A program made the translations under genes and the position numbers. The notes under the pieces are model-generated. The model ran no database searches. It was not told the DNA's origin and saw only the letters and a program-made list of their open reading frames with translations. From an uncultured Roseicyclus sp. (lineage in GTDB: Bacteria; Pseudomonadota; Alphaproteobacteria; Rhodobacterales; Rhodobacteraceae), in assembly GCA_947500415.1 (NCBI GenBank), contig CANMRT010000001.1, positions 1 to 64,000 of the forward strand: 64,000 bases of DNA. The letters run 5' to 3'. Position 1 is the first letter of the stretch. Each line of letters starts with the position of its first letter. Positions 1 through 64,000 of this stretch are shown here, piece after piece.

Positions 1-133
1 GAGAACGGCTGTCGCGGGCGTGAGTGGTGGGGATGGGATTGAAATAATCCGGGGTGATCAAGCCGAGTCGGAGCGACGCGCAGGCGGAGAGATTCGCGGA
101 TGTTGGCGAATCTTTGGTGGAATGGTGTGCCGC

Positions 134-592
134 TCAGGCTTCAGAAGGATTCAGACGCCAGACGGAAAGGTTCAGCGCTCCAGCAACGCTCACCCACAGC
201 AGATACGGTGCCATCAGCCAGCCAGCCAGCGTGTCGACAGCGAAAAAGCTAAGCATGGACCCCAGGACCGCTAGCCAAAGGCAAACCAGCACAAGCATTC
301 CGGCCCGGATCCGTTCAAGCCCAAAGAAGACCGGTGTCCATAGCGCGTTCAAAGCGATCTGCATCGCCCAAAACCCCATCGCGTGGGCATTGCCATTGAC
401 CACCGCCACACGCGACGCAGCGTAGGCCGAGGCGATGTAAAGGATTGTCCAGGCGACCGGGAACAACCAATCGGGCGGCGTCCACGTCGGTTTGGACAAG
501 GCGCGATACCAGGGTCCGGGCGGAAACATCGACCCTGTAGCCGCTGCCGCGCAGCATGCGCCCAAAAACAGAAGAAATACTGTCCAATCCAT
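134..592 (-). CDS. tspO: TspO/MBR family tryptophan-rich sensory protein
   Basis: A 152-residue protein with about five hydrophobic segments and many Trp and aromatic residues. It carries the family signatures WYRALSKPTWTPPDWLF (near residues 28-44) and WTPVFFGLE (near residue 86), the length and layout of bacterial TspO/MBR proteins. The family binds porphyrins and cholesterol-like ligands in the membrane. In Rhodobacter, TspO dampens photosynthesis gene expression in response to oxygen. Its ATG start lies at 592. It runs in the same direction as the transglycosylase upstream but 53 bp separate them, so co-transcription is possible and not shown. Family assignment is firm; the physiological role here is inferred. 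Confidence 0.93.
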   Translation of the reverse strand: MDWTVFLLFLGACCAAAATGSMFPPGPWYRALSKPTWTPPDWLFPVAWTILYIASAYAASRVAVVNGNAHAMGFWAMQIALNALWTPVFFGLERIRAGMLVLVCLWLAVLGSMLSFFAVDTLAGWLMAPYLLWVSVAGALNLSVWRLNPSEA

Positions 593-645
593 AATCCGTA
601 CCTATAGCAAAGCGCGACCTGGTCCAGCGATCATTCCGCAGGCGG

Positions 646-2592
646 CTATTGCACCAATCGTTCGCTGAGCCCCAAAGTCGGCAGTTCTCCAGTCAACTGC
701 GCTTCGTAAATCGGCAAGCTCTCGATCACGCGCATGATGTAGTTGCGCGTCTCCGAGAAAGGAACATCCTCGATCCAATCCAGAACGTCGTCTGCATCAC
801 GGGGGTCGCCAAACCGTTCCAGCCACTGACGCACACGGCCCGGACCGGCATTGTACCCGACGGACACAAGAATGGGATTGTCGTTGTAGGCCCCAAGCAA
901 CCCGTCGATGTAGTTTGATCCGAGCAAAACGTTGTAAGCCGGATCGTTGCGGAGTCTTGAAAGGGAGAAGTCGATCCCCAGATCGCTTGCGGAATCCTGA
1001 CCCGTGCCCGGCATCACTTGCATCAAACCGAGAGCACCCGCACCAGACTCAACCACTGGGTCAAACTCGCTTTCCCGCCGCGCGATGGCGAGGGCGAAGG
1101 CTCGGGGAATGGGAAGGGACACATCCTCCAGATCAGCCAAGGGGTAGTAGGCGCGGAAGATCTCGTGGCCCGATTGCGCCGCGCGCTTGGCCACGACCAA
1201 CGCGAAGTGCGGCTCTCCCAAATCAAGCATCAGATCGCCCATCATACCCGCTTCGCGTTCATTCAGACGCTCGGTGATGTGGGTAAAGAAGCGTTCTGCC
1301 AGTGTGCGTTGATCGGCGGTATAAAGCAGCATCGCGGCATGGAAGACAGGCAGATTGGTGAATTCAGCCGTCGCCCAATTGCCGTAGTCGCGGTCACCGA
1401 GGAATTCAGGGTTCACTGGATACCCGCCCCGTTCTTGCGCCAACTGGCCATAGAAGCTGGATTGATACTGCGCGCCAAGGGCGTAGGCCTCAGCGGCTTG
1501 TTCAGCGTTTCCTGCGGCTTCATGGGCGCGGCCAAGCCAATATCCTGCGCGCCCGACCGAGATGGGCGAGAAGACAACTTCACGGAAGTCCGAGAAATGG
1601 CGGATCGCTGTGTCGTAATTGCCCAGTTGGAAGGCGCAATATCCGGCAATCCATTCCAGATCGGCAAAGCGAATGTAGTCATCCGTCGGATCAATCCGAT
1701 TGGAAGATGCATACTCATAACAGGCCGCGTGATTGCCTTCACGCATGACGTCCCGCGCAAGATCAGCCCGTCGGCGGCCCCACGCCGCTGGTCGGCCAAG
1801 GTCCTCTGCACTGCCCGAGTGCTCCATCATCAATTCGGCTGCCGTGTCCCAATAGCCTTCGGCCATGCGCCAGATAAACCGCTCATAAGACAGGCCAGGA
1901 TGATCGCGCAGAGATGCCGGCACGGCATCGATCAGTTCATTCACGCCGGCACGCCGATCGCGCAAAGCCAAACGGGCCTCGGCCATGGCCACCCACCCTT
2001 CGGGAACAAGCGAGAACATCGCCCGCGCTCGCGCCTCAGATCCTTCCCAAAGGAGGTGATCGAGCCGTTCGATGTGATGCGCTTCAGTCAGGATCGAACC
2101 GTAGGCGCGGTTGAGGGCCTGTGCCTGAGGGCCGGTCATTACAAGTGACGTCCAGGCTCGGACCACCTCGGCTTCAGCCGCGACGCGATCGCCCGTCTCT
2201 TCCAATGCCCGGGCATAGGCCAGTGCGCCAGCGCCGGTTTGCGGCAGCTCATCCGCGAAGAAATCCAACACGTTTTGCGGATCGCCGCCTTCGGGGATCG
2301 AAGGCTCCCCCTGTCTGCGCATATAGGGTAGGCCGGGCCAATCGGGATTGCGGTCAATGAAAGAGATATACTCGCCAAAGTCGCCTTCACCCCTGCGCAG
2401 ACGAGTCCAGGCCAAAAGATCCAGAGCGATGGGATCGTCAAGATCCTGAGCAGCCTCTGACCCACCCGCCAAATCGCCCGCATTGTAGGCTTCGAGCGCG
2501 GCGGCCAAAGCCTCTGCATCGGATTGTGCGGAAACATGTGCGGGAACCGTTGCAAGAACGGCGAGGAAACATAGGGGTATCAGGCGTCGCAT
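646..2592 (-). CDS. Soluble lytic murein transglycosylase (Slt-type)
   Basis: A 648-residue periplasmic enzyme that cleaves the MurNAc-GlcNAc bond of peptidoglycan with formation of 1,6-anhydroMurNAc. The start at 2592 was chosen because [20 protein letters not shown] followed by SAQ is a clean signal peptide; an in-frame extension to 2724 has no such logic and would run into the dapA promoter region. The middle is a long alpha-superhelical U/L domain. The C-terminal SLT domain shows the catalytic Glu in [10 protein letters not shown], then [13 protein letters not shown] and [14 protein letters not shown]. The gene is divergent from dapA. Which Slt subclass it belongs to cannot be told from motifs alone. 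Confidence 0.93.
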
Positions 2593-2746
2593 GATGGCGG
2601 CGTCTCCAAATTCGTCAAATCCCCCGATGGCGCAAGATAGGGGAGATACGCAAAGACGCAACTCACGAACTTGGCAATTCGGTGAATGGCGCGTATTGGG
2701 ACGGCACTTCGTCCCGAAATCCACATGGAAACAAAGGAAGCGCGTG

Positions 2747-3619
2747 ATGTTCCAAGGCTCTCAAGTCGCACTGGTCACTCCGATGGCAAACGGATCGGTG
2801 GATTTCGACGCGCTCAAACGCCTTGTGGAATGGCACGTAGCCGAGGGGACTCATGGCTTGGTGCCGGTTGGCACTACTGGCGAGAGCCCCACGCTGACCC
2901 ATGAAGAACATGAGGCTGTGATCCGCTGTGTCGTGGAAACGGCAAACGGGCGCTTACCTGTCATGGCAGGTGCGGGATCGAACAACACGACCGAGGCCCT
3001 GCGTTTTGTGGAATTCGCCAAGGAGGTCGGTGCGGATGCCGCGCTTGTGGTGACGCCTTACTATAATAAGCCAACGCAGCGTGGGCTGATCGCGCATTTC
3101 AGTGCACTGAACGCGGTTGGCATTCCGATCTATATCTACAATATCCCGCCGCGCTCGGTCATCGACATGACGCCTGAGACGATGGGTGAATTGGCGAAGC
3201 TTGAGAATATCGTCGGCGTGAAGGATGCGACCGCTGATCTGAGCCGGGTGCCGAAAACGCGCCTGACCTGCGGGACGGAATTCATCCAGCTCTCGGGCGA
3301 AGATCCTACCGCCGTGGGCTTCAATGCGCAGGGTGGGCATGGGTGTATCAGTGTCACGGCCAACGTCGCGCCGCGGCTTTGTTCCGAGATGCAGACGGCC
3401 ACGCTGTCGGGCGACTATGCGACCGCTTTGGAATATCAGGACCGGCTGATGCCGCTTCATGCCGCGATTTTTGCGGAGCCAGGGTTGGCCGGGGCGAAAT
3501 ACGGGCTGTCGGTTCTGGGTCATTGCAGCGACGAGGTGCGCCTGCCGCTGACCGATGTAAGCGCAGAGACCAAGGCGCAGATCGAGGCGGGGATGCGCTA
3601 TGCGGGGCTGATCAACTGA
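2747..3619 (+). CDS. dapA: 4-hydroxy-tetrahydrodipicolinate synthase
   Basis: A 290-residue enzyme condensing pyruvate and aspartate semialdehyde, the first committed step of lysine and diaminopimelate synthesis. The N terminus [13 protein letters not shown] matches DapA, and AAAGGAAG at 2733-2740 is a good ribosome binding site for ATG 2747; an in-frame extension to 2591 is rejected for this reason. Visible are [10 protein letters not shown] (pyruvate-binding region), [10 protein letters not shown], the active-site Tyr in YIYNIPPRS and the Schiff-base Lys in VGVKDAT. Length is normal for the family. It is followed by a 150-bp gap with a large inverted repeat and then smpB. DapA next to smpB is a recurrent alphaproteobacterial arrangement. 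Confidence 0.97.
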
Positions 3620-3668
3620 GGTTGCAAGGTTGCAACTACACCTTAAGCCTCTGAATTTGTTAAAATAA

Positions 3669-3704
3669 GGCGATCTTGTTTACATTTGATTAACCAAGAT
3701 CGCC
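3669..3704. repeat. Perfect 10-bp inverted repeat between dapA and smpB
   Basis: GGCGATCTTG (3669-3678) is matched exactly by CAAGATCGCC (3695-3704) across a 16-nt AT-rich spacer containing TTAAC. There is no downstream T-run on the + strand, so a classical terminator for dapA is unlikely. On the minus strand the stem is followed by TTATTTTAA, a poor T-tract, but no minus-strand gene ends here. It may be an operator or an mRNA-stabilising hairpin. Confidence 0.6.
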
Positions 3705-3770
3705 CATCTCGCGCGTGCGTCAGATGCAGGCGGACTAGCCGTCGGGACCGCAAACCCCTATATCGCGCCC

Positions 3771-4247
3771 ATGGCCAAGCAACCCGACAACCCAAACTAC
3801 AAAGTCATCGCCGAAAACCGGCGGGCGCGCTTCGATTATGCAATCGAAAGCGATCTTGAGGTTGGGATCATTCTGGAAGGGTCGGAGGTCAAAAGCCTGC
3901 GCTCTGGCGGCTCGAACATCGCGGAGAGCTATGCGGAGGTGAAGGACGGTGAGCTGTGGCTCGTGAACTCCTACATCGCGCCCTACAAACAAGCCAAGAC
4001 GTTCCAGCACGAGGAAAAGCGCCGCCGCAAACTGCTGGCCTCCAAACGCGAACTGTCACGCCTTTGGAATGCCACGCAGCGCGAGGGCATGACGCTTGTG
4101 CCGCTGGTCATGTACTTCAACCACAAGGGCTTCGTGAAAATGAAGATCGGCGTCGCGAAGGGTAAGAAGAACCAGGACAAACGCGAGACGTCGGCCAAGC
4201 GCGATTGGAACCGGCAAAAGCAGCGTTTGCTGAAGCAGAACGGCTGA
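3771..4247 (+). CDS. smpB: SsrA (tmRNA)-binding protein SmpB
   Basis: A 158-residue RNA-binding protein that delivers tmRNA to stalled ribosomes for trans-translation. Family motifs are clear: an N-terminal OB-fold core with [13 protein letters not shown], then NSYIAPY, and RELSRL before the basic C-terminal tail [15 protein letters not shown] that enters the empty mRNA channel. Length fits SmpB. The tmRNA gene itself was not found in this window. SmpB lies about 4 kb from arfB, the second rescue factor of the window. Confidence 0.97.
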
Positions 4248-4352
4248 GGTTGCTGGGAAAACAAGCAGCCTTTCCCCCTGCCGATCATTTCTTATGCAAG
4301 TTACTGCACCTTCCATGGGGCCACCCTCGGCCCCAACAGGAAGGGACACACC

Positions 4353-4640
4353 ATGGAACTCATCATCTCTCTGATCGCAGGCGCGGTGGGCGGTAACGCT
4401 GCCGGCGCTGTTGCACCCCGGATCAACCAGGGCACGATCATCAACTCCATCGCAGGTATCGTTGGCGGCGGCTTGGGCGGCACGATCCTGTCGGCCATTG
4501 GCCTTGGCGGCGTCGCGGAAGCGGCCGCGGGTGGTGGCATGGATATCGGTGCGATTCTGGCGCAGGTCGCCGGTGGTGGCGTCGGTGGCGGCGCGGGTCT
4601 CGCGATTGTCAGCGTCATCCGCAACATGATCGGGCGCTGA
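4353..4640 (+). CDS. Small glycine-rich membrane protein of unknown function
   Basis: A 95-residue protein, nearly all Gly, Ala, Ile and Val, with small-residue spacing (AGAVGGNAAGAVAP, GGGLGGTILSAIG, GGGVGGGAGLAI) that looks like glycine-zipper transmembrane helices. AGGAAGGGA at 4339-4347 upstream of ATG 4353 is a plausible ribosome binding site, and codon use matches the neighbours. It sits alone between smpB and sseA and is followed by a GC-rich hairpin. I do not recognise a named family. Its likely location is the inner membrane; function unknown. Confidence 0.75.
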   Translation: MELIISLIAGAVGGNAAGAVAPRINQGTIINSIAGIVGGGLGGTILSAIGLGGVAEAAAGGGMDIGAILAQVAGGGVGGGAGLAIVSVIRNMIGR

Positions 4641-4650
4641 TCCCATTCCT

Positions 4651-4678
4651 CCCAAGGCGTGGGCGACTGCGCCTTGGG
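4651..4678 (+). terminator. GC-rich hairpin after the glycine-rich gene
   Basis: CCCAAGGCG (4651-4659) pairs perfectly with CGCCTTGGG (4670-4678) across a 10-nt loop, 11 nt after the stop codon. No T-run follows, so it may stabilise the transcript or terminate weakly. Confidence 0.5.
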
Positions 4679-4749
4679 GGTCCAAGACTTGCGCGACTGG
4701 CGCAGCAAGCGTAGGCCTATCTCGTCCATAAAGCAGACGGGGATGCATC

Positions 4750-5613
4750 ATGGCTGGCGTGATTACAGGCGACGATCCGAGAACACTGGTTTCGACCGAT
4801 TGGCTTGCCGCGCACCTTAATGACCCCGATCTTCGCGTAATCGACGCCTCCTACTATCTGGCCGAGATGGGCCGTGACGCGATAGCGGAATACGATGCGG
4901 GCCACATTCCCGGCGCGCGTTTCTTTGACATTGATGAGATTTCTGACGCTCGTTCCGCGCTGCCCCACATGGTCGCGCCGGTGGAGAAATTCATGTCGCG
5001 GATGCGGGCCATGGGCGTGGGCGATGGCCACCAGGTCGTGGTCTACGACGGCATGGGCCTGTTCTCCGCCGCGCGGGTTTGGTGGAACTTCCGCCTGATG
5101 GGCAAGACCGATGTGGCCGTTCTCGACGGCGGTTTCCCCAAGTGGCAGGCCGAGGGGCACCCGGTTGAAGATATGCCGCCCGTTGTGCGCGATCGTCACA
5201 TGACCGTTCAGCGACAGGCGCATCTTGTGAAGGACGTCACGCAAGTGGCCTCGGCCAGTAAGCTTGGTGATTGGCAGATCGTCGATGCACGCGGACCGGG
5301 TCGGTTTCGGGGCGAAGAGCCCGAGGCGCGGCCCGGATTGCGTGCGGGTCATATCCCGAATTCCAAGAACGTCCACTACGCCACGCTTTTCAACGCCGAC
5401 GGCACGATGAAAGAGGGCGACGCCCTGCGCGCGGCGTTTGAGGCTTCGGGTGTGGATGTCGACAAACGCATCATCACGACTTGCGGGTCCGGTGTGACTG
5501 CCGCGATCCTGATGCTTGGCCTGACAAGGCTCGGGAACCTCGACGTATCGCTCTACGACGGGTCCTGGGCAGAATGGGGGCAATTCGAACAACTCACGGT
5601 CGAAACCGGATGA
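4750..5613 (+). CDS. sseA: 3-mercaptopyruvate/thiosulfate sulfurtransferase (SseA type)
   Basis: A 287-residue tandem-rhodanese protein that transfers sulfane sulfur from 3-mercaptopyruvate or thiosulfate to a thiol or cyanide acceptor. The N-terminal rhodanese domain begins near VSTDWLAAHL and contains YDAGHIPGARFFDID. The C-terminal domain carries the catalytic loop TTCGSGVTA, whose CGSGVTA form is characteristic of mercaptopyruvate sulfurtransferases. Start and length are normal. Its stop overlaps the start of the GNAT gene by ATGA, so the two are translated together. Substrate preference is inferred from the loop only. Confidence 0.94.
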   Translation: MAGVITGDDPRTLVSTDWLAAHLNDPDLRVIDASYYLAEMGRDAIAEYDAGHIPGARFFDIDEISDARSALPHMVAPVEKFMSRMRAMGVGDGHQVVVYDGMGLFSAARVWWNFRLMGKTDVAVLDGGFPKWQAEGHPVEDMPPVVRDRHMTVQRQAHLVKDVTQVASASKLGDWQIVDARGPGRFRGEEPEARPGLRAGHIPNSKNVHYATLFNADGTMKEGDALRAAFEASGVDVDKRIITTCGSGVTAAILMLGLTRLGNLDVSLYDGSWAEWGQFEQLTVETG

Positions 5614-6164
5614 ATGTCATTCCCGCGGGTACCGAAGTTCCCTTCACGATCACTTATCTTGAGATGACCCAGCGCCCTGTTTTCGGGGTCGCGCAGTTGG
5701 ATGGTGACATCCGACTGGAGCGCGCGATTGATCCGCCGGTCTGGTACTTCCTGTCCCTCTACGATGCCGTGGGGCGCGAATACGAATGGCTGGACCGGTT
5801 CGAGCAAGCCGAAGAAGACCCCGCCGCCCTACAGGCCTTTGTGCGCAGCCCGGACGTCGTGATCTGGACCGCCATTCGGAATGGATGGCCTGCGGGGTTC
5901 TTCATGCTGGATTGGCGCGAGGCGGGTTCATGTGACCTCGCCTATTTTGGACTTGTCCCGCAGGCTGTTGGGACGGGTCTTGGACGTCCCTTGCTGCAAA
6001 CCGCGATTGCCATGGGATGGGAGCGCACGAGCGTTGAGAAGATGACGGTAAACACCTGTACCCTCGACCACCCGTCCGCCTTGCCTCTCTACCAAAAGAT
6101 GGGCTTCGTACCGGTCGAACGCGAGGACCGCACACGCGTGCTGGTCTATGATCGAAAGGCCTGA
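5610..6164 (+). CDS. GNAT-family N-acetyltransferase
   Basis: A 184-residue acetyl-CoA-dependent acetyltransferase of unknown substrate. The ATG at 5610 overlaps the sseA stop (ATGA), giving MNVIPAGTEVPF; a longer in-frame version would lie inside sseA. The GNAT core is visible: LAYFGLVPQAVGTGLGRPLL is beta4 plus the acetyl-CoA pyrophosphate-binding loop (Q/RxxGxG/A), followed by TCTLDHPSALPLYQKMGFVP, which is motif B. The aminotransferase begins 5 bp downstream, so sseA, this gene and the aminotransferase probably form one operon. Alternative acceptors (amino acids, amines, protein N termini) cannot be separated by sequence alone. Confidence 0.88.
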   Translation: MNVIPAGTEVPFTITYLEMTQRPVFGVAQLDGDIRLERAIDPPVWYFLSLYDAVGREYEWLDRFEQAEEDPAALQAFVRSPDVVIWTAIRNGWPAGFFMLDWREAGSCDLAYFGLVPQAVGTGLGRPLLQTAIAMGWERTSVEKMTVNTCTLDHPSALPLYQKMGFVPVEREDRTRVLVYDRKA

Positions 6165-6169
6165 GGCTG

Positions 6170-7354
6170 ATGTTTGAGTCTCTCTCAACGCCAAAGCCGG
6201 ACAAGATCATCGAACTGATGGGGATGTTCGCGGCTGACCCCCGGCCCAACAAGGTTGACCTTGGCGTTGGCGTCTACCGCGCACCCGATGGGCGCACCCC
6301 GATCATGGCCGCCGTAAAGGCTGCAGAACAGCGAATTTGGGACGCGCAGGACACCAAGGGTTATGTGGGCTTTGCCGGTGACGCCGCGTTCCATGCCGCC
6401 ATGAAACGCCTGATCCTGGGCGATGCTGTTCCCGCAGATCGAGTCGCTGCTTGTGCTACGCCGGGTGGCACTGGCGCTGTGCGTCAGATCCTCGAAATGG
6501 TGAAAGAGGTAAGGCCTGACGCACAGATCTGGATCTCTGATCCGAGTTGGCCAAACCATGCCGCGATCGCGGATCATTTGGGGCTGAAGCGATGTACCTA
6601 CCGCTACTATGATTGGGCCACAGGTGGCATTGATCGCGCCGGTGCCTTCGCCGATCTATCCGCCGCGCGCGCTGGCGATCTGATCCTGCTTCACGGCTGC
6701 TGCCACAACCCGACGGGTGCGGATTTCACATCGGACGATTGGGCCGAGATCGCTGCCATTTGCAAACGCACAGGCGCGATCCCGTTCATCGATATGGCAT
6801 ATCAAGGCTTCGGGGATGGGGTTGAGGAAGACGCGGCCGGAACGCGTTTTCTGGCGGCGAACCTGCCGGAGTGTTTGATTGCAGCCAGCGGGTCGAAGAA
6901 CTTCGGCCTATACCGAGATCGCGTCGGCATCGCTGTCGCTGTGACCGCTGCCGGCGCGGCGCGTGACGCGGCGGTGTCGCAATTGGTGGCGATGAACCGA
7001 ATGGCCTATTCCTTCCCGCCCGATCACGGCGCTCGGATCGTCGACGTGATCCTTTCAGACGAGGCGTTGCATGCGGAGTGGATGGATGAGCTGACGCACA
7101 TGCGGGTGTCGATGCAGGCCAATCGCAAGGCTCTGGCTGACGCTCTGCGGGACTTGTTGGGCTCGGATCGCTTTGGGTTTTTGGCCGCGCACAAAGGCAT
7201 GTTCTCATTGTGTGGGATTACGCCTGAACAAGCGATTGAGCTGCGGAAAAAGTACGGCGTCTATATCGTCGAAGATGGGCGGATGAATGTGGCAGGCCTG
7301 ACCCAGACCAACATTCCGATCGTCGCAAAGGCCATGGCGGCGGTGTTGCGGTAG
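6170..7354 (+). CDS. Class I aromatic amino acid / aspartate aminotransferase
   Basis: A 394-residue PLP enzyme of fold type I, subfamily I-alpha (AspC/TyrB). It begins MFESLSTPKPDKIIELM and contains KVDLGVGVYR, the TPGGTGAVRQ loop, HGCCHNPTG (substrate and PLP contact), the DMAYQGFGDG stretch with PLP-contacting Asp and Tyr, and the Schiff-base Lys in SGSKNFGLYRDRVG. Likely activity is transfer between aromatic amino acids or aspartate and 2-oxoglutarate. SseA and an acetyltransferase precede it with almost no gaps. AspC and TyrB are hard to tell apart without alignment. Confidence 0.93.
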   Translation: MFESLSTPKPDKIIELMGMFAADPRPNKVDLGVGVYRAPDGRTPIMAAVKAAEQRIWDAQDTKGYVGFAGDAAFHAAMKRLILGDAVPADRVAACATPGGTGAVRQILEMVKEVRPDAQIWISDPSWPNHAAIADHLGLKRCTYRYYDWATGGIDRAGAFADLSAARAGDLILLHGCCHNPTGADFTSDDWAEIAAICKRTGAIPFIDMAYQGFGDGVEEDAAGTRFLAANLPECLIAASGSKNFGLYRDRVGIAVAVTAAGAARDAAVSQLVAMNRMAYSFPPDHGARIVDVILSDEALHAEWMDELTHMRVSMQANRKALADALRDLLGSDRFGFLAAHKGMFSLCGITPEQAIELRKKYGVYIVEDGRMNVAGLTQTNIPIVAKAMAAVLR

Positions 7355-7436
7355 GGCTTGCCTCGGGCTCGGATTGGGCGTATCCGGCGCGCCTGCCCAT
7401 TTGGGCCAAGTCTCCGACTACCTTGTCAAAACGGAA

Positions 7437-8063
7437 ATGAAATCAATGACTAAACTCCTCCCCGGCGTTCTCGCCATGGCGGCCATCGTGGTCGCGTCGA
7501 ATATCCTTGTGCAATTCCTCTTCGGCCAATGGCTGACCTGGGGGGCTTTCACCTATCCACTCGCCTTCCTTGTGACCGACATCATGAACCGCGTTTATGG
7601 GGCTTCCATGGCCCGGCGCGTTGTTTTTGTTGGCTTTTTGGTGGGTGTTGCCTGCTCGCTGATCGGGACGCAGATCATGGGCGAGTTCGGGCCGCTGGTG
7701 ACGTTGCGCATCGCTTTGGGAAGTGGGATCGCGTTCCTGACGGCGCAGTTGCTGGACGTGGCCATTTTCGACCGGTTGCGGCATGGGAATTGGTGGCAAG
7801 CTCCTGTTATTTCTAGCTTAATTGGGTCTTCCGTCGACACGGCACTGTTCTTCTTCATCGCGTTCTCGGGCGCTTTGAACTCGGTTCTACCCGGCGATGT
7901 GGCCTGGGCGAATGAGGTTTTGCCGATCCTGGGCGTTGGGCCGGAAGCCGCTTTGTGGGTCAGCCTCGCCATCGCGGATTGGGGTGTCAAACTTGCCCTC
8001 GCTTTAATCGCGTTGATCCCATTCCGCCTCATCACACGGCGGTTTGTGGCACAGGTTGCGTAA
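7437..8063 (+). CDS. Queuosine precursor transporter (VUT family, YhhQ-like)
   Basis: A 208-residue inner-membrane protein with about six transmembrane helices. Its N-terminal half shows TYPLAFLVTDIMNRVYG, the hallmark of the vitamin uptake transporter family that imports queuosine precursors. SSVDTALFFFIAFSG and a C-terminal helix with KLALALIALIPFRL complete the fold. ATG 7437 (MKSMTKLLPG) is preferred over an in-frame extension to 7374; ATG 7446 is also possible. There is 82 bp after the aminotransferase, in which I could not convince myself of a preQ1 riboswitch. The leader RNA described next starts just after its stop codon. Confidence 0.88.
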   Translation: MKSMTKLLPGVLAMAAIVVASNILVQFLFGQWLTWGAFTYPLAFLVTDIMNRVYGASMARRVVFVGFLVGVACSLIGTQIMGEFGPLVTLRIALGSGIAFLTAQLLDVAIFDRLRHGNWWQAPVISSLIGSSVDTALFFFIAFSGALNSVLPGDVAWANEVLPILGVGPEAALWVSLAIADWGVKLALALIALIPFRLITRRFVAQVA

Positions 8064-8133
8064 TTTCTTTTGACATCCACAAAATCTGTGGCAGGCTGGG
8101 GATAACAGCAACCAATCGAAAGGAGGTGATCCA

Positions 8134-8190
8134 GTGTCTAGAAAGGTATTGGAGACGTGTGACGGGACAACTTGGGAGGCGCGCCTCTAG
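8134..8190 (+). CDS. 18-residue leader peptide with near-perfect Shine-Dalgarno
   Basis: GTG at 8134 opens an 18-codon frame ending with TAG at 8188-8190; the peptide is MSRKVLETCDGTTWEARL. The ribosome binding site AAAGGAGGTGATCC (8119-8132) matches the whole 3' end of 16S rRNA, far stronger than at any other gene in the window, with ideal spacing. The peptide has three Thr, one Cys and one Trp but no run of identical codons that would point to an amino acid. I do not recognise it. Its context inside a hairpin-rich, terminator-ended leader suggests that translating it matters more than the product. Confidence 0.6.
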   Translation: MSRKVLETCDGTTWEARL

Positions 8191-8259
8191 GGCAAACCCT
8201 TGGGCTTAGGCCCATCCCAAGGTGGTATATCCTAACCGATCCCACCTCCTGAACTTTCG

Positions 8260-8290
8260 AAAGGGCTGCTCACCTTGGGCAGCCCTTTTT
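8260..8290 (+). terminator. Rho-independent terminator of the leader RNA
   Basis: GGGCTGC (8263-8269) pairs with GCAGCCC (8279-8285), followed by five T residues (8286-8290) and preceded by A residues that can extend the stem. The loop and 3' arm contain ACCTTGGG, the target of the alternative antiterminator pairing with 8216-8223. Confidence 0.85.
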
Positions 8291-8300
8291 CGATGGAATA

Positions 8301-8418
8301 TGCGTTCAACTGAACGGAGATGCGTTCACTTGAGCAGAGTTTTTGCGAAAAATGCGTTCATCTGAGCAGATAAAAATGCGTTCAGATGGACGGGCCAATA
8401 TGTGCTCAGCTGAGCAGA
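8301..8418. repeat. Array of five imperfect palindromic repeats upstream of arfB
   Basis: Five related units begin at 8301, 8321, 8353, 8377 and 8401. Each reads close to TGCGTTCAnnTGAGCAGA, and four of five open with TGCGTTCA. The fifth contains the perfect palindrome TGCTCAGCTGAGCA (8403-8416); the first has CGTTCA-AC-TGAACG. Distances between starts are 20, 32, 24 and 24 bp. The array fills the space between the leader terminator and the arfB start, so it looks like a cluster of operator sites. Spacers are too short and irregular for CRISPR. Confidence 0.8.
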
Positions 8419-8434
8419 GTTTGACGAGGATGCG

Positions 8435-8857
8435 ATGCCCCTGCGCGTGACGGATACGATCACAATCGAGGATTGGGAAATCACGGAGCACTTCGTGCGC
8501 GCGAGCGGGCCGGGCGGGCAGAATGTGAACAAGGTGAATACGGCGGTCGAACTGCGGTTCGAGGCGGCGCGGTCGCCTGCGTTGAGCGACGCAGTGAAGG
8601 GCCGGCTGCGCCGGATCGCGGGGCGGCGGTGGACGAAGGACGGGGCGGTGATTTTGCAGGTCTCGGAGGAGCGGTCCCAGGCGCGGAATAGGGAGATCGC
8701 GCGGGAGCGGTTGGCAGAGCTGGTGCGGCGGGCTTTGGTGGCGCCGAAGAAGCGGCGGCCGACGCGGGTGTCCCTGAACCAGAAGCGCAAGCGGGTGGAG
8801 GCGAAGAAACGCCGCGGCGAGGTGAAGGCGCTGCGTGGGTCGGTGGGGGAGGATTGA
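8435..8857 (+). CDS. arfB: Alternative ribosome-rescue factor ArfB (peptidyl-tRNA hydrolase)
   Basis: A 140-residue, codon-independent release factor that hydrolyses peptidyl-tRNA on stalled ribosomes. The catalytic loop is ASGPGGQNVNKVNTAVELRF, containing the GGQ motif shared with class I release factors. The C terminus is a very basic tail (KKRRPTR, LNQKRKRVEAKKRRGEV) that enters the vacant mRNA channel, as in YaeJ/ArfB. ATG 8435 gives MPLRVTDTI. Upstream lie the palindromic array and the attenuator-like leader, so expression may be conditional. SmpB is also encoded nearby, as expected for a back-up rescue pathway. Confidence 0.95.
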   Translation: MPLRVTDTITIEDWEITEHFVRASGPGGQNVNKVNTAVELRFEAARSPALSDAVKGRLRRIAGRRWTKDGAVILQVSEERSQARNREIARERLAELVRRALVAPKKRRPTRVSLNQKRKRVEAKKRRGEVKALRGSVGED

Positions 8858-8861
8858 GGGT

Positions 8862-8879
8862 TTGTGCACGCGTGCACAA
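8862..8879. repeat. Perfect 18-bp palindrome just after arfB
   Basis: TTGTGCACGCGTGCACAA is fully self-complementary, 4 bp after the arfB stop codon. The sequence becomes visibly AT-richer within a few bases, so it marks the left edge of the ATPase/DUF4435 module. It could be a protein-binding site or a recombination scar. There is no T-run for termination. Confidence 0.7.
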
Positions 8880-9018
8880 GGGGGTTAAAGCATTGGTTTT
8901 GTTGGAGAAGTGGGATTTCGAATACGTTTTGATTAACCTTTGGTTGTTACCGAGCGTCGCCGAAAAACATTACCTAGGATGAAGCGACCCCCCAACTCAT
9001 TGAATGCAATATTGAGCC

Positions 9019-9891
9019 TTAAGGAGTGTAGAGACTACGAATTGTTTCGGACAGCTCGAATGCTTCCATCTCGCCAAACTCACAACAAGAAGCCAAAATA
9101 CGCGAAATTATCTCCTGCTTCACACCTGCAGTGCCGCCCGAAAGAGCCTTTTTGGCAAATGCATGAAATACATCCTCGAGATCATGGCCGTTGATGAGGT
9201 GGCGGTAGTCAAAAGGTAAGCTTGAACTGACGATTGCAGCTTCAGCTTCAAGTACTTCGCGCATGTCAGTCAGGCCTGATGTAGCTAGGACCCTAGTTGT
9301 ATAGTCGCCTATATTCACTCCTATACAGCCGCTTTTGAATGTCAGCGACTTTGCTGGACTAAGAAAACGGATCGGAAGACTCAAGCGGTTGGCCGCCCAA
9401 CGGAGAATGAATATACTCGTGACAGTTTCTACAATACTATCGTACTGCTTTTGATCCAAGTTATATCCCCAAATCAATGAAAACGCCTTGCCAACCACTC
9501 GAGGGCTTACAAAGTAACTTTCAATACAAGAAAAGTCCGTAAATATTACCTTTTCAAATTCACTCGAGCGATTTTCCAAAATGTCAAAATCCGCGTCGGC
9601 AAGAAAGTAAGCATTCCACGAGCTGGAATCTTCGAAGCTATTCTGGATGATTGCAGCAGCAGTTAGAAGGCGCTGACGATTCCCCGACGTCATATCAAGA
9701 CTGGCAACGTCTTCGTCCGGAACATCTACCGTACAAATGGGTTTAATGGAGACATTTTCAATTTTGAGTTCCGAGAGTAGCCATGACAGGAAACGCATGT
9801 CTGAATGGCCCTCGACAAATAGGTCTCGCAGTGAAGGCTCTCGTCGGTATAGAGTTGCTAGCTCCTTAATTTCCCTTCGACGACCCGACAT
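9019..9891 (-). CDS. DUF4435 (TOPRIM-like) protein, AriB-like effector candidate
   Basis: A 290-residue protein with the acidic motif order of DUF4435: LFVEGHSDMRFL (conserved Glu and Asp, near residue 24), FLADADFDIL (DxD, near residue 117) and FTDFSCIESYFVS (near residue 137, the tdyysiEnyl-type motif). In PARIS systems the DUF4435 protein AriB is the TOPRIM nuclease released by the ATPase AriA, and it attacks host tRNA after phage triggering. Length matches AriB. ATG 9891 directly follows the ATPase stop codon (TAGATG), so the genes are coupled. Base composition is AT-richer than the neighbourhood, consistent with horizontal acquisition. The PARIS assignment is inference from domain pairing; other DUF4435 partners exist. 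Confidence 0.78.
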   Translation of the reverse strand: MSGRRREIKELATLYRREPSLRDLFVEGHSDMRFLSWLLSELKIENVSIKPICTVDVPDEDVASLDMTSGNRQRLLTAAAIIQNSFEDSSSWNAYFLADADFDILENRSSEFEKVIFTDFSCIESYFVSPRVVGKAFSLIWGYNLDQKQYDSIVETVTSIFILRWAANRLSLPIRFLSPAKSLTFKSGCIGVNIGDYTTRVLATSGLTDMREVLEAEAAIVSSSLPFDYRHLINGHDLEDVFHAFAKKALSGGTAGVKQEIISRILASCCEFGEMEAFELSETIRSLYTP

Positions 9892-11235
9892 CTAAGCATT
9901 CAGTTCCACAACGCAGTCATCGTGGTTCGAGAGAATCTCAATAGAATGAGTCGCAATAATGAATTGTATATCACTATCGTATGCTATTTCTAGAAGTGCG
10001 CCCATCAACTTTCTTTGCCATTTGACATTAAGAGAAATTTCGGGCTCATCAATAATGAATACGCCTCCGGTTGAAGTTCCCAGCAAAACATTTGCTAGAA
10101 GAAGTAAAAGCTGACGCTCTCCAGAAGATAGATGGGTAGGTGTAAGTTTATTTAGATCAAGAGTGCGAATTTCAATACCGTTATCGACATCTATGGAGAG
10201 CGATTTTCGGTTAAAGAATGAATTGATTGAGTCTCGAAATTTTACAACCCGATTTCCGACGCTCTCAATATCCGAAATTCTTGACTCTAAGCTCTCCAAA
10301 TAAGGATCAAGTATGTAAGCAACAAGACTTACCTCATCCGGAGCTAACTTTGATATTAAGTTGTAAAATTCATTAGAAGGAATGCCCGCGAACAATCCAA
10401 GATCGACAAGGTCTTCCGTACGCTCCGCAATGCTGGAAATTCTGGATTGAATGGCGCTTCTGGCACTATCGCGATTCGCTTGGTCAGCAGCGCCAGAGGA
10501 AATGCGCTTCACAATTTCTACATATATTTGAGAGGCGGTCTGCTGGTTCTCATTGGAGGCCCTTAGCGCTTGCCGGCGCATCCATTGCATTACTCGACTA
10601 ATTGAAGAATTTAGGCGTACATCAGAATTTGCTTTATCACGATATCTACGCTTCTTTATGCGTTGATAATCATGGATCGTTAAGTGAAGAGAGAAATCGT
10701 CTTCCGCAAGATCGTCATCATCAAATATATCACTATTCAGATTGCGATCGTCCGATAGAAAGAAGCTTGTTGCACGCCCTCTCTCTAGGCGGTCAAAGAT
10801 TGCTTGTAGTCTACCTTCGTCAACATCGCCACTGGTTACTCGAATTTCATCGTCGTCCATTCTTGCGCTGACAGTGACACTATCTACTACAATATCGTCT
10901 TTTCGCAGAATGAGTGTGTAGGGACCCGGACCGCCTTGAGGTCGCTCCGCTGCAAGGCTAAAATTGTTCGCGAATGATATTTTAAACCTTTTGAATTCAG
11001 TCCTGGCGACGAACGAGCGGTGGCCCTTGGCGTCGGCTTTTGAGAGCATGTGGTGGAGGAGTGACAAAATCGTAGTTTTGCCCGTACCATTGTCACCGTA
11101 CAGAAGCATTAGTTGCCCAGGATGCTTCCCTCCTATTTTTGGAATTTCCAGATTGTAATCTAACTCGCCAAAGAGCCCATCAATTTCAATGCGGCTAATC
11201 TGAAGGCCGTCAGATAAAACGTCTTTTCCTTTCAA
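9892..11235 (-). CDS. ABC/SMC-type AAA ATPase, AriA-like (PARIS-like module)
   Basis: A 447-residue ATPase with Walker [18 protein letters not shown] (near residue 47), ABC signature [14 protein letters not shown], Walker [13 protein letters not shown] and H-loop [10 protein letters not shown]. Between them lies a helical, charged insertion, as in AAA_15/21 ATPases including AriA and OLD-type proteins. It probably senses phage and holds the DUF4435 partner inactive. The start is TTG 11235, which shares its bases with the pncB stop (TTGA); GGAGG about 7 nt upstream lies inside the last codons of pncB. Codon use and composition are AT-rich and unlike pncB, so the module looks acquired yet precisely coupled. 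Confidence 0.82.
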
Positions 11236-12524
11236 ACCACAACCTCCACCCGTTCCTGTTCACCCACGCCAAACACTCGCTTATAGCGCTCGATCTCTCC
11301 CTTTGGCCCCATGGCTTTCTCGGGGTTGTCGCTCAGCTTCACGGTTGCTTTGCCATTTGCACTCACAGCTTTACACACCAAGCTGAACGGAGCCAGCGCG
11401 TCGTTGTCCACCAGCCCTCGGAAGTCATTGGTCAGCAGCGTGCCCCAGCCGAAGCTGACGCGGACGCGGCCGGAGAATTGTTTGTGGAGGGTCTCGATCT
11501 TGTCGACGTCTAACCCGTCGGAGAAGATCACCAGTTTTTCGCGGGGGTCTTCGCCGCGGGATTTCCACCAGTCAATCGCGGTTTCGGCGCCGGTGGCGGG
11601 GTCGCCGCTGTCGATGCGGATGCCGGTCCAGCCGGCGAGCCAGTCGGGGGCGTTTTCGAGGAAGCCGTTGGTGCCGTAGGTGTCGGGCAGGATGATGCGG
11701 AGGTTGCCGTCGTGTTCCTCGTGCCAGTCGGAGAGCACGTCATAGGGGGCGTTGGCGAGGGCTGCGTCATCGGGGGCGAGGGCGGCATAGACCATGGGGA
11801 GTTCGTGGGCGTTGGTGCCGATGGCCTCCAGATCGCGGTTCTTGGCGATGAGGCAGTTGGAGGTGCCCGCGAAGCTGTCGCCGAGGCCTTCGCGCATGGC
11901 TTGCACCGCCCAATCCTGCCAGAGGAAGGAGTGGCGGCGTCTTGTGCCGAAATCGGCGATGCGCAGGTCGGGGGTCTGTTGCAGGCGTTCGATCTTTTCC
12001 CAGAGCTTGGTCATGGCGCGGGCGTAGAGGACTTGGAGTTCGAATTTGCCCATGCGGTTTAGGACGGCGCGGCCGCGGAGTTCCATGAGGATGGAGAGGG
12101 CGGGAATTTCCCAGAGCATGACTTCGGGCCAAGACCCTTCGAAGGTGAGCTCGTATTGATCGCCGACACGTTCGAGGTGGTAGGGGGGGAGTTGTAGGGC
12201 TTCGAACCAGTCCATGAATTCGGGCGAGAACATCTGCCGTTGGCCGTAGAAGGTGTTGCCGCGCATCCAGGTGGACTCGCCGCGGGTGAGGCGGAGCGTG
12301 CGGATGTGGTCGAGTTGTTCGCGCAGCTCGCCTTCGTCGATGAGGTCGGCGAGAGGGATGGATTTGGTGCGGTTGATGAGGGAGAACGTGACCTGCGTGT
12401 CGGGTTTGTTGCGGAACACCGACTGGCACATCAGGAGTTTGTAGAAATCGGTGTCGATGAGGGACCGGACGATCGGGTCGATCTTCCATTTGTGGTTCCA
12501 GACGCGGGTGGCGATGTCGACCAT
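11232..12524 (-). CDS. pncB: Nicotinate phosphoribosyltransferase
   Basis: A 430-residue enzyme making nicotinate mononucleotide from nicotinate and PRPP, with ATP hydrolysis. The start [16 protein letters not shown] at 12524 fits the family; a longer in-frame start lies in unconserved sequence. Motifs include [25 protein letters not shown] (near residue 185), [14 protein letters not shown] and [10 protein letters not shown]. The C terminus [18 protein letters not shown] is complete. The next gene, the AriA-like ATPase, starts within its stop codon. A hypothetical secreted protein lies 61 bp upstream. PncA, the preceding step of salvage, is at 22.4-23.0 kb. Confidence 0.96.
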
Positions 12525-12585
12525 TGGCTCTCTCTCCGGTTGCAAGGCGGTTAGAGCAACTGTGCGTTCAGGACGCAAGGCGAGG

Positions 12586-13965
12586 TCAGTCGATGTGGCG
12601 AGCGAGCATGGCCAGCGATAGGGCATCGCCTCGGGCGTAGGCGCGGTTTAGGGCTTCGGCAAGACGGTCAGCCTCAGCAAGCAGTTGGTCGAATTCTCGG
12701 TAGAGCCCTTCTTGCCCGCGCACAGGTTCATAGGTCAGTTCATCAAGGCGTTGGGCGAGGGGCAGGGCAGCGGCGAGATTTCCCGTTCGGATATGGGCAG
12801 ACATCACGGCGAACAGGCCGTCCTCGACATAGGGGTCGGGGATGCGTGACAGGAGAGGGTTCAGGTCGCCGCCCCGGATCTCGGCGATCAACACCGCAAG
12901 AGTTGTAACCTGCCGAACGAAGTCACGGCGTTCGGTCAGCTGGGCAAACTGGGCCATTGAGTAGTCCAGCCCGGCCTCCAGATCGCCATGAAGGGTCCAA
13001 AGCAAGGCATAAGCCCCCTCCATGGCATCGTCTGATTGCTCAGGTTGGATGTTGGAAAGATGCTCCATCGTCACGCGCATTTCGGCTTCATCCCCTAACA
13101 TCGCGTAGGCGAATGCCAAGACAGCCAAGGCATTCCGAGGCCGGTCATTTGTAATGTTTTCGAGCACGGTTTCACCGATGGCGCGTGCCTCGGCTGCGTG
13201 ACCTTTGGCGGCCAGAACAACAGTCAGTTGGGAGAGAAGAGTGGCCCGTATGTTGGCGTCACCGATGTTTGAAATGGCCGCCATAATAGGATCCAGTTCG
13301 AGTTCGGTGTCGTCATGTTCGAGCGTCGCCAAGAATGCGCGCACGGCGTGGAAGGCGGCCAGGTCATAGGCATCCTGCGAGGAAAGCAAGGCAAGGGTGC
13401 GGTCCAGCGAGGCCCAGTCGCCTGTTTCGGCGAAGTAGACGGCAAGCACTCGGACGCCTTGAGACTGCGGCTCTGGGGCAAAACCTTGCAAGAGGGTAAA
13501 GGCACGTTCCATATCACCGGCGCGGGCAAACAGCGCGGAAACAGACGCCGCTGAACCAAGTTCGGCAAAATCAGGATCGCGGGCGTAGGCCGCGAGTGAT
13601 AGCTCCGCCATGCGGAGGGTCAGGACGGGCGCGTTTACGTGACGCATCGTGGGTGGGCGGGCGTGGATTTCAGAGAAGTAGTGCCGGGTCGTTTGAGGCG
13701 ATATGTCCCTGATGTCCGCCTGTGCGAGGTAGCGTTCGAACGTGTGCGTGCTTTGTGCCAGGCCCAATTCTTCCTGAAGCATCGCAATGCTGATGAGGGT
13801 TCGCGCCCACCTTCCATTGTGCGGCTCGCCGGCCACAATGTTCTGAGCGACGTCAAACACACAGGCGCGAGTGGGCGCGGCGAGGCATTCTTCGGGTGGG
13901 GTGGCCAGGACTGCGTGCGAAGAAAGCATCAGGGCGATTGCAGAGAGGGCAAGGCGTTTCGTCAT
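12586..13965 (-). CDS. Hypothetical secreted alpha-helical repeat protein
   Basis: A 459-residue protein starting [20 protein letters not shown], a signal peptide with AHA/LAT cleavage region, which decides the start at 13965 against an in-frame extension to 14112. The mature part is almost entirely amphipathic helices with Ala- and Leu-rich repeats spaced like TPR or Sel1-type repeats (for example [19 protein letters not shown] and [17 protein letters not shown]). I do not recognise a family. It probably acts in the periplasm as a scaffold or binding protein. It is upstream of pncB on the same strand with a 61-bp gap. Confidence 0.8.
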
Positions 13966-14055
13966 GCCGAGCGCATACCTAAAAATCACAACCAAATTAT
14001 GACGGCGGAACCTTGACCGACGAAATTGAAGTAGAGGCAAGCCGCCTGTTTCGGG

Positions 14056-14108
14056 GGCAAAACCCCTTCGGATGGGCCAAAGGCTGCCTGTTTTTCGGGG
14101 TTTTTGCC
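14056..14108. repeat. Inverted repeat in the hypothetical/usp divergent region
   Basis: GGCAAAACCCC (14056-14066) is the inverse of GGGGTTTTTGCC (14097-14108) with one bulged base. The two arms lie within a second pattern, a direct repeat beginning GCCTGTTT at 14045 and 14086. It occupies the 285-bp region between the divergent starts at 13965 and 14251. I see no other feature there. It may be a shared operator or a hairpin in the 5' region of one transcript. Confidence 0.5.
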
Positions 14109-14250
14109 TCAATTCTTAGTTTCAGGAGAAATCATTGGATCGAATGAGACCCGCTCGTTAGCGTTTCATTAGTCTGTCCGGGCTGCAGAGCACGCAAAGC
14201 GCCGTTTGACCGGGAAGCCTAAGTATTCCAGCGAGAATAGGGACACCACT

Positions 14251-14682
14251 ATGAAACTAGTTATCGGACTTGATGGTCAGAGTTCGGGGGAGAAGGCCCT
14301 CGAATTCGCCAAGAGTGTCGCGGCAAGCAGCGAGATGTGTGAGCTGATCGTCGTGTATGTGATCGAATGGTCGCCATTTTCCTTCCAGACGGCGGAAGAG
14401 AATGCGGAGCGTCACAAGCGGCGCGAGGAAGAGATTTCCATTGCGATGGAGCGGGTCGTGGAGCCTGCGGTGGCGACGTTGCAGGCGGCCGGGCACAGCG
14501 CGCGTGCGATCGTGAGGCACGGGGACGTGGCCGACACGATTGATGCGATCGCCCATGATGAGGGGGCCACGCAAATCGTGGTGGCCCGGTCCAGCGCGGG
14601 CGGTTTTTCATCCCGTATTTTCGGAAGCTCAACCGCAAATCTGGTGATGAACGCGCGCGTTCCCGTCACCGTCGTCGCATAA
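14251..14682 (+). CDS. Universal stress protein (UspA family)
   Basis: A 143-residue single Usp domain. It begins MKLVIGLDGQSSGEKALEFA (beta1-alpha1) and ends with an ATP-binding-type loop, VVARSSAGGFSSRIFGSST followed by ANLVMNARVPVTVVA, close to the G-2x-G-9x-G(S/T) nucleotide-binding signature. The ATG at 14251 is preferred over an in-frame start at 14206 because the family starts with this strand. It lies 12 bp before the sodium:alanine symporter gene and is probably co-transcribed with it. Usp proteins paired with transporters often modulate them, which is only a suggestion here. Confidence 0.9.
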   Translation: MKLVIGLDGQSSGEKALEFAKSVAASSEMCELIVVYVIEWSPFSFQTAEENAERHKRREEEISIAMERVVEPAVATLQAAGHSARAIVRHGDVADTIDAIAHDEGATQIVVARSSAGGFSSRIFGSSTANLVMNARVPVTVVA

Positions 14683-14694
14683 GGAATTGGTCCG

Positions 14695-16251
14695 ATGAGA
14701 AAACTATACGCAATTCTGTTTGCAATCGCGGCCTACGTGGCCGTTTCATTGCCTGCCGTGGCGCAAGAAGCAGCGGCAACACTGGATGAGCGCGTCAACG
14801 CGGCGTTTGCCAATGCGACGGGCTGGTTCGTGAATTTCATCTTCATGTCGATCCCGGGCACCAACTTCCCGTGGATCGTTATGTGGCTGGTGATCGGTGC
14901 GACCGTGTTCACCATCTACTTCGCGGCGGTCCAGTTCCGCTTCTTCGGCCATGCCATTGGCCTGGTGAAGGGCGACTACTCTGATCCCAACGATGCGGGC
15001 GAAGTGAGCCACTTTCAGGCGCTTGCTACGGCGCTTTCGGGCACCGTGGGTCTTGGCAATATCGCAGGTGTTGCTGTGGCAGTCGGCATCGGTGGACCGG
15101 GGGCCACGTTCTGGATGATCCTTGCGGGTCTGCTGGGCATGGCGTCCAAGTTCACCGAGTGTACGTTGGGCGTGAAATACCGCAACGAATACCCGGATGG
15201 CACCGTTTCGGGTGGCCCGATGTACTACATCTCGAAGGGGTTCAACGAGCTGGGCCTGCCGGGTGGCAAGATCCTGGCCGTGTTGTTCTCGGTCTTCTGT
15301 ATCCTTGGCGCACTGGGCGGCGGGAACATGTTCCAGGCCAATCAGGCGCACGCGCAGATCACCCAGATTACCGGTGAATTCCCGGGCTGGATCACCGGTC
15401 TGGTGTTCGCAGCGGTCGTCTTCGCGGTCATCGTGGGCGGGATCAAATCCATCGCGCGGGTCACGGAGAAGATCGTGCCGTTCATGGGCATCCTTTATGT
15501 GGGTGCGGCGATCATCGTGCTGATCGTGAACATCGACATGATCGGCTGGGCCTTTGGCCAGATCTTCGCAGGGGCCTTCACCGGTTTGGGCGTTGCAGGC
15601 GGCTTTGTCGGCGCGCTGATTCAGGGCTTCAAACGGGCGGCCTTCTCGAACGAGGCGGGCGTGGGCTCGGCGGCGATTGCACACTCAGCGGTCAGAACCA
15701 AAGAGCCGATCACCGAGGGCTTCGTGTCTTTGCTTGAACCGCTGATCGATACGGTTGTGATCTGCACCATGACGGCGCTGGTCATCATCATCAGCCAACA
15801 GCTGATTATCGATCAGGCGACGGGCAACTACATGCTGAACGAAGCCGGGACGGCCATTGCGACGGTTGACGGCAACGGTGGCGTCGCCCTGACGTCTGCG
15901 GCGTTCGGGTCGGCCATCGGCTGGTTCCCGTTTGTCCTAGCGATTGCAGTGATCCTGTTTGCCTTCTCGACGATGATTTCGTGGTCGTACTATGGGCTGA
16001 AGGCTTGGACGTATCTGTTCGGTGAGGGCAAGACGACGGAACTGATCTTCAAGCTGATCTTCTGCGTCTTCATCGTGATTGGTGCGGCGGCGAGCCTTGG
16101 GCCTGTCATCGACTTCTCGGACGCAGCGATCTTTGCGATGGCTGTGGTCAACATCTTCTGCCTCTACTTCCTGATGAAGGTGGTGAAGGCGGAGTTGACC
16201 TCCTACGCGGCGCGTCTGAAGTCGGGTGAGATCAAGAAGTTCACCCACTGA
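14695..16251 (+). CDS. Sodium:alanine symporter (AGCS family)
   Basis: A 518-residue inner-membrane amino acid:cation symporter with about eleven predicted helices. The segment QALATALSGTVGLGNIAGVA matches the AGCS signature, followed by GPGATFWMILAGLLGMASKF and TECTLGVKYR, GGPMYYISKGF and KRAAFSNEAGVGSA (near residue 320). An N-terminal hydrophobic segment ending AVAQEAA looks like a cleavable signal peptide ahead of the core, a feature of some alphaproteobacterial members. An intrinsic terminator follows. Substrate is most likely alanine or glycine with Na+, by family. Confidence 0.95.
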   Translation: MRKLYAILFAIAAYVAVSLPAVAQEAAATLDERVNAAFANATGWFVNFIFMSIPGTNFPWIVMWLVIGATVFTIYFAAVQFRFFGHAIGLVKGDYSDPNDAGEVSHFQALATALSGTVGLGNIAGVAVAVGIGGPGATFWMILAGLLGMASKFTECTLGVKYRNEYPDGTVSGGPMYYISKGFNELGLPGGKILAVLFSVFCILGALGGGNMFQANQAHAQITQITGEFPGWITGLVFAAVVFAVIVGGIKSIARVTEKIVPFMGILYVGAAIIVLIVNIDMIGWAFGQIFAGAFTGLGVAGGFVGALIQGFKRAAFSNEAGVGSAAIAHSAVRTKEPITEGFVSLLEPLIDTVVICTMTALVIIISQQLIIDQATGNYMLNEAGTAIATVDGNGGVALTSAAFGSAIGWFPFVLAIAVILFAFSTMISWSYYGLKAWTYLFGEGKTTELIFKLIFCVFIVIGAAASLGPVIDFSDAAIFAMAVVNIFCLYFLMKVVKAELTSYAARLKSGEIKKFTH

Positions 16252-16278
16252 GCAAACCAAGTCTGAACATCAGGCAGG

Positions 16279-16316
16279 TGCCGGAGCCATTCCATTGGCT
16301 CCGGCATTTTCTTTTT
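16279..16316 (+). terminator. Rho-independent terminator of usp-agcS
   Basis: TGCCGGAGCC (16279-16288) pairs perfectly with GGCTCCGGCA (16297-16306) over an 8-nt loop, followed by TTTTCTTTTT. It is 27 bp after the symporter stop codon. The remaining gap to 16518 shows no recognised feature besides the promoter region of the small lipoprotein. Confidence 0.95.
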
Positions 16317-16518
16317 CCGCCCGTAATTGAGGCGGCCCGTTTGCCGCCCGGCGGGACGTGGCCGAACGGCCCAGGCCCTATCGGCTATTCCCAGCGCATT
16401 CAGCCTATCGGCCACCTTTGAGCGACAGACATCCGCCCTTGCGACGTGGTCAGCATGTGGCGGTGTATGGGCCGGGACCCCCTCGGCCTGACCTGCCCGA
16501 TCGCTTAGGAGGTTCAAG

Positions 16519-16710
16519 ATGAAGACCGCGAAAACGATTGTCACAGCGACATGGGTAAGTGCCGCGCTTGGTCTCACGTTGGCTGCTTGCACGGGGACAA
16601 CTGTGGCCACCAGCGGCTGCAGCCAGATTGAAATGGCCAACGGCATCACCGGTGCCGATTGCGGCACGATGACGACATCAGAGCTGGCTGCTTTGGCCGC
16701 AGACAGTTGA
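16519..16710 (+). CDS. Small lipoprotein of unknown function
   Basis: A 63-residue protein with a signal sequence and a lipobox, LTLAAC (Cys near residue 24), so the mature lipoprotein is only about 40 residues. The mature part contains GCSQIEMANGITGADCGT, with two further Cys that could form a disulfide. TTAGGAGGTTCAAG upstream of ATG 16519 is a strong ribosome binding site. No family recognised. It is followed by a convergent-gene hairpin. Confidence 0.8.
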   Translation: MKTAKTIVTATWVSAALGLTLAACTGTTVATSGCSQIEMANGITGADCGTMTTSELAALAADS

Positions 16711-16716
16711 GGCAAG

Positions 16717-16754
16717 GGCAGGGCGCGTGAGCAGGCGTTGCCGCCCGCCCTGCC
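16717..16754. terminator. GC-rich hairpin between convergent genes
   Basis: GGCAGGGCG (16717-16725) pairs perfectly with CGCCCTGCC (16746-16754) over a 20-nt loop, in the 52-bp gap between the lipoprotein stop and the arsH stop. It may end both transcripts, though neither side has a good T-run. Confidence 0.5.
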
Positions 16755-16762
16755 TTCGAAAG

Positions 16763-17479
16763 TCACCCGGCCTTGGGCGTGTTCACGCGTTTGCTGAGTT
16801 TGGCGTGGCTTTCCACGCGCTCACTGTAGCGATCCAGAAGGTAATCGCGGTTGTCGCGCGTGAGGTGGGTGAATTTCACCAGCTCTTCCATCACATCGAC
16901 GACGCGGTTGTAGAGGGGGGAGGGCTTCATCCGGCCATCTTTGAACTGGTCCCAGGCCATCGGCACGGAGCTTTGGTTCGGGATCGTAGCAAGGCGCATC
17001 CAGCGGCCAAGGATGCGGAGTTGGTTCACGGTGTTGAAGCTTTGGCTGCCGCCGTTGACTTGCAGCACCGCCAGCGTTTTGCCTTGCGTCGGGCGCACAC
17101 CGCCCATGGAGAGGGGGATCCAGTCGATCTGGGATTTCATGATGCCTGTCATGGCACCATGGCGTTCGGGGCTGACCCAGACGAAGCCGTCGCACCAATG
17201 GGCGGCATCGCGCAGTTCCGCGACTTTGGGGTGGGTGTCTGGTTCGCCATCCGGCTGGGGCAGGCCTTTGGGATCGTAAAGCCGTGTTTCGGCGCCCAGG
17301 CGGCGGAGGAGACGGTCGCATTCCTGAGCAAGTGCGCGGGAATAGGAGACCTCGCGCAAAGAGCCATAGAGGATCAGGAAACGCGGCGGTGATTCAGTGT
17401 CGCGCTGGGGGAAAAGCTGATCAGGATCCAGGGCTTTGAACTGGGCCTCATCGAGGGCGGGGAAAGTATCATCGGTCAT
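16763..17479 (-). CDS. arsH: ArsH-type NADPH-dependent FMN reductase
   Basis: A 238-residue flavodoxin-like oxidoreductase. Its N-terminal extension ends in [17 protein letters not shown], with the ArsH-characteristic GSLRxxSYSR phosphate-binding loop, then [18 protein letters not shown] and [17 protein letters not shown]. ArsH oxidises trivalent methyl- or phenyl-arsenicals and reduces quinones and azo dyes. No ars operon genes are nearby, so a role in arsenic resistance is not supported by context. The start at 17479 ([13 protein letters not shown]) is preferred over 17515. Confidence 0.92.
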
Positions 17480-17527
17480 GGGCCTCGTGATGGACTGGGC
17501 AGAATTCGAGTGCAACTGCCTGGGCAG

Positions 17528-18163
17528 TCAAGGCCGTGGCGTTGGTGGTTTTCCGGTGACGGATTCAACAAGTGCCGCGACGGCGCGCGACAGGCGCCCT
17601 TCGGTCCAGCCACGGAGATAATAGTAACCCGCTGTTGCCCCGATCGCCGCCCCGATCGCGTCCACGATCAGGTCACTCATCGTATCGACCAATCCCGATT
17701 TCTGCATGTTCAGGCCGAACAATTGGTCCATGGCAAATTCAAACACCTCCCAAAGTGCCCCGATGGCCATGGCGAACGTGAACGCGAAAAGGGCACCGAG
17801 GCCGGGGGCCAGCGCCAGTTTGTCGCCGCGCACAAGCACGACGACCAGGACGGTGCCAACCATACCGAAGCCAACGGCTGATCCAGAATGCGCGGCGATA
17901 TCCCACCACGAGAGCCGTTCGTAAAAATCGAACGCCTCACCCAGAAAGACCGTGGCCGTTATGAAGATGGTTACGGCGGCAATAAAGCCTGCGGGCAAAC
18001 GCACGCCTGTCCACCTGCTGCTGACGATCGGGATCAACGTGAGCGTGATTGTAATCAGGGCGATAAAAACAAGGCTCCACTGGCCTTCGAGCACACCCCA
18101 AAGGGCGACCAAGAGCAAAAGGCTCCAGACTGCATAGGTAACGGGATGCTGACGTTCGATCAT
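17528..18163 (-). CDS. DUF2238 (YjdF-like) inner-membrane protein
   Basis: A 211-residue protein with about six transmembrane segments. Polar-in-membrane motifs EAFDFYERLSWWDIAAHSGS (near residue 75) and GALWEVFEFAMDQLFG with DTMSDLIVDAIGA resemble the DUF2238 family, where conserved His, Asp and Glu residues line the bilayer. Function is unknown in the family. It lies 48 bp upstream of arsH on the same strand and is divergent from the THUMP methyltransferase gene. Confidence 0.82.
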   Translation of the reverse strand: MIERQHPVTYAVWSLLLLVALWGVLEGQWSLVFIALITITLTLIPIVSSRWTGVRLPAGFIAAVTIFITATVFLGEAFDFYERLSWWDIAAHSGSAVGFGMVGTVLVVVLVRGDKLALAPGLGALFAFTFAMAIGALWEVFEFAMDQLFGLNMQKSGLVDTMSDLIVDAIGAAIGATAGYYYLRGWTEGRLSRAVAALVESVTGKPPTPRP

Positions 18164-18281
18164 GGTTCCTCAGCGCGGATTGAGGCCGTTTTCCAGAGGG
18201 TGCGCAACCAAACGCCCCTTGCCAAGCCCCGTGTCACAGCGTTCTTGGAGGGGATTGGGCAAGAGGCATGCGGATATCACT

Positions 18282-19385
18282 ATGAGCGGAGTTTTTTTGG
18301 TCGCGGTGCCCGGGTTGGAGGGCCCATTGGAGGACGAGGCGCGTGCGCTTGGGTTTGATGGCGTGCGGCGTGTGGCCGGTGGGGTTGAGGTCGCTGGGGG
18401 GCTGAGAGAGGCGGCGCGGGCAAATGTTGGGCTGCGCTGCGCGGTGCGCGTGTTGCTTCGGGTGGCAGAGTTCCGGGCGATGCATTTGGCACAGCTGGAT
18501 AAACGCTCGAAGAAGGTGCCGTGGGCCACATGGCTGCGCGAGGACGTAGCGGTGCGGGTGGAGGCCACGTGCCGGAGGTCGAAGATCTACGTCAACAAGG
18601 CCGCGGTTCAGCGTGTTGAGGGCGGATTGAAGGCGGCGGGCATTGCGGTGTCCAAGGAGGCGGAGATCGTTGTGAAGGTGCGCATCGACGATGACCTTTG
18701 CACAATCTCGGTGGACACAACGGGAGAGGCGCTGCACCGGCGCGGGCATAAGGAATTTGTTGGCAAGGCCCCCCTGCGCGAGACGATGGCGGCGGGATTC
18801 CTGCGGGTCATGGGATTTGACGGGACGCAGGCGGTTGTGGACCCGATGTGCGGATCCGGGACGTTTGTGTTGGAGGCCGCCGAAATTGCCGCTGGGCTGG
18901 TGCCCGGGCGCTCGCGCAGATTTGCGTTTGAGCGAATGGTTGATGGTGGGACCCTCCGGGGGGCGTTTTTCGGCCAGGATGAAAGCAGGGGCGAGATCGC
19001 TGGGCCGAGGTTCTTCGGGTTCGACCGCAATGATGGCGCGATCCGAGGCGCGCGCGGGAATGCGGAGCGGTCTGGGGTTTCGGATGCGGTGGTGTTTGAG
19101 CGGGCGGCGGTGAGTGATCTGTCCCCACCAGAGGGGGTGGCGCCGGGTCTTGTGATGGTGAACCCGCCTTATGGGGGGCGGATCGGGGACCGGAAGTTGT
19201 TGTTTGGTTTGTACGGCGCGCTGGGCGCGGTTTTGGCCGAGCGATTTGGCGGCTGGTCCGTGGGGATCGTGACGAGCGACGGTGGGCTGGCGAAGGCGAC
19301 GGGGCTGAAGCTGGAGGCCTTCGGGCCGGTGGATCACTCCGGGACGAAAGTGAATTTGTGGCGCAGCCCGGTCGGGATCAGCTAA
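18282..19385 (+). CDS. THUMP-domain class I RNA methyltransferase (RlmL N-domain type)
   Basis: A 367-residue SAM-dependent methyltransferase. An N-terminal ferredoxin-like/THUMP region (to about residue 150) is followed by TTGEALHRRGHKEFVGKAPL, the SAM motif DPMCGSGTFVLEAAEIA and the catalytic NPPYGGRIGD. This is the architecture of the N-terminal half of RlmL, which makes m2G2445 in 23S rRNA; the C-terminal RlmK part is absent, as is common outside gammaproteobacteria. ATG 18282 (MSGVFLVAVPGLE) is the family-like start, and a longer frame from 18162 is rejected. Its 3' end overlaps the convergent gene by 8 bp. Confidence 0.9.
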   Translation: MSGVFLVAVPGLEGPLEDEARALGFDGVRRVAGGVEVAGGLREAARANVGLRCAVRVLLRVAEFRAMHLAQLDKRSKKVPWATWLREDVAVRVEATCRRSKIYVNKAAVQRVEGGLKAAGIAVSKEAEIVVKVRIDDDLCTISVDTTGEALHRRGHKEFVGKAPLRETMAAGFLRVMGFDGTQAVVDPMCGSGTFVLEAAEIAAGLVPGRSRRFAFERMVDGGTLRGAFFGQDESRGEIAGPRFFGFDRNDGAIRGARGNAERSGVSDAVVFERAAVSDLSPPEGVAPGLVMVNPPYGGRIGDRKLLFGLYGALGAVLAERFGGWSVGIVTSDGGLAKATGLKLEAFGPVDHSGTKVNLWRSPVGIS

Positions 19386-19845
19386 CTGGCATGACCAGAA
19401 GGATGGTGCCGTATTGCTGGAAATTGAAGCCAGGAAGCGGACCGATGTGATAGACACCGGTGCCGGTTTGCGTCGTGCTGTCGAGATCGAGATGCATGGC
19501 AAACACGGTCTCGGTTCCCGGGTCGAACCCGCCGCGCTCGTCTAGGGTGATCGTGCCGCCGAAGAGAATGCATTCGTGCCCCTCCGCGCAGGCGCTGTAG
19601 CCGTCATCGAACGTGGGCGGATAGCCGGTCGCCGTGACGTCGCCCACGAGATTGACCATCCCGAAGCCAGCGGTGAGCCCATAGCTGCCGTCAGCGTTGC
19701 GTGTGATCTGGAGGGTCACGCTGTCGCGCAGGCCGACCGATACATTGTGTGCGGTTCCGGCGAGCGTTTCGACCTGTTGCGCGGGCGACGCGGCGGGCCA
19801 GAGCAGGATCAGCAAAGGGAGAAGGGAAGGCAAGATGGCGCGCAT
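19378..19845 (-). CDS. Hypothetical secreted beta-rich protein
   Basis: A 155-residue protein with signal peptide MRAILPSLLPLLILLWPAA and SPAQQ cleavage region, which sets the start at 19845. The mature domain alternates polar and hydrophobic residues as in a beta-sandwich and has one possible disulfide (CAEGHEC). It ends with a hydrophobic strand, YGTILLVMPVS. No family recognised. The last 8 bp overlap the convergent methyltransferase gene. Confidence 0.72.
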   Translation of the reverse strand: MRAILPSLLPLLILLWPAASPAQQVETLAGTAHNVSVGLRDSVTLQITRNADGSYGLTAGFGMVNLVGDVTATGYPPTFDDGYSACAEGHECILFGGTITLDERGGFDPGTETVFAMHLDLDSTTQTGTGVYHIGPLPGFNFQQYGTILLVMPVS

Positions 19846-19917
19846 TGGATATTCCGGTCCTTGGTGTGACATCGCACGGTAACACCACAGCGTTCCGATG
19901 CGAAGGGAGGCAGTGGC

Positions 19918-20391
19918 CTAGGCCGACGTGCCCCAGGACAAGCGCCACCACGTCGTATCGTCGGAAAAGACGATGTCGAAGGAATTCCAGTCGTCCTCGA
20001 CGATAAACGCGTGGCTGGGGGTGGCAAAGGTCAGCTCGAGCGCGGTTTTGAGCTGTGGCAGGTAGTCCTTGGCCATGGCATTGGGCGCCAGCGGACGCAC
20101 GGGGCCCTCAGGAAAGAGCATGGCGCCGCTGACAAGGTCGTCTACCGCGCGCGATTTGTCGAAGAAGGCTGCGGCATCTCTGGCGTCGTGCAGCGGTATC
20201 CACGCGGCGACATAGCTCGCCTCCCATCCCGGGCGGTAGCGAAAGGCCCAGTTAACGCCTTCTGTCACGCCGGTTTCCAATGGGTCACATTCCCTTAGCC
20301 AGTTCAGCGCTGGTCCGTGATGAGCATCGGAGTTTTGTTCGAACGTTCTGCCCAAACCGAATCTGGGCTGGCGTGGGTTAGGTGCAGACAT
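19918..20391 (-). CDS. Unknown protein downstream of the amidinotransferase
   Basis: A 157-residue soluble-looking protein starting MSAPNPRQPRFGLGRTF at 20391, 7 bp after the amidinotransferase stop codon, so probably in one operon with it. It is rich in Trp and aromatic residues (GVNWAFRYRPGWEASYVAAW, DDTTWWRLSWG). A longer in-frame version would overlap the amidinotransferase and has low-complexity Arg/Ser sequence, so it is rejected. I recognise no family. A role in handling the product of the amidinotransferase is only suggested by position. Confidence 0.7.
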   Translation of the reverse strand: MSAPNPRQPRFGLGRTFEQNSDAHHGPALNWLRECDPLETGVTEGVNWAFRYRPGWEASYVAAWIPLHDARDAAAFFDKSRAVDDLVSGAMLFPEGPVRPLAPNAMAKDYLPQLKTALELTFATPSHAFIVEDDWNSFDIVFSDDTTWWRLSWGTSA

Positions 20392-20398
20392 GCTTTTC

Positions 20399-21511
20399 TT
20401 ATTGCACTGGGAAGTAATCCTCGCAGGTGCCCTCGCGGTAGACGTCCGCCGTGCAGCAGTGCAGGCCGCCGCCGAAGGCGTAGGCGTCGCGGAGCTCGAC
20501 CGGGACGACCTCCATGCCGAGCTTGTCCATCTGTTCCATCTGGTAGACCTCTGACGCCTCAACGCAGACCGTTTTGGGGTCGAGGACGAGGACGTTCATG
20601 GAAAGCCAGGTGGAGGAATAGCAGAGCGGCGGGGGCGCGTTATGGGCTGGTTGCGCGGCGTCCACGATCTCCCAGTCGTTCTTCTCAAACAGCGCGCGCT
20701 GATCGTCGGGGAGGCGACGCTGCGGGTTGTTGAGGATCAGGCCGGGGCGGAGCGGTGTGAAGGTGGCGTCGATGTGGATCGGATAGGGGTCGCCGGGGAA
20801 GTTCACGGTGTGCACGCGGTGATCGGGGAAGTGGCGCGCGAGCCATTCGATGCCCTTGAGATTGGTGGTGAAGCCGTGCTGCACGACGAGGTCTTTGCCA
20901 AAGCGCAGGACGTCGGCGGCGTCGAACAGAGGCTCTTCCTCAGTGGTGACGAAGAACTTCTCAACCGCCCATTGCAGGCGCTTTTCCACACCGATTTTGT
21001 CGGAGAGGTAATCCGGGTGGTAGTCGGCGTCAGTTAAGCGTGGCTTGGGCGCTGCTTCATGCCGGAAGTTGGGGTCTTCGTTCCAGTATTGCTGTAAAAG
21101 AGGCCGGTAGTTGAGGTATTCGAACCAGCGGCAGCGGTAGGACATCGTTGCCTCAAGAATTTCTGAACCGACGGTCAGGAGCACGTCGCGCGGCGGCATG
21201 CAGCCGAACTGACTGTCGGTGTGAAAATCGGGCGTTGTGACGGGCTTGGAATGGTCGATGCTGTCGGGGCGGTCCACGCGGATGCCACGGTCGGTGAGCT
21301 GCTTGGCGAAATTGTCCAACAGCTCATTCGCGCGGTCGATGGTTTCCTGCGGACGACGGCCCCATTGGCCGCGCATGTCGCTGTCTTCCGGCACCTTGGC
21401 GTCGAGCGCAGGTTCCTCGGGCGGGATATGGCAATCATCGGCGCGGCCCACGATGACGTGGTACAGCGGGTCCCATTCGTTCCAGCTGTTGACGATTGTT
21501 TTTGCGGTCAT
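20399..21511 (-). CDS. Glycine amidinotransferase-type enzyme
   Basis: A 370-residue amidinotransferase of the GATM/StrB family, which transfers the amidino group of arginine to an amine such as glycine or inosamine phosphate. Seen are the start VNSWNEWDPLYHVIVGR, the FHTDSQFGCMPPRD stretch, HIDATFTPLRPGLIL with the catalytic Asp and His region, and the nucleophile Cys near the C terminus in GGGLHCCTADVYREG. Length matches the bacterial members. The acceptor cannot be deduced. The downstream unknown gene is probably in the same operon. A 93-bp gap separates it from the nucleotidyltransferase gene. Confidence 0.9.
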   Translation of the reverse strand: MTAKTIVNSWNEWDPLYHVIVGRADDCHIPPEEPALDAKVPEDSDMRGQWGRRPQETIDRANELLDNFAKQLTDRGIRVDRPDSIDHSKPVTTPDFHTDSQFGCMPPRDVLLTVGSEILEATMSYRCRWFEYLNYRPLLQQYWNEDPNFRHEAAPKPRLTDADYHPDYLSDKIGVEKRLQWAVEKFFVTTEEEPLFDAADVLRFGKDLVVQHGFTTNLKGIEWLARHFPDHRVHTVNFPGDPYPIHIDATFTPLRPGLILNNPQRRLPDDQRALFEKNDWEIVDAAQPAHNAPPPLCYSSTWLSMNVLVLDPKTVCVEASEVYQMEQMDKLGMEVVPVELRDAYAFGGGLHCCTADVYREGTCEDYFPVQ

Positions 21512-21604
21512 GGTCCCCTCCCACTTGTATACAGCCGTGACGGTTTAGGGGGGACTGAGGCCTTCGGCAATGGAGATTGCGACACTTCGAAGTATGTGCG
21601 CGGC

Positions 21605-22396
21605 CTAGTAGATTTTCAGCCCCAGTGTCTGGCCGATATGGGTGAGAGTTACATCCTCGAACCGAGCGGGCCAGGGGATATCATTGGCGTGCGCGAAATC
21701 CCGCGCCCGGTGCAGATAGGCGGCCGCGTAGGCTTTGTGGGCTTCGATCACTCCATCGCGGGTTGGGATCAGCGGGGGAAGTGAGGTGAGCAGGTCGCGT
21801 TGTTCATCGGAAAGGAGGCGGTTGAGTTGGAGCGCGCCGCCGCGAAACGGAGCGTTGGTTTCCGCGATCAGAAGCTCGATCAGCAGATTGCGGAGATGGC
21901 CGACGCCCGCGATGCCGTTGATGTATTCCGCGCGCCCGATGGCGAGGGGCAGAAGGCCGAGGATGCGGATGAATTCCTCAAATTGCCAGGCCAAAACGCG
22001 GGGGTTTGGGGCCGTGTGAGTCGTCGTTTCCGGTAGGGTGTTGCTGAGCCCGTCGTGATCGAAAAGCACCGCGATAGTGTCTTGTGCGTAGCGGGACAAT
22101 TGATCGGGTTTCAGCATCAGAAGGTCGATGCGGAGATCGGGAGCGATGATGGCGTTGATCAGCGTTGGCGCAACTTTGCGGTCACGCCAGAGGATGAGTT
22201 CGCCAAGCTCGGCCAGTGTGCCTTTCCAGAGGGCGGAGAGGGTATCCGTCGCGCCATCGGCGGTCACCACAACGAAATCGAGGTCGCTGTAGACATCGGC
22301 ATGGCCAGTCGCATGGCTGCCTGTCAGGTAAAATGCGCGGATCGACCCATTCTGCATGAGGCCGGTTGCGAGATCAGATGCGACCGGTGGGATCAT
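21605..22396 (-). CDS. Nucleotidyltransferase-domain protein coupled to pncA
   Basis: A 263-residue protein with the nucleotidyltransferase-fold motif GSHATGHADVYSDLDFVVV (GS-x-DxD, near residues 26-44) and a likely third carboxylate in RIDLLML (near residue 95). A helical C-terminal domain follows, as in aminoglycoside adenylyltransferase-like enzymes. ATG 22396 overlaps the pncA stop (ATGA), which fixes the start and implies translational coupling. Substrate unknown; antibiotic modification is possible but not supported by context. Confidence 0.82.
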   Translation of the reverse strand: MIPPVASDLATGLMQNGSIRAFYLTGSHATGHADVYSDLDFVVVTADGATDTLSALWKGTLAELGELILWRDRKVAPTLINAIIAPDLRIDLLMLKPDQLSRYAQDTIAVLFDHDGLSNTLPETTTHTAPNPRVLAWQFEEFIRILGLLPLAIGRAEYINGIAGVGHLRNLLIELLIAETNAPFRGGALQLNRLLSDEQRDLLTSLPPLIPTRDGVIEAHKAYAAAYLHRARDFAHANDIPWPARFEDVTLTHIGQTLGLKIY

Positions 22397-22986
22397 GCGA
22401 GCATGACCCCGGCCCCTTCCATGCCTGTGCGCGCCGCATCGAGTGAACCGTCGAAGTCGATGGCGCGGCAGAGGTCGGTGCGGACGGTGACGGTGAACCC
22501 CAGTTTGGCGGCGTCCACTGCGGAGAAGTTCACGCAAAAATCCGTGGCGAGGCCAACCATGGTGAGGTCGGTGATGCCGCGCGTGCGGAGGTAACCTTCA
22601 AGGCCGGTGGGCGTGGTGTGGTCGTTTTCGAAGAACGCGGAATAGCTATCGATGGCGGGGTTGTAGCCCTTGCGGATGATGAGGTCGGCGCGGTCGACGG
22701 TGAGGTCGGGGTGAAACTGCGCGCCGATGGACCCTTGGATGCAGTGATCGGGCCAGAGGACCTGGGCGCCGTAGGGCATTTCGGTCATGCTCATCGGCTC
22801 TGCGTCGTGGCTGGACGCGAAGGAGGAATGGCCCGCCGGGTGCCAATCCTGCGTGAGGATGACAGCGGAGAAGTCGGCCATCAGGGCGTTGATGCCGGGG
22901 ACAATCTCGTCTCCGCCGGGCACGGCCAGCGCGCCACCGGGACAGAAGTCATTTTGTACGTCGATGACGAGGAGGGCTTGGGTCAT
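22393..22986 (-). CDS. pncA: Nicotinamidase
   Basis: A 197-residue cysteine hydrolase converting nicotinamide to nicotinate for NAD salvage. Catalytic Asp in LLVIDVQNDFCPGG, metal-binding QDWHPAGHSSF, catalytic Lys in IIRKGYNPAIDSYS and nucleophile Cys in GLATDFCVNFSA are all present in the PncA order. ATG 22986 follows AGGAAAGGACG, a good ribosome binding site; longer in-frame starts are rejected. Its stop overlaps the nucleotidyltransferase start. Its product feeds PncB, encoded at 11.2-12.5 kb. Confidence 0.96.
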   Translation of the reverse strand: MTQALLVIDVQNDFCPGGALAVPGGDEIVPGINALMADFSAVILTQDWHPAGHSSFASSHDAEPMSMTEMPYGAQVLWPDHCIQGSIGAQFHPDLTVDRADLIIRKGYNPAIDSYSAFFENDHTTPTGLEGYLRTRGITDLTMVGLATDFCVNFSAVDAAKLGFTVTVRTDLCRAIDFDGSLDAARTGMEGAGVMLA

Positions 22987-23146
22987 GGGGCGTCCTTTCC
23001 TGCACAGCCCAAGGTAAGACGGGACGGACCATTTGGAAACCGGAAGTGCGCGGATATTGACCCGTATCAACGCGCGGGTGGCCCGGGTGCGGTATCGTTG
23101 TTCGTTGGCAATCCCATACCGGGAATGCGGTCTAGGAGGACGATTC

Positions 23147-23674
23147 ATGAAGGTGTTTGTTGGGTACGCGACGACGGAAGGCCAATCGCGGAAGGTTGCA
23201 CGCTGGGCGAGCGACCGCTTGGTGGATAGTGGACATTCGGTGGAGCTGTTGGTGCTGGAGGACGGAGATGATCTGGACCTGAGCCGATTTGATCGCGCCA
23301 TCCTGATCGCGTCCATCCATGCGAGCCACTACCAATCATCGCTGGCCGAATTCGTGACACGCCATGACGCGTGGCTGGAGCAGCACCCGGCGCTGTTTCT
23401 GTCCCTGTCGCTGGCCGCGGCGGGCCATGACGCGGAAGATTGGCGGACATTGGACAAGATCGCCGCGGATTTCAGCGCCGCAACGGGGTGGACCCCGGGT
23501 GTGATTGAGCATGTCGCGGGCGCCTACAAACCCAGCCAATACGACATACTGAGACGGTTCATCATGCGGCGCATCATTGCTGCGAAAGATCCGGAGACCG
23601 ACCCGAACCTGGATCATGAATATACCGATTGGGACGGGCTGGCGGACCGGTTGGATCAGTGGATGGTCTCGTGA
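23147..23674 (+). CDS. hemG: Flavodoxin-type protoporphyrinogen oxidase (HemG-like)
   Basis: A 175-residue flavodoxin-domain protein beginning MKVFVGYATTEGQSRKVARW, whose TTEGQSRK loop is the FMN phosphate-binding site. ASIHASHYQSSLAEFV and the HemG-specific C-terminal region KPSQYDILRRFIMRRI (membrane-associated helix) support HemG rather than a plain flavodoxin. HemG oxidises protoporphyrinogen IX in haem synthesis. TAGGAGGA at 23133-23140 is a good ribosome binding site for ATG 23147. Many alphaproteobacteria use HemJ instead, so this could be a second, oxygen-independent route. Confidence 0.87.
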   Translation: MKVFVGYATTEGQSRKVARWASDRLVDSGHSVELLVLEDGDDLDLSRFDRAILIASIHASHYQSSLAEFVTRHDAWLEQHPALFLSLSLAAAGHDAEDWRTLDKIAADFSAATGWTPGVIEHVAGAYKPSQYDILRRFIMRRIIAAKDPETDPNLDHEYTDWDGLADRLDQWMVS

Positions 23675-23724
23675 TGAGAACTGTTGTCTTGTTGTCGTGA
23701 CACGAATCAGGTTAGCATGACCTC

Positions 23725-23973
23725 ATGAAAAAGGTTGAGAGAATGCAGACGGGCCTGCGGTTGGAAAAGCGCATGGTGAAGGTGCTGAAGGGCACGGCGG
23801 AATATCTTGATATTTCCATGAGCGAGTTGGTGGAGTGCATGGCGCTGCACGCTTTCGACGGGAAGCTGGTGTTCGGCGAGGAGACGCGCGGGAAGATTTT
23901 GGCGCTGCGGGAAGTCTATGGGCTGGAGCTAACCTCGGCCGACGCCCATGGGCTGGAGGAGGAGTTTCAGTGA
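23725..23973 (+). CDS. Small ribbon-helix-helix-like protein
   Basis: An 82-residue protein whose middle (RLEKRMVKVLKGTAEYLDIS followed by MSELVECMAL) resembles a ribbon-helix-helix DNA-binding fold: a short strand, a helix, a turn, and a second helix. The C-terminal tail is acidic (GLEEEFQ). ATG 23725 and ATG 23743 are both possible; neither has a strong ribosome binding site. Its stop overlaps the GTG start of the next gene, so the two make a pair. No named family was recognised. Confidence 0.68.
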   Translation: MKKVERMQTGLRLEKRMVKVLKGTAEYLDISMSELVECMALHAFDGKLVFGEETRGKILALREVYGLELTSADAHGLEEEFQ

Positions 23974-24341
23974 GTTACGACCATATGCTCGATACGATCC
24001 TGTCCGGGGAGATCCCGTGCACCGGGTTCAGCCATGCAGATCATCTGGGGACGGCCCACGCGGCGCTGCGGCGGTGGGAATTCTTTGAGGCGGCGCATCG
24101 GTTTGCGGATGGGATCAGGGCGTCGGCGACGGCGGCGGGCGCGCCGGAGAAGTTCAACGCGACATTGACGCTGGCGTTCCTGTCGCTGGTCGCCGAGCGG
24201 ATGGGCGACGAGGATAGTGAGACGTTTGTGGCCGAGAACGCGGATCTGACGATGGAGGCTGTGCGGCGCGCCGGGTATGGTGCGGACAGGTTGGCGCATC
24301 CCAAGGCGCGGGATGTGGGGTTGCTGCCTCAATCCGCCTGA
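23970..24341 (+). CDS. Conserved helical protein paired with the RHH-like gene
   Basis: A 123-residue protein starting at GTG 23970, overlapping the preceding stop (GTGA), with GGAGGAGGA at 23956-23964 as ribosome binding site. The motif FSHADHLGTAHAALRR and the later FNATLTLAFLSLVAERM resemble an uncharacterised helical family with conserved His and Asp in its first helix. The pair looks like a small regulator with a partner. Toxin-antitoxin behaviour is conceivable from size and overlap only. Function unknown. Confidence 0.7.
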   Translation: MSYDHMLDTILSGEIPCTGFSHADHLGTAHAALRRWEFFEAAHRFADGIRASATAAGAPEKFNATLTLAFLSLVAERMGDEDSETFVAENADLTMEAVRRAGYGADRLAHPKARDVGLLPQSA

Positions 24342-24377
24342 TTGAAGCCGCGCCCAACTGGGCGTATCTGACACCCC

Positions 24378-25277
24378 ATGCTCACCGTTGCCGCCCTTTA
24401 TCATTTCGCCAAAGTGCCGGACCCTGCCGCCGTGAAGGGGCCGTTGGCTGCTGTGGCATGTAGCGCAGGGGTGAAGGGCTCGCTTCTGATCGCGCCGGAG
24501 GGGATCAACGGGACGATTGCGGGGTCGCGCGAGGGCATCGATGAGGTGTTGGTGCATATTCGGGCGCTGCCCGGGTTTGCCGGCTTGGAGTGGAAGGAGA
24601 GCCATGCGGCGGAGGCTCCGTTCAATAAGCTGAAGGTGCGGTTGAAGAAAGAGATCGTGAGGATGGGCGCGCCGGGGTTGGATCCGGCCTCGGTCGGGAC
24701 GCATGTGGACCCGAGTGATTGGAACGCGTTGATCAGCGCGCCGGATGTGGCGGTGATTGATACGCGCAACGATTACGAGGTGGCGATTGGGACGTTTGAG
24801 GGGGCAGTGGACCCGGAGACGGCAAGCTTCCGGGAGTTTCCGAAATGGTGGGACGAGAACAAGGAGCGGTTCGGGAACAAGCGGATCGCGATGTTCTGCA
24901 CGGGCGGCATCCGGTGCGAGAAATCAACGGCGTTTCTGAAGGCGCAGGGGGTGGAGGATGTTTTCCACCTGAAGGGCGGTATCCTGAAGTATCTGGAAGA
25001 GGTGCCGGAGGAGGAGAGCCTGTGGCAGGGCGGATGCTTCGTGTTCGATGAGCGCGTGGCAGTGGGGCATGGTCTGGAAGAGACGGAGCACTTTCTGTGC
25101 CGGGCGTGTCGGCGGGCCTTGATGCCGGAGGACCGGGCACGGGACGGGTTCGAGGAAGGGGTTTCGTGCCATTTGTGCTTGGCCGAGCATTCCGAGGCGG
25201 ATCGGGCGCGATTCCGCGAACGGCAAAAGCAGATCGAATTGGCGAAGGCGCGGGGCGAGACGCATTTGGGCGGATGA
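24378..25277 (+). CDS. trhO: tRNA uridine-34 hydroxylase TrhO (rhodanese family)
   Basis: A 299-residue protein of the YceA/TrhO family, which uses O2 to make 5-hydroxyuridine at the tRNA wobble position. The N-terminal domain starts [13 protein letters not shown] and contains [17 protein letters not shown]. The rhodanese domain holds [15 protein letters not shown] and the catalytic loop [12 protein letters not shown]. The C-terminal region has a pair of CxxC motifs (CRACRRA, CHLCLAE), typical of longer TrhO forms and probably metal-binding. ATG 24378 fits the family start. Confidence 0.95.
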
Positions 25278-25319
25278 CGGGAGACGCTCGCTTGAAGCGT
25301 CGCCCCTCCCACCATCCCG

Positions 25320-26600
25320 TTAGGTGCCCTCAAATTCCTTGAGTGCTGCCATCTCGAACGGGCGCAGTTCGCGGTGCGAGAGTTGCCGGGCCGGATGTTC
25401 TGGATCGGCGAGCTCGGGGAAGAGCTCCAGCAATTCATCATAGAGCGCTTTGTCCTGCGACATTTGATAGTCGCCGATGAAGAGGCTTTCGCAGGGCGCG
25501 CCCTCAGCGAAGATGATCTGGTGGCGATCGAACATCATGTGGAAGTAGGTCACCAGGGGGCGCGGGGCGCGGCGGATCTTCCCGCCATCACACAGGTGTT
25601 TTGCCGCGCAGAGGACGGCGTTCGCTTCAAACAGCATCTCGCAACTTGGAGCCTCCAACAGCATCCGGTGGCGCGGTGAGACATAAAGCGGGCGGTCGTT
25701 GCCAAGGGCATCAGGCGCGAAGCGGATCGGCGCAAGGTGACCGTCGCCGCGTACGGAGCGGTGGCCGATCCAACGCAGGGTCTGCGCGCCGTCGAGCATG
25801 GTGAGCACCCGGTCACCGGGTTTGAGGTGTTCGACCGCAACCGGGCCTTTGTCGGTCGCCACGCGCGTGCCCGCCGCGAGGCAGATGACCGAGATATTTT
25901 CGGTGGGGATGTTGAGATAGGTGAATTGCCGGGTGGTGCCGTCTGGCAAGGTGACGGTGACTTGCCCGCCGGTGGGCGAGAACGGCGAAACGGTTGCGCC
26001 TTCGGGAATGATCATGGCGTTCACGCCCGACCCGCCCTGCACGAAGGTGGTGTTCACGGAAGTGACGATCAGATCGTCGCCTTCGCCGCCATCGAGGTTG
26101 CCGGAGCCATCCTCGCCAAAGAGGGTGTCGTTACCTTCACCGCCGGAGAGGTTGTTGTTCCCTGTTCCGCCGCGGAGGATGTCGTCGCCTTCGCCACCTG
26201 AGATATTGTTGTTCCCGATGCCGCCGATCAGCGTGTCGTTGCCGCCGCCGCCGTCGATTTGGCCACCGTCCGCACCGTCGTCGGTGAAGGTGTCGTCCCC
26301 GGATCCACCAATATAGCCGAAACTGTCGAGGCCCACCGAACCGCCGATGATATTGTCGGCATCATTGCCCTGAAATGCGACGAAGTTGCTGAAGGAGCCA
26401 CCGCCAAGGTCACTGTCATTGAAGGTAGTTGAGGTGCTGGTGGTCGTGTCGACAAACGTGATCGACGACCCGGTCATGATGATCTGCACGGTGTCGGGAA
26501 CCGCAACGGCATTGATCGTGCTGTCATTGGTCACATCGTGAGCCGACCAAAAGGACGGGTCGAAGATGTTTCCGGCGTTCAACGTCAAGAATACAGGCAT
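25320..26600 (-). CDS. RTX-like repeat and Hint-domain secreted protein
   Basis: A 426-residue protein without a classical signal peptide. The middle (about residues 120-195) is a run of Gly/Asp-rich nonapeptide repeats such as GGSGDDTF, GGGGNDTLIGG and GGEGDDILRGG, typical of Ca2+-binding RTX folds exported by type I secretion. From about residue 240 a Hint domain begins at CLAAGTRVATDKGPVAVEHL, then LKPGDRVLTM and the conserved SPRHRMLL and TYFHMMFDRHQIIFAEG. Hint_2 proteins of this kind are common in Rhodobacterales. ATG 26600 (MPVFLTLNAG) is preferred over 26621. A hairpin with 6-bp arms lies between it and trhO at 25283-25301. Confidence 0.88.
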   Translation of the reverse strand: MPVFLTLNAGNIFDPSFWSAHDVTNDSTINAVAVPDTVQIIMTGSSITFVDTTTSTSTTFNDSDLGGGSFSNFVAFQGNDADNIIGGSVGLDSFGYIGGSGDDTFTDDGADGGQIDGGGGNDTLIGGIGNNNISGGEGDDILRGGTGNNNLSGGEGNDTLFGEDGSGNLDGGEGDDLIVTSVNTTFVQGGSGVNAMIIPEGATVSPFSPTGGQVTVTLPDGTTRQFTYLNIPTENISVICLAAGTRVATDKGPVAVEHLKPGDRVLTMLDGAQTLRWIGHRSVRGDGHLAPIRFAPDALGNDRPLYVSPRHRMLLEAPSCEMLFEANAVLCAAKHLCDGGKIRRAPRPLVTYFHMMFDRHQIIFAEGAPCESLFIGDYQMSQDKALYDELLELFPELADPEHPARQLSHRELRPFEMAALKEFEGT

Positions 26601-26774
26601 GGTCACATTACCCCGTGTCATGCCCCCACCGGGGACGAGCGTATGTTGCCAGGGGACGTGGGAAACGGCTGCACTCCGCCTCTGCCGCCATGGAGCGACG
26701 AGTCGCCGATTTTCCTGCGGTCGGGCGAAAAACTGCCGAACTTGGTTAACGATACCCGACTGAATTCGCTCAAA

Positions 26775-27923
26775 TTATGTGCGATGGGCCCGTTTGATAC
26801 CGGCAAGCAGGATCGGGATCGCGAGGGCGGCGACTCCGGATGAGATTAGAATCACGGTTCGAAAATCGGTGAATTGCGCGATGAGGCCGACGGCGGGGGC
26901 GGCCAGCAACCCGCTTATCATCAGGGTGTTCCAGTAGATCGCGGTCGCCTGTGCGGGGCGGTCCTGGGCGAAGCTTTGAATGTAGCTGATGCCGAGGCTG
27001 GCGAAGAGGCCATAGTAGAGGCCTTCAAGCGCCGAACCGAGTGCCATCTGAGGCAGGGAGGCGACCTGTGACAAGAACATGATCGCACCGACGGCGAGGA
27101 TTGAGCAGGCCAGAAGGGGTGCGCGGAGGCCGAAGCGGGCGATGAGGAACGAGGTGGAGAAGATCGCAAAGACCTCAACAAAGGTTTTGACGGTGAAGGC
27201 CATGCCGGGGGCGAAGTCGGGCAGGCCAACCTCGCGCACGAAGAAGAGGGGCAAGGCGGAGAAGGTCAGGCCGTGGGCGATGGAGAGGCAGAAGATGAAG
27301 GCCGCGGCGAACCAAAGGTCGGCGGGCGCCGAGGTGACGTTGGCGGGTGGTTTGGGTGGTGCGGGCGCGGTGATGTCGCGCGGCAGGCCGATGGTCCAAA
27401 CGAGAGCCCAGAGGAGCGAGAGGGCGATGGCCAATTTGAAGACGATTGTGGGATCGAACGCGCCTGCTGCCCAGAAGCTGATCGCGGGGCCGATCATCCA
27501 GGCGGTGGACGTCGTGGCACGCATCCAGGCGTTGAAGTTTTGGCGGGGGATGCCATGACGCTCGGCCATGTGGCCGCCGGTTGCGAACATGCCGGAGACT
27601 GACGTGGCGCTGAGGCCGAAGCCGAGAACGCCGAGGGTGAGCATGATCGGCAGCGTTGGGGAGAAGGCCATGGAGAGGCTGGCCAGAGCATAGCCCGCGA
27701 CGGCGATGCCGATGATGGGGAAGACCCGCGCACCGCCGTCGATGCGTTTTGCGAAGAGGCGATTGAGAACAACTGTGAGAGTGACGGCAAGGGCGGCATA
27801 GACGCTCAGCATCCAGGGCGGTTGGCCCAATCCTTCAACCATGAAGAACGGCATGAACGGCACGATTGCGGAATTGCAGAGCGTGCTGGTGAACAGCAGC
27901 AAGAGGAACGGGGCGAGGCGCAT
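26775..27923 (-). CDS. Major facilitator superfamily transporter (MFS_1-like)
   Basis: A 382-residue inner-membrane protein with about twelve transmembrane helices. The N terminus MRLAPFLLLLFTSTLCNSAI leads into FMPFFMVEGLGQPPWMLSVY, recalling the 3-phenylpropionate/galactoside-like MFS branch. The central loop is Pro-rich (DITAPAPPKPPAN), and the second half carries LRAPLLACSILAVGAIMFL and ALEGLYYGLFASLGISYIQS. Substrate unknown. It runs on the same strand as the Hint gene but 174 bp separate them; the curli terminator lies just upstream. Confidence 0.88.
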   Translation of the reverse strand: MRLAPFLLLLFTSTLCNSAIVPFMPFFMVEGLGQPPWMLSVYAALAVTLTVVLNRLFAKRIDGGARVFPIIGIAVAGYALASLSMAFSPTLPIMLTLGVLGFGLSATSVSGMFATGGHMAERHGIPRQNFNAWMRATTSTAWMIGPAISFWAAGAFDPTIVFKLAIALSLLWALVWTIGLPRDITAPAPPKPPANVTSAPADLWFAAAFIFCLSIAHGLTFSALPLFFVREVGLPDFAPGMAFTVKTFVEVFAIFSTSFLIARFGLRAPLLACSILAVGAIMFLSQVASLPQMALGSALEGLYYGLFASLGISYIQSFAQDRPAQATAIYWNTLMISGLLAAPAVGLIAQFTDFRTVILISSGVAALAIPILLAGIKRAHRT

Positions 27924-27957
27924 ACGGCATGCATGGAGCGTTGCCGCCAGCTCCGCA

Positions 27958-27990
27958 AGAAAAAGCCCCCGACCGCGAGGGCCGGGGGAG
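27958..27990 (-). terminator. Rho-independent terminator of the curli transcript
   Basis: Read on the minus strand, a stem of CCCCCG (27983-27988 side) and CGGGGG (27966-27971 side) is followed by CTTTTTCTT. It lies about 210 bp beyond the last curli gene, so the transcript has a long 3' untranslated region. Confidence 0.8.
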
Positions 27991-28202
27991 TTTGGGACAC
28001 GTCTGAGGGACAGAGTCTTCCTTGGAGGGAAGGAGGGGAGAGAGCGCCGGGGGAGGGAGGAGGAGGGGAGGGAGGAGAAGTGGCGCTCTCTATTCTAGAA
28101 ACTGGGGATCCGGACGCCCAACCTGCAGGGGAAACGGGGGCTAGGGTCGATCAGGCGTCCGGGGTTTCGACCGGTTAGGGCCGAACTGGGAGGCTGGAGA
28201 AA
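27958..28202 (-). ncRNA. Structured curli 3' region with anti-Shine-Dalgarno hairpin loop
   Basis: On the minus strand, after the last curli gene, come two hairpins and the terminator. The first has a perfect 9-bp stem (28154-28162 with 28110-28118) and a 35-nt loop. The second has a perfect 10-bp stem (28082-28091 with 28039-28048) and a 33-nt loop made almost only of C and U, with repeated CCUCCU/CCUCCC, the anti-Shine-Dalgarno sequence. That is the design of alphaproteobacterial CcsR or cuckoo RNAs, whose loops carry CCUCCUCCC. It may be a 3'-derived small RNA or a regulatory tail of the curli mRNA. Inference from structure only. Confidence 0.55.
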
Positions 28203-28571
28203 TTACCAGCCGAAGGTGAAGACCAGGTCACCGTCGCCGCCATTCTGGGCGATGGCACCGTTGGTGTTGTTGCCGAACTGGAAGAGGCCGCCGGCATTGC
28301 CACCGCCACCCTGGGCGATTGTTCCGTTGTGGCCGTTGCCTTCCTGGTGGATGACGCCGATGTCGCCACCCGAGGCTGCGTTGGTCAGAACCTCAACCGG
28401 GTCCGCACCGTTGGCGAGCTGGTAGCCGATCAGACCCAGAGCGATCAGGTCACGCTCTTCCTGGGTCTGGGCCGAGATGCCGAAGCTGATCTGGCCATTT
28501 GCAGCGGCGGGAACAGTCGTGGCGGCAGTGGCGGCGACGAGCGTGGCGGCGATGAGTGCTTTCTTAAACAT
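28203..28571 (-). CDS. Curlin-repeat protein (CsgB/CsgA-like)
   Basis: A 122-residue exported protein starting MFKKALIAATLVAATAATTV, with a signal peptide that fixes the start at 28571. The C-terminal half has curlin-like repeats (GVIHQEGNGHNGTIAQGGGG, GGLFQFGNNTNGAIAQNG) with the Asn/Gln/Gly ladder of amyloid curli subunits. The N-terminal mature part is helical and not curlin-like, which differs from classical CsgA. It may be the nucleator or a minor subunit. It is the last gene of the curli operon; AAGGAAACACTGCC gives the ribosome binding site. Confidence 0.82.
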   Translation of the reverse strand: MFKKALIAATLVAATAATTVPAAANGQISFGISAQTQEERDLIALGLIGYQLANGADPVEVLTNAASGGDIGVIHQEGNGHNGTIAQGGGGNAGGLFQFGNNTNGAIAQNGGDGDLVFTFGW

Positions 28572-28635
28572 GGCAGTGTTTCCTTTTGAAAATGTGGTGT
28601 TTGAAAATTGAAGGGGTTGAAAAGAGGTTTGGGTT

Positions 28636-29034
28636 TTAGAGGTCGGCGGGGCAGCGATACTCACGCCCGTCGATGGTGAGGGTGAATTCCGCATCGAGGC
28701 TGGAAGCAGACCCGGAGGTCATCATGCGGCTTAGCGTTACCGTCTCACCGGCGCGGGCCGAGAAAGGGCCGCCCTGGTTCATGCGAGTGCCGGGGCCTTC
28801 AACGCGCAGGCTGTAGGTGCCGGAGACGGCCTCAGATGCCTGGACGACGGGGGCGAGGGTCAACATGTTGCCCTGAGCCTCGGCGGTGATAACGCAAGCG
28901 ACCGGAGCGGTGGCTTGGGCGTGGGTTTCGCGGGTCATGCTATCGGTCTCAGCGGAGATCGCGGTGCAGCCGAGGACGGCCGAGCTGATCGCGGCGAGGC
29001 CGAGAGCGGTGCGGGATTTCGAAAACTTGGTCAT
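28636..29034 (-). CDS. csgH: Curli assembly regulator CsgH
   Basis: A 132-residue exported protein. The signal sequence MTKFSKSRTALGLAAISSAV ends in a possible lipobox, VLGC. The mature beta-sandwich contains CVITAEAQGNMLTLAPVV, GTYSLRVEGPG, FSARAGETVTLSR and FTLTIDGREYRCP, the pattern of the alphaproteobacterial CsgH family, which inhibits premature curlin polymerisation in the periplasm. It lies between two curlin-repeat genes, which supports the call. Whether it is lipidated is uncertain. Confidence 0.85.
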   Translation of the reverse strand: MTKFSKSRTALGLAAISSAVLGCTAISAETDSMTRETHAQATAPVACVITAEAQGNMLTLAPVVQASEAVSGTYSLRVEGPGTRMNQGGPFSARAGETVTLSRMMTSGSASSLDAEFTLTIDGREYRCPADL

Positions 29035-29089
29035 TGGCCTGTCCTTTTCAAAAAATCTGGTTGGGGTGGATCAAAGGTCTTGGGTGGTA

Positions 29090-29135
29090 ATCCGGGGGCG
29101 GGAGTGAAGGGGAGAAGGGGATCCCGCCCCCGGAT
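29090..29135 (-). other. Perfect 14-bp intercistronic hairpin after csgA-like gene
   Basis: ATCCGGGGGCGGGA (29090-29103) pairs exactly with TCCCGCCCCCGGAT (29122-29135) over an 18-nt loop that is C/U-rich on the minus strand. It lies right after the csgA-like stop codon and before csgH. It lacks a T-run, so it probably stabilises the upstream message or attenuates expression of csgH and the last gene. Confidence 0.75.
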
Positions 29136-29144
29136 CATTCGGGC

Positions 29145-29576
29145 TTAGTTGCTGATGATCAGGCCCGTGTTGCCGATGCCGGACTGGTTGATGACACCCG
29201 TGTCACCGTTACCGTTCTGGATCACGGCGCCGACGTTCAGTGCACCCTGCTGGGTTACGATGCCGGTGTTGTTGACACCGTTCTGCTGAACAGCTGCGGC
29301 GTTGAAGTCACCGGACTGGCCGATTGCGCCGAGGTTGCCGGCACCAACCTGATCAACGATCAGCAGGTTGAAGTTGCCGTTGGTGACGCCAGTTGCGCTG
29401 TTGTCCCAGCCGAACTGGTTGATCGTCTGGTCGTTGCAGAAGCCGGTCTCGGCCAGGCCACCGCTCAGGTTCACGCCAAACTGGTTGATCTGCGACATGC
29501 CGCAGGCAGATGCAGCGCCGGCAGTGGCGATCAGAGCGAAGGAAACGGCGGCGGTTTTGATAAGTGCAAATTTCAT
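29145..29576 (-). CDS. Major curlin-like subunit (CsgA-like)
   Basis: A 143-residue exported protein with signal peptide MKFALIKTAAVSFALIATAG. The mature part is a series of curlin repeats: SQINQFGVN, TINQFGWDNSA, VDQVGAGNLGAIGQSGD, AAVQQNGVNNTGIVTQQGA, AVIQNGNGDTGVINQSG, NTGLI. Regular Q-x-G and N residues are those of amyloid beta-solenoid stacking. It is first in the operon, followed by a strong hairpin. Export genes csgG, csgE and csgF were not found within the window. Confidence 0.88.
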   Translation of the reverse strand: MKFALIKTAAVSFALIATAGAASACGMSQINQFGVNLSGGLAETGFCNDQTINQFGWDNSATGVTNGNFNLLIVDQVGAGNLGAIGQSGDFNAAAVQQNGVNNTGIVTQQGALNVGAVIQNGNGDTGVINQSGIGNTGLIISN

Positions 29577-30001
29577 GGGTCGAAGTCCTTAAATAAAGTT
29601 TTGGTTCAGGTGTGTGTTTCAGTTCAGGTTTGTGTCTGGCCCGGTGGGGTGTGCCCCGTTGAGCCGATGACCAGAAATTGGCCCCAAACCGCCCTGTCAG
29701 ACAATTTCAGCGAAAAGAAAGGTCATAACCGGCCAATGTTATCGAATGTCATCGATCTTAGTATCTGAAATATAACAATAAATTTGACGATACGGTTTGC
29801 ATGACGCGACGTCGGAAATTTGGCCAATAGCACTCTGACATGGGGGTGAAATGGCGATGTTATCGGGTGTCAGAGGCCCGGGTAAGGTTTCCCCGCAATA
29901 ATGCGCAGAGGGTGTAAGGGGAAAGATTCGGATGAAGGCCCCCTTAAGGTAAGGCTGCCCTTACCTCTGACGGATGATTCGAATCGATTTGGGTTTTGGG
30001 T
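29577..30001. promoter_or_regulatory. AT-richer curli upstream region with 16-bp direct repeat
   Basis: This 425-bp gap between the csgA-like start and the stop of the DUF2461 gene has no protein gene. It contains two copies of ATGTTATCGnnTGTCA, at 29736-29751 and 29857-29872, 121 bp apart, and an AT-rich stretch around 29765-29800. It is the obvious place for the curli promoter and its activator sites. I could not define -35/-10 elements. Confidence 0.55.
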
Positions 30002-30658
30002 TTAGCCGGGAAAGGTGTCGTTCAGAATCGACCACGCGGGCATAAGTGCCGGAATCATTCCGTTGAGCGACTTCAAAAGCCCTGTGTCTTGCCATCCGTC
30101 GGGTAGATCCCGGCTCAGCGCGAAGGCCTTCCGCTTGAGAAGCTCGGCATGGGGATGGTCTTGGTCGAAGGGTTTGGGCACGCGCTTGAGTGGATCAGGC
30201 CCCCAATCGGAGAGAGATGCACCGGAGGCCTCCATCGCGTCGGTCAGGTCGTCGCCGTGGCGGTCGACCATATTGCGGTAGGCGGTGAGGCTGTCTTTCT
30301 CGAGGTGCATCACACCCATGCCAAGCATCAGGTAGTCGGGGGAGCTGCCGAAGAACCATGCGGGTGTTGGGGTCTGGGACGGCTGGGTCCACATCAGGTG
30401 GAGGTGGGTGTTGTAGGGCGTCTTGTCCTTGGAGAAGCGCACATCGCGGTGGATGCGGAAGACCTTAGGCTTGTGGGCGCGGCCTGTGTGCTTGGCGAGG
30501 TCTTCGGCGAAGAGGTCCGCGAGGAGTTCGGCGGGCTTCTTGATCTCCGCGTTGTAGGCGGCTTTGTGGGCCTCGTAGAAGTCGCGGGTGTTGTTGGCGC
30601 GCAGTTCGGTGAAAAACCCGTTGGCGCGGATTATCATCTCGGCAAAACCGTCGGACAT
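30002..30658 (-). CDS. DUF2461 / TIGR02453 family protein
   Basis: A 218-residue soluble protein of an uncharacterised conserved family. It shows the family layout: FFTELRANNTRDFYEAHKAA at the N terminus, KPKVFRIHRDVRFSKDKTPY in the middle, and MWTQPSQTPTPAWFFGSSPD. The start at 30658 has GGAGGTCCCAGT as ribosome binding site, so a longer frame from 30691 is rejected. It follows the Rieske-like gene after 64 bp and may belong to the gyrB transcript. The molecular function of the family is unknown to me. Confidence 0.87.
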   Translation of the reverse strand: MSDGFAEMIIRANGFFTELRANNTRDFYEAHKAAYNAEIKKPAELLADLFAEDLAKHTGRAHKPKVFRIHRDVRFSKDKTPYNTHLHLMWTQPSQTPTPAWFFGSSPDYLMLGMGVMHLEKDSLTAYRNMVDRHGDDLTDAMEASGASLSDWGPDPLKRVPKPFDQDHPHAELLKRKAFALSRDLPDGWQDTGLLKSLNGMIPALMPAWSILNDTFPG

Positions 30659-30722
30659 ACTGGGACCTCCAATGTTGGTTCTGTGCATCATAGCAGTTCA
30701 CCGAACGATATCCCGAAGGTTG

Positions 30723-34295
<3,573 letters not shown>

Positions 34296-34632
34296 GGAAC
34301 ATCCCCTAGTACACTGTGTGCCGTTGGCAGGCAGCACTCTTTCGATGACCTTCACGTAAAGTCTGGGCGCACGATATTGTCTCGAGGGTCGAATTTGTGG
34401 ATTTACACCCTTGGTAGGTAAGCCCTTCGGGCGGGCGATTCCGCCCGCTTGAGGCGCCAGGATCAGGCACAGGACGCCGTGAAATATCACGGTTCTAGCG
34501 GCCCTCCAACTTAGGGTGGAAAGACCTGTTTTTACGTCCTTTTGTGGATTTTCTTCCGCAGAAAAACGGCCACGATCGCGCCCCAACAATGCCCCATTGC
34601 GTTGCAAAAACTCATATTCAAAGGAAAGTAAT
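34296..34632. promoter_or_regulatory. Divergent intergenic region with a 16-bp inverted repeat
   Basis: This 337-bp gap separates the divergent 109-residue gene and the Gly/Asn-repeat gene. It contains CCGTGA-AATA-TCACGG (34477-34492), a perfect 6-bp inverted repeat with a 4-bp centre, an operator-like palindrome. GGGCGG/CCGCCC at 34428-34445 is a second short inverted repeat. No coding sequence is evident. Confidence 0.5.
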
Positions 34633-35169
34633 ATGCCGTTTAAAAAATCTATTCAGGTGCTTGCCTTCGCCGCGCTGGCGTTGACGCTTGGCAGCCCGAT
34701 CGCTGCACAGACCCACGGCGGGTCTGCGCAAGTATTCCGTGTGAATGGATCACCGGAAGACGTAGCGATGGCGCAGTTGTCTGCGCAGGGCTACCAGGTT
34801 CTGGAATTGCGTCGAACCCTTCTGGGGCGTGTGCGGATTCTGGCCGTCAGAAATGGGTTGGTTCGTGAGGTCGTGGTGAGCCGTAGCACAGGCGAGGTCC
34901 TGCGGGATGCCACGCTTGGCGCGGCGGAAGACGTGCTTGGCTCAGGCAACAGCGGCGGCAACGGGAACAGCGGCGGCAACGGGAACAGCGGCGGTAACGG
35001 AAACGGTGGCGGCAACGGGAACGGTGGCGGCAATGGAAACGGTGGCGGCAACGGAAACGGCGGCGGTAACGGGAACGGTGGTGGCAACGGAAACGGTGGC
35101 GGCAATGGAAACGGTGGCGGCAACGGGAACGGTGGCGCCAACGGAAACGGTGGTGGACGTGGCGCATAA
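34633..35169 (+). CDS. Secreted PepSY-like protein with Gly/Asn hexapeptide tail
   Basis: A 178-residue protein. Signal peptide MPFKKSIQVLAFAALALTLG ends at about IAAQT. A PepSY-like domain follows (about residues 35-100): EDVAMAQLSAQGYQVLELRR, TLLGRVRILAVRNGLVREVV, SRSTGEVLRDAT. From about residue 108 the tail is some eleven GGNGNG/GGNGNS hexapeptides, ending GGRGA. The tail is flexible and hydrophilic, possibly binding metal or matrix. AAGGAAAG at 34621-34628 is the ribosome binding site for ATG 34633. A membrane regulator gene follows on the same strand after 75 bp. Confidence 0.85.
   Translation: MPFKKSIQVLAFAALALTLGSPIAAQTHGGSAQVFRVNGSPEDVAMAQLSAQGYQVLELRRTLLGRVRILAVRNGLVREVVVSRSTGEVLRDATLGAAEDVLGSGNSGGNGNSGGNGNSGGNGNGGGNGNGGGNGNGGGNGNGGGNGNGGGNGNGGGNGNGGGNGNGGANGNGGGRGA
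34954..35151 (+). repeat. Eleven-fold 18-bp tandem repeat inside the Gly/Asn gene
   Basis: Units of about ggcggcaacgggaacggt repeat eleven times, each encoding GGNGNG or GGNGNS (the last GANGNG). Third-position differences between units show that it has diverged but stayed in frame. Copy number is likely to vary between strains by slippage. Confidence 0.93.
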
Positions 35170-35244
35170 GCCTGCGGAATCTGATCCCAGAGCGTTGCGC
35201 CCGGATGCCTGCTTTTTGGGCCTATGGGCCGCAGACCCTAAGTG

Positions 35245-35808
35245 ATGCCTGTTTCGATCCCACGTGGCTTCATGCTTGCCGTCCTCGGGTTCCAATTGGC
35301 CTGTTCCGCCATCTTCTTGAGCGGCCTATGGGGTGAGGTCTTGTTCCTTCGCTCCCGTCCTCTGCCGTTCGTCGTGGAGGAAATCACTCAAATCCTTGCA
35401 AGTGTTGGCTTGATCCTTGGACCGGCCATCACGGTACTGTTCATCCGGCGCAGTCAAGCGGTCATCGAGCGGCTTGATCAGCAAATCGGAGCAGTCTCCG
35501 GACATTATCAGCTTCAGCTTCAACAGCTTTTTGCCGAGTGGGACCTTTCCAATTCGGAATCCGAGATTGCGATTTATGCGATGAAGGGCTTTTCGAACGC
35601 TGAAATCGGCGAACTGCGCGGAACATCTGCCGCAACAGTCAAAAGCCAGATGAACGCGATTTACCGCAAGTCCGGGTTCGCGAACCGTCAGCAATTGATC
35701 GCGTTTCTCGTGGAGGAACTGCTAGAAGGTGTCAGCGCGGCACCGGAGCAACCTACGCCGGACCTCAAGCGCGCTACGAGACTGCTTGAGTTCGCGAAGG
35801 CCAGCTAG
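35245..35808 (+). CDS. Membrane-anchored LuxR-type transcriptional regulator
   Basis: A 187-residue protein with two N-terminal transmembrane helices (AVLGFQLACSAIFLSGLWG and ILASVGLILGPAITVLFI), a coiled segment (QAVIERLDQQIGAV, HYQLQLQQLFAEWD) and a LuxR/GerE helix-turn-helix: SNSESEIAIYAMKGFSNAEI, then GELRGTSAATVKSQMNAIYR and KSGFANRQQLIAFLVEELL. No receiver or autoinducer domain. It probably senses a membrane signal and regulates nearby genes, the Gly/Asn-repeat gene being the prime candidate. GTG 35242 directly precedes ATG 35245. Confidence 0.85.
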   Translation: MPVSIPRGFMLAVLGFQLACSAIFLSGLWGEVLFLRSRPLPFVVEEITQILASVGLILGPAITVLFIRRSQAVIERLDQQIGAVSGHYQLQLQQLFAEWDLSNSESEIAIYAMKGFSNAEIGELRGTSAATVKSQMNAIYRKSGFANRQQLIAFLVEELLEGVSAAPEQPTPDLKRATRLLEFAKAS

Positions 35809-35848
35809 GCCCAACACCATCTCTTCATTCGGACTGCGCGCAGGCCAC

Positions 35849-36955
35849 TTATGATGGCGTGGCTTCATCCACGATGCTGCCCTCTGCGCCCTCCAGCACT
35901 TCAAAGTGCTGCGCCCGCTGCCCCAACTCCGCAAACAGATCCGGTCCCGTTCCGGTCATCCAGGCCTGAGCCTCCAACGCGCAGATTTCATCGAATAGGG
36001 CCGCGCGGCGGTTTGCGTCCAGATGCGCCGCGACCTCATCCAGAAGAACCAGCGGGGCGGTCCCGGTCTCAGATTTCAGCGCGCGCGCATTGGCAAGGAT
36101 CAGGGAGATCAGGAGGGCCTTTTGCTCGCCGGTAGAGCATTGCTTGGCCGCAACACCTTTGTCGCGGTAGATCGCGGTCATGTCAGCACGATGAGGCCCC
36201 ACGAGCGTACGCCCGGCCACGATGTCGCGGGGGCGAGAGTCCGCGAAGGCGGCCTCGAACTCTACGATCGTATGGCAGGGCGTCTCAACCTCGATGGAGA
36301 GGTCTGCGGCAGGGAAGGCGGTGGCCGCGCCATCCTGCGCCGACGCGATGCGCTTGAGCGCCTCTTCGCGGCCCGTAACGATCCGCACCCCGGCCTCGGC
36401 CATCTGAGCCTCTAGCGCGCGATACCAGGCGGGGTCCCGGATATCGTCCTTGAGCAGACGGTTGCGCTCGCGCATGGCCTTTTCATAGGTGAGCACGGCT
36501 TCGGCGTGGTCCGGCAGGAAACTGAGTGTGATGCGATCAAGAAAACGCCTACGTCCGTCCGCGCCTTCCATCCACAGACGGTCTTGCGAGGGAACAAGCC
36601 AAACGATGCGCAAGAGCTTCGCCAGCGCGAGTTGCGGGGCGGTTTTGCCGTCAATCTGGGTCGCGCGCGGCTGGGAGGGTTCGGCCGTCAGCGCAATTTC
36701 GTGCCCTATACCCGGGCCTTCAATCTCGGCACTGACTTTCCAGCCGATCTCTTGTGGGCGGCGGATGATGTCGTCAGAGGCGGCACGCCTGAGCCCGCGA
36801 CCGGGGCTGAGCAGGGACACCGCCTCCATTAGGTTTGTCTTGCCCGCACCGTTAGGTCCGAACAGGGCCACGGGTCGCCCATCAAGCGTCAACCGTGCCC
36901 TGCGATGGGAGCGGAAATGCGAGAGGACCAATGACGCGACGAATACGCGGCTCAT
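35849..36955 (-). CDS. recF: DNA replication and repair protein RecF
   Basis: A 368-residue SMC-like ATPase that helps load RecA at gaps. Walker A is ALFGPNGAGKTNLMEAVSLL (near residue 34), signature CSTGEQKALLISLILANA, and Walker B PLVLLDEVAAHLD. It is 70 bp downstream of dnaN, in the conserved dnaA-dnaN-recF order. It converges on the LuxR gene over 40 bp with no clear terminator between. Confidence 0.97.
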   Translation of the reverse strand: MSRVFVASLVLSHFRSHRRARLTLDGRPVALFGPNGAGKTNLMEAVSLLSPGRGLRRAASDDIIRRPQEIGWKVSAEIEGPGIGHEIALTAEPSQPRATQIDGKTAPQLALAKLLRIVWLVPSQDRLWMEGADGRRRFLDRITLSFLPDHAEAVLTYEKAMRERNRLLKDDIRDPAWYRALEAQMAEAGVRIVTGREEALKRIASAQDGAATAFPAADLSIEVETPCHTIVEFEAAFADSRPRDIVAGRTLVGPHRADMTAIYRDKGVAAKQCSTGEQKALLISLILANARALKSETGTAPLVLLDEVAAHLDANRRAALFDEICALEAQAWMTGTGPDLFAELGQRAQHFEVLEGAEGSIVDEATPS

Positions 36956-37025
36956 CGGCTCCCTCCTTCATCTTGGCAAATACAACTCCCGCCGGAGGCA
37001 ATGAAGTCTCTGGCGCGGCGCAAAC

Positions 37026-38144
37026 TTACACGCGCATCGGCATGACGACGTAGATCGCGCTTTCGTCGTTGCCTTCGCGCATCAGTGTGGGCTCGGCGGG
37101 GGAAGAGAACATGAAGACGGCGTTTTCGCGGTCCACTTGGCTGGCGATTTCCAGCAGGTATTTCGCGTTGAAGCCGATCTCCAGCTTTTCGTCGCCATAG
37201 GCCACCGCAAGCTCTTCTTCCGCGTTGCCAGCGTCGGGCGCGTTCACCGACAGGACCAGGCGATCTTCGTCCAGCGCCATCTTCACGGCGCGGGAGCGTT
37301 CTGAGGATACGGTTGCCACACGATCCACGGCCTTGGCGAAATCGCCTGCGTCGACTTCCATCCGGCGGGTGTTTCCCATGGGGATCACGCGGGTGTAGTC
37401 GGGGAAAGTGCCATCGATGACCTTTGAGGTCAGAGTGATGTCGGGCGTCGCAAAGCGGATCTTGGTTTCGGACACGGACACTGCGATTTGCGTATCGTCA
37501 TCGTCCAACAGCTTGCGAAGCTCACCCACGGTTTTGCGGGGCACGATGACGCCGGGCATGGAGTCGGCGCCATCGGGCAGCTCTGTGTCGATGCGCGCCA
37601 GACGGTGACCATCTGTTGCTACAGCGCGCAAAGCCTTGCCGTTGTCGCCATCGGCAATGTGGAAATAGACACCGTTGAGGTAGTAGCGCGTTTCCTCGGT
37701 TGAGATCGCGAATTTCGATTTGTCGAAGAGGCGGCGCAGGACTGGTGCGGTCGATGAGAAGTTCGCGGCATATTCCGTCGACGCCATAACCGGGAAGTCT
37801 TCACGGGGCAGAGTCGCCAGTTGGAACGACGAACGACCCGCTTCGATCGTCAGGCGACCGGCGGCGCTGTCTTCAGACAGGCTGACCAGCGCGCCGTCGG
37901 GCAGCTTGCGGACAATTTCGTGGAAGGTCACGGCGGACACGGTTGTGGCACCGGCACGTTCGACCTGCGCGGGGGCCTTGTCGACAACCTCGATATCGAG
38001 GTCCGTGGCGCGGAAGCTGACGCTGTCGCCCTCGGCTTCGATCAGCACATTGGCGAGGATCGGAATGGTGTTCCGACGCTCCACAACAGATTGCGCCTGA
38101 GAGACCGCACGCAGAAGGGTGGCGCGTTCGATGGAAAGCTTCAT
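37026..38144 (-). CDS. dnaN: DNA polymerase III beta sliding clamp
   Basis: A 372-residue clamp. Start MKLSIERATLLRAVSQAQSV at 38144 is the family start; the longer frame to 38204 is rejected. Typical stretches are VVERRNTIPILANVLIEAEG, LRAVATDGHRLARIDTELP, VPRKTVGELRKLL and the C-terminal AIYVVMPMRV. It lies 114 bp downstream of dnaA. GGGGTCCGAGACATTC around 38171-38195 can form a hairpin in the leader. Confidence 0.99.
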   Translation of the reverse strand: MKLSIERATLLRAVSQAQSVVERRNTIPILANVLIEAEGDSVSFRATDLDIEVVDKAPAQVERAGATTVSAVTFHEIVRKLPDGALVSLSEDSAAGRLTIEAGRSSFQLATLPREDFPVMASTEYAANFSSTAPVLRRLFDKSKFAISTEETRYYLNGVYFHIADGDNGKALRAVATDGHRLARIDTELPDGADSMPGVIVPRKTVGELRKLLDDDDTQIAVSVSETKIRFATPDITLTSKVIDGTFPDYTRVIPMGNTRRMEVDAGDFAKAVDRVATVSSERSRAVKMALDEDRLVLSVNAPDAGNAEEELAVAYGDEKLEIGFNAKYLLEIASQVDRENAVFMFSSPAEPTLMREGNDESAIYVVMPMRV

Positions 38145-38258
38145 GTCCCTGGCTCCGACAGATGACGGGGCCGCGAGAATGTCTCGGACCCCATGCATTG
38201 GCAAGTTGTTTTAAGTAGGTTTGGGCGGGGGCCGCCCCATGGTCAACCCCCTGACGGC

Positions 38259-39677
38259 TTATGCTTCGAGCATCCGGCGCAGAAGTTCGGCGTCTTCGGC
38301 GATTTGGCTGTCAATCTGCATCAGCTCTTCAATCTTGCGCACGCCGTAAAGGATCGTGGTGTGATCGCGACCACCGAACTTCTTGCCGATCTCGGGCAGG
38401 GAGCGCGTGGTCAGCTTTTTGCAGAGATACATCGCCATTTGCCGGGGCCGCGCGATGGCGCGCTGGCGGTTCTGGCTGATGATGTCGACCTGGCGGATTT
38501 TGTAGTACTCGCAAGTCTTGCGCAGGATCTCGTCCATCGTGACCTTGCGGTCGGAGGCGCGGAGAATGTCGGCGAGGTTGTCGCGGGCGAATTCCTCGGT
38601 CACTTCGCGGCGTACGAGATCACCGGTCGCATAAAGGCGGTTCAACGCGCCTTCCAGCTCACGGATGTTGGACGCGATCTTGCGGGCGAGGAATTCCAGC
38701 ACGCCATCGGCGAATTCCACATGGGAATACTTCTGGCGCAGGATGTCGGCCTTGTGCTGAAGAACGCTGAGCCGCAGCTCGTAATCGGTGGGGTGGATGT
38801 CCACGACAAGGCCGCTTTGCAGGCGCGAGGCGATGCGGCCATCAAGCTCTTCCATATCAACGGGGGCGCGGTCACCGGAGATGACGATCTGTTTGCCCAT
38901 CTCGACCAGTGCGTTGAACGTGTGGAAGAATTCCTGCTGGGTAGAGGTCTTGCCAGCGATGAACTGCACGTCATCGACCATCAGGACGTCGACGTTGCGG
39001 AAGGTCTCCTTGAAGTCGAAGGTGTTCTGTTCGCGGAGCGCGCGCACGAAGAGGTGCATGAACTGCTCGGCAGAAAGATAAAGGATCTTGCCGTCCGGGA
39101 AGCGATCCTGAAGTTCCCACGCGATGGCGTGCATCAGGTGGGTCTTACCAAGGCCGACACCGCCATAGAGGAAAAGCGGGTTGAAGGTGACGTCGAGCGT
39201 TTCGGCCACACGGCGGGCGGCGGCATGGGCCAGCTCGTTCGGTTTGCCGACAACGAAGTTGGCGAAGGTCAACATCGGGTTCAGCTTGGTACCGGGCAGG
39301 TCGTTGGCTTTGGCTTGAATGGCCTGGGGGCGCGGGGCAGGTGCGGCAGGCATCGGTGCGGGGGCCGCTGCGGCCATGGCAGGCGCTTGCGGTGCGGGTT
39401 GTTGGGCGACGGAGTTTGCGGCAGGTGCGGGTTGGCGGGCACCGACAGCGAATTCCACACGGTCTGCGCCGACGCCGTGCGAGGCCAGATGGCGCAGAAT
39501 CAAATCGCCGAAGTTGTTGGAGACCCAAGACCCAATGAAACTGGTGGGGACGTGAAAATGCGCGGTGCGTTCATCGACGCGATCGAACGAGATCGGTTCG
39601 ATCCACGCAGAAAAATTGTTCTTGCCCACAACTTGCAGCAGTTCCTGCCGCACCTGGCCCCATGTTTCGTTGGTCAT
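38259..39677 (-). CDS. dnaA: Chromosomal replication initiator DnaA
   Basis: A 472-residue protein with domain I at MTNETWGQVRQELLQVVGKN, a Pro/Ala-rich domain II (about residues 85-135), the AAA+ domain with FLYGGVGLGKTHLMHAIAW and VLMVDDVQFIAGK, and the domain IV signature GGRDHTTILYGVRKIEEL that binds DnaA boxes. ATG 39677 fixes the start; a longer frame to 39782 lacks homology. It opens the dnaA-dnaN-recF block. A 529-bp gap separates it from rpsT. I could not identify a DnaA-box cluster there, so oriC is not assigned. Confidence 0.99.
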   Translation of the reverse strand: MTNETWGQVRQELLQVVGKNNFSAWIEPISFDRVDERTAHFHVPTSFIGSWVSNNFGDLILRHLASHGVGADRVEFAVGARQPAPAANSVAQQPAPQAPAMAAAAPAPMPAAPAPRPQAIQAKANDLPGTKLNPMLTFANFVVGKPNELAHAAARRVAETLDVTFNPLFLYGGVGLGKTHLMHAIAWELQDRFPDGKILYLSAEQFMHLFVRALREQNTFDFKETFRNVDVLMVDDVQFIAGKTSTQQEFFHTFNALVEMGKQIVISGDRAPVDMEELDGRIASRLQSGLVVDIHPTDYELRLSVLQHKADILRQKYSHVEFADGVLEFLARKIASNIRELEGALNRLYATGDLVRREVTEEFARDNLADILRASDRKVTMDEILRKTCEYYKIRQVDIISQNRQRAIARPRQMAMYLCKKLTTRSLPEIGKKFGGRDHTTILYGVRKIEELMQIDSQIAEDAELLRRMLEA

Positions 39678-40151
39678 TCTCTCGTCCAGTCCTTCTATTT
39701 CGCCCCGGCGTCTACCCGCGCCCGGTGCATCACCACATTCTGCCTGCGCGCCATGCCGCAATACCGCACAAAGCGTTGCCAATCCGTTGGGAGACCAACG
39801 GATTCGGCCGACGTTCGCACTATAGCTGCACGTGGGAGGATGTGGTTGACGCCAACACGGTACACTTACGCATCCCTACTCGGGTTACGACGTGATCCCT
39901 GCCTCCCAATCCGAAATTCCGACCCTGTCCGATCGTGACGATGAAGATGCTGTCCGTCATCTTCGCCGTCTAAATTTCGAAACGGGGCTTAGCGCCCCTC
40001 ATCCGCCCCCCAAGGCGTCTGACTCGCCTGAGGAACGTATCGGGAGTCGCGCAGACCTCGCAACATCTCTTCGCGCTTGACTCTGCACCTTTCGAAAATC
40101 GAATCTCTCGGGCCCGATTAGACCCTTGTCAGCGTTAAGCTTTTCCCGATG
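39678..40151. promoter_or_regulatory. dnaA upstream region with a 10-bp tetraloop hairpin
   Basis: This gap of about 470 bp holds the dnaA promoter. AATCCGTTGG (39781-39790) pairs perfectly with CCAACGGATT (39795-39804) around GAGA, about 105 bp upstream of the dnaA start. No cluster of TTATCCACA-type DnaA boxes or long AT-rich tract was seen. A 62-codon frame at 39892-40080 on the + strand has no ribosome binding site and is not called. Confidence 0.5.
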
Positions 40152-40182
40152 AAAAAAGGCGCCCCGGTGACGGAGCGCCTTC
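40152..40182 (-). terminator. Rho-independent terminator of rpsT
   Basis: AAGGCGC and GCGCCTT arms (40156-40162 and 40175-40181) form the stem; read on the minus strand it is followed by a run of T residues (40152-40157). It lies about 25 bp after the rpsT stop codon, separating rpsT from dnaA. Confidence 0.9.
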
Positions 40183-40206
40183 AAAACAAGGGTCATTTGG
40201 TGGCGA

Positions 40207-40473
40207 TTACGCGCCCATACCCTTAACACGGGACGCCAGGCGCGACATTTTCCGCGCAGCGGTGTTCTTGTGCAACACCCCTTTGGTGACGCCGCGCATC
40301 AGTTCGGGCTGAGCTTCTTTCAGGGCAGCTGCAGCAGCGGCCTGATCGCCGGACGCGATGGCTTCTTCGACGCGGCGCAGGTGCGTACGGATGCGCGAAC
40401 GGCGGGCTTTGTTGACGGCAAAACGGGCTTCGTTCTGGCGGGCGCGTTTCTTGGCTTGGGGCGAATTTGCCAT
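40207..40473 (-). CDS. rpsT: 30S ribosomal protein S20
   Basis: An 88-residue basic protein with the S20 start [20 protein letters not shown], then [19 protein letters not shown] and a C-terminal [20 protein letters not shown]. It binds 16S rRNA as a primary assembly protein. It is upstream of dnaA on the same strand, as in many Rhodobacterales, and has its own terminator. The 165-bp gap upstream (40474-40638) holds its promoter and nothing else recognised. Confidence 0.99.
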
Positions 40474-40638
40474 GATGTGTGATCCTTCATCGGAACGGTT
40501 GCAACGGTTTACGCGCGGGAGTGTCCCGACCCCGGGTTTTCTACCGGGTGGATCTGGCCAAAGCGGGCCTCACACGCATGTCTGGCGCGGCGTTTAAGGG
40601 AAAGTGCAGCGGCTGCCAAGCCCTTACTTGCCGCGAGC

Positions 40639-41415
40639 TTACTTATCGCGGAACTGCGGCTCGCGTTTGCCGATGAACGCGGCCATGCCCTCCGACTGAT
40701 CTTCGGTGGCGAAAAGCGAGTGGAACAGGCGGCGTTCAAAGAGCAGACCTTCGGAAAGGCTGACCTCTTCGGCGCGGTTCACGGCTTCCTTCGCGGACAT
40801 CGCAGCGATCATGGATTTCTCGGCGATTTTCGTGGCGGCGGCCATCACCTCTTCCATCAGCTTCTTGGGTGGGACGACGCGGCTGACGAGGCCGGAACGT
40901 TCTGCCTCTTCGGCGGCCATGAAACGTCCGGTCAGATGCATGTCCATCGACTTCGACTTGCCGACCAGGCGCGTTAGGCGCTGTGTGCCGCCCATACCGG
41001 CGATCACGCCCAGGTTGATCTCGGGCTGACCGAACTTCGCGTTCTCTGCGGCGATGATGAAATCGCAGGCCATGGCCAGTTCGCAGCCACCGCCGAGCGC
41101 GTAACCGGCGACGGCAGCGATGACAGGCTTGCGGATGCGTTCGATGTTGTCTGCGGCGGCAGCGAAGAGATCCTCATACACAACATCGGTGTAGGATTTC
41201 TCGGCCATCTCGGTGATGTCAGCCCCGGCGGCGAAGGCTTTGTCCGACCCGGTGATGACGATGCAGCGAACCTTGTCGTTGGCGTCAGCTTTGGCAAGCG
41301 CTGCCCCCAACTCCTCCAACAACTGTGTGTTCAACGCATTGAGGGCGTCGGGGCGGTTCAGTTTGATGAGGCAAATATGATCTTCGACGTCGACGATCAG
41401 GGTCTCATAGGCCAT
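40639..41415 (-). CDS. Enoyl-CoA hydratase
   Basis: A 258-residue crotonase-fold enzyme hydrating 2-enoyl-CoA to 3-hydroxyacyl-CoA. Oxyanion-hole motifs [19 protein letters not shown] and [19 protein letters not shown] are intact. The catalytic Glu positions lie in [20 protein letters not shown]. Full length and a normal C terminus ([13 protein letters not shown]) suggest an active short-chain hydratase like PaaF or Crt. Position between mutM and rpsT gives no pathway hint. Confidence 0.94.
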
Positions 41416-41480
41416 GGATTGGTGCTCAGCGGCTGTTGAAACGAGCCTTGAGGCTTAGCACCCATGGCGGGGGGTTCAAC

Positions 41481-42332
41481 CTATCTTTGACAGGCCGGGC
41501 AGTAGAAGCTGGACCGGCCTGACTGCACCTTGCGGCGGATTTTCTGAACGCAGTCTGGGGTTTGGCAGGATTCGCCTTCCCGCCCGTAGACGCGAAATGT
41601 GTGTTGAAAATATCCCAGTTCGCCGTTCGCTTGCCGGTGATCGCGCAAGGAAGAGCCACCAGATTCGATAGCTTCGGCCAGCACATCGCGGATAATCGGA
41701 ACCAAAGCGGCGACTCGGGCAGGGGTAACGCGGCCCGCATGGCGCAGGGGAGAGATGCCAGCGCGCCAGAGCGCTTCGCAAACATAGATATTGCCGAGGC
41801 CAGCAACGATGCGCTGATCCAGAAGCGCGGATTTGATTGGGCTGCGTTTGCCCGCGAAGGCGGCAATCAGATGATCTTCGTTGAAGGCATTGCCCAATGG
41901 TTCAGGTCCAAGGTCGCGGATCAGCCAGTGGGCGTCTTGCGTGGCGGTGTCCATCAGGTCCATCGCGCCGAACCGGCGGGCATCGTTGAAGGTGATCCGT
42001 GCGCCAGCCTCGGTGTCGAGCACGACGTGGTCATGCTTTTCGGGCGTTGGGTGTTGGTGGTGAAACTGACCGAGTAGATCGCCGGACACGGTCATACGCC
42101 CGGACATGCCCAGGTGGATCAGCAGCGTCTCGCCCGTATCGAGATCGGCGAGGATGTATTTTGAGCGGCGTCGCAGCGCGGTGACGGTTGCGCCGGTCAG
42201 GCGTGCGGCCATATTTTCCGGGAACGGCCAGCGCAGATCGGGGCGATTGATGGATGCCTTTGCGATGCGCGCACCTTCAAGGGCTGGTAGCAATCCCCGG
42301 CGCACGGTCTCCACTTCGGGAAGTTCGGGCAT
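41481..42332 (-). CDS. mutM: Formamidopyrimidine-DNA glycosylase
   Basis: A 283-residue bifunctional DNA glycosylase/AP lyase for oxidised purines. The N terminus [16 protein letters not shown] contains the catalytic Pro2 and Glu3, which fixes the start at 42332. The H2TH region has [18 protein letters not shown], and the C-terminal zinc finger reads CQTPDC and FYCPACQR. The first 56 bp overlap the 3' end of the upstream membrane-protein gene in another frame. Confidence 0.98.
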
Positions 42333-43002
42333 TTGTGGCGCTCATCCTGTTTGCGAAAGCAATCAGCCGGTCATGTCCGGCATAGGATGTCGAGATAGTC
42401 GTCTTTCGCCCCTTGGTGAAGTCCATGCGGTAGTGATTGAGTGGCTCGATCCATGTGACCTTCCGCAAATGCGCCCATTTCAGGAGCCGAGGGCGGCGTG
42501 CAAAGCGGTAATCCTGCAACCCCGTTTCGTCGTAGCGGATGCGGCTGGTCCACACGATGTAGCAGGCAATAACAGAAGCTACTGCCCCGAGGATCGAACA
42601 GATACGCAGCGTCAAGTCGTCGTCCGTAAGGAAATAGGTGCCTGCCGAGAACAGGGCGAACAGCGCGATGCACATGCCGATTTGCAAGTGCCGCGCGCCC
42701 TCTCGGACCCGTAGGACAATCCGCCCATCCTGATCGACATGGCCTTCGTTTGATCCGAGGGACATTATCGCGTGAAACAGGCCCATGAGAGGCGCGCCGA
42801 TCAGGAGCGTTGCGACGATCTTGAACATAAGGCTGGGGAGGAAACCGCCTGCCGCCAGATCCGAGCGTGCGTCTGGGGCCCATTGGTCAAGTTGTGTGGC
42901 GATGAAAATGAAAATCGCAAGACTCGTGGCGCAAAGGGCAAGCCATAGGCGCACGCGCCGGGTTTTCGAGTGCCGCTTAACAGTCAAGGGCTCGGGTCCC
43001 AT
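42277..43002 (-). CDS. Hypothetical membrane protein overlapping mutM
   Basis: A 241-residue protein with transmembrane segments near residues 20-38 ([17 protein letters not shown]), 57-80, 107-125 and 130-150. The C-terminal part is cytoplasmic, has a PH-like look ([35 protein letters not shown]) and ends basic. The last 56 bp overlap mutM. It is divergent from ubiE. No family recognised, although the pattern recalls small membrane proteins with a PH-type domain. Confidence 0.72.
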
Positions 43003-43083
43003 TGCAACCCCTGCGTCAATTGCGAGTTTGTCTCCAATGGGTCAAAGCATTACCTGCAATGACGACAAGAGTGAGGCGATGCG

Positions 43084-43833
43084 ATGAACGAAAATGGCAA
43101 AACAACGCATTTTGGCTTTCAGGACGTGGCCGAAGACCAGAAGGCCAGGATGGTGCATGGGGTCTTCACCAATGTCGCTTCGAAATATGACGTGATGAAT
43201 GATGTCATGAGCGTCGGCATCCATCGTGTCTGGAAAGACGCAATGATGGATTGGCTGGCGCCACGTGATGGCCAGCGTTTGCTGGATGTGGCCGGTGGCA
43301 CGGGCGATATTGCGTTCCGGTTCCTGAAACGCGCGCCGGGGGCCCATGCGACGGTTTTCGACATGACGCAAAGCATGTTGGACGAGGGTGAAAAGCGGGC
43401 CGAGGCGGAGGCGATGGCCGACAAGCTTGATTGGGTCTGCGGTGACGCGATGGCGCTGCCCTTCGACGACAACAGCTTTGATGTCTATACGATCAGCTTT
43501 GGCATTCGGAATGTTGTGCGGATCAATGAGGCGCTGGCCGAGGCGTATCGAGTGCTGAAGCCCGGTGGGCGGCTGGTGGTGCTGGAATTCTCGCAGCTGC
43601 CCAATGACGGGATGCAGAAGCTCTATGATCTTTATTCCTTCAACGTGATCCCGCGCATGGGTCAGGTGATCGCCGGAGATCGCGACAGCTATCAGTATCT
43701 GGTCGAGTCGATCCGCAAGTTTCCGGATCAGGAGACCTTCGCGGGCATGATCGCAGACGCCGGATTTGAGCAAGTGAAGTATCGCAACCTGTCGATGGGC
43801 ATTGCTGCGCTGCATTCGGGGTGGAAGCTCTAG
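43084..43833 (+). CDS. ubiE: Ubiquinone/menaquinone biosynthesis C-methyltransferase
   Basis: A 249-residue SAM-dependent C-methyltransferase acting in ubiquinone synthesis. It has [20 protein letters not shown], the SAM motif [36 protein letters not shown] and [14 protein letters not shown], all typical of UbiE. Length is normal. The TAG stop is directly followed by the GTG start of ubiB, so translation of the two is coupled. Confidence 0.98.
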
Positions 43834-45363
43834 GTGCGCGGCCCTCACAACATTTGGCGGCTGGCGCGGACGGGTGCCACGTTTGAACGCACCGGCGCCA
43901 TGGGCGCGGTGTTGGAGGCGATGGACGCTCCGCGCGTGATCCGAGTTGCGGCGCGCGTACTGGGTTGGCCCCTGAAATGGTTTGGGCTGCGTGGTGATCC
44001 GACGATGCCGCCGGTGCCGCGCGCGTTGCAGGCCTTGGGCCCTGCCTACATCAAATTTGGTCAGATCCTGTCAACGCGGCCCGATGTGGTCGGCCCCGAA
44101 ATGGCGCTGGAATTGCAGGTCTTGCAGGATAAACTGCCGCCGTTTCCGACCACCGATGCGCGCCGTGTGCTGACGGAGGAATTGGGGCAACCGCTGGAGG
44201 AAGTGTTCAGCGAGTTTTCCGAGCCGGTCGCCGCAGCCTCGATCGCGCAGGTGCACCGGGCAACGTTAGCGGATTCGGGGCGAGACGTTGCGGTGAAGAT
44301 CTTGCGGCCGGGGATCGACAGAGCCTTCCGTAAGGATGTGGACGCCTTTCACTTGATGGCCACGTTGATCGAGACGCTGTCGCCATCGTCCCGCCGCTTG
44401 CGCCCGCGTGATGTCATTGACCACTTTGAAGGGGTCGTCAACCAGGAGCTGGATTTGCGCATTGAGGCGGCGGCAGCGGGTGAATTCTTTGCCAACACCG
44501 AAGGTGACGAAGGTTTCGTGGTGCCGAAGGTCGAATGGGGTCTGTCTTCGCGCAAGATGATGGTGCTGGGCTGGGCCGAAGGTCTGCCGCTAAGCGATCT
44601 GACGGCGATCAATGCGGCGGGTCACGATAAGGTCAATCTGGCGCGGACGGCGTTGCAGATGTTCTTGCGCCACGCCCTGCGGGATGGATATTTTCACGCC
44701 GACATGCATCAGGGCAACCTGAAGGTCGCGCCGAATGGTGATCTGATTGCGCTGGATTTCGGGATCATGGGGCGGCTCGATGAATATACACGCCGGGTTT
44801 ATGCCGAGATCCTGATGGGTTTTATCCGCAAGGATTACCGTCGCGTTGCGGAGGTGCATTTTGAGGCGGGTTACGTGCCTGCCGACCGGGACATCGACGA
44901 ATTTGCGCAGGCCCTGCGGTCGGTGGGGGAGCCGATCTTCGGGATGGAGGCGAGCAAGATATCCATGGGGCGGCTGCTCGCGTTCCTGTTCGAAGTGACG
45001 GAGCGTTTCGGAATGGAAACCCGAACCGAGCTGATCTTGTTGCAGCGTACGATGGTGGTTGTTGAGGGGGTTGGACGTTCGCTGGATCCGGATCTGAACA
45101 TCTGGGCCGCGGCGCAGCCGGTGGTTGAGGACTACATCGCACGCAATCTTGGGCCGCAGGCCGTGGTGCGCGATCTTGCACGCACGGCTGTAGTGCTGTC
45201 GCGCTTCGGACCGCGATTGCCGCAGTTAGCCGAGGCGGCGCTGATCGCGCAGGCCCACCCGGAACGGCCAAAGCGAGATAATCGCTGGCCTGAACGATTT
45301 GCCTACGGCGCGAGCGGTGTGGCCGTCGGGCTGGCGGCTGCCCTTCTGTGGGCGATGGTCTGA
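43834..45363 (+). CDS. ubiB: UbiB/ABC1 atypical kinase-like protein
   Basis: A 509-residue ADCK/UbiB-family protein required for ubiquinone synthesis. The KxGQ motif (YIKFGQILSTRPD, near residue 72), PVAAASIAQVHRA in place of the kinase P-loop, VAVKILRPGI with the conserved Lys, NQELDLRIEAAAAGEF, and FHADMHQGNLKV with the catalytic-type Asp and LDFGIMGRLDE are all visible. A C-terminal hydrophobic helix (VAVGLAAALLWAM) anchors it in the membrane. GTG start follows ubiE without a gap. Its stop abuts that of the convergent flgD. Confidence 0.97.
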   Translation: MRGPHNIWRLARTGATFERTGAMGAVLEAMDAPRVIRVAARVLGWPLKWFGLRGDPTMPPVPRALQALGPAYIKFGQILSTRPDVVGPEMALELQVLQDKLPPFPTTDARRVLTEELGQPLEEVFSEFSEPVAAASIAQVHRATLADSGRDVAVKILRPGIDRAFRKDVDAFHLMATLIETLSPSSRRLRPRDVIDHFEGVVNQELDLRIEAAAAGEFFANTEGDEGFVVPKVEWGLSSRKMMVLGWAEGLPLSDLTAINAAGHDKVNLARTALQMFLRHALRDGYFHADMHQGNLKVAPNGDLIALDFGIMGRLDEYTRRVYAEILMGFIRKDYRRVAEVHFEAGYVPADRDIDEFAQALRSVGEPIFGMEASKISMGRLLAFLFEVTERFGMETRTELILLQRTMVVVEGVGRSLDPDLNIWAAAQPVVEDYIARNLGPQAVVRDLARTAVVLSRFGPRLPQLAEAALIAQAHPERPKRDNRWPERFAYGASGVAVGLAAALLWAMV

Positions 45364-46026
45364 TCAGTCCGCGCGACGCAATCCCTGAACCGTGTCAGCC
45401 TGCACGCTAACGCCATTGGCCATCGTAACCCAAACGGCGCCGTTCAATGTCTGCGCCTCGGTGATTTCGCCAAAGACGAAGGCAAAACGTTCTTCCAGCA
45501 GTTCCTCGCCCCGCCAACTTTGCGCGGACAGCGTATAGGTGCCGTCGGGTAGAGGCTGCCCATTATCGCCGGTGCCGTCCCATGCGAACGGCTCATCACT
45601 CAAAACGACCGGAGTGCTGGCGACGACATTGCCGGATTGGTCGCGCACGATAAGTTCCAACCGGTCGGCCAAGGGTGACGGCGCAAGCTGCACATCAGTC
45701 GGTTGGCCGGTGAAGTTCACGGGCATCTCGGCCCGTGCCTCCATCCCGATCCAGCCTGAGAGCTGGCCCATGTTCATGGCCGTAAACGCACCCTGCAATT
45801 CGCGCAGGAGGTCGTTGGTCTGAACCTGCTGCTCGACCCCGGAAAAAGTCGCCAGTTGTGCCGTGTATTCGGTGGAATCGGCGGGGTTCAGGGGATCCTG
45901 GTTGCGCATCTGCGTTGTGAGCAGCTGCAGGAACATGTCGAAATCCGACGTGATCGCGGAGGCGGTGCCGCCAGCAGCATTTGCGGCCGCGGCCCCGTTC
46001 GGTTGCAAGGTTGAAAGGATGTCCAT
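45364..46026 (-). CDS. flgD: Flagellar hook scaffolding protein FlgD
   Basis: A 220-residue hook-cap protein. Its N-terminal MFLQLLTTQMRNQDPLNPAD, with STEYTAQLATFSGVEQQVQ after it, is the FlgD signature. The C-terminal part is the FlgD Ig-like/tudor region with FAWDGTGDNGQPLPDGTYTL. ATG 46026 (MDILSTLQPNG) is the family start; a longer in-frame version to 46170 overlaps fliK and is rejected. It follows fliK after 10 bp on the same strand, and its stop codon abuts that of ubiB. Confidence 0.95.
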   Translation of the reverse strand: MDILSTLQPNGAAAANAAGGTASAITSDFDMFLQLLTTQMRNQDPLNPADSTEYTAQLATFSGVEQQVQTNDLLRELQGAFTAMNMGQLSGWIGMEARAEMPVNFTGQPTDVQLAPSPLADRLELIVRDQSGNVVASTPVVLSDEPFAWDGTGDNGQPLPDGTYTLSAQSWRGEELLEERFAFVFGEITEAQTLNGAVWVTMANGVSVQADTVQGLRRAD

Positions 46027-46036
46027 GGCGTTGATC

Positions 46037-47815
46037 CTATAATCTGAGGTCCAGCGCGCCGGAGTGATTGCGCGCGTTTGTAGAGGGGGTTGAGGTGGAG
46101 GCGTCCTCCTCAGTGGTGTAGGCTGAGGGTGTGGGCGTACCACGGTCATCTGTTTCGGAACCGCCACCATCCTGCGAGATATGGACCGAAGGGGCGTCGA
46201 TCCCGGCGTCTGCGAATTCCTGAGCGAGCAAGTCGAGATGGCGGCGCATAAGCTCCGCTGTTTCTGGCCGCTCAGCTTGTATGGTGAGCGTCAGGACGCC
46301 CGCGACTTCATTCATATGAATCCGCACACGACCGAGTTCCGGCGGATCCAATGCGAGTTCAATTGGTTGGCCAGGTTCCAGCGCGCGATCCTGGAGCGCT
46401 GCGGCGATTTGTTGAGCCGCGAGTGTCGGAAGGTTGGCGCTGGGTGTGACTATTGGAGCGGACGGAGACGGATTGATGGCTTGCGGAGCATGGTTTGTTT
46501 GCAGCGTCACGAAGTGCTCGATCCCCATCTCGGAAGTCGGAGCGGTTCCAGAGCTGGTTTGAGTGTGTGGCTGTGCCGACAGTGCATTGTAGGACGTTGG
46601 CACGATGGTCTGCGCCGTGGCGATGGGTGGCGCCAATACTGAAGGCGTATCTGCGGACGTACTGCGAGGTGAGAGCTCCGGCATTTCTGGTGTGATTAGT
46701 TGGGGCGATTGTGGTTTAGGACTGGTCGCAGTTGAGTCGGGTTGCGCAACAACCTTGAGCTGCGCAGTAACGGCCTCAATCCTCACGCCAGCGGGCTCTG
46801 GTGCGCCCGTTCCGGATGCAGTGTCGGGACGTGTTGAACCTGCGGTGCCTTCTTGTGGCTGTGGCATGACTTCGGGTTTTACGACTTGGAGAGGTCCGAT
46901 TGGAGTCGTGGGAACGATATTGGTCCCTGCAGGTTGCGAAATGGGGGAGTGAGGAACACCCGAGTATCTGGTTTCGACTTTGGGGGGTGCCGGCGAATTG
47001 CCGGAAAGGTTGGTGCGATCGCCAATCACAGGCGTTGATGCTGCTAGGGCTTGCGTCGTTTCTGCTGGAAGTGCGACGGGCAACGTCGTGGCTGCGGCCG
47101 GACGCACACTTCCGAGAGTGGCGAACGACGGAAAACGACCCTGTTGTTGTGAGGCGTTTTCGCTATCCAGGGCAAGTTGAGTCGGTTCAGCAATTCCGGG
47201 CATCTGAGATGGCAAAATGGATCCTGGGACCGGCACTGTGGTCGTCGCGAGCCTTGGGCCAAGGCCATTCCTTTTTGTGGCATCCAGCGGGTTGTCTTTG
47301 GTCGATTGTTCAGCCTGCAACCCTGCAATAATCGGTACAACTGCTGCTGGAGCGCGCGCTGCGATACTTCGAGGCGACGCAATGCTGGGGGATGAAGTTT
47401 GCGCCGGAACGGGGTCTGACCAGTTCGCCCGCAGAACGTTTGACGTCGTGCCGTTGGAAGATGCGTCGGGCGGGATTGTGAAGGAAAGGGCCGCAATACT
47501 TGGCAGCGCCTGCGGGGTTCGCGCCTCACCGGTCGGTTTTTGGGGTTCGGTACCGTCGGGTGTTGGTGTCCCACTGGGACCCGGCGCAATGCGCGGCAAT
47601 TCTGGCTCAGGCGCTTCGGCGCCTTGCTGTTCACCAGACAACGCGGTGGGAGTTGGCACAGGCTCGCCAACAGTTGGGGAGCCCTCGGCTGGTTCAGCCA
47701 GCGAAAACACCGCGCCAAATGGCGAGTGATCGCCTGTGTCCTCGGCTTCGATCAAGGAGCTTGTTTTCGCATGGCCCCTTCCCGTGGATAGGAGGCCTTG
47801 AAACAGATCATCCAT
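46037..47815 (-). CDS. fliK: Flagellar hook-length control protein FliK
   Basis: A 592-residue Pro/Thr/Ser-rich, low-complexity ruler protein with a conserved C-terminal Flg_hook domain: QPIELALDPPELGRVRIHMN, GVLTLTIQAERPETAELMRR, then HLDLLAQEFADAGI. Such a long disordered N terminus is usual for FliK. The start at 47815 (MDDLFQGLLSTGRG) is chosen because it is the first FliK-like segment; a start at 47893 is also possible, as neither has a clear ribosome binding site. It is transcribed with flgD and divergent from the flgJ-like gene. Confidence 0.9.
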   Translation of the reverse strand: MDDLFQGLLSTGRGHAKTSSLIEAEDTGDHSPFGAVFSLAEPAEGSPTVGEPVPTPTALSGEQQGAEAPEPELPRIAPGPSGTPTPDGTEPQKPTGEARTPQALPSIAALSFTIPPDASSNGTTSNVLRANWSDPVPAQTSSPSIASPRSIAARAPAAVVPIIAGLQAEQSTKDNPLDATKRNGLGPRLATTTVPVPGSILPSQMPGIAEPTQLALDSENASQQQGRFPSFATLGSVRPAAATTLPVALPAETTQALAASTPVIGDRTNLSGNSPAPPKVETRYSGVPHSPISQPAGTNIVPTTPIGPLQVVKPEVMPQPQEGTAGSTRPDTASGTGAPEPAGVRIEAVTAQLKVVAQPDSTATSPKPQSPQLITPEMPELSPRSTSADTPSVLAPPIATAQTIVPTSYNALSAQPHTQTSSGTAPTSEMGIEHFVTLQTNHAPQAINPSPSAPIVTPSANLPTLAAQQIAAALQDRALEPGQPIELALDPPELGRVRIHMNEVAGVLTLTIQAERPETAELMRRHLDLLAQEFADAGIDAPSVHISQDGGGSETDDRGTPTPSAYTTEEDASTSTPSTNARNHSGALDLRL

Positions 47816-47928
47816 TCTGGCTGTCCGTGGAAATTTCGGTTGCGAACTGCCTAAGCGACCGACCCTTACGATTTCTTTACGCACATCTGGCACGTTTCGG
47901 AAAAATCCTTCGAATGTGAGAGAATTCC

Positions 47929-48225
47929 ATGACGGCGGAAATCACCATTGGTGCAGCTGCACCGAGCGCAGAGACACGATTGGCCCCACAGCACGACGTC
48001 TTGCGTGAAGTCGCGCGTGATCTGGAGGCAGCATTCCTTGCGGAAATGTTGAAACATGCAGGCTTCGGCGCATCGCGTGAGAGCTTCGGCGGTGGCGTCG
48101 GGGAGGAGCAGATGACATCATTGCTGCGCGCGGAACACGCCAGTGCTTTGGCTGATCGAGGCGGAATTGGCCTAGCAGAATCGATCTTTCAGTCGTTGGT
48201 CCGGCAAGCTGAGGCGGGGCAATGA
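47929..48225 (+). CDS. Rod-binding protein (FlgJ N-terminal type)
   Basis: A 98-residue protein matching only the N-terminal rod-binding half of FlgJ: VARDLEAAFLAEMLKHAGFG, then GEEQMTSLLRAEHASALADR and GGIGLAESIF. The muramidase half is absent, as usual in alphaproteobacteria. It would act in rod assembly in the periplasm. Its stop overlaps the start of the flgN-like gene (ATGA). Confidence 0.88.
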   Translation: MTAEITIGAAAPSAETRLAPQHDVLREVARDLEAAFLAEMLKHAGFGASRESFGGGVGEEQMTSLLRAEHASALADRGGIGLAESIFQSLVRQAEAGQ

Positions 48226-48566
48226 TGGGTCTGCGCAAGCCTGCATTGGCGGCGGTAACAGAGCTGCTGGAAATTCAGAAAACTGCCCTGCTGAATGGCG
48301 ACCTTGAGCGCTTGAGCACGATGGAGGAGTCGCTTGGCCGCGCTTTGAAGCGACTAAAATCGGTGGGAACGTCGCATGAAGAGCTCGCGCGGGTTCGCGA
48401 AAGGGCTGGTCGGAATGCGGTCCTGCTTCGTGCAGCGCAAGTCGGCCTCGCATCAGCCAGGGCCCAGGTGACGACACGCAAGTCGGGTGGGTTCACAACC
48501 TATGATGCGCACGGCCAATCTAAAGAGAACTTTGCGTCCACCGCGCGCACTTTGGCGCGGCGATAA
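48222..48566 (+). CDS. FlgN-like flagellar export chaperone candidate
   Basis: A 114-residue helical protein with the FlgN-like arrangement: long amphipathic N-terminal helices (ALAAVTELLEIQKTALLNGD, then LERLSTMEESL) and a C-terminal export-chaperone-type motif FTTYDAHGQSK. It is placed between the rod-binding gene and flagellin. Its start ATG 48222 overlaps the preceding stop. Presumed client proteins are the hook-associated proteins, which are not in the window. The assignment rests on weak similarity and context. Confidence 0.68.
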   Translation: MMGLRKPALAAVTELLEIQKTALLNGDLERLSTMEESLGRALKRLKSVGTSHEELARVRERAGRNAVLLRAAQVGLASARAQVTTRKSGGFTTYDAHGQSKENFASTARTLARR

Positions 48567-48786
48567 CGTCACCTTTTGCCTCAAATCCAAGGCATCTGGG
48601 TGGTTGTGATTAGGACATTGTTCATCTGTTTGACAGCAAATCGCCGACGCACCCATCGCGGTGGCGTAGGCTGACACACCCCAGCCTGCAAACGTCAGAA
48701 AGACGGCTCATCCGGCACGCGAAACGCGGCGCCGCCTGTAATCCGGCGTGAAAAGCACGCCCCGGAACTTCTAGGAAAGGGACGAC

Positions 48787-50355
48787 ATGTCCAGCATTCT
48801 GACGAACAACAGCGCCATGGTTGCGCTGCAAACCCTCAAATCCGTCAATTCGAACCTCGCGCAGACACAATCCGAGATCTCAACCGGTAAGTCTGTCGCC
48901 TCGGCCAAAGACAACTCGGCCGTGTGGGCGATCTCAAAGGTCATGGAATCGGATGTGAAGGGCTTCAAGGGCATTCAGGAAAGCCTGAGCCTTGGGGAAT
49001 CTACCGTCGCAGTTGCACGTAACGCATCGGAGACGGTGACCGACCTACTGACCGAAATCAAAGGCAAGATCGTTGCGGCGCAGGAAGAGAACGTTGACCG
49101 CGACAAAATCCAGACGGACATCGATGCCCTGACCGACCAGATCAAATCTGTGGTTGGCGCAGCACAGTTCAACGGCCTCAACCTGGTTCAGGGCACAGAG
49201 GAAGTGAACATCCTCTCGTCGCTGGATCGCTCCGGCAACGGTTCCGTTTCCGCTTCGAACATCTCTGTCGATCGGCAGGATCTGAGCACGATTTCCGGCA
49301 CCTATGGCGCGACGGCCATCACTGGCGGTGATCTTACGGCCCTTGCGTCCGTGAATGGTGCAGCGTCTGCCACCAGTGGCGCGCAGGCCGGCCTGAACGC
49401 TCAGGTGCAGATCACCGAGGGCTCCGGTACAGGTTTCGCGGATGGCGACACCTTCAGTGTGACAGTCGGTGGCTCTGTCATTACCGTCACACTTGATGGC
49501 ACCGAAGACTCAGATGGTGTGGTCAGCCTGCTGCAGGGTGAAATCAACGCCCGCGATATCGAAGGTGTGACTGCGACGGCCGGTGCCAACGCTGGTGAGT
49601 TGGTCATCTCCAACACCAATGCATTTGCTGAGGTTGATATCGAGGTCGCTTCGACGCTGAACGACACAGCGGGCGGTGCCGGTGCCAACCTTGAGGCGTT
49701 GAACGGTGACACGGGTCTGACGCAGACCACGGGCACCATCGCACAGCGTGCCGAGGCAATTGACTTCAGCGCGGCTGCCAAAGTTGAAGAAGGCACTGGC
49801 TTCGAAGTTGCCGTGGCTGGGTCTACCTTCCGCTATATTGCGGGCAAAGGTGAGAATATGGAGGATGTCGCCCGCGGTTTGAAAACTGCGATCGATGCAA
49901 ATCCACCTGCCGGCGTGACCACGAAGGTTCAGCAGGACGCTGATTCTGGCGCCTATTCGTTGGCCATCGACTACGACAATGCATCCACCACCACGATTGC
50001 ACTGAGTGCATCTTCGGGCGGTGAGGCATCAGGCGGTCTGTTCGGTTTGGACAACATCGATGTCACGACCAATGATGGTGCCGATGCCGCGTTGGATAAC
50101 GTTGAGACGTTGATCCAGAATTCCATCGACGCGGCCGCTGAATTCGGCTCGGTTCAAGGGCGGATTGAGACCCAATCCGACTTTGTTGGGAAGCTCGTAG
50201 ACTCGCTGAAATCCGGGATCGGTACGCTGGTGGATGCGGACATGGAAGCCGCATCGGCACGTCTGCAGGCGCTCCAGGTGCAACAGCAGCTGGCGACCCA
50301 GTCGCTGTCGATCGCCAATCAGGCGCCGCAGAACATTCTGTCACTGTTCCGGTAA
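48787..50355 (+). CDS. fliC: Flagellin
   Basis: A 522-residue filament protein. The N-terminal D0/D1 region starts MSSILTNNSAMVALQTLKSV and holds QTQSEISTGKSVASAKDNSA. The C-terminal D0/D1 region has FGSVQGRIETQSDFVGKLVD and ends LQVQQQLATQSLSIANQAPQ plus NILSLFR. The central domain (about residues 150-420) is Ala/Gly/Thr/Asp-rich and variable. No signal peptide; it is exported by the type III apparatus. AGGAAAGGG precedes the ATG. The 220-bp upstream region (48567-48786) carries its promoter, in which I saw TTGACA at 48629-48634 but no partner -10. Confidence 0.97.
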   Translation: MSSILTNNSAMVALQTLKSVNSNLAQTQSEISTGKSVASAKDNSAVWAISKVMESDVKGFKGIQESLSLGESTVAVARNASETVTDLLTEIKGKIVAAQEENVDRDKIQTDIDALTDQIKSVVGAAQFNGLNLVQGTEEVNILSSLDRSGNGSVSASNISVDRQDLSTISGTYGATAITGGDLTALASVNGAASATSGAQAGLNAQVQITEGSGTGFADGDTFSVTVGGSVITVTLDGTEDSDGVVSLLQGEINARDIEGVTATAGANAGELVISNTNAFAEVDIEVASTLNDTAGGAGANLEALNGDTGLTQTTGTIAQRAEAIDFSAAAKVEEGTGFEVAVAGSTFRYIAGKGENMEDVARGLKTAIDANPPAGVTTKVQQDADSGAYSLAIDYDNASTTTIALSASSGGEASGGLFGLDNIDVTTNDGADAALDNVETLIQNSIDAAAEFGSVQGRIETQSDFVGKLVDSLKSGIGTLVDADMEAASARLQALQVQQQLATQSLSIANQAPQNILSLFR

Positions 50356-50368
50356 TCGGATCCTGATC

Positions 50369-50390
50369 GGGGCGCGCTTGATCGCGCCCC
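50369..50390 (+). terminator. GC-rich hairpin after flagellin
   Basis: GGGGCGCG (50369-50376) pairs with CGCGCCCC (50383-50390) around CTTGAT, 13 bp after the flagellin stop codon. There is no T-run, so it probably stabilises the abundant flagellin mRNA and partly separates it from flaF. Confidence 0.6.
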
Positions 50391-50474
50391 GGTTCGTCCA
50401 AAAACAGACATTCAAGCGGCTTGATCCCTTTCGACCCCGAAAGCCGTCCAGACGCCCCTTAAGGAGCATGTCCC

Positions 50475-50849
50475 TTGATTTCCACCTCGCTCGCCCAATC
50501 CGCCTACGCAGCAACGGCTGCGCCCGTGCGCACGGATCGCGGCACCGAATATGCAGCCTTCCAGACTGTAACGACCAAGCTGAACAAAGCGACACGACCA
50601 GACGCGCCCATGGCAGAGCGTGCCGCAGCCTTGCACGACAACCGAAGGTTATGGACTATTCTGGCGTCCGATCTGGCCGATGAGGATAACGGATTGCCGC
50701 AAGGGTTGAGAGCACAGTTGTTCTACCTTGCGGAATTTTCCCTTCTGCAATCACGAAAAGCGTTGGACGATGTCGATGCGGTCCAAGCTTTGGTTGATAT
50801 CAACACATCCGTGATGCGCGGGTTAAGCGGGCAGGAGACGCAGACATGA
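50475..50849 (+). CDS. flaF: Flagellar biosynthesis regulator FlaF
   Basis: A 124-residue helical protein starting MISTSLAQSAYAATAAPVRT, with REAVLHD-like ALHDNRRLWTILASDLADED and LFYLAEFSLLQSRKALDDV, as in FlaF. In Caulobacter FlaF is needed for flagellin synthesis and secretion and opposes FlbT. It directly follows flagellin and overlaps flbT by ATGA, the conserved alphaproteobacterial order. Confidence 0.93.
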   Translation: MISTSLAQSAYAATAAPVRTDRGTEYAAFQTVTTKLNKATRPDAPMAERAAALHDNRRLWTILASDLADEDNGLPQGLRAQLFYLAEFSLLQSRKALDDVDAVQALVDINTSVMRGLSGQETQT

Positions 50850-51250
50850 GCGGGCTTGTCCTCAAACTTGGTCCCAAGGAACGGGTCCTGGTCAATGGCG
50901 CAGTGATCGAAAATGGTGATCGTCGCACGCGGTTGTCGATTGTCACACCCGATGCCAACATCCTGCGATTACGCGATGCCATTCACCCCGAAGAGGCCAA
51001 TACCCCCGTGCGACGCGTTTGTTACATTGCGCAGCTGGTTCTTTCAGGTGATGCAGATATCGACGACGCCAAAGCGCAACTTCTGCGGGGTATGGAACAA
51101 TTAAGCCAAGTCTTCACCGATGCAGACAGTCGCGCACTTTTGTCGCGCGCGACGCAGCATTTGGTCGAAGGGCAGGTCTATCAGACACTGAAGTCCCTCC
51201 GGGGCCTCTTGGCCCGTGAAGAACGCCTTATGGCGGCGGCGAAGCCATGA
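50846..51250 (+). CDS. flbT: Flagellar biosynthesis repressor FlbT
   Basis: A 134-residue RNA-binding regulator that destabilises flagellin mRNA through its 5' leader. The start MSGLVLKLGPKERVLVNGAV and IENGDRRTRLSIVTPDANIL, then RRVCYIAQLVLSGD and VYQTLKSLRGLLAREERL are family features. ATG 50846 overlaps the flaF stop, and its own stop overlaps the next start (ATGA). Confidence 0.95.
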   Translation: MSGLVLKLGPKERVLVNGAVIENGDRRTRLSIVTPDANILRLRDAIHPEEANTPVRRVCYIAQLVLSGDADIDDAKAQLLRGMEQLSQVFTDADSRALLSRATQHLVEGQVYQTLKSLRGLLAREERLMAAAKP

Positions 51251-52044
51251 CTTTTCAACCGGTCCTGCCGTTCGGAGGATTTGCCGGTTGGAGGTTCCTT
51301 CAATCGAGCCTGGCGAGCCAGCAGGCCCAGTTTTCCGAGACCCCAGTTCAGGACCGTGACCGGGATTACTTTCGCGAGAACATTAACAAAGTGACGTCGG
51401 CTGAAGATTTGGTTGGCGACTACCGGATGCTTCGCGTTGCATTGGGCGCCTATGGTCTTCAGGAAGATTTGCCAAACCGCGCCTTCATAGAGAAGGTCTT
51501 GTCCGATGGCGTGGACAGTGATGAGGCCTTGTCGAACCGGTTGGCAGACAAGCGATACCGAGCGTTTTCGGAGGCCTTCGGTTTTGGCAGCACGTTGCCG
51601 CCCCGCACCCAAAGCCCGACTTTCGCAGATCAGGTTTTGGTGCGATTTGACCGGCAATCGTTCGAGGTCGCAGTAGGCGAAGTCGACGGCGATATGCGCC
51701 TTGCATTGGCGGCGTCCCGCGAAGTACCGGACATCGTGGCCGCCGGAGGCTCGGACGCCACAGCATGGTTGACCGTCATGGGGAATCCGCCCTTGAGACA
51801 GGTCTTTGAAACCGCTTTCGGTCTTCCTTCTTCCATCGCGACCATCGACTTGGACCGCCAAGTCGAAGCTTTCCAAGCAGGAGCTGAGCGTACGTTGGGT
51901 TCATCTGAGTTCGCACAGCTCGCTGATCCGGAAACCCTTGATGACTTGTTACGATCCTTCACAATCCGGGCTCAGTTGAACGCTGGTATTTCGGCAACGA
52001 CGCCGGGTGCTACTGCCATCACCCTGCTTCAGAACCTTGCCTAA
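51247..52044 (+). CDS. DUF1217 flagellar protein
   Basis: A 265-residue protein with the DUF1217 look: FSETPVQDRDRDYFRENINK, then VTSAEDLVGDYRMLRVALGA and FIEKVLSDG..LSNRLADKRY. It lies in an ATGA overlap with flbT, in the flaF-flbT operon, and DUF1217 proteins are regularly found in alphaproteobacterial flagellar clusters. Cellular role unknown; hook or rod related functions are suggested by context. It converges on fliI with 6 bp between stop codons. Confidence 0.85.
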   Translation: MTFQPVLPFGGFAGWRFLQSSLASQQAQFSETPVQDRDRDYFRENINKVTSAEDLVGDYRMLRVALGAYGLQEDLPNRAFIEKVLSDGVDSDEALSNRLADKRYRAFSEAFGFGSTLPPRTQSPTFADQVLVRFDRQSFEVAVGEVDGDMRLALAASREVPDIVAAGGSDATAWLTVMGNPPLRQVFETAFGLPSSIATIDLDRQVEAFQAGAERTLGSSEFAQLADPETLDDLLRSFTIRAQLNAGISATTPGATAITLLQNLA

Positions 52045-52050
52045 TCGGCG

Positions 52051-53382
52051 TTACCGGTGTTTCGACGGCAACTTGGCGGGTGCGAGAACCTTTGCCAGCG
52101 CCTCAAAACTCGCCTCCGGCCCGTCCGGCGAAGGTTGGGCGATGAATGCGTCGAGGTCGGGCCAGATTTTGACCGCACCATCAGTTATCGGATCTGAGCC
52201 AGGCGAATAGAGGCCGGTTTGAACCATCATCTCTGCCTTGTCGTATGCGGACAACAATTGTCGCGCACCCTGGATCAGCTCATTTTCCGTTGCGTTAGCT
52301 GCACCGGGAAGGGACCGGCTGACCGAGCGTAGAACGTCGACGGCGGGATAGCGCCCGCGTTCGGATATGTCGCGAGACAACACGATGTGGCCGTCTAGAA
52401 CGCCCCGCGTCACATCCGCGACGGGACCCTCCATATCGGACCCTGCCACCAAAACCGAGAAGATGGCGGTGATATTGCCCTGAGATCCGGCGCCGGGCCC
52501 AGCACGTTCGGCCAGGCCCATGATAGATTGTGCCATAGATGCTGGGAAACCAGAGGGGCCGAAAGGTTCGCCTGCTGCGGCCGCCACATCGCGTTGGGCT
52601 TCTGCAAACCGGGTAATGGAATCTGCGAGCAACAAAACGTTGCGGCCTTGGTCGCGGAAATATTCTGCGACTGCCATCATTGTATATGCGGCGCGTGCGC
52701 GTGTGGGCGCTGGTCTGTCCGACGTTGCAGCGACGACGACTGCACGCTTCAATCCTTCCGGTCCCAAGGTTTCCGCCACAAAATCCCGCACTTCGCGCCC
52801 GCGCTCGCCGATCAGGCCGATGACAACGACGTCGGATTGCATTTGTTGAGCGAGCGCCGCGATCAGACGTGATTTTCCAACACCTGACCCTGCGAACAGA
52901 CCCACTCTTTGCCCTTCGACCACCGGTAGAAATGTGTCGAAGACAGCTTGTCCCGTCGCAAGCCGCTGCCCAAACCCGCGCCGTTGCGTGGGCGAGGGCG
53001 GCTGGGACATCAGTGGCATGGCGTGTGTACCTTGAAACAAAGCGCGCCCGTCCAAAGGCGCGCCATCAGGGTCGATGATACGCCCAAGCCAACTGGCGTC
53101 CGGAGTGATGGTTTGTGGGCCGATGTGGGACACGGTCATCCCGAGGCGAAGGCCCTCGGTGGGACCTTCTGCCATGACACGGGCGGAGTCGCTTTCCAAG
53201 GCCAGGATCTCTCCTGTCAGGTCGGGGCCGAAACGAACACGATCCCCGAGGGCTGCACTTCGGTTCAGGCCAGAAACGGACACGCTGGATCTGCCGAGAG
53301 CGGTAATTGTTCCCACTGCGCGGGAGGGCCTTAATCCCTGCAATTGCGCCCTCAAAAGGCCAATGGCGTCGACTTGGGTCAT
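52051..53382 (-). CDS. fliI: Flagellum-specific ATP synthase FliI
   Basis: A 443-residue ATPase of the flagellar type III export apparatus, related to F1-beta. Walker A is GLFAGSGVGKSRLIAALAQQ, then VIGLIGERGREVRDF, Walker B NVLLLADSITRFAEAQRDVA, and RYPAVDVLRSVSR. ATG 53382 has GGAGGATCCGTG as ribosome binding site, preferred over 53400 and 53421. It is divergent from flgB across about 100 bp, so the two share a control region. Confidence 0.97.
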   Translation of the reverse strand: MTQVDAIGLLRAQLQGLRPSRAVGTITALGRSSVSVSGLNRSAALGDRVRFGPDLTGEILALESDSARVMAEGPTEGLRLGMTVSHIGPQTITPDASWLGRIIDPDGAPLDGRALFQGTHAMPLMSQPPSPTQRRGFGQRLATGQAVFDTFLPVVEGQRVGLFAGSGVGKSRLIAALAQQMQSDVVVIGLIGERGREVRDFVAETLGPEGLKRAVVVAATSDRPAPTRARAAYTMMAVAEYFRDQGRNVLLLADSITRFAEAQRDVAAAAGEPFGPSGFPASMAQSIMGLAERAGPGAGSQGNITAIFSVLVAGSDMEGPVADVTRGVLDGHIVLSRDISERGRYPAVDVLRSVSRSLPGAANATENELIQGARQLLSAYDKAEMMVQTGLYSPGSDPITDGAVKIWPDLDAFIAQPSPDGPEASFEALAKVLAPAKLPSKHR

Positions 53383-53481
53383 CACGGATCCTCCGTTCAT
53401 CGGCGCAAAGCGACGCCTCAATTACGGAATGTAAAGGAATCAGTCTTAAGCCTTCGTGTAGCCGAGATGGGAGAAACCCGG

Positions 53482-53835
53482 ATGTTCGATAGGCTTGAGA
53501 TTTTTCAACTGGCCGGTGGGCTCGCTCGCCACTCCGCTGCGCGACAGGCAGTGGTGGCGCAAAATATCGCGAATGCGGATACGCCTGGCTATCGAGCACG
53601 GGACGTTGCCGATTTCGCCGAGACATGGCGGAACATGACCGCCGAAAACCGGAGTGGTCGGGGCGAAATGCCCATGCGTGTTCTCGATGCTGGAACTCCG
53701 TCCTCACCGAATGGCAACAGTGTTTCTTTGGAATTCGAAATGCTCCGCGGGATCGAGGCGCAACGCGCCCACGATCGGGCCTTGCGCGTCTATGGATCGG
53801 CCATGTCGATCCTACGCACGAGCATCGGGCGATAG
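53482..53835 (+). CDS. flgB: Flagellar basal-body rod protein FlgB
   Basis: A 117-residue proximal rod protein. Start MFDRLEIFQLAGGLARHSAA at 53482 (GGAG at 53469 is the ribosome binding site; 53467 is a weaker alternative). The rod motif AQNIANADTPGYRARDVADF and a C-terminal helix RALRVYGSAMSILRTSIGR are present. It opens the long rod/export operon flgB-flgC-fliE-fliQ-flgF-flgG-flgA-flgH-fliL. Confidence 0.95.
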   Translation: MFDRLEIFQLAGGLARHSAARQAVVAQNIANADTPGYRARDVADFAETWRNMTAENRSGRGEMPMRVLDAGTPSSPNGNSVSLEFEMLRGIEAQRAHDRALRVYGSAMSILRTSIGR

Positions 53836-53843
53836 GGGGTGGT

Positions 53844-54236
53844 ATGACTGATTTTTCAAACGCCCTATCGGTTGCTGCGTCTGGCATGCGCGCACAGGCG
53901 CAGCGTCTAACTCATGTTTCAGAGAATATCGCAAATGCTGATACGCCGGGCTACCGCCGCAAGATCACGAGCTTTGAGGTCGAACGAACGATGGGTGCCC
54001 CTGATGGTGCCGTAAGGCCAGGTCCGGTGCGGCTGGACCAAACGGCTTTGCCTGTCGTCTTTGACCCCTCGCACCCGATGGCCGACGCCACCGGCAGTTA
54101 TGAGGGCTCCAATGTCGATCTTGTCATTGAACTCGCCGACGCGCGGGAAGCGCAACGATCCTATGAGGCCAATCTGCGGATCTTTGATCAGATCCGGCAA
54201 ATGTCCTCATCACTCAACGAATTGCTACGACGCTAA
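53844..54236 (+). CDS. flgC: Flagellar basal-body rod protein FlgC
   Basis: A 130-residue proximal rod protein with the motif SENIANADTPGYRRKITSFE and the C-terminal SNVDLVIELADAREAQRSYE, then ANLRIFDQIRQM. ATG 53844 follows GGGGGT after the flgB stop codon by 8 bp. A second longer in-frame version begins inside flgB and is rejected. Confidence 0.96.
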   Translation: MTDFSNALSVAASGMRAQAQRLTHVSENIANADTPGYRRKITSFEVERTMGAPDGAVRPGPVRLDQTALPVVFDPSHPMADATGSYEGSNVDLVIELADAREAQRSYEANLRIFDQIRQMSSSLNELLRR

Positions 54237-54263
54237 CCCCCCAACATCTGAGGAGAACCCCGG

Positions 54264-54548
54264 ATGGACATACGCCAGTCCCTTGCCGCGCAGGCCTATC
54301 AACCCTTGCGCCAAACAGCCCAACCGACGGAAACGCCTGATGGCAATGCGTTCACCCAAGCGGTCTCCAGTTTTGCGGAAACGGTCGCCCAAGGCGAAGC
54401 ACAGGCCCATGCCGCAATGACGACGGGTGCTGACCCGCATTCGCTGGTCACCGCATTGGCGCAGACGGAATTGGCTGTCGAAACCGCCGTGACAATCCGC
54501 GACCGCGTGGTCGAGGCGTATCAGGAAATCCTGCGGATGCCGGTCTGA
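54264..54548 (+). CDS. fliE: Flagellar hook-basal body protein FliE
   Basis: A 94-residue protein linking the MS ring to the rod. A central amphipathic helix contains FTQAVSSFAETVAQGEAQAH, and the C terminus has the FliE pattern LAQTELAVETAVTIRDRVVE followed by AYQEILRMPV. GAGGAGAACCCC upstream of ATG is the ribosome binding site. Confidence 0.93.
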   Translation: MDIRQSLAAQAYQPLRQTAQPTETPDGNAFTQAVSSFAETVAQGEAQAHAAMTTGADPHSLVTALAQTELAVETAVTIRDRVVEAYQEILRMPV

Positions 54549-54552
54549 CCTG

Positions 54553-54819
54553 ATGGATGAAATGCTTTTCTTCGACACGATGCGACAGGGTCTATGGGTA
54601 TCGGTCGCGATCTCGACGCCCATCCTGGCGGCAGCATTGATCTCCGGCATTTTGGTGGGTCTGTTTCAGGCCTTGACCAGCGTGCAGGAGATGACGCTGA
54701 CATTCGTGCCGAAGCTGGCGGCAATCGTTGTCGTTTTCTGGGCATCGATGGGGTTCATGACGCAGTCGCTCACCACGTATTTCGCAGACACGCTCGTGCC
54801 GATCATTGCGGGGATGTAG
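54553..54819 (+). CDS. fliQ: Flagellar export gate protein FliQ
   Basis: An 88-residue inner-membrane protein with two helices: GLWVSVAISTPILAAALISG ILVGLFQALTSVQEMTLTF and KLAAIVVVFWASMGFM. The FQALTSVQEMTLTFVPK loop is diagnostic. Its partners FliR, FlhB and FlhA are encoded at 58-62 kb; FliP is not in the window. It is 4 bp after fliE. Confidence 0.95.
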   Translation: MDEMLFFDTMRQGLWVSVAISTPILAAALISGILVGLFQALTSVQEMTLTFVPKLAAIVVVFWASMGFMTQSLTTYFADTLVPIIAGM

Positions 54820-54822
54820 CCG

Positions 54823-55545
54823 ATGGATAATCCCGGATATACCGCGTTGACCCGCCTGTCTGGCCTCGCACGCGAGATGTCGGTGGTGGCCAACAATATC
54901 GCCAACATCTCAACCACCGGCTTCCGTTCCGAGGGCCTTGTTTTTGCTGAACACATCACGGCCACGGGTCGTGGCGAACCAACGTTGAGCATGGGGAGCG
55001 CGATTGGGCGCTCAATCTCGGCGCAACAGGGCGCGTTGGAACAGACCGGCGGCACGTTCGACTTTGCGGTCGAGGGTGAGGGCTTTTTCATGGTCGAGGA
55101 CGCGCAGGGTCAGGCTTTGACGCGCGCGGGGGCGTTCATTCGCAACGACTTTGGAGAGTTGGTCACACCCCAAGGCGCGCGGCTGCTGGATGCTGGAGGG
55201 GCGCCGATATTCGTACCGCCCGACGCGCGATCCGTCGCTTTGGCGCCTGACGGAACCATCTCAGCCGATGGCCAACCACTTACCGTTGTGGGCCTTTTCA
55301 TGCCGAATGATCCGCTGGAGTTGTCGCGGCAATCCGGCACGCAGTTTACCGCAGAAAGTGGCTACATCCCCGCAGAAAACACACGTGTCATGCAGGGGTT
55401 TCTTGAGCGGTCGAACGTGAACGCAGTCGCCCAGATTTCCCGCATGATCGAGGTGCAGCGCGCCTACGAACTTGGCCAAAGCTTCATGGATGCCGAAGAC
55501 AATCGCATCCGTGATTTCCTGCGCACCGCCGGCCAGCGCAGTTGA
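54823..55545 (+). CDS. flgF: Flagellar basal-body rod protein FlgF
   Basis: A 240-residue rod protein. N-terminal motif VVANNIANISTTGFRSEGLV, middle GTFDFAVEGEGFFMVEDAQG, C-terminal ISRMIEVQRAYELGQSFM. These distinguish it from FlgG, which has the fuller NNIANMSTTGY. It starts 3 bp after fliQ and is 19 bp from flgG. Confidence 0.94.
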   Translation: MDNPGYTALTRLSGLAREMSVVANNIANISTTGFRSEGLVFAEHITATGRGEPTLSMGSAIGRSISAQQGALEQTGGTFDFAVEGEGFFMVEDAQGQALTRAGAFIRNDFGELVTPQGARLLDAGGAPIFVPPDARSVALAPDGTISADGQPLTVVGLFMPNDPLELSRQSGTQFTAESGYIPAENTRVMQGFLERSNVNAVAQISRMIEVQRAYELGQSFMDAEDNRIRDFLRTAGQRS

Positions 55546-55564
55546 TCCAGAAAGGATTTGAGAG

Positions 55565-56350
55565 ATGAGAGCCCTTGATATCGCCGCAACCGGCATGAGC
55601 GCGCAACAACTGCGCGTGGACGTAATCTCGAACAATATCGCCAATATGTCGACAACTGGCTATTCGCCACGCCGCGCTGACTTTGCTGATTTGCATTACC
55701 AACAATTGACCCGCGCCGGTGCGATTAATGCTGCGGACGGCACCGTTGTTCCAGCCGGCGTTCAGGTCGGCCTCGGGGTGCGTCCAGCGGCAGTCACGGT
55801 CACGTTTCAACAAGGGACGGTTGCCGCGACGGGCGGTGATCTGGACGTCGCCATTGAAGGCCGTGGTTATCTTGAGATCACGCTTCCCAGCGGAGAGAGC
55901 GCCTATACACGCGATGGTGCACTGCAACGCACGGGTGACGGTTTGATCGTGACCGCCGACGGGTTCGAGGTGAACCCGGGCATCACAATTCCAGCGGATG
56001 CTCGTTCGGTTGAGATCAATGCTTCTGGCGAGATCTACGCCACGTTTCTGGGTGAAGTTGAACCGCAGTTGCTGGGGCAGCTTAACCTTGTCGGGTTTTC
56101 GAACGACAGCGGGCTGGAAGCGATTGGATCGAATCTGTTTCTTGAAACCGGTGCGTCAGGTCCTCCATTGGCGGGCCAACCGGGGGAGGATGGCTTGGGA
56201 ACGCTGCGGCAAGGATATGTCGAGCAATCCTCCGTCGATTCCGTTAGGGAAATCACCGATCTGATCGAGGCGCAGCGTGGTTATGAGCTGAACGCCAAGG
56301 TTCTGACCGCAGCCGACCAGATGCTCGGCGCAACAACGCAGGTGCGGTGA
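55565..56350 (+). CDS. flgG: Flagellar basal-body distal rod protein FlgG
   Basis: A 261-residue distal rod protein. Start MRALDIAATGMSAQQLRVDV, rod motif ISNNIANMSTTGYSPRRADF, middle DLDVAIEGRGYLEITLPSGE, and C-terminal ITDLIEAQRGYELNAKVLTA plus ADQMLGATTQ. AGAAAGGATTTGAG is the ribosome binding site. Its stop shares a base with the flgA start (TGATG). Confidence 0.97.
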   Translation: MRALDIAATGMSAQQLRVDVISNNIANMSTTGYSPRRADFADLHYQQLTRAGAINAADGTVVPAGVQVGLGVRPAAVTVTFQQGTVAATGGDLDVAIEGRGYLEITLPSGESAYTRDGALQRTGDGLIVTADGFEVNPGITIPADARSVEINASGEIYATFLGEVEPQLLGQLNLVGFSNDSGLEAIGSNLFLETGASGPPLAGQPGEDGLGTLRQGYVEQSSVDSVREITDLIEAQRGYELNAKVLTAADQMLGATTQVR

Positions 56351-56772
56351 TGCGTATGCTGTTATTTCTTTTGGCGTTCGCGTTTCCCGCCAATGCCAAC
56401 GAAACCGTAGTAGCGGCAGGCACAATCCGAGGGGCGACCTTGATCGGACCTGCAGACGTCGCCCTTGTCGAGGGGGCAACGCCCGGCGCGCTATCGGACA
56501 TGGCAGATGCCGTTGGCATGGAGGCTCGGATCAATCTCTACCCCGGTCGGCCCATTCGCTCAGGTGATTTGCGTCCACCCGCCATCGTGGAGCGCAACGA
56601 GATCGTCTCGCTGCGTTACAATCATGGCGGCCTTCTTGTCATAACCGAGGGACGCGCCCTGGATCGCGCGGCTGAGGGTGAAGCCCTGCGTGTGATCAAT
56701 CTTGCCTCTCGTCAAACCGTCACCGCCGTCGCTTCCGCGCCTGGCCTTGTTACCGTTGGACCCAATCGATGA
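56350..56772 (+). CDS. flgA: Flagellar P-ring assembly protein FlgA
   Basis: A 140-residue exported chaperone for the P ring. Signal peptide MRMLLFLLAFAFPANA, then the SAF-like region ARINLYPGRPIRSGDLRPPA and IVERNEIVSLRYNHGGLLVI, and C-terminal EALRVINLASRQTVTAVA. It overlaps flgG by one base; a GTG at 56347 is the alternative start. It is on the short side for FlgA, which is usual in alphaproteobacteria. Confidence 0.93.
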   Translation: MRMLLFLLAFAFPANANETVVAAGTIRGATLIGPADVALVEGATPGALSDMADAVGMEARINLYPGRPIRSGDLRPPAIVERNEIVSLRYNHGGLLVITEGRALDRAAEGEALRVINLASRQTVTAVASAPGLVTVGPNR

Positions 56773-57509
56773 TTGTAAGCTTTTCGAAAATCTTCTGTGT
56801 GTGTGCCGTTAGCCTTGCGCTGACGGGCTGCGCCCGCCTCAGCCAAATCGGGCAAGAGCCTGAGCTGACTTCACCGGCAAATGGTAACGAGGTTTTTGCG
56901 ATGAACGTCGTGCCTATTCCGGACGCCGCCGATGTTCCTGACCGCGCCGAGGGAGCCTCACTTTGGACGTCGGGCAGGGCCTCCCTTTTGGGGGACCGTC
57001 GGGCGGGGCGACGCGGTGACATTCTGACGGTCGTTATCGAAATCGATGACAGTGCCGAATTCTCCAACTCGTCTGAGCGAGAGCGTTCGGGGTCAGAAGA
57101 GCTGGGCATCCCGAACCTGTTTGGATTGCCGCAGCGGATTGACGGACTGCTGACGCAGGGCGGGTCCCTTGGCGAAGCTGTGGACGTTGGCAGCACGAGC
57201 CGTTCATCCGGAGAAGGGGCTGTGCGGCGCAATGAGGAGCTGACCTTGAGGGTGGCGGCAACCGTGACGGAGGTCCTGCAAAACGGTGTTCTGCGCATCG
57301 AAGGCAGTCAGGAAGTGCGCGTTAACAATGAGGTGCGGGAACTCTTGGTGTCCGGTTACGTGCGTCCTGAAGACATCTCGCGTCAGAATTCCATTGAATA
57401 CGACCGCATTGCAGCGGCCCGGATCTCATACGGCGGCCGCGGTCTGATCACTGAGGCGCAACGCCCGCGCTACGGTCAGGAAGTCCTCGATACGGTTCTG
57501 CCGTTCTAA
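56769..57509 (+). CDS. flgH: Flagellar L-ring protein FlgH
   Basis: A 246-residue outer-membrane lipoprotein that forms the L ring. Signal peptide with lipobox LTGC (Cys near residue 21), then SLWTSGRASLLGDRRAGRRG and DILTVVIEIDDSAEFSNSSE, and C-terminal VSGYVRPEDISRQNSIEYDR and GQEVLDTVLPF, all FlgH motifs. ATG 56769 overlaps the flgA stop (ATGA). Confidence 0.97.
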   Translation: MIVSFSKIFCVCAVSLALTGCARLSQIGQEPELTSPANGNEVFAMNVVPIPDAADVPDRAEGASLWTSGRASLLGDRRAGRRGDILTVVIEIDDSAEFSNSSERERSGSEELGIPNLFGLPQRIDGLLTQGGSLGEAVDVGSTSRSSGEGAVRRNEELTLRVAATVTEVLQNGVLRIEGSQEVRVNNEVRELLVSGYVRPEDISRQNSIEYDRIAAARISYGGRGLITEAQRPRYGQEVLDTVLPF

Positions 57510-57526
57510 GCAAGGAGACAGGTCCA

Positions 57527-58072
57527 ATGATGCGAATGTTGCTATCCGTAGTATTGCTGCTGATTGGTATCGGCGGAGGTGTCGGTGCCGGTATTCTGCT
57601 TGGCGGTCGGGAGGAAGCTTCGGATATCGAAGCGGTCACTGAGGATGCCGGTGATGGCGAAGCCTCTGAGGAAGACGGAGAGTATCCTTCTGACGAAGAA
57701 GAGCAGGCAGAGCAGGAGCCGCCCCGCGTTGAGCAAACCGGCCAAGGCACCGAATACGTCCGATTGAACAATCAATTCGTGGTCCCGATCGTTCGCAGCG
57801 GAGCGGTAAGGTCGCTTGTGGTTCTTGGTCTGACGGTAGAGGTGCCGACAGGTCAGAACAGCCTGATCTTCGATCAGGAACCGCGGTTGCGCGATAGTTT
57901 CCTGCGCGTTCTGTTCGCCCATGCGAATGCGGGCGGTTTCGACGGCGTCTTTACGGAGGCAGAGGCAATGGAGCCGTTGCGCGAAGGCTTGCGGGAAGCT
58001 GCGCAGGGGATCCTGGGACGAAGCAATGCGTTTGACGTCTTGATCACTGACATAACGCGCCAAGACGCGTGA
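57527..58072 (+). CDS. fliL: Flagellar basal body-associated protein FliL-like
   Basis: A 181-residue protein with one N-terminal transmembrane helix (MLLSVVLLLIGIGGGVGAGI), a highly acidic linker (EDAGDGEASEEDGEYPSDEE) and a periplasmic FliL-type domain: VRLNNQFVVPIV, EPRLRDSFLRVLFAHANAGG and a C-terminal DVLITDITRQDA. FliL stabilises the stator around the rotor. It ends the + strand rod operon. The next gene converges on it with one base between stop codons. Confidence 0.88.
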   Translation: MMRMLLSVVLLLIGIGGGVGAGILLGGREEASDIEAVTEDAGDGEASEEDGEYPSDEEEQAEQEPPRVEQTGQGTEYVRLNNQFVVPIVRSGAVRSLVVLGLTVEVPTGQNSLIFDQEPRLRDSFLRVLFAHANAGGFDGVFTEAEAMEPLREGLREAAQGILGRSNAFDVLITDITRQDA

Positions 58073-58073
58073 G

Positions 58074-58454
58074 CTAACGCAAACGACGGCGACTCTCTTC
58101 CAGTTTTGCCGCCGTCGCTTTCTTTTTGATCATTTCTGCCAGCACGAGGTCCTTGCCGACAGCGCGCGCGGCCTTGGTCTTTTCCTGTTCGTAAGCGACC
58201 CTTGCCTTCGCAAGTTCTTGAAGGGTCGCAGCTTGCTGCATGCGCAAACGTTCGGCTTGGACCATCAGTGTTCCGGAAAGTGAAGGATCGTCGCTGGCGC
58301 TCATCAGGGCTTGTCGGTGTTGAGCCAACCGCTCCACGCGATTTTCAATCGTCCGAACCCGCTGGTTTACTTTGGCAACAGGCGCCAGCGCCTTGTCAGC
58401 CAAAAGGGCTGTGATGGTTTTCAGGCGCGCTAATCCTTGGAGGGTACGATCCAT
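58074..58454 (-). CDS. Small coiled-coil flagellar-cluster protein (FliJ-like position)
   Basis: A 126-residue protein starting MDRTLQGLARLKTITALLAD at 58454, sharing one base with the flhB stop (TAATG). Almost wholly long charged helix: VAKVNQRVRTIENRVERLAQ, RLRMQQAATLQELAKARVAY, EQEKTKAARAVGKDLVLAEM. Size, charge and antiparallel coiled-coil look recall FliJ, the export-apparatus stalk, but I saw no diagnostic motif. It is the last gene of flhA-fliR-flhB. Confidence 0.72.
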   Translation of the reverse strand: MDRTLQGLARLKTITALLADKALAPVAKVNQRVRTIENRVERLAQHRQALMSASDDPSLSGTLMVQAERLRMQQAATLQELAKARVAYEQEKTKAARAVGKDLVLAEMIKKKATAAKLEESRRRLR

Positions 58455-59539
58455 TACGATTTGCGGGCCTTTCGGCGCATCAGATCGGCGAAGCGAATGG
58501 CTGCTGCTACAGCTCGGTACTGATCGGGAAGGATGGGCGCGCCAATTTCGATGCTTGCATGAAGCGCGCGTGCAGTTGGCGGATCTGAGAAGATGGGAAC
58601 GCCGGCCTCTTGAGCGGTCTCGCGAATTTGGCGGGCAACTTCGTCCACTCCTTTTGCAACGCAAGTCGGGACACCGCCTTCGGACCGCTCCCATTTCAGG
58701 GCAACCGCGTAATGTGTCGGGTTTACTACGATCACATCGGCTGTCGGGACGTCCGAGATCATCTGATTCATGGCAATGGCTTGGCCCCTTTGACGCCTTT
58801 CCTGCTTGAAATGCGGGTCGCCTTCGGAGCTCTTCGTCTCATCCATGATTTCCTGCCGGGACATACGATTGCGCGTTTGCAGCTGGCTCCATTCCCAAAA
58901 CCAATCTGCCACGCCGATCACGGCGGTCATGCCCGCAATGACGATCAGAAAATCCAGAGAAAGCTGGCCGAGCATCGCCAGAATTTGCCCAGGCGACGCA
59001 TAGATCGAGACCAGGATCGCTTCTGCCCGGGCCCACAGGTAGATGGCCAGGAAAAGCGAAACAAGGAACAGTTTCGTCGCCGACTTTGCAAACTGGAACA
59101 GCCCTTGGGCGCCAAACTTTTGCTTCGCGTTCTCCAATAGGGAAATCCGGTTGGCCTTTGGGGCAAGTTTGGACGGTGTGAACAACAAGGCCCGTTGGCC
59201 GATCAAGGCGCACAAAAGCAAGCCGGCTGGTACAAGTGTGACCGCAGCTGCAGCCACCAATGTGCCGGACAAGAGCCCTACGGCAGGCCCGCTGCCTCCG
59301 GGATCGAGAAGTGTGGGCGCCAAAACCTCAGCACGTCCCAAGCTGGCATGGGTCAATAGGCCAATATGTTCCATCACCCAAGGCGCCAGCATCGCGCCTG
59401 ACAAAAGGAACCCACCGTAGACGATCGCGGTATTCAGATCGGCAGATCGAACAATTTCACCCTTCCTGCGCGCCTCGTCCAGTTTGCGCGGCGTCGGGTC
59501 AAATGGCTTATCTGAAGGGCTTTGAGTGTCTTCCATCAT
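58454..59539 (-). CDS. flhB: Flagellar export protein FlhB
   Basis: A 361-residue export gate and substrate-specificity switch. Start MMEDTQSPSDKPFDPTPRKL matches FlhB (SD.KT..PT.rkl). Four transmembrane segments are followed by the cytoplasmic domain with MSRQEIMDETKSSEGDPHFK and the autocleavage motif VIVVNPTHYAVALKW (NPTH). The C terminus has GVPIFSDPPTARALHASIEI. It overlaps fliR by ATGA. Confidence 0.97.
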   Translation of the reverse strand: MMEDTQSPSDKPFDPTPRKLDEARRKGEIVRSADLNTAIVYGGFLLSGAMLAPWVMEHIGLLTHASLGRAEVLAPTLLDPGGSGPAVGLLSGTLVAAAAVTLVPAGLLLCALIGQRALLFTPSKLAPKANRISLLENAKQKFGAQGLFQFAKSATKLFLVSLFLAIYLWARAEAILVSIYASPGQILAMLGQLSLDFLIVIAGMTAVIGVADWFWEWSQLQTRNRMSRQEIMDETKSSEGDPHFKQERRQRGQAIAMNQMISDVPTADVIVVNPTHYAVALKWERSEGGVPTCVAKGVDEVARQIRETAQEAGVPIFSDPPTARALHASIEIGAPILPDQYRAVAAAIRFADLMRRKARKS

Positions 59540-60306
59540 CGCGCTCCCAGCGGGGCTGAGAGCGCGCCTTCGAATGCTGTTAGCCAGATTGGCAGGATGA
59601 AAGGCGTCGTGATCAGCAACAGGACCAAACCGCCCCAGGTAATTGCGGGCGCGCCAACAAACGCGACCATCAGTTGAGGCATCGCCTTGTTAATGACACC
59701 CAGCGCGACGTTGTAGAGCAGCGAGGCAATCATGAAGGGTGCGGCCAGCGACATGGCCAACGCGAAACTGTCGCTGACTTTCGCAACGCCCCAACCCGCA
59801 AGATCGCGCGCACCGGGTAGGTCACCAAACGGCAGAATGTCGTAGGATCGCATAAAGGTTTCGACCAGATGGATGTGCAAACCCGACAAAACCGCCAGGG
59901 TCAGCCCGCCGAGCATCCAGATCGCCCCCATAGCCGGAAGTGGATCCGGTGTTGCGCCACCCATGATCTGGCTAAGCGAGGTCGATTGTGCGGCGATGGT
60001 GCCCGCAATCTGAAGCGCGTGAACCAAAAGGCGGAGGGCGAGGCCAAGGATTAGACCTGCCATCGCCTCCGAGAAGAACGCTGTGACAGGAGGCAGTACA
60101 CCGCTTTGCCCGACTGTGGATTGCAGGCCGGGGGTCAGGAAAACTGTGAAAGCGAAGGCTGCACCAAGGCGAATGCGCATTGGGATCATTTGCTCGCCGA
60201 AGCCCGGCAAAACGATGAAGCATGCTCCCACACGTAGAAAAACCGCGACACCGGTGGCGAGCCAGAGTTGGGAGATTGCCAGTATCTCTGAAAGCAAATC
60301 CGTCAT
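59536..60306 (-). CDS. fliR: Flagellar export gate protein FliR
   Basis: A 256-residue inner-membrane protein with about six helices. It contains GACFIVLPGFGEQMIPMRIR, FFSEAMAGLILGLALRLLVH and AGTIAAQSTSLSQIMGGATP, all FliR features. ATG 60306 overlaps the flhA stop (ATGA), and its own stop overlaps flhB. Confidence 0.96.
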   Translation of the reverse strand: MTDLLSEILAISQLWLATGVAVFLRVGACFIVLPGFGEQMIPMRIRLGAAFAFTVFLTPGLQSTVGQSGVLPPVTAFFSEAMAGLILGLALRLLVHALQIAGTIAAQSTSLSQIMGGATPDPLPAMGAIWMLGGLTLAVLSGLHIHLVETFMRSYDILPFGDLPGARDLAGWGVAKVSDSFALAMSLAAPFMIASLLYNVALGVINKAMPQLMVAFVGAPAITWGGLVLLLITTPFILPIWLTAFEGALSAPLGAR

Positions 60307-62378
60307 GGTGCGGCGAGACCAACGAGCGATGGTTTGGCCTCCAACCCGATTTCCTCGAACGAAAGAACCGGGTTCGGGATGCCGCGCGCGGTGAGGACGG
60401 TACGCAGGAAGCGTCGTCGCATGGCAGATGTGACCACCGCCGGATAGGTTCCCTTCGCGCTGGCTGTGGCGACCTTTTCGCTGACAGATTTGGCAAGTGC
60501 ATTAAACTCGTCAGGCGGTAGGGCGACTTCGGGTAAACCGGCTTCACCCCCAATCTGATAGCGCAAGAAGACATCTTCCCAATCGCTGGACAGTTGCACG
60601 AGCGGCAAGGTGCCGTCGGTCCGTTTCATCTCAGAAATCAGCTGAAACCCAAGACGTTGGCGCACATGTTCACAGATCATTTCCGGCTGGGTGGTTGAAC
60701 CGCGGGATTCAGCAATGGCTTCTAGGATAAGAGGGAGATTGCGGATCGAAACTTGCTCCGCCAGCAGCAAGCGTAAGATCGCATGAAGTAGATCTAGCGG
60801 AACCTTGTCAGGGACAAGTTCACTTAGCAGCCGACGGTTTTCCTCAGACCGTGTCCCGTCGGAGAGGGTGACAAAGGCATCCAGCTGACGCTGGAGTGTT
60901 TTGAAGGTCATCAGGCGAGAGAGGTTGCGTTTCAGAACTTCGAGCAAGTGGGTGGCAAGCACCTCGGACGGTGTGACCACTGTCATGCCAGCCAACGCTG
61001 CCCGTTCACGATCAGCCGGGCTGATCCATCGCGCGGGAGCTCCGTAAACAGGTTCGGCGGTTTCCTGGCCGTCGGGAAGATCGACGGCGCCGTCCTGGGT
61101 GAGCATCAGCACATGTGCAGGTTTCAGAGCTGCGGTAGCGTGCTCCACACCGAGCAATCTAATGGAATAGGTTCCGGGTGGAAGGTCGCCCCGATCGGTC
61201 AACCGCATCTCTGGCAGTAAGACACCAAAGGCGCGAGCAATATGTTCGCGCATGTTCTTGATGCGCGCATCAAGGCCGGTAGCCGGGTCGAGTGCCAAGC
61301 TTACGAGATCGGGCGCAAATTCGACGTGGATGTCGTCGACATCCAGCAAATCGCCAGTGGTGCTCGACGGCTCGTCCGCTTGTTCGAGTTGAGGAAGGTC
61401 TTGTTTTTCCTCGGCCTTCATTGTGCGCATGCGCCACCATGCAGCCCCGCCCAAAGCCAGCGCGCCAATCATGAACGGAGCGATGGGTAAGCCAGGAACC
61501 AAGGCGAAAATGCCCATCAATAGGCCGACTGTCGCGAGGGCAGAGGGGTGTTTGCCCAATTGCGTGAGCAACGCTGTATCCGTGGCGCCGGTCGCGCCGC
61601 CACGCGCCAAAAGCAAGGCAGATGCAATCGCGATAATGACCGCTGGGATCTGGCTGACTAGGCCGTCACCGACCGTTAGGATCGTGTATGTCTCGAAGGC
61701 CTGACCTATAGGCATGCCGTGCATCGTGGTCCCGATGATAAGGCCAACCACGAGGTTTAAAAGTGTGATGAGCAGGCCCGCAATTGCGTCGCCTTTGACG
61801 AATTTCGAGGCTCCGTCCAATGAACCGAAAAAGGTGGTCTCAGCCTGTTCACGTTCGCGCCTGGTTTTGGCTTCGGTGTGGTCGATGGCGCCAGCTGCCA
61901 TGTCGCTGTCGATGGCTAATTGTTTGCCCGGCATCCCGTCCAAGGCGAACCGCGCGCCGACTTCTGCCATGCGGGCCGCACCCTTGTTGATGACAATAAA
62001 GTTCACGATCAGCAGGACACAAAAGATCACGAGCCCCATGACGACCGAGCCGCCGATCACGAACATCGCGAAGCCTTCGATCACGCCGCCGGCGGCATCG
62101 GTTCCAGTGTGGCCTTGGCCGATAATCAGCTTGGTCGAAGAAACGTTGAGCGACAGGCGAAGCATGAGAGACGCAAGCAGAACAGTCGGAAAAGCAGAGA
62201 AATCCAGTGGCCGCTCGATAAACAGCGTCACCGTGAAAATCAGAATGGCCAAACCGAATGAGGCAGCAAGGCCGAGGTCGAGGATGAAGGATGGGACGGG
62301 CAGGATCATCATTATGATCACTGCCATCAGTGCTAAGGCGAACAGGATTGTGGGTTGGAACAACGCTTTTGCCGACAT
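60303..62378 (-). CDS. flhA: Flagellar export protein FlhA
   Basis: A 691-residue export gate protein. Eight transmembrane helices start at FQPTILFALALMAVIIMMIL. The FHIPEP-like loop is AEVGARFALDGMPGKQLAID with SDMAAG after it, and the cytoplasmic domain runs from about residue 330, with VHVEFAPDLVSLALDPATG-type sequence near residue 350 and LPVVQLSSDWED-like LPLVQLSSDWEDVFLRYQIG near the end. ATG 62378 has a plausible site and no upstream extension is needed. It leads the minus-strand unit flhA-fliR-flhB. Confidence 0.98.
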   Translation of the reverse strand: MSAKALFQPTILFALALMAVIIMMILPVPSFILDLGLAASFGLAILIFTVTLFIERPLDFSAFPTVLLASLMLRLSLNVSSTKLIIGQGHTGTDAAGGVIEGFAMFVIGGSVVMGLVIFCVLLIVNFIVINKGAARMAEVGARFALDGMPGKQLAIDSDMAAGAIDHTEAKTRREREQAETTFFGSLDGASKFVKGDAIAGLLITLLNLVVGLIIGTTMHGMPIGQAFETYTILTVGDGLVSQIPAVIIAIASALLLARGGATGATDTALLTQLGKHPSALATVGLLMGIFALVPGLPIAPFMIGALALGGAAWWRMRTMKAEEKQDLPQLEQADEPSSTTGDLLDVDDIHVEFAPDLVSLALDPATGLDARIKNMREHIARAFGVLLPEMRLTDRGDLPPGTYSIRLLGVEHATAALKPAHVLMLTQDGAVDLPDGQETAEPVYGAPARWISPADRERAALAGMTVVTPSEVLATHLLEVLKRNLSRLMTFKTLQRQLDAFVTLSDGTRSEENRRLLSELVPDKVPLDLLHAILRLLLAEQVSIRNLPLILEAIAESRGSTTQPEMICEHVRQRLGFQLISEMKRTDGTLPLVQLSSDWEDVFLRYQIGGEAGLPEVALPPDEFNALAKSVSEKVATASAKGTYPAVVTSAMRRRFLRTVLTARGIPNPVLSFEEIGLEAKPSLVGLAAP

Positions 62379-62484
62379 CAGAACGTCGCCTCCACGCGAG
62401 CGAATACTGCGCAGTCATTTGTCGCTTGGAGCAATTGGGTGGAATTGGGTCCGAAACGCATTCTGCGGTTTCCGATCATTAAAG

Positions 62485-64000
62485 TTATTGTGGCGTGGGT
62501 CGTGCGAGCAGCTCAGTTACGGTTTGGCGCAGATTTCGGCTGTCTGTTACGACCGCATCCAATGCAGCGAGGTCTTGCGGCGGGGATGCACTTTCCTCGC
62601 CGCCGCGTTCCAGCATGCGCGTTGCAATGTCTCCATGGGGTCCATTGTGCAATTCGGCCAGTTCCGGCCAATTCCCATTTTCCCACGCTTGCAACAGTTG
62701 GTCGGGTTCTTCGCCCTCAGCGTCTTGTGGTGCTGGAAGAATGAGAGGACGACGTACGTCACGAAGGATCTGGGCGGCTTCGTAGAGACCGGCCTCGCGC
62801 AGTAGGGCAATCGCCGAAACCTGTGCACGTCCCGCATCCGATCCTTGTGGGCGCCATTCGCGACCATAGGAATGAGCCAAAACCAGTAAGCCTGCGGTAT
62901 CTCGCACGGCCACCCGTTCCGAGATCAAAGCGGTCAGTGCTGTTTCTCGCGCGGTGCCATCGCGTTCTGGATTGCCGATCATCGCGAGTGCTGTGTCCAG
63001 CGATCCAAGTGATGCGTGACCAAGAAGGATTTCTTGCCAAAGGCGATCGGTCTCTGGCCCATCGCCAGTTTCCCGCAGCAAGGCCTCTGCCGCTGTCAGC
63101 CTTGTGAGTGTGGGCCGGACGCCCGCTTGTCTGTCGAACGCCAGGGCTTGGGCCATGGTTGCGACAGGATCACTTTCGTTGGTCATGAGCATGTCGGTCA
63201 GCGCGTTGCGCGTCTCACCGGAGGAGCCCGCAGGGGACAGACCAAGATCCAGATCAAGTAGTTGTAAGACTGCATCCGACACCCGCCCACCGCGAGCAAG
63301 AATGTCGCGGATGTTTCGCGCGGCTGGGCCGTGCCTGTCATCATGAAGCGTTCGTGCCAGACGCGGTCCGATGAGGTCGCGTAAATGGGTGGGCAATTCG
63401 GCATAGGCTCTTTGAATGGCGGCAAGATCATCGTTGGTTAGATCGACCATGATTGCCCCGCCGTAGTAACGCCACAATAGCTCCCCCTGTGAGCAATCCG
63501 CAGGGGACTCCACTTCCAAAAAGCGGGCAGTTTGGGCGCCGTCCACAAGTGAGGCGACATGTAGAACGTCTTCAGGGGGTTCGCGCAATTGGTTCAGCCA
63601 ATGGCGCGCTTCAGCGCCGAAACCGTGGTACAAATAGTAGAGCGCCAGGTCCTGCGCGGCTTCCTCGGAAAGCTCGTCACGGTCGTCGTAGAGTGCCAAG
63701 CGTAAAGCCCCCAAGTCTTGTTCGAAGCTAGTGGTATCTGCCCAATCGCGCGCGTCGAATGGCGTGTTTTGGCAAGCCTCTTCCGGTCCAGCAGGTGTGA
63801 GAGGCAGGTCAATAACCAGCCTTGGATCGATTGCTGTTTGTGTTCGGATCGGAAGGTCTGCCGGAGAATCCGTCGGTTCTGGAGGTGTTGGAGCTGTTAC
63901 GAGTTCAGGTGTTGGAGGCTCGGGCGTATCCAACTGGTTCGCATTGTGCGGAAGCTCTTCAGGGCGTTCTGGGATTGGATCTCCGAAGGCGTAAGACTCA
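62485..64000 (-). CDS. Hypothetical helical-repeat protein, 5' end outside the window
   Basis: At least 505 residues are open from the right edge. A TTG at 63933 is the only start-like codon noted, but the frame stays open to 64000 (ESYAFGDPIPERPEELPHN before it), so the true N terminus lies beyond the window. A Pro/Thr-rich segment (EPPTPELVTAPTPPEPTD) is followed by about 430 residues of acidic helical repeats with TPR/HEAT spacing (for example EEAAQDLALYYLYHGFGAEA and LLGHASLGSLDTALAMIGN). It precedes flhA by 106 bp on the same strand. No family recognised; a flagellar accessory role is suggested by position only. Confidence 0.72.
   Translation of the reverse strand, partial: ESYAFGDPIPERPEELPHNANQLDTPEPPTPELVTAPTPPEPTDSPADLPIRTQTAIDPRLVIDLPLTPAGPEEACQNTPFDARDWADTTSFEQDLGALRLALYDDRDELSEEAAQDLALYYLYHGFGAEARHWLNQLREPPEDVLHVASLVDGAQTARFLEVESPADCSQGELLWRYYGGAIMVDLTNDDLAAIQRAYAELPTHLRDLIGPRLARTLHDDRHGPAARNIRDILARGGRVSDAVLQLLDLDLGLSPAGSSGETRNALTDMLMTNESDPVATMAQALAFDRQAGVRPTLTRLTAAEALLRETGDGPETDRLWQEILLGHASLGSLDTALAMIGNPERDGTARETALTALISERVAVRDTAGLLVLAHSYGREWRPQGSDAGRAQVSAIALLREAGLYEAAQILRDVRRPLILPAPQDAEGEEPDQLLQAWENGNWPELAELHNGPHGDIATRMLERGGEESASPPQDLAALDAVVTDSRNLRQTVTELLARPTPQ

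Follow-up and report, generated by a model that had tools for sequence, protein, structure and literature searches.

A probable stand-alone RNA gene with a fixed 18-codon frame and an extended Shine-Dalgarno sequence in Rhodobacteraceae

Results

A conserved RNA element lies between a transporter gene and arfB.

The interval between a queuosine precursor transporter gene and the ribosome rescue gene arfB in an uncultured Roseicyclus sp. probably holds an RNA gene of its own, about 170 nucleotides (nt) long, with a fixed frame of 18 codons, a near-maximal Shine-Dalgarno (SD) sequence, and its own terminator. Judged from sequence comparison and folding models, it would be a divergent relative of the Caulobacter small RNA (sRNA) CC2171 and not an attenuator dedicated to arfB. 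The window analyzed here is a stretch of 64,000 nt, and all positions refer to it. In an earlier sequence-only reading, the locus had been taken for a leader that controls arfB through a short frame and a terminator/antiterminator switch, with a stand-alone small RNA carrying a short frame as the alternative; it is this alternative that fits best. The parts of the locus are as follows.

7446 to 8063, + strand: queuosine precursor transporter gene, the usual upstream neighbor (PF02592; TIGR00697 at 88.4 bits, cutoff 50.95)
8070 to 8075, + strand: TTGACA, read from the sequence as a possible −35 element of an own promoter, with a poorly defined −10 element
8118 to 8134, + strand: extended SD, 17 nt complementary to the 3′ end of the genome's own 16S rRNA
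8121 to 8128, + strand: 5′ strand of helix P1, AGGAGGTG, the SD core (7-pair SD/anti-SD helix, 98.2% of cells paired in alignment A4)
8130 to 8153, + strand: start-codon hairpin H1 (8130 to 8136 with 8147 to 8153; 95.2% of cells paired in A4)
8134 to 8190, + strand: 18-codon frame with GTG start and TAG stop at 8188 to 8190 (frame sequence VSRKVLETCDGTTWEARL)
8161 to 8165, + strand: 5′ strand of helix P2, partner 8236 to 8240, with one mismatch in the Roseicyclus window (5 of 5 pairs with some two-sided change in A4)
8171 to 8177, + strand: 5′ strand of helix P3, CTTGGGA, inside the frame, partner 8215 to 8221 (two-sided changes in 7 of 9 pairs in A4)
8190 to 8199, + strand: post-stop motif GGGCAAACCC, by motif comparison a variant of the relatives' GRGCARCC motif
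8215 to 8221, + strand: 3′ strand of P3, TCCCAAG (permutation test in 30 loci; A4)
8243 to 8250, + strand: 3′ strand of P1, CACCTCCT, the anti-SD (at least 7 contiguous pairs in 28 of 30 loci; A4)
about 8260 to 8292, + strand: intrinsic-terminator-like hairpin and T-run (sequence and fold; the arms covary in relatives)
8435 to 8857, + strand: arfB, ribosome rescue hydrolase, the frequent downstream neighbor (NF006718 at 169.6 bits, cutoff 100)

The frame, the hairpin with its T-run, and the exact complementarity between 8121 to 8128 and 8243 to 8250 were all found where the sequence-only reading had placed them. The match of the SD to 16S rRNA, put there at 14 nt, is longer: the 3′ end of the genome's own 16S gene (..GGCTGGATCACCTCCTTTCT) pairs without mismatch with 8118 to 8134, 17 nt that include the G of the GTG start. 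The predicted duplex has −35.2 kcal/mol, versus −18.4 kcal/mol for the SD with its own anti-SD strand (ViennaRNA). The 13-mer AAGGAGGTGATCC has one further copy in the 4.0-Mb genome, antisense to the 16S gene. Ordinary-looking small exported proteins at three other loci (L064, L242, and L243) also stand behind the full GAAAGGAGGTGATCC SD, and the RNA is therefore not defined by this module alone.

Searched by BLAST, positions 8070 to 8300 had DNA matches in 82 of 100 Rhodobacteraceae genomes (one genome per genus), and all 82 loci were examined. A covariance model, R1, was built from 13 relatives; the search of related genomes that had been proposed as a check on the first reading detected the element in 139 of 148 order-level genomes, with one match each, all in the window's family (66 of 72 genera), and the fold containing the SD and anti-SD covaries strongly. 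At an E value of ≤0.01, R1 matched 81 of the 82 loci (with the window replacing L001), 13 of these being training sequences; L294, L296, and L297 gave weak matches (19 to 23 bits) and L299 none. One genome (G076) lacked a BLAST match yet has an R1 match adjoining arfB, and the BLAST survey thus misses some elements. In L297 and L299, both from genomes of the family, the module is followed by a 26-codon ATG frame with no transporter or arfB match beside it, and these two loci resemble the types of other families.

The SD is part of a covarying fold and is predicted to close late.

The fold of 8090 to 8295 is more stable than its shuffled versions (z = −3.35; 1 of 200 shuffles was as stable). 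Four helices recur, namely P1 (SD/anti-SD), H1 (start codon), P2, and P3 (codons 12 to 15 with the post-stop stretch); a short outer stem is poorly conserved (73.3%). In the 82 rows of A4, which include one spurious antisense row (L028) and a few weak matches, 92.6% of the cells are paired, two-sided changes occur in 15 of 31 pairs, and covariation is 0.283, compared with 0.165 (standard deviation, 0.005) after shuffling and ≤0.071 for slid versions; the structure was set by hand on 13 sequences and then counted on the model-fitted A4, which leans towards structure. The permutation tests (30 loci and 169 loci) are independent of A4. In P1, the changes are one-sided G-U changes and a two-sided change is absent from the helix itself, as expected if the SD is pinned by 16S rRNA; L020 and L022 lack the 7-pair helix (2 of 30 loci). 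Scored independently of A4, the complementarity of P3 is 18.4 for matched and 15.24 for permuted strands (30 loci; standard deviation, 0.52; maximum, 17.03 of 5,000 permutations), and it is weaker in single loci, with z below 0 against shuffled linkers in 5 of 30. RNAalifold on a plain MAFFT alignment recovered H1, P2, and the terminator and did not recover P1 and P3. The closure of the SD by its anti-SD strand, a claim of the first reading, is backed as part of this covarying fold. At the edge of P2, a CTAAC stretch (8232 to 8236; residues 136 to 140 of the first row of alignment A1) is nearly invariant in 30 loci and is a possible tertiary motif or pairing seed.

The state of the SD is predicted to change as the RNA is made. 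According to ViennaRNA, the SD core in 30 loci has a mean unpaired probability of 0.54 when the RNA has grown to the frame's end (17 loci above 0.5), of 0.61 just before CTAAC (24 loci above 0.5), and of 0.05 with the anti-SD strand made (no locus above 0.5). In the Roseicyclus window, the predicted opening is weaker, with 0.02 once the frame is complete and 0.50 ahead of CTAAC. Over the loci, the start codon is predicted to be mostly paired at all stages (unpaired probability, 0.10 to 0.12).

Linkage to arfB is frequent and falls short of that of a dedicated attenuator.

As originally proposed, the state of ribosomes on the 18-codon frame would set terminator read-through into arfB. The arrangement of genes offers some support: in 65 of 82 genera, arfB lies in the same direction no more than 1 kb away, and the hairpin-to-arfB gap is ≤30 nt in 34 and ≤50 nt in 79 of the 147 arfB-adjacent loci among the matches listed, which leaves little or no room for a second promoter. 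In these 147 gaps, both ends were located by script, at least two rows look misplaced, and both sets were pooled, with some genomes present twice. Since the start of arfB is often less than 50 nt from the hairpin, read-through may supply arfB, plausibly in many genera, and where the gap is short, the gene arrangement suggests that arfB probably depends on it. The next genes of the 17 loci without adjacent arfB were assigned by Pfam (11 of 17 assigned). Five of these genomes were searched for arfB, and all have it, on another contig in two, 16 kb off on the other strand in one, and on the same strand 1.7 and 7.4 kb further downstream in two; the last two would also suit control in cis, and so would the fact that, according to passages of PMC8327144, Escherichia coli arfA is itself under rescue-dependent control.

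Several results speak against it. Among the 17 genera, eight have an unrelated co-directional next gene (RimK/zinc protease, amidase, cytochrome c, outer-membrane barrel, cobalamin adenosyltransferase, polyprenyl synthetase, exchanger, and ferritin-like) and three have a gene on the opposite strand (L014, L016, and L283), so the gene that an attenuator regulates is not always next. Outside the family, arfB or the transporter was not found within about 1.5 kb in 46 loci (28 + 18). Terminators beside arfB are no weaker either, the T-tract near arfB being the same as that without arfB or far from it (P = 0.75).

The proposed switch fared no better. The first reading gave 8216 to 8223 (CCCAAGGT) two alternative partners. 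The one at 8272 to 8279 (ACCTTGGG), inside the terminator, is present as a complement in the window and finds no comparative support. The P3 pairing (8215 to 8221 with 8171 to 8177) is kept in relatives. Although the best linker/terminator score in the Roseicyclus window is 25, over 30 loci the score is 16.57 for matched and 16.83 for permuted pairs, and we rejected this antiterminator. With the 5′ arm of the terminator, the linker scores below permuted pairs over 169 loci (15.68 versus 16.20; standard deviation, 0.13), a set in which the positive controls, P3 and the terminator arms, score above permuted pairs. A second candidate, pairing of a post-stop GGGCARCCC with the 5′ arm, was likewise discarded (13.66 matched versus 13.76 permuted; 169 loci). 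Mutually exclusive terminator and antiterminator pairings, the mark of an attenuator, are not kept in these relatives. The element does not appear to be a dedicated arfB attenuator, and we regard control of arfB in cis by ribosome status as rather unlikely.

In the Roseicyclus window itself, the gap between the hairpin and arfB is about 145 nt. It contains, at 8297 to 8417, five imperfect direct repeats of about 21 nt each around a GTTCANNTGAAC-like palindrome, which could be regulator sites or the arfB promoter region; because of this long, repeat-bearing gap, arfB may have its own promoter here. Also in this neighborhood is smpB (3771 to 4247), which encodes the tmRNA partner, about 4 kb ahead of arfB, so that two rescue genes lie close together. 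On the − strand beside arfB (9019 to 11235), profile matches identify an AAA ATPase (AriA/PtuA-like) and a DUF4435 partner (AriB-like), which by profile only we take to resemble a PARIS-type defense pair.

The length of the frame is fixed.

Conservation of the 18 codons, another check proposed with the first reading, is clear. Exactly 18 codons were counted in 73 of the 82 genera found by DNA similarity (71 GTG and 2 ATG starts); of the other frames, three have 20 codons, two have 26, and one has 12, and three loci could not be read from the fixed offset of the start. A second set of 149 loci combined 30 of the 82 with at least 119 found by a pattern that fixed the start and the majority of codons through codon 8 and left the length free; there, 146 of 148 readable frames among the matches listed have 18 codons. 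The 100-genome DNA similarity set and the pattern search set share some genomes, and pooled frame and gap counts include duplicates. In 30 aligned loci, the 57 frame columns are free of gaps, and the +1 and +2 frames are interrupted in 13 and 12 rows, respectively. The stops in these loci are TAG (17), TGA (11), and TAA (2), with no TGG; in 189 frames selected for having 18 codons, they are TAG (70), TGA (66), and TAA (53). A conserved open frame of fixed length is therefore present together with a ribosome-binding site, the features of a translated small RNA.

Is the 18-residue peptide the product, and the locus a small protein gene with autoregulated translation? The length and start of the frame are kept, and S2, R3, L6, E7, V10, G11, and T12 are nearly constant, as such a gene would have it. 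In 55 disjoint close pairs, however, the share of single changes that are synonymous is 0.326 versus 0.299 expected (P = 0.50), and for codons 2 to 12 it is 0.378 versus 0.305 (P = 0.33), neither excess being significant; over the whole frame in 30 aligned loci, codon position 3 is no freer than positions 1 and 2. Codons 12 to 15 are engaged in P3, and the peptides of other lineages are unlike this one. Selection on the peptide was not detected in this small test, and the nucleotides of the frame are also constrained by pairing; the peptide may thus be under weak constraint. Taken together, the comparisons show that the frame and its length are conserved, with no residue selection seen in the small test, and a peptide product appears quite improbable to us. 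Given a fixed length and no visible selection on residues, what seems to be favored is translation as such, not the peptide.

The opposite possibility, a purely base-pairing sRNA in which the frame is incidental, is one to which we give little credence. The relative is filed in Rfam as an sRNA family, and the C-rich anti-SD strand could base pair with other mRNAs at their SDs, a mechanism proposed for Caulobacter SisA (PMC12559287); a fixed frame length closed by any of three stop codons, and never by TGG, is unexpected without translation.

The RNA may have a promoter of its own.

A consensus scan reported no promoter at the locus. It also missed the terminator, since its loop limit is 8 and the hairpin here has a 9-nt loop on a 7-bp G+C stem; it reported a weaker hairpin at 8039 to 8059 (0.7 expected by chance). 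Across the relatives, a TTG-type motif stands 46 to 57 nt ahead of the SD in 56 of 73 loci (a count without chance control). The transporter gene lies directly upstream in 78 of 82 genera, and its match ends 59 to 177 nt before the SD (27 oriented loci); an RNA processed from the 3′ untranslated region (3′ UTR) of the transporter mRNA would agree with this linkage, and we consider it highly improbable, given the fairly steady distance of the TTG-type motif (again without chance control) and the related RNAs that exist without a transporter nearby.

The element is related to Rfam family CC2171.

Rfam RF01867 (CC2171, a Caulobacter sRNA) matches 8110 to 8286 over the full model (positions 1 to 159) with 43.2 bits (E = 4e−8), below the gathering score of 75 bits. 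The 5′ module GAAAGGAGGUGAUCC-N-RUG-UC and the terminal hairpin by which the family is recognized are both present; the alignment lacks the letters of CAUUGUC/GACAAUG, the CC2171 stem that precedes the terminator, and the element's own fold differs. In the class, the RF01867 model matched 45 of 190 genomes at an E value of ≤0.01, 7 of them above the cutoff. Among 14 control genomes, it matched Caulobacter vibrioides and Deinobacterium, so that weak RF01867 matches can be due to chance. Of 385 class genomes, 56 contain the exact module RAAAGGAGGTGATCCNDTGWC, each in a single copy; across the phylum it occurs in 43 of 299 genomes, all among the 86 of the class and none among the 213 others.

The 53-entry class list contains one locus of the window's own family (L245) and the three exported-protein-like loci mentioned above (L064, L242, and L243); these four were omitted from neighbor clustering, the SD openness and motif counts also omitted L082, and the SD openness count further omitted 4 loci lacking a detected hairpin. 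A shared neighbor outside the family was rejected, the largest cluster comprising 4 of 49 loci. Frame lengths outside the family vary and are steady within lineages, with 18 codons in 8 of 10 loci of one family (f13), 23 in 6 of 6 fetched loci of one genus (g431), and 14 in 5 of 5 of another (g364). Two forms of the element, with frames of 24 and 18 codons (L041 and L236), occur together in one f13 genome (G111). GRGCARCC lies 54 to 57 nt past the start in 8 of 48 outside loci (mean of 0.2 after shuffling, with a maximum of 2 in 200 rounds) and at 56 to 57 nt, at the stop codon, in 25 of 73 Rhodobacteraceae; the shared motif at the same distance favors common descent over convergence on 16S rRNA.

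In the open-access literature that we searched, no paper on the function of CC2171 was found. In the parts available, RF01867 is tabulated in the Rfam 15 paper (PMC11701678) and appears in a Mesorhizobium huakuii list (PMC5596092), and the portions seen of PMC4117421, PMC2873474, PMC5082802, PMC4809877, PMC5107571, and PMC11633108 do not settle its function. One conserved intergenic Paracoccus sRNA, as described in part of PMC5107571, could be the same RNA.

Discussion

We favor a stand-alone RNA gene whose frame is translated, and its fold suggests how it might work. By folding prediction, the SD would be open on part of the nascent RNA and would close once the 3′ anti-SD strand is made; because of this closure, a ribosome would have to load early or displace the closed helix through its stronger 16S pairing. 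Two forms of the RNA, one ribosome loaded and open and the other closed, would then coexist, and their balance may mirror the initiation capacity of the cell. The output would most likely lie in trans or in the stability of the RNA itself, and arfB may receive read-through where it is close behind the hairpin. We put forward as a hypothesis that the RNA serves as a reporter of initiation capacity and that its C-rich strand acts in trans.

Some points weigh against the stand-alone gene. Its promoter is putative, the predicted opening of the SD in the Roseicyclus window is weak and the start codon stays paired in the model, P3 is weak in several single loci, and P2 has its mismatch in that window. 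The linkage to the transporter (78 of 82) is also what a 3′-UTR RNA would show, and the closeness of arfB to the hairpin speaks for some role in cis.

A bolder proposal, which we consider unlikely, is that this mostly single-copy alphaproteobacterial RNA senses free 30S subunits throughout the class. Its near-maximal 16S pairing would compete with internal closure, and its frame would be translated for translation's sake. The ribosome-occupied form in Rhodobacteraceae would free the C-rich anti-SD strand, and ribosome availability would set both the activity of the RNA in trans and, by read-through, the dose of ArfB.

An RNA family listed as sRNA appears to carry a frame of lineage-fixed length (18, 23, or 14 codons); such a length, with a peptide that bears no sign of selection, suggests that selection maintains translation for its own sake. 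An SD/anti-SD helix within a covarying fold locks the same module in Rhodobacteraceae, where terminator read-through may be needed for the rescue gene arfB in many genera. If confirmed, this would provide a compact model for an RNA-based reading of the cell's initiation capacity, and the annotation of a widespread RNA family would change.

Leader-peptide attenuators of the trp/ilv type have a short frame with a strong SD ahead of a terminator and a co-directional gene. The element is like them in its short frame, strong SD, terminator, and often co-directional gene; it differs in having no conserved antiterminator and no run of regulatory codons and in persisting without the downstream gene. 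In E. coli and Neisseria, as passages of PMC8327144 describe, arfA is controlled by trans-translation, with a hairpin in arfA giving rise to an mRNA without a stop codon. A hairpin near a rescue factor gene is common to both, whereas the hairpin of the present locus precedes arfB, and the short frame still ends in a stop codon. Pos19 of Rhodobacter sphaeroides, likened here by description alone, is also a small RNA with a reading frame and comes from the same family; it differs in being described, in the sections seen of PMC5036791, as 219 nt long and RpoE dependent.

The closest comparison is with CC2171. The near-identical 5′ module GAAAGGAGGUGAUCCAGUGUCU and the terminal hairpin are common to both, and other CC2171 matches also have short frames and a similar length. 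In the Rhodobacteraceae element, the CC2171 stem CAUUGUC/GACAAUG is replaced by the SD/anti-SD helix, and the SD is predicted to be closed (mean unpaired probability, 0.05; 30 loci), whereas elsewhere it is predicted to be more open (0.38; above 0.5 in 10 of 44 loci). Because R1 barely reaches the outside members (best score, 21.6 bits over 59 loci), in which the SD is predicted to be more open, we call the element, on these sequence comparisons, a divergent relative of CC2171 and not a member of it.
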